7,432 nt of DNA. It comes from Patescibacteria group bacterium. GTDB lineage: Bacteria; Patescibacteria; Microgenomatia; Daviesbacterales; UBA10151. The first letter of the stretch is position 1. Each line of letters begins with the position of its first letter. Made by a program: the position numbers and the translations under genes. Positions 1 through 7,432 of the stretch are shown here, in pieces. The notes under the pieces were generated by a model, which made no database searches, was not told the DNA's origin, and saw nothing but the letters and a program-made list of their open reading frames with translations. The DNA lies in the NCBI GenBank assembly GCA_023380995.1, contig JAMCTD010000028.1, positions 1 through 7,432 on the forward strand, written 5' to 3'.

Positions 1-518
1 TAGTTTAAAAAGGTTTTTATATAAACCAATACTAAAAGTACCACAAACAAAAATATCGGGTTTAGGGTAAACCATTTCTTTAAATAATCAACAATACCCA
101 GATAATAGATTGCAAAAGCATGGGTTAAAACAGCAGAGGTTAAAGCTAAAGCTAATGTCATATTCAAATCAGAATTTACTGAGCGGAATAAAACTTCACC
201 CTTATAAGTAATTGTTGCAAACCCTGGCAAAAGGCCAATCCAGTTTGACATCAAAATAAACAGGAAAAAAGTAGCCACAATGGGAAAGAAGACTTTGGCC
301 TTGTTTCCTGCCAAATCTTCAACTGTGGTATAGATAAAATCAATCAAAACCTCAAATAAATTTTGTAATCCTGATGGGATTAGTTTAATTTTCCAAGTAG
401 CTAAAAAAGAGGTGATTATTAAAACAGCCATTGTTATCCAACTTACCAAAAGAGTATTGGTAATGGGAAAGCTTTTAAAGAATCCCAAAATCTCTGGTTT
501 TAAAACTATAGTTTCCAT
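1..518 (-). CDS. atpB: F-type ATP synthase subunit a (AtpB), N-terminal 172 residues, runs off the left edge
   Basis: This is the membrane stator subunit that, with the c-ring, forms the proton path of F1Fo ATP synthase. Translation from the ATG at 518 gives hydrophobic helices at about residues 22-42, 76-98 and 120-142. Family landmarks are SNWIGLLPG (91-99), just after the second helix, and SDLNMTLALAL (116-126), the classic xADLNxTLAxAL segment. The frame is open to base 1. The essential arginine (R210 of E. coli) would fall about five residues beyond the edge, so it cannot be checked. After NPIFLFV (153-159) the sequence no longer matches the usual G-[IL]-L-E-x-[IV]-S pattern; Val163 sits where the Glu is expected. 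No Shine-Dalgarno sequence is seen, but a promoter lies 28-57 nt upstream of the start. As the first gene after a promoter it probably heads the atp operon. The assignment is firm; only the last 12 codons are doubtful. Confidence 0.93.
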   Translation of the reverse strand, partial: METIVLKPEILGFFKSFPITNTLLVSWITMAVLIITSFLATWKIKLIPSGLQNLFEVLIDFIYTTVEDLAGNKAKVFFPIVATFFLFILMSNWIGLLPGFATITYKGEVLFRSVNSDLNMTLALALTSAVLTHAFAIYYLGIVDYLKKWFTLNPIFLFVVLLVLVYIKTFLN

Positions 519-545
519 ATTAAATATTGTGCTTGAATTCCAAGT

Positions 546-575
546 ATTTTACAAGAAGCTTATAAAGCGCGTCAA
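546..575 (-). promoter_or_regulatory. Sigma-70-type promoter for atpB
   Basis: Read on the minus strand, a -35 TTGACG (575-570) and a -10 TAAAAT (551-546) are separated by 18 bp. Both match the housekeeping consensus well. Transcription would begin near 539 and leave a leader of about 20 nt before the atpB ATG at 518. The leader has no Shine-Dalgarno motif. This is the only gene in the window whose best promoter is not directly against its start codon. Confidence 0.6.
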
Positions 576-608
576 CCGTTAATCCAACTTTTCCCAAAAC
601 TAACTGTC

Positions 609-647
609 ATTGCGAGCCCCGCACCGTACGGTGCGGGGCGTGGCAAT
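609..647. repeat. REP-like GC-rich palindrome (CATTGCGAG...GTGGCAATC type)
   Basis: The core at 616-639 is a perfect 24-bp palindrome with 12-bp arms meeting at GTAC, and about 83% GC in an otherwise AT-rich region. Outside it, ATTGC (609-613) pairs with GCAAT (643-647) across an asymmetric internal loop of GA against GTG. The whole folds into one long hairpin on either strand. The ends resemble the widespread intergenic repeats that begin GTCATTGCGAG and end GGCAATCT; this is recalled, not searched. It sits 21 bp before the GIY-YIG start codon and just upstream of that gene's -10 box. It lacks the following T-run of an intrinsic terminator. Confidence 0.85.
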
Positions 648-655
648 CTTCCAGG

Positions 656-661
656 TATAAT
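656..661 (+). promoter_or_regulatory. -10 box of the GIY-YIG gene (leaderless)
   Basis: A perfect TATAAT lies 7 nt before the ATG at 669, so transcription would start at or within a base or so of the start codon. No convincing -35 is present at 17-18 bp, because that position is occupied by the right arm of the palindrome (609-647). Confidence 0.6.
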
Positions 662-668
662 AGTTTAT

Positions 669-923
669 ATGTCCTCAAAATATTATTACGTCTACATGAT
701 TAGTAATTTCAGGAGAACTGTTTTATACACCGGTACCACTAATAATTTAATAACAAGAGTCTATGCACATAGAAATGAACTAGTGAAAAGTTTTAGTCAA
801 AAATACCATCTTCATGATTTACTGTATTATGAAACATTTAAAGATCCAGATTCAGCCATAGCAAGAGAAAAACAAATTAAAAGCTGGTCCAGAAAAAAGA
901 AAGATCAATTAATTGCTTCTTAA
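669..923 (+). CDS. Single-domain GIY-YIG nuclease (UPF0213/YhbQ-like)
   Basis: The 84-residue protein is one GIY-YIG domain and nothing else, the normal length for the UPF0213 group. The two signature strands are YVY (7-9, for GIY) and YTG (20-22, for YIG), spaced as usual. The catalytic arginine is probably Arg30 in NLITRVYAHR, and the metal-binding glutamate is probably Glu67 in AIAREKQIKSWSRKKK. All core residues are present, so the enzyme could cut DNA. Cellular roles of these small nucleases are poorly defined. It is the only plus-strand gene between minus-strand genes, directly follows the palindrome and overlaps the end of a truncated HAD gene by 47 nt. It appears to have its own leaderless promoter. 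Placement suggests a selfish or repeat-associated unit; that part is inference. Confidence 0.88.
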   Translation: MSSKYYYVYMISNFRRTVLYTGTTNNLITRVYAHRNELVKSFSQKYHLHDLLYYETFKDPDSAIAREKQIKSWSRKKKDQLIAS

Positions 924-1089
924 ATTGTTCTTTTGTATAAGTTCTATTTTTGATTAATTGCTCATTCTCGTTATAAATGTCTATCACCAACTGCTTAATG
1001 GCACGGAATTTTTCTTTATCTGATTTATCTATGTAAGGTTGAACCGGAAACAGTACGCCTCCAAAATCCACCACTAGCGCCTTAATCAT
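877..1089 (-). pseudogene. HAD-superfamily hydrolase gene, 5' stump only
   Basis: The ORF begins MIKALVVDFGGVLF, the N-terminal HAD motif I: a hydrophobic strand, nucleophile Asp8, then the GGVL turn, with Gly at the usual second Asp position as in some HAD phosphatases. HAD enzymes need further motifs (Ser/Thr, Lys, and acidic motif IV) over roughly 200 residues, but this frame stops after 70. Only codons 1 to about 55 lie outside the GIY-YIG gene. The last 15 or so are antisense of the GIY-YIG 3' end and are unlikely to be HAD sequence. No further HAD remnant was found between 519 and 668. The start is 1 nt after the stop of the 523-aa gene, so it was probably the second gene of that operon. 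A tiny functional protein is possible but unlikely. Confidence 0.7.
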
Positions 1090-1090
1090 T

Positions 1091-2662
1091 TCAATCTAAT
1101 TTTTCCCTTTGGGTCCTAAGAAAGAGAAACCATTGTTCAAAAAAGGCAAATATTCCTTTAAAAGGAGTTTCAATTATAAAATCAAACAGCACCAGGATAA
1201 TATTTATTTGTGAAATAGCCATAGTTAACCTTCTTCCTATTTGAATAAATGGCATAAAGAAAAAATCAAATAATATGGAGCCCAAGTTTTCCTTTTTCTC
1301 TTTTAAGATAAACATATGCGCAGTTCTGTTTATCCTAAAACTAACAAATGAAACAATTGCCAAAAAGAACATAAAAACTGCTTGGGACAGGGGATTTATG
1401 TGTAATTTGCCCAAAATAAACATAATTGCCCCAATACTTATGGCAAAAGCTGCCAACCAAAGTACAATAAATATGGTCCACATAAGGGGATGAACATTGC
1501 TGGATTTCTTTTTTAAGCTTAATGTTTGGCCAAGCGCTGGAGGATTATCATATAAAATAGTATTTATCTTTTTAAGAATCCTAAAGGAGTTTTCCCTGTT
1601 TGGAGTTTGGATTAAGAAACCCACCATAATCATCAGTACCGGAGGAGTCAGCGTATTTAAGGCAATAGAGGACCACATCATGCGTCCATAAAAAACCCTC
1701 TCAAATGTCCCTTCCACAAACAGGGCAAATAAGGCTTTCGTAAAAAATATAAAGATAACGCTTCTTAAAATTGCCCTGCTGACTTTACTTTTAATAGTTT
1801 TATAACGGGCATTACAAGCTACAAAAATTTCTGAATTTAAAAGCTCTTCATCAGAAGCTAAGGCTGCAGCCTTACCGCGGTGCTTTCTTAAAATATCATC
1901 CAAAATTAAAAAGGGGATTGTTTGGTTTTTAACATAGGAATAGATCCTATCCCTGTTAGTATATTTAAATTGTGCTTCTACTTCTTTTAAAGCTTGTGGA
2001 AAATGATTTGCTATTTTCTCCAGATTATCTTCATTTAAGACACCAAAATATTGCTTAAATAAATGGTAACGCAGAAAAGCCAGGTCATCATTGGCATAAG
2101 CCCTTCTGACAGCAATAAAGGTTTGAACATCCCTATTTTGTTCAGAATCATCAGAAAGAGTAATCCTGTCTTTAAAAATTCCAAATATAAAATTACTCAT
2201 GGTATCTTTTGGATCATTGGGTTTCAAAATATGTTCTATCTCAGAAGATAAAAGATGCAAAATCCACTCATTTACCAATCCTTTATTAATACGGTGTTTA
2301 TCGTTAACCTCTTTTTCCAAGCTTAAATATAGATCTATGGCATTTGAAACTTTTGTTACTTGGGATTCAGCAATTGTAAAATCAGGAAAGTAGCGCGCCC
2401 AAACCAACTCCCTGATTAAAGGAGCTGCCACAGTTTTTCCATTCCCCCCAAAAGTTAACCTTCTTTTTAATATCCTTTCAATTGTGGAACGCAAGATAAC
2501 TTCATCTTCCCTGTAATCCATGGCTGTACGGAATTTTTCATACCAGGTGGCAAGTTCCGCCACAACTGAGTTTACAGAAATTGTCCTGTCGTGATTCGGG
2601 GTAGCAGCTTTATCATATGCTGCAACTAACGCTTGAGATAAATTATTTAATGTTTTGCCCAT
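1091..2662 (-). CDS. Multi-pass membrane protein of unknown family (523 aa)
   Basis: I do not recognise this family. The first 295 residues or so look soluble and helical, rich in charged residues, with no signal peptide, so this part should be cytoplasmic. Hydrophobic segments follow at about 300-317, 333-352, 393-418 and 426-444, with one or two weaker or amphipathic ones at 463-475 and 484-498. The C-terminus is aromatic and then basic (FFEQWFLFLRTQREKLD). Loops between helices are strongly basic (KKINTIL 364-370, KKKSSN 384-389), as expected on the cytoplasmic side. No catalytic motif, ATP-binding site or metal cluster is visible. It transcribes away from tyrS and leads directly into the HAD stump. 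Its length, open frame and ordinary amino-acid make-up argue for a real gene. Confidence 0.85.
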   Translation of the reverse strand: MGKTLNNLSQALVAAYDKAATPNHDRTISVNSVVAELATWYEKFRTAMDYREDEVILRSTIERILKRRLTFGGNGKTVAAPLIRELVWARYFPDFTIAESQVTKVSNAIDLYLSLEKEVNDKHRINKGLVNEWILHLLSSEIEHILKPNDPKDTMSNFIFGIFKDRITLSDDSEQNRDVQTFIAVRRAYANDDLAFLRYHLFKQYFGVLNEDNLEKIANHFPQALKEVEAQFKYTNRDRIYSYVKNQTIPFLILDDILRKHRGKAAALASDEELLNSEIFVACNARYKTIKSKVSRAILRSVIFIFFTKALFALFVEGTFERVFYGRMMWSSIALNTLTPPVLMIMVGFLIQTPNRENSFRILKKINTILYDNPPALGQTLSLKKKSSNVHPLMWTIFIVLWLAAFAISIGAIMFILGKLHINPLSQAVFMFFLAIVSFVSFRINRTAHMFILKEKKENLGSILFDFFFMPFIQIGRRLTMAISQINIILVLFDFIIETPFKGIFAFFEQWFLFLRTQREKLD

Positions 2663-2666
2663 CTAT

Positions 2667-2672
2667 AATATA
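2667..2672 (-). promoter_or_regulatory. Possible -10 box for the 523-aa membrane protein gene
   Basis: On the minus strand TATATT (2672-2667) ends 4 nt before the ATG at 2662; TACTAT, 7 nt before it, is an alternative. Either would give a leaderless or nearly leaderless transcript. No good -35 is visible. The call rests mainly on likeness to the other genes here. Confidence 0.35.
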
Positions 2673-2699
2673 GTAATAGTAGCATAATCTAACCTATTG

Positions 2700-2705
2700 T
2701 ATAAT
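2700..2705 (+). promoter_or_regulatory. -10 box of tyrS, sets the ATG 2712 start (leaderless)
   Basis: A perfect TATAAT ends 6 nt before the ATG at 2712. An in-frame TTG at 2697 would lie partly inside this hexamer and upstream of the expected transcription start, so it cannot be the start codon if the promoter is used. No -35 match was found at 16-18 bp. Confidence 0.6.
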
Positions 2706-2711
2706 CAAACC

Positions 2712-3806
2712 ATGACTAACGAGGAAAAATTTGATTTAATAACCAGAAATTTGGAAGAAGTTTTAACATCTGAAGAGTTAAAAAGTCTTTTGGAATCAGG
2801 CACACCTCTTCGTCACTATATTGGCTTTGAAATATCCGGAAAAGTCCACTTGGGCCAAGGCATTGTTTCTTTGCAAAAAGTTAAAGACCTACACGACGCG
2901 GGAGCAGAAACCATTATATATTTAGCGGATTGGCATACATGGATTAATAAAAAATTGGATGGAACTTTGGAAACTGCCACCAGACTTGCCCGGGAATATT
3001 TCCAAGAAGCCATAAAAGCAGGCTATGTGTGCATCGGAGGAAACCCTGATGATTTAAAATTTATCTTAGGAAGTGAGCTTTACGATCAAACTTATTGGCC
3101 AAAAGTTATTGGAGTATCTAAAACAACAACTATTTCCAGAATGATGCGCTCAACAGACATCACAGGGAGAATGGCCGGAGAATCTTCAGATGCAGCTATT
3201 TTAATTTACCCGGCTATGCAGGCAGCAGATATTTTTCAAATGGGCATAAATATTGCCCACGCAGGAACTGATCAAAGAAATGTCCATGTAGTGGCAAGAG
3301 ATTCTGCTAAGGATTTAGGACAAAAGAAACCAATAGCAATACACCACCACCTGATTCAAGGACTTTTAAAACCTGATGTTTGGCCTCTGCCCAAAGAAAA
3401 CAGGGATGAGGCTGTAACAGCTATGAAAATGAGTAAATCCAAACCTGACAGTGCTGTTTTTATTACAGATTTACCTGAGGAAATCAAAAGAAAGGTAGGG
3501 AATGCTTTCTGTCCAGAAGGGGAGATAGAGTACAATCCTATTTTGGACTGGACCAAACACCTAATTTTTTATAATCCAAGTTCTTTGGAAATCCAAAGAC
3601 CAGAGAAATGGGGAGGTAATCTAACTTACACCTCTTATGAGACTTTGGAAAAAGATTTTGCAGAGAAAAAATTGCATCCACAGGATTTAAAAAATGCTGT
3701 AGCCGAGTGGTTAGTTAAAAAATTAGAACCAGCCAGGAAATATTTTGAAGATCCTTCTAAAAAAGCAGCTTTGGAAGAAATTGAGAGGTTAACCTTAAAA
3801 AGCTAA
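2712..3806 (+). CDS. tyrS: Tyrosyl-tRNA synthetase, archaeal/eukaryotic type
   Basis: This class I synthetase charges tRNA-Tyr with tyrosine. At 364 residues it aligns by eye with Methanocaldococcus jannaschii TyrRS along its length. YIGFEISGKVHLGQ (36-49) holds the tyrosine-binding Tyr and the HIGH-equivalent HLGQ. YPAMQAADI (166-174) supplies the Tyr, Gln and Asp that bind substrate. TDQRNVH (186-192) matches the MEQRKIH segment, and KMSKS is 239-243. The C-terminal part keeps RPEKWGG and LHPQDLKNAVAE, where Asp325 equals the G34-reading Asp286 and Trp300 replaces the stacking Phe261 of M. jannaschii. The usual bacterial TyrRS S4-like C-terminal domain is absent. Tyr36 and the C-terminal signature favour TyrRS over TrpRS. 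The ATG at 2712 is chosen because the upstream TTG overlaps the -10 box. The stop overlaps that of the convergent 104-aa gene. Confidence 0.93.
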   Translation: MTNEEKFDLITRNLEEVLTSEELKSLLESGTPLRHYIGFEISGKVHLGQGIVSLQKVKDLHDAGAETIIYLADWHTWINKKLDGTLETATRLAREYFQEAIKAGYVCIGGNPDDLKFILGSELYDQTYWPKVIGVSKTTTISRMMRSTDITGRMAGESSDAAILIYPAMQAADIFQMGINIAHAGTDQRNVHVVARDSAKDLGQKKPIAIHHHLIQGLLKPDVWPLPKENRDEAVTAMKMSKSKPDSAVFITDLPEEIKRKVGNAFCPEGEIEYNPILDWTKHLIFYNPSSLEIQRPEKWGGNLTYTSYETLEKDFAEKKLHPQDLKNAVAEWLVKKLEPARKYFEDPSKKAALEEIERLTLKS

Positions 3807-4117
3807 ACACCCTTAGAAGTGGCAAAACGATCGGCCGCAATAGCCCCTACAAGAGCACCTGATGTCCCGCCAACTACGAAACCTATTGTCTCATAAGAAA
3901 TTGTAGGATTCTTTGCAGCTATATCAATCAGTTGACCTATATTAGATCCAACCAAAAAACCAACACCAGCACCTACTACCATTCCAGTCATAATCCACAG
4001 CGCTTTCTTCCAGGAAATTCTTTCACGTCCTATTTCTGTTCCAGTTGATATAGAACTTTGGCCTGGCCTCTCAATATAACTGCTAATACCAACATGCTGT
4101 TCAGCACTTCTACTCAT
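3803..4117 (-). CDS. Small membrane protein with two glycine-rich helices (104 aa)
   Basis: Family not recognised. A polar N-terminal region of about 35 residues is followed by two likely transmembrane helices, 38-58 and 76-95. Both carry small-residue spacing that favours close helix packing (GAGVGFLVG at 49-57, GGTSGALVGA at 83-92), like glycine-zipper proteins. The loop between them is short, so this is a hairpin protein with both ends probably cytoplasmic. A TATAAA-like element (4131-4126) lies 8 nt before the start, and no Shine-Dalgarno motif is clear. The stop TAG (3803-3805) overlaps the tyrS stop TAA (3804-3806). It resembles the neighbouring 107-aa protein in layout, though not clearly in sequence. 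Confidence 0.75.
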   Translation of the reverse strand: MSRSAEQHVGISSYIERPGQSSISTGTEIGRERISWKKALWIMTGMVVGAGVGFLVGSNIGQLIDIAAKNPTISYETIGFVVGGTSGALVGAIAADRFATSKGV

Positions 4118-4155
4118 ATGGGCTCTTTATATACCTTTTCTTTTTTATTTGCAAG

Positions 4156-4479
4156 CTACCTTCTTCTGCCTGTAACAACTCCTGCAAGTAATGCAGAAGC
4201 ACCTACTGCTGGTAAGCCTATGTTAATGAACATTTCATGTATTATCCCCCGGAAATGATTGGCCTCCAAAGAAGCTAATGGACTGCTATTTGCCCAAGCA
4301 GATAAGCCAATTTCTGCTAAAAATGTAAGTTCTCCAACACCTAAACCTATCACGGCTCCTACTTCCAAGGCGCTTATTGGGTCAAAATTATCCCTGCTTA
4401 CTCTGATCATCCGGTTCCCCAGACTTGATAATCTTATACCGCTCGCAACAGATAATTCTCTCCTCACAAACTCTACCAT
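4156..4479 (-). CDS. Small membrane protein with two hydrophobic helices (107 aa)
   Basis: Family not recognised. A basic N-terminal stretch (residues 1-30, many Arg) precedes likely membrane helices at about 37-62 (with GAVIGLGVGE) and 83-103, and the protein ends GRRR. The design of polar N-terminus plus two small-residue-rich helices matches the 104-aa protein 38 nt downstream, suggesting related roles or an old duplication. The gene has the best complete promoter in the window, with the -10 only 6 nt before the ATG, and no Shine-Dalgarno sequence. No function can be assigned. Confidence 0.75.
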   Translation of the reverse strand: MVEFVRRELSVASGIRLSSLGNRMIRVSRDNFDPISALEVGAVIGLGVGELTFLAEIGLSAWANSSPLASLEANHFRGIIHEMFINIGLPAVGASALLAGVVTGRRR

Positions 4480-4485
4480 AGCCTG

Positions 4486-4514
4486 AATATACCCCTACAA
4501 ATTTTTGTTTGCAA
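4486..4514 (-). promoter_or_regulatory. Complete promoter for the 107-aa gene (leaderless)
   Basis: On the minus strand a -35 TTGCAA (4514-4509) and a -10 TATATT (4491-4486) are 17 bp apart, and the -10 ends 6 nt before the ATG at 4479. The expected transcription start is therefore at the start codon itself. The -35 lies 11-16 bp upstream of the likely -10 of the divergent small ORF at 4538, so the two promoters overlap. Confidence 0.65.
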
Positions 4515-4524
4515 GGTTTAAAAT

Positions 4525-4530
4525 AATAAT
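4525..4530 (+). promoter_or_regulatory. Possible -10 box of the 34-codon ORF
   Basis: AATAAT (5 of 6 to TATAAT) ends 7 nt before the ATG at 4538, the same spacing seen at stronger promoters here. The stretch is A/T-rich, so a chance match is easy, and no good -35 is seen. Confidence 0.35.
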
Positions 4531-4537
4531 AGAATCT

Positions 4538-4642
4538 ATGATGTATTCACAGAAATTCAAAATTTTCTGGATAATTTTGTCCCTTATTGCAGGGATAGCC
4601 ATTATCCTTTTTTCTCTTTTGCCACTTCTTTCCGGTATATAG
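4538..4642 (+). CDS. Possible single-helix membrane microprotein (34 aa)
   Basis: This short frame opens with two ATG codons (4538, 4541) and encodes a basic N-terminus (YSQKFK) followed by one strongly hydrophobic helix at about residues 9-31 ending PLLSGI, then TAG. The pattern suits a type II or N-in membrane microprotein. Support comes from the -10-like AATAAT 7 nt upstream and from the otherwise unexplained 200-bp gap between the 107-aa gene and recG. Against it, hydrophobic short frames arise by chance in T-rich DNA, and there is no Shine-Dalgarno sequence. An overlapping minus-strand frame (4495-4716) is less convincing. Confidence 0.45.
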   Translation: MMYSQKFKIFWIILSLIAGIAIILFSLLPLLSGI

Positions 4643-4687
4643 AAAACCCTAATTCTTTTAATCAAAAAGGATAAGTAGCTTGATAAT

Positions 4688-4696
4688 TGGTATAAT
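4688..4696 (+). promoter_or_regulatory. Extended -10 promoter of the recG-rpmF-nusB operon (leaderless)
   Basis: TGGTATAAT is a perfect extended -10 (TG-n-TATAAT), which can work without a -35; none is seen. The hexamer ends 6 nt before the recG ATG at 4703, so the mRNA should begin at or next to the start codon. Since rpmF and nusB follow with little or no gap, this promoter probably serves all three. Confidence 0.65.
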
Positions 4697-4702
4697 CCGC
4701 TT

Positions 4703-6802
4703 ATGAACTTAAACACTCCATTATCTCAACTAACAGGTATTGGACCAACGCTTTTGTATAAGTTACAAATATTGAATTTAAATACTGTTGAGGACCTAAT
4801 TTATCATTTTCCCTATCGTTATGATGATTTTTCCAATACCACCTCTGCCTTGGATGCCCAAATAGGGCAGAGTGTGACTTTACAGGGAGAAATTTGGTCC
4901 ATCCAAAATATTTACACTAGATCAAGAAAGATTATTACCAAAGCCTTATTTAACGATGGCACTTCACCCATAGAATTAACTTGGTTTAACTCTTCCTGGC
5001 TTACTAAACAAATCAAAACAGGGGACAGGTTACAAATTTCAGGCAAAATCAGCAAATATAAAAATAAAATTTCCATTGTTGCCCCAAGGTGGGAAAGGAT
5101 AAACAGTTTTCAGTCTTCAGCTATCAGCAATCAGACTTTGCACACAGGAAGATTAGTGCCTGTTTATCCTGAAGTTTCAGGCATCTCATCAAAATGGCTG
5201 CGTACAAAAATAGACAAGCTGTTACCTCAGGTATTAGATCAGGTGCAAGACCCACTGCCACAACAAGTTCTGAACAATATGCTGCCACTTACAACAGCTA
5301 TCAAACAAATCCACTTTCCCACTGACTTAAAACAAGCAGAAAAAGCCAGGGAAAGGTTGGGTTTTGATGAACTATTTTATGTCTCTTTGGCCACCCAAAA
5401 AGCCAGAATAGAGTGGAGTAAAAAACCTCTAATCGAACCTTTAAAAATTAAGCCTTCAGATATTAAAAATTTTATCAGCAAGCTTCCTTTCAAATTAACT
5501 TCTGCTCAAAATAAAGTCTTAAAAGAAATTTTGGAGGATTTAGGAAAAAACCAACCTATGAATAGGTTAGTCCAAGGAGAGGTGGGTTCAGGAAAAACTG
5601 TGGTGGCAGCAATCGTGGCTTTTATTGTTCACAAAAATAGGCTGAAAACTCTTTTTATGGCCCCAACAGAAATCCTGGCTTTCCAACACTTTGATACTTT
5701 ATCCAAACTCTTATCACAATTTGGAATAAATGTTGGGATATATACAGGAAGCAAGAAGTTTAATAAATTGAAAATGGATAATGGACAATTGAAAACTAAA
5801 AAACAAAAAATTCTCAATTCTCAATTCTCAATTGTCAATTCTATTCCTCATATCATCATTGGCACCCATGCCTTGCTTTCCTCTAAATTAGATATCAAAG
5901 ATGTGGGGCTGATTATTGTTGATGAACAACAACGCTTTGGGGTGGAACAAAGAGCCTTGCTTCGCTCCAAAGCCAAAATCCCACACTTCTTAACCATGAC
6001 AGCCACCCCGATCCCAAGGACTGTTGCTCTGACTATCTATGGTGATTTGGATATGTCTGTTATAGATGCGCTTCCCAAAGGCAGGCAATTGGTTAAAACC
6101 TATGTGGTGCCAGAAAAAAAGAGGGCAGACTCGTATAAATTTATTGCCAAACAAGTAGCAGAAGGTGACCAGGTTTATATTATTACACCTTTGATTGAAG
6201 CTTCTGAAACCCTAAAAACAGTCAAAGCTGCAAAAGTGGAATTCGAGAAATTAAAAACTATATTTCCCAAATTAAAACTGGACTTATTGCATGGCAGAAT
6301 GAAGGGAGTTGATAAAGCTAAGGTCACAGAAGACTTCCGCTTGGGTAAAACCCAAATCCTAGTTTCCACATCAGTAGTAGAAGTAGGTATGGACAATCCC
6401 AATGCCACCATTATGGTAATTGAGGGCGCAGAACGGTTTGGCTTATCTCAACTCCATCAGCTAAGAGGCAGGGTGGGCCGCGGCGCTAAACAATCTTACT
6501 GCCTACTTTATGCCTCCAGTCCTTCAAGCGATGAAAGCAGGAGGCTTAAAATTCTGGAAACCACTTTTGATGGATTAAAATTAGCAGAGCTGGATTTAAA
6601 AATCCGTGGCAGCGGACAAATTTTTGGCAAACTCCAGTCAGGCAGGTTTGAGTTTAAAATAGCCAGTTTTTCCAACTTAACCCTTCTTGAGAAAACTAAA
6701 CAAGCAGCCAAAGATTTACTGGTCTTTGATCCCACCCTTGACAAATACCCACTACTCAAGGCAAAATTACATGAGATCACAGGGGATGTGATGCCTGATT
6801 GA
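4703..6802 (+). CDS. recG: ATP-dependent DNA helicase RecG
   Basis: RecG remodels stalled replication forks and branched recombination intermediates. The 699-residue protein is close to the family's usual length. Residues 7-43 are the N-terminal LTGIGPTLLYKL...HFPYRYDD segment, and about 55-132 form the OB-fold wedge that splits the fork. Helicase motifs follow in order: Walker A GEVGSGKT (292-299), APTEIL (320-325), GTHALL (387-392), Walker B/DExx DEQQRFG (407-413, usually DEQHRFG), TATPIPRT (433-440), STSVVEVGMDNPNA, and QLHQLRGRVGRG (583-594). Near the C-terminus RGSGQIFGKLQSG stands where most RecGs have RGPGxxxGTRQSG. The segment between TGS (348-350) and GTHALL is 36 residues, against about 22 in E. 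coli and B. subtilis; it is encoded by a hairpin-forming heptamer repeat. A leaderless promoter precedes it and rpmF follows after 10 nt. Confidence 0.97.
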   Translation: MNLNTPLSQLTGIGPTLLYKLQILNLNTVEDLIYHFPYRYDDFSNTTSALDAQIGQSVTLQGEIWSIQNIYTRSRKIITKALFNDGTSPIELTWFNSSWLTKQIKTGDRLQISGKISKYKNKISIVAPRWERINSFQSSAISNQTLHTGRLVPVYPEVSGISSKWLRTKIDKLLPQVLDQVQDPLPQQVLNNMLPLTTAIKQIHFPTDLKQAEKARERLGFDELFYVSLATQKARIEWSKKPLIEPLKIKPSDIKNFISKLPFKLTSAQNKVLKEILEDLGKNQPMNRLVQGEVGSGKTVVAAIVAFIVHKNRLKTLFMAPTEILAFQHFDTLSKLLSQFGINVGIYTGSKKFNKLKMDNGQLKTKKQKILNSQFSIVNSIPHIIIGTHALLSSKLDIKDVGLIIVDEQQRFGVEQRALLRSKAKIPHFLTMTATPIPRTVALTIYGDLDMSVIDALPKGRQLVKTYVVPEKKRADSYKFIAKQVAEGDQVYIITPLIEASETLKTVKAAKVEFEKLKTIFPKLKLDLLHGRMKGVDKAKVTEDFRLGKTQILVSTSVVEVGMDNPNATIMVIEGAERFGLSQLHQLRGRVGRGAKQSYCLLYASSPSSDESRRLKILETTFDGLKLAELDLKIRGSGQIFGKLQSGRFEFKIASFSNLTLLEKTKQAAKDLLVFDPTLDKYPLLKAKLHEITGDVMPD
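5107..5134 (+). repeat. Four 7-bp units ending TCAG inside recG
   Basis: Four consecutive heptamers TTTTCAG, TCTTCAG, CTATCAG, CAATCAG share the pattern NNWTCAG. They encode residues about 135-144 (SFQSSAISNQ) in the variable link between the OB-fold wedge and the conserved HTGRLVPVYP segment, a place where RecGs differ in length. With only four imperfect units, chance cannot be excluded. Confidence 0.5.
5766..5840 (+). repeat. 75-bp heptamer-built inverted repeat read in frame within recG
   Basis: Two 30-nt arms, 5766-5795 and 5811-5840, are reverse complements at 24 of 30 positions around a 15-nt A-rich loop. Each arm is itself built of 7-bp units: the right arm is TTCTCAA three times, then TTGTCAA; the left arm is TTGAAAA, TGGATAA, TGGACAA, TTGAAAA. 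Its 75 bp equal 25 codons, so it keeps the frame and supplies about residues 355-379, a polar Lys/Asn/Gln/Ser-rich stretch unlike the usual RecG sequence there. The paired substitutions and shared period argue for a repeat element rather than ordinary coding drift. Confidence 0.75.
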
Positions 6803-6812
6803 CCTATCAACT

Positions 6813-7010
6813 ATGGCTGGTGAACCAAAAAGAAGACATTCTAAAGCTAGAAAACGCACAAGAAGAGCTGCAATAAAATTGGCAGTTAATTTGGTAACCT
6901 GTAAAAACTGCGGTAAAGCGATCTTACCTCATACAGTATGTAAAGAGTGTGGATATTATGCCGGAAAAGCCGCAGTGGCAAAACAAAAAGTCCAAGTCAC
7001 CCGGGCATGA
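6813..7010 (+). CDS. rpmF: 50S ribosomal protein L32
   Basis: L32 is a small structural protein of the large ribosomal subunit. The 65 residues open with the family signature: MAGEPKRRHSKARKRTRRA corresponds to the usual MAVPKRRxSKxRxxxRR. A zinc ribbon follows with Cys30, Cys33 (CKNC), Cys43 and Cys46 (CKEC), so this is a zinc-binding form. The His40 to Cys43 stretch (HTVCKECGYY) is also typical. It starts 10 nt after recG and its stop overlaps the nusB start, so it is probably translated from the recG transcript. No Shine-Dalgarno sequence is present. In many bacteria rpmF sits with plsX; placement between recG and nusB is different. Confidence 0.96.
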   Translation: MAGEPKRRHSKARKRTRRAAIKLAVNLVTCKNCGKAILPHTVCKECGYYAGKAAVAKQKVQVTRA

Positions 7011-7372
7011 AGCAAAAAACTGACCCAAGACACCTCAAAAGAATAGCCTTAATGCAGGATTTATTTTCTTGGCAATTTCGGTCAGACAAGAAACCCAATC
7101 TGAAAATTGAAAAGATAGTATCTAATTTGTCAAAAATTGATAAACTGATTGAGCAGTCTGCCCCGGACCGGCCAATCGGACAAATTAATAAAATTGATTT
7201 AGCTATCTTGCGTCTTGCAGTATTTGAGGTAATAATAGAGAAAGGGGTACCTCCAAAAGTAGTTATTGATGAAGCAGTAGAATTAGGCAAACAATTCGGC
7301 TCTGATTCATCACCAAGCTTTATTAACGGTGCTCTGGGAAAATTGATAGAACTGGAAAAAATCAAAACATAA
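7007..7372 (+). CDS. nusB: Transcription antitermination factor NusB, compact form
   Basis: NusB pairs with ribosomal protein S10 (NusE) at boxA sites to keep RNA polymerase from terminating in rRNA operons. The C-terminal half is diagnostic: INKIDLAILRLAVFEVI (60-76), VPPKVVIDEAVELGKQFG (81-98) and FINGALGKL (105-113). The start chosen is the ATG at 7007, which overlaps the rpmF TGA as ATGA and suggests coupled translation; starting upstream would add 20 residues that are merely rpmF read in another frame. At 121 residues it is shorter than the common 130-150. The shortening falls in the middle, between the N-terminal helix (MQDLFSW) and the INKID segment, while the core is intact. Confidence 0.93.
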   Translation: MKQKTDPRHLKRIALMQDLFSWQFRSDKKPNLKIEKIVSNLSKIDKLIEQSAPDRPIGQINKIDLAILRLAVFEVIIEKGVPPKVVIDEAVELGKQFGSDSSPSFINGALGKLIELEKIKT

Positions 7373-7375
7373 AAT

Positions 7376-7432
7376 ATGATTCAGGAACAACAAATAATTG
7401 CAGCTATTGCATGGCAGAATGAAGGGAGTTGA
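7376..7432 (+). other. Start of an unidentified ORF whose end is probably chimeric
   Basis: An ATG 3 nt after the nusB stop opens a frame that begins MIQEQQIIAAIA and then meets TGA as the last three bases of the window, giving 18 codons. Its final 28 nt are identical to part of recG, so the stop is probably not that of the real gene. The first ten or so codons may be the true start of the next gene of the operon. Too little remains to name it. Confidence 0.35.
7405..7432 (+). repeat. 28-bp exact copy of recG 6285-6312 at the window end
   Basis: The last 28 bases match positions 6285-6312 inside recG without a difference, and the match ends exactly at the final base. In recG it encodes part of LLHGRMKGVD; here it is read in another frame, which argues against a selected duplication. 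A false join or an unresolved overlap at a contig end explains it best. Confidence 0.9.

Follow-up and report, generated by a model that had tools for sequence, protein, structure and literature searches.

Results

A palindrome and a truncated nuclease gene lie in an insert

The window (the whole stretch of DNA analysed here, 7,432 nucleotides) carries, near its left end, a palindrome and a small nuclease gene between the genes for ATP synthase subunit a and a 523-aa protein. The features of this region are listed below.

3..518, minus strand: ATP synthase subunit a (PF00119), left neighbour, cut by the window edge
596..1090, no strand assigned: insert relative to the ORF523-atpB junction of relatives, from comparison with those relatives
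605..608, plus strand: TGTC tag at the outer end of the left palindrome, read directly
609..647, plus strand: REP-like palindrome (ATTGC arm 609-613, perfect core 616-639, GCAAT arm 643-647)
648..650, plus strand: CTT tail after the stem
669..923, plus strand: GIY-YIG nuclease gene of 84 codons, C-terminally truncated (PF01541, E = 2.1e-13)
877..1089, minus strand: N-terminal fragment, HAD-like, within the insert; it overlaps the 3' end of the truncated nuclease gene
1091..2662, minus strand: 523-aa protein with no Pfam domain, conserved in relatives, right neighbour of the insert

The palindrome begins with GTC (606-608), after which ATTGC (609-613) pairs with GCAAT (643-647) to give a 39-bp hairpin around a perfect core of 24 bp (616-639), and the nuclease gene starts at 669, 21 bp past the hairpin. 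The earlier note on this DNA had described the hairpin in these terms, and its coordinates agree with those found here. The core is the longest perfect palindrome in the window (the runner-up has 16 bp), and folding of 590-670 gave z = -4.69, with 0 of 200 shuffles as stable. A scan of the whole window found one GTC-ATnnn unit only, with no right-hand palindrome after the nuclease gene.

The description of the gene as intact, with 84 aa, did not hold. Among the 120 homologues listed of 273, most are 95-100 aa long and align over nearly the whole query; the window protein ends at residue 84 and lacks the conserved FNPxLKDLY end (the last ~13 residues). N86 and D91, both invariant in 33 relatives, are absent with it, and the window nuclease is therefore probably inactive.

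The palindrome, the nuclease gene and the HAD-like fragment together are an insert. Neither the nuclease nor the fragment was matched in any of 10 fetched relatives (tblastn, E up to 1). In seven of the ten, ORF 1091-2662 and atpB are neighbours separated by a short gap; in one the distance to atpB is ~1.6 kb, and in two no atpB was seen (one of these being a short contig end). The insert is flanked on either side by an imperfect repeat of 17 bp (579-595 and 1091-1107, 14 of 17 positions identical), of which the relatives carry a single copy and which may be a target duplication; no target-site duplication was found apart from this one imperfect case. The name given to the fragment at 877-1089 is a reading of its letters, and Pfam gives no HAD match. 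The window locus is a broken, decayed, inserted copy of a probably mobile unit, the complete form of which is described below.

The 523-aa protein encoded at 1091-2662, without a Pfam match, is present in 130 of 233 related genomes. At the other end of the contig, the last 28 bases repeat a stretch of recG exactly, within a 37-bp repeat at 89% identity (7396-7432 versus 6276-6312), which looks like an assembly artefact.

Inverted palindromes flank one GIY-YIG subfamily across bacteria

Loci were gathered by protein similarity alone, and the best 80 of 548 confirmed loci were kept. The unit sought was GTC-ATnnn...n'n'n'AT with GTC pointing outward, at most 200 bp upstream of the gene or within ~200 bp of its end downstream. 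Of these 80 loci, 65 had a tag-outward unit upstream of the gene and 70 had one downstream; 59 loci had both, and 76 had at least one. The earlier note had predicted that palindromes would be enriched beside such genes, and the control open reading frames (at least 100 codons, same 80 loci) bear this out, with units on both sides in 2 of 145 and on either side in 16 of 145. Background elsewhere in the same loci was 37 and 35 of 1374 windows. The 80 loci span 30 taxon labels, 29 of which have at least one flanked copy under a stricter unit definition; the labels are NCBI phyla or record titles, and several are candidate phyla of Patescibacteria.

A larger set was assembled from 247 matches, reduced to 228 distinct ones by removing duplicates identical in gene and 100-bp flanks. 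It contains 200 distinct strong copies, made up of the 80 together with copies from Patescibacteria, Alphaproteobacteria and Bacteroidota, eight viral-contig loci and the window; the eight viral-contig relatives lie outside the 80-locus counts and inside the 200-copy flank, class, tree, anatomy and length analyses. Tag-outward units were found upstream of 148 strong copies, downstream of 135, on both sides of 112 and on either side of 171, leaving 29 of 200 without a unit by the search definition; the window copy is not among the two-sided ones. In 22 weakly scoring GIY-YIG genes (17 from 20 regions fetched for comparison and 5 second matches inside other loci, the latter perhaps pieces of broken genes) the corresponding numbers were 1, 5, 0 and 6. 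Six further genes of 60-80 bits, in neither the strong nor the weak set, included two with two-sided units. Since the weakly scoring genes lack two-sided units, the palindrome link belongs to one subfamily. Unit length from tag to tag had a median of 404 bp (n = 112), with median gaps of 21.5 bp from palindrome to start codon and 11 bp from stop codon to palindrome.

Ordinary intergenic hairpins, terminators or REPs, might come to lie beside a small gene by chance or through the long intergenic gaps in which short genes sit. Palindromes are indeed abundant in many of the genomes, and units in the wrong orientation were seen beside the gene, 19 upstream and 30 downstream in the 80 loci and beside 51 and 68 of the 200 strong copies. 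Such an origin would not, however, give both-sided units at 59 of 80 loci against 2 of 145 control frames of at least 100 codons and 0 of 22 weak genes, nor the match of palindrome class between left and right and with the protein reported below, and we consider it extremely improbable. A motif-free comparison of flanks gave inverted matches scoring at least 30 in 41.5% of 193 strong genes, against 7.3% with loci swapped and 0% of shuffles; direct matches also reached 33.2%, because many loci hold several repeats, so that this comparison is only moderately useful. Taken together, these comparisons firmly establish, at the sequence level, the link of one GIY-YIG subfamily to CGTC/TGTC palindromes.

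Anatomy of the repeat and its likeness to CGTC-tagged REPs

GTC and the AT at the start of the stem were imposed by the main search. Two further features were not required by it: beside strong genes, a pyrimidine precedes GTC in 140 of the 148 units on the left and 121 of the 135 on the right, and 274 of 283 units have a C directly after the stem. The tag of these units is T or C followed by GTC, with no GTAG tag. The second tail base is T in 163 and C in 106 of the 283 units, the window tail being CTT, and an exact CCA tail occurs in many of the named alphaproteobacterial units. Beyond the tag, units beside strong genes showed no marked base conservation and no target motif, and the unit is thus taken to end at the tag. 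Palindromes of the CATTGCGAG type, on which the earlier note had centred, are real; the class to which they belong is wider than it supposed, with arms ATTCT, ATTCC, ATCCC and others.

This anatomy recalls a known super-family. In the passages of Di Nocera et al. (2013, PMC3733652) drawn on here, REPs are described with the tag CGTC, often TGTC or CCTC, a stem starting with AT and a tail that is mostly CCA; many are paired, and most families have loops of 4-5 bp. They are said there to "apparently lack a dedicated transposase", and no tyrosine transposase gene was found flanked by CGTC repeats. The palindromes studied here share the tag and mostly the tail with those of PMC3733652, as far as they are characterized in these passages; an AT at the start of the stem is common to both, though here the main search required it. 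They differ in that CATTGCGAG units have longer and more variable middles, and in the presence of a candidate enzyme. Compact units (for example in A. lipoferum) fit the 4-5 bp loop; long CATTGCGAG units, including that of the window, do not.

Among the taxa named in these passages of PMC3733652, the gene is carried by Azospirillum lipoferum, Novosphingobium aromaticivorans, Neisseria and S. meliloti. Thirteen of 32 matches in a plasmid collection were fetched as named records and given a strict CGTC/TGTC scan. CGTC palindromes adjoin the gene in A. lipoferum, N. aromaticivorans and N. gonorrhoeae. Two-sided units with tags outward were found in 5 of the 13 records (Azospirillum lipoferum 4B, Rhizobium CIAT894, Neorhizobium EC2-8, Sphingobium TomMM7A and Novosphingobium aromaticivorans, the last with the CGTCGC variant), or 6 with Neisseria included; 7 were not two-sided. 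Neisseria gonorrhoeae has units on both sides of the gene, the nearest of them tag-inward, and was for this reason left out of the clean two-sided cases. Shinella HZN7 has an exact left unit and a right unit with a mismatch, seen by eye, and the Sinorhizobium meliloti flanks show a CCTC-type palindrome, also by eye and outside the counts. Scanning the 13 named loci without the AT requirement found mostly CGTCAT beside the gene, and also CGTCAC and CGTCGC. Two PLSDB entries, NZ_CP119142.1 and NZ_CP119140.1, are 2.17-Mb Neisseria gonorrhoeae 'plasmid' records that look like chromosomes.

The protein is a predicted GIY-YIG nuclease with a distinctive C-terminus

With a PF01541 domain and the conserved Y, R and E, the protein has the sequence features of the GIY-YIG superfamily, of which it is a predicted member. 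The nearest solved structures by sequence are the UPF0213 proteins 1zg2 (E = 1.5e-6) and 1ywl (2e-4). The predicted structure (mean pLDDT 87.9) has its nearest fold in 1zg2 as well, with TM 0.52 (E = 2e-4); matches to Slx1 (best E 0.019) and UvrC (0.29) were weaker. Y20, G22, R30, E67, N86 and D91 are among the residues invariant in 33 relatives, and the first five of these presumably correspond to GIY-YIG catalytic residues; a UvrC N88A mutant structure among the fold matches points the same way for the asparagine. Compared with UPF0213 (1zg2, 1ywl), the subfamily has a conserved C-terminal N-x(4)-DLY end, and none of its four members tested is covered by an NCBIfam family. The GIY-YIG domains of Slx1 and UvrC are parts of larger repair enzymes, and we know of no repeats attached to them. 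According to its entry titles Slx1 acts on branched DNA, a likeness that would fit the recognition of a hairpin or cruciform predicted here. No HUH tyrosine transposase (Y1) is encoded by the gene: PF01541 was the only Pfam domain, and the fold search returned GIY-YIG.

Palindrome class follows protein subtype

Co-variation of repeat and protein subtypes, another expectation of the earlier note, was observed. The left and right palindromes were of equal class in 75 of 112 genes, where 31.5 were expected (0 of 10000 permutations reached this). On a protein tree (199 copies, of which the 156 with a main class were used; a quick tree, quoted without supports, and with groups by locus number), palindrome class required 43 changes, against a shuffled mean of 73.6 and a minimum of 66 in 200 shuffles. 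Within Patescibacteria alone there were 13 changes versus 21.0 shuffled (n = 43), within Bacteroidota 6 versus 11.2 (n = 19) and in the mixed remainder 19 versus 32.3 (n = 82); Alphaproteobacteria alone did no better than chance, with 8 versus 8.6 (n = 12). The association extends to the palindromes of the genome as a whole: among those counted in the 24 Patescibacteria genomes that carry a classed copy, 43.5% shared the class of the gene flanks, versus 25.7% when labels were permuted (0 of 5000), and the gene-flank class was the commonest of the genome in 12 of the 24.

Palindrome number rises with the nuclease gene

Counts of four palindrome classes, made in 192 Patescibacteria genomes, were compared with the presence of a strong gene copy. 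Median palindrome number was 30 in the 61 genomes with the gene and 1 in the 131 without it; 26 of 29 genomes with at least 40 palindromes have the gene, as do 5 of 116 with fewer than 5. The Spearman correlation was 0.72, in counts that ignore kinship and come from drafts with completeness not stated. By number of gene matches the medians were 1 for none (131 genomes), 12 for one (25), 39 for two (15), 72 for three (7), 72 for four (9), 82 for five (4) and 297 for eight (1), a rise that the ~2 palindromes belonging to each gene do not explain. The ATTGC class alone gave a weaker result (34 of 46 versus 39 of 146), and use of four classes strengthened the test. In 115 alphaproteobacteria scanned with a CGTC pattern, at least 9 matches were found in 13 genomes, 9 of them with the gene, versus 27 of 102. 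In one Patescibacteria genome (G191) of 0.9 Mb with 297 palindromes, a single contig (C21) holds six strong GIY-YIG copies in ~45 kb.

The earlier note had held that abundance of the repeat in genomes devoid of the gene would tell against a connection. Such genomes occur as a minority, in that 15 of 64 Patescibacteria genomes with at least 10 palindromes lack a strong copy; the rest agree with the connection. Of the 15, 12 rechecked at a loose threshold (G040, G090 and G097 excluded) had weak GIY-YIG genes or none. An alphaproteobacterium, G314, likewise has 27 pattern matches and no gene. These palindrome-rich, gene-less genomes may be losses, draft gaps, or genomes in which repeats moved otherwise. 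Genome G125, with 14 strict ATTGC palindromes on one strand and no strong copy, possibly contains a tandem array.

The same genomes bear on whether RAYT-like HUH transposases encoded elsewhere move the palindromes, with the GIY-YIG gene a bystander caught between two REPs. Y1 (PF01797) is present in 90 of the 192 Patescibacteria genomes and palindrome number correlates weakly with it (Spearman 0.31); in a joint regression it keeps a small independent term (t = 2.3, versus 12.4 for the nuclease). Against this, genomes lacking GIY-YIG have a median of 1 palindrome with Y1 (50 genomes) or without it (81), genomes with GIY-YIG have medians of 36 (Y1, 40 genomes) and 17 (no Y1, 21), and a main-class unit lay within 600 bp of the locus centre at only 1 of 20 Y1 loci fetched. 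The bystander reading is accordingly very improbable, and RAYTs were rejected as the main driver on the median of 1, with or without Y1, in genomes lacking GIY-YIG.

Near-identical copies and occupied and empty sites

Two copies in G191 are 99.8% identical over 410 bp, the identity starting 4 bp before TGTCAT and ending exactly at ATGACA. Genome G010 has four copies with the same ends at 80-87% identity, and one Patescibacteria genome has 8 gene matches at E <= 1e-15. In Azospirillum lipoferum the unit lies between sufB and sufC; A. ramasamyi, A. oryzae, Azospirillum B510 and A. thermophilum lack both the gene and palindromes of this kind at the sufB-sufC site. Similarly, the gene is absent from the Shinella HZN7 site in two Shinella relatives. 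The intergenic regions have diverged, and the ends of these empty sites in Azospirillum and Shinella are for that reason not fixable. Bare repeats also differ between relatives: L308 and L315, two relatives of the window, have solo palindromes of two different classes in the intergenic region at atpB, where five others compared have none. Bare repeats have probably been gained there recently.

GIY-YIG homing enzymes are known, and the nuclease gene might parasitise REP pairs that are spread otherwise, cutting gene-less pairs and being copied into them by repair. Targets of the kind this supposes do exist, since 68 of 76 gene-less tag-outward pairs have a spacer below 60 bp (26 of the 68 are of the same class; tag-inward pairs number 71). 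Six Sphingobium plasmids compared at the site between fnrL and a response regulator gene also bear on this: two have no palindrome, two have a double-tagged single palindrome (one of them imperfect) and two have a full unit (one with a frameshifted gene). A deletion between short repeats in the two units would, however, also account for the double-tagged palindrome; it looks like a unit collapsed in this way, and a gain in the reverse direction is possible. Homing alone would not lead one to expect that the 131 gene-less genomes are almost free of palindromes (median 1), and the solo palindromes of L308 and L315 stand at a site that is palindrome-free in relatives. We therefore regard homing as unlikely, though it deserves more weight than the bystander and chance readings.

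Discussion

Comparison across genomes establishes a two-sided inverted layout, class co-variation of repeat and protein, a dose relation at the level of the genome, near-identical copies that end at the tags, and occupied and empty sites. The reading that we prefer is that this GIY-YIG subfamily is the dedicated partner that spreads CGTC/TGTC REPs; we think this probable, the steps of recognition, cutting and mobilisation being those that we infer. The unit would consist of a (C/T)GTC-palindrome, a GIY-YIG nuclease gene encoding ~97 aa and a second palindrome of like kind in inverted orientation, with tags outward. The form in which the nuclease would recognise the tagged palindrome is probably a hairpin, present when the palindrome is single-stranded or extruded; the enzyme would nick or cut at or near the tag. 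Through repair or replication, new intergenic sites might then receive a copy of the entire unit, or of a palindrome or palindrome pair without the gene, and such bare copies would be the CGTC/TGTC-tagged REPs.

The earlier note had proposed a nuclease-based analogue of REP/RAYT, and its guess appears right in substance and larger in scope than it stated; the analogy is supported, and the part that needs correction is that two inverted flanking palindromes, not one, are normal. As far as REP/RAYT systems are described in the parts of PMC8266576 and PMC3116915 relied on here, the likeness includes a small nuclease gene, inverted tagged palindromes, many bare copies, and co-variation of repeat and protein subtypes. 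The differences are equally clear. The enzyme is GIY-YIG and not an HUH tyrosine enzyme, the tag is (C/T)GTC and not GTAG, and the gene is often multi-copy and once near-identical, whereas RAYTs are single-copy and incapable of self-mobilization according to the same parts of PMC3116915. Because enzyme, tag and copy number differ, the GIY-YIG unit is not a member of REP/RAYT, although it would appear to work like one. No earlier description joining GIY-YIG genes with REP-like palindromes was found among the open-access papers searched, judged by their titles or the opening of their abstracts, a scope outside which most subscription papers and all preprints lie.

A broader proposal is that the entire CGTC/TGTC REP super-family, the neisserial dRS3 included, is driven by a family of autonomous elements of ~400 bp that encode a ~97-aa GIY-YIG nuclease and no other protein, and that this is so in considerably more than twelve bacterial phyla; we hold the chances of this to be slightly better than even. 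CGTC REPs, known as a super-family since 2013 and without a dedicated enzyme in the passages of PMC3733652 cited, now have a named candidate, an anatomy and natural substrates, and a decade-old question can be reduced to one purified 97-residue protein and one oligonucleotide. Many genes named 'GIY-YIG nuclease family protein' or 'excinuclease ABC subunit C' are probably mobile-element genes. If the proposed role is true, GIY-YIG nucleases, known from introns and repair, could drive interspersed repeats alone, by hydrolytic cutting and not by the covalent HUH chemistry that RAYTs use, and this would be a second, independently evolved route for hairpin REPs and a minimal nuclease to copy themselves through bacterial genomes.
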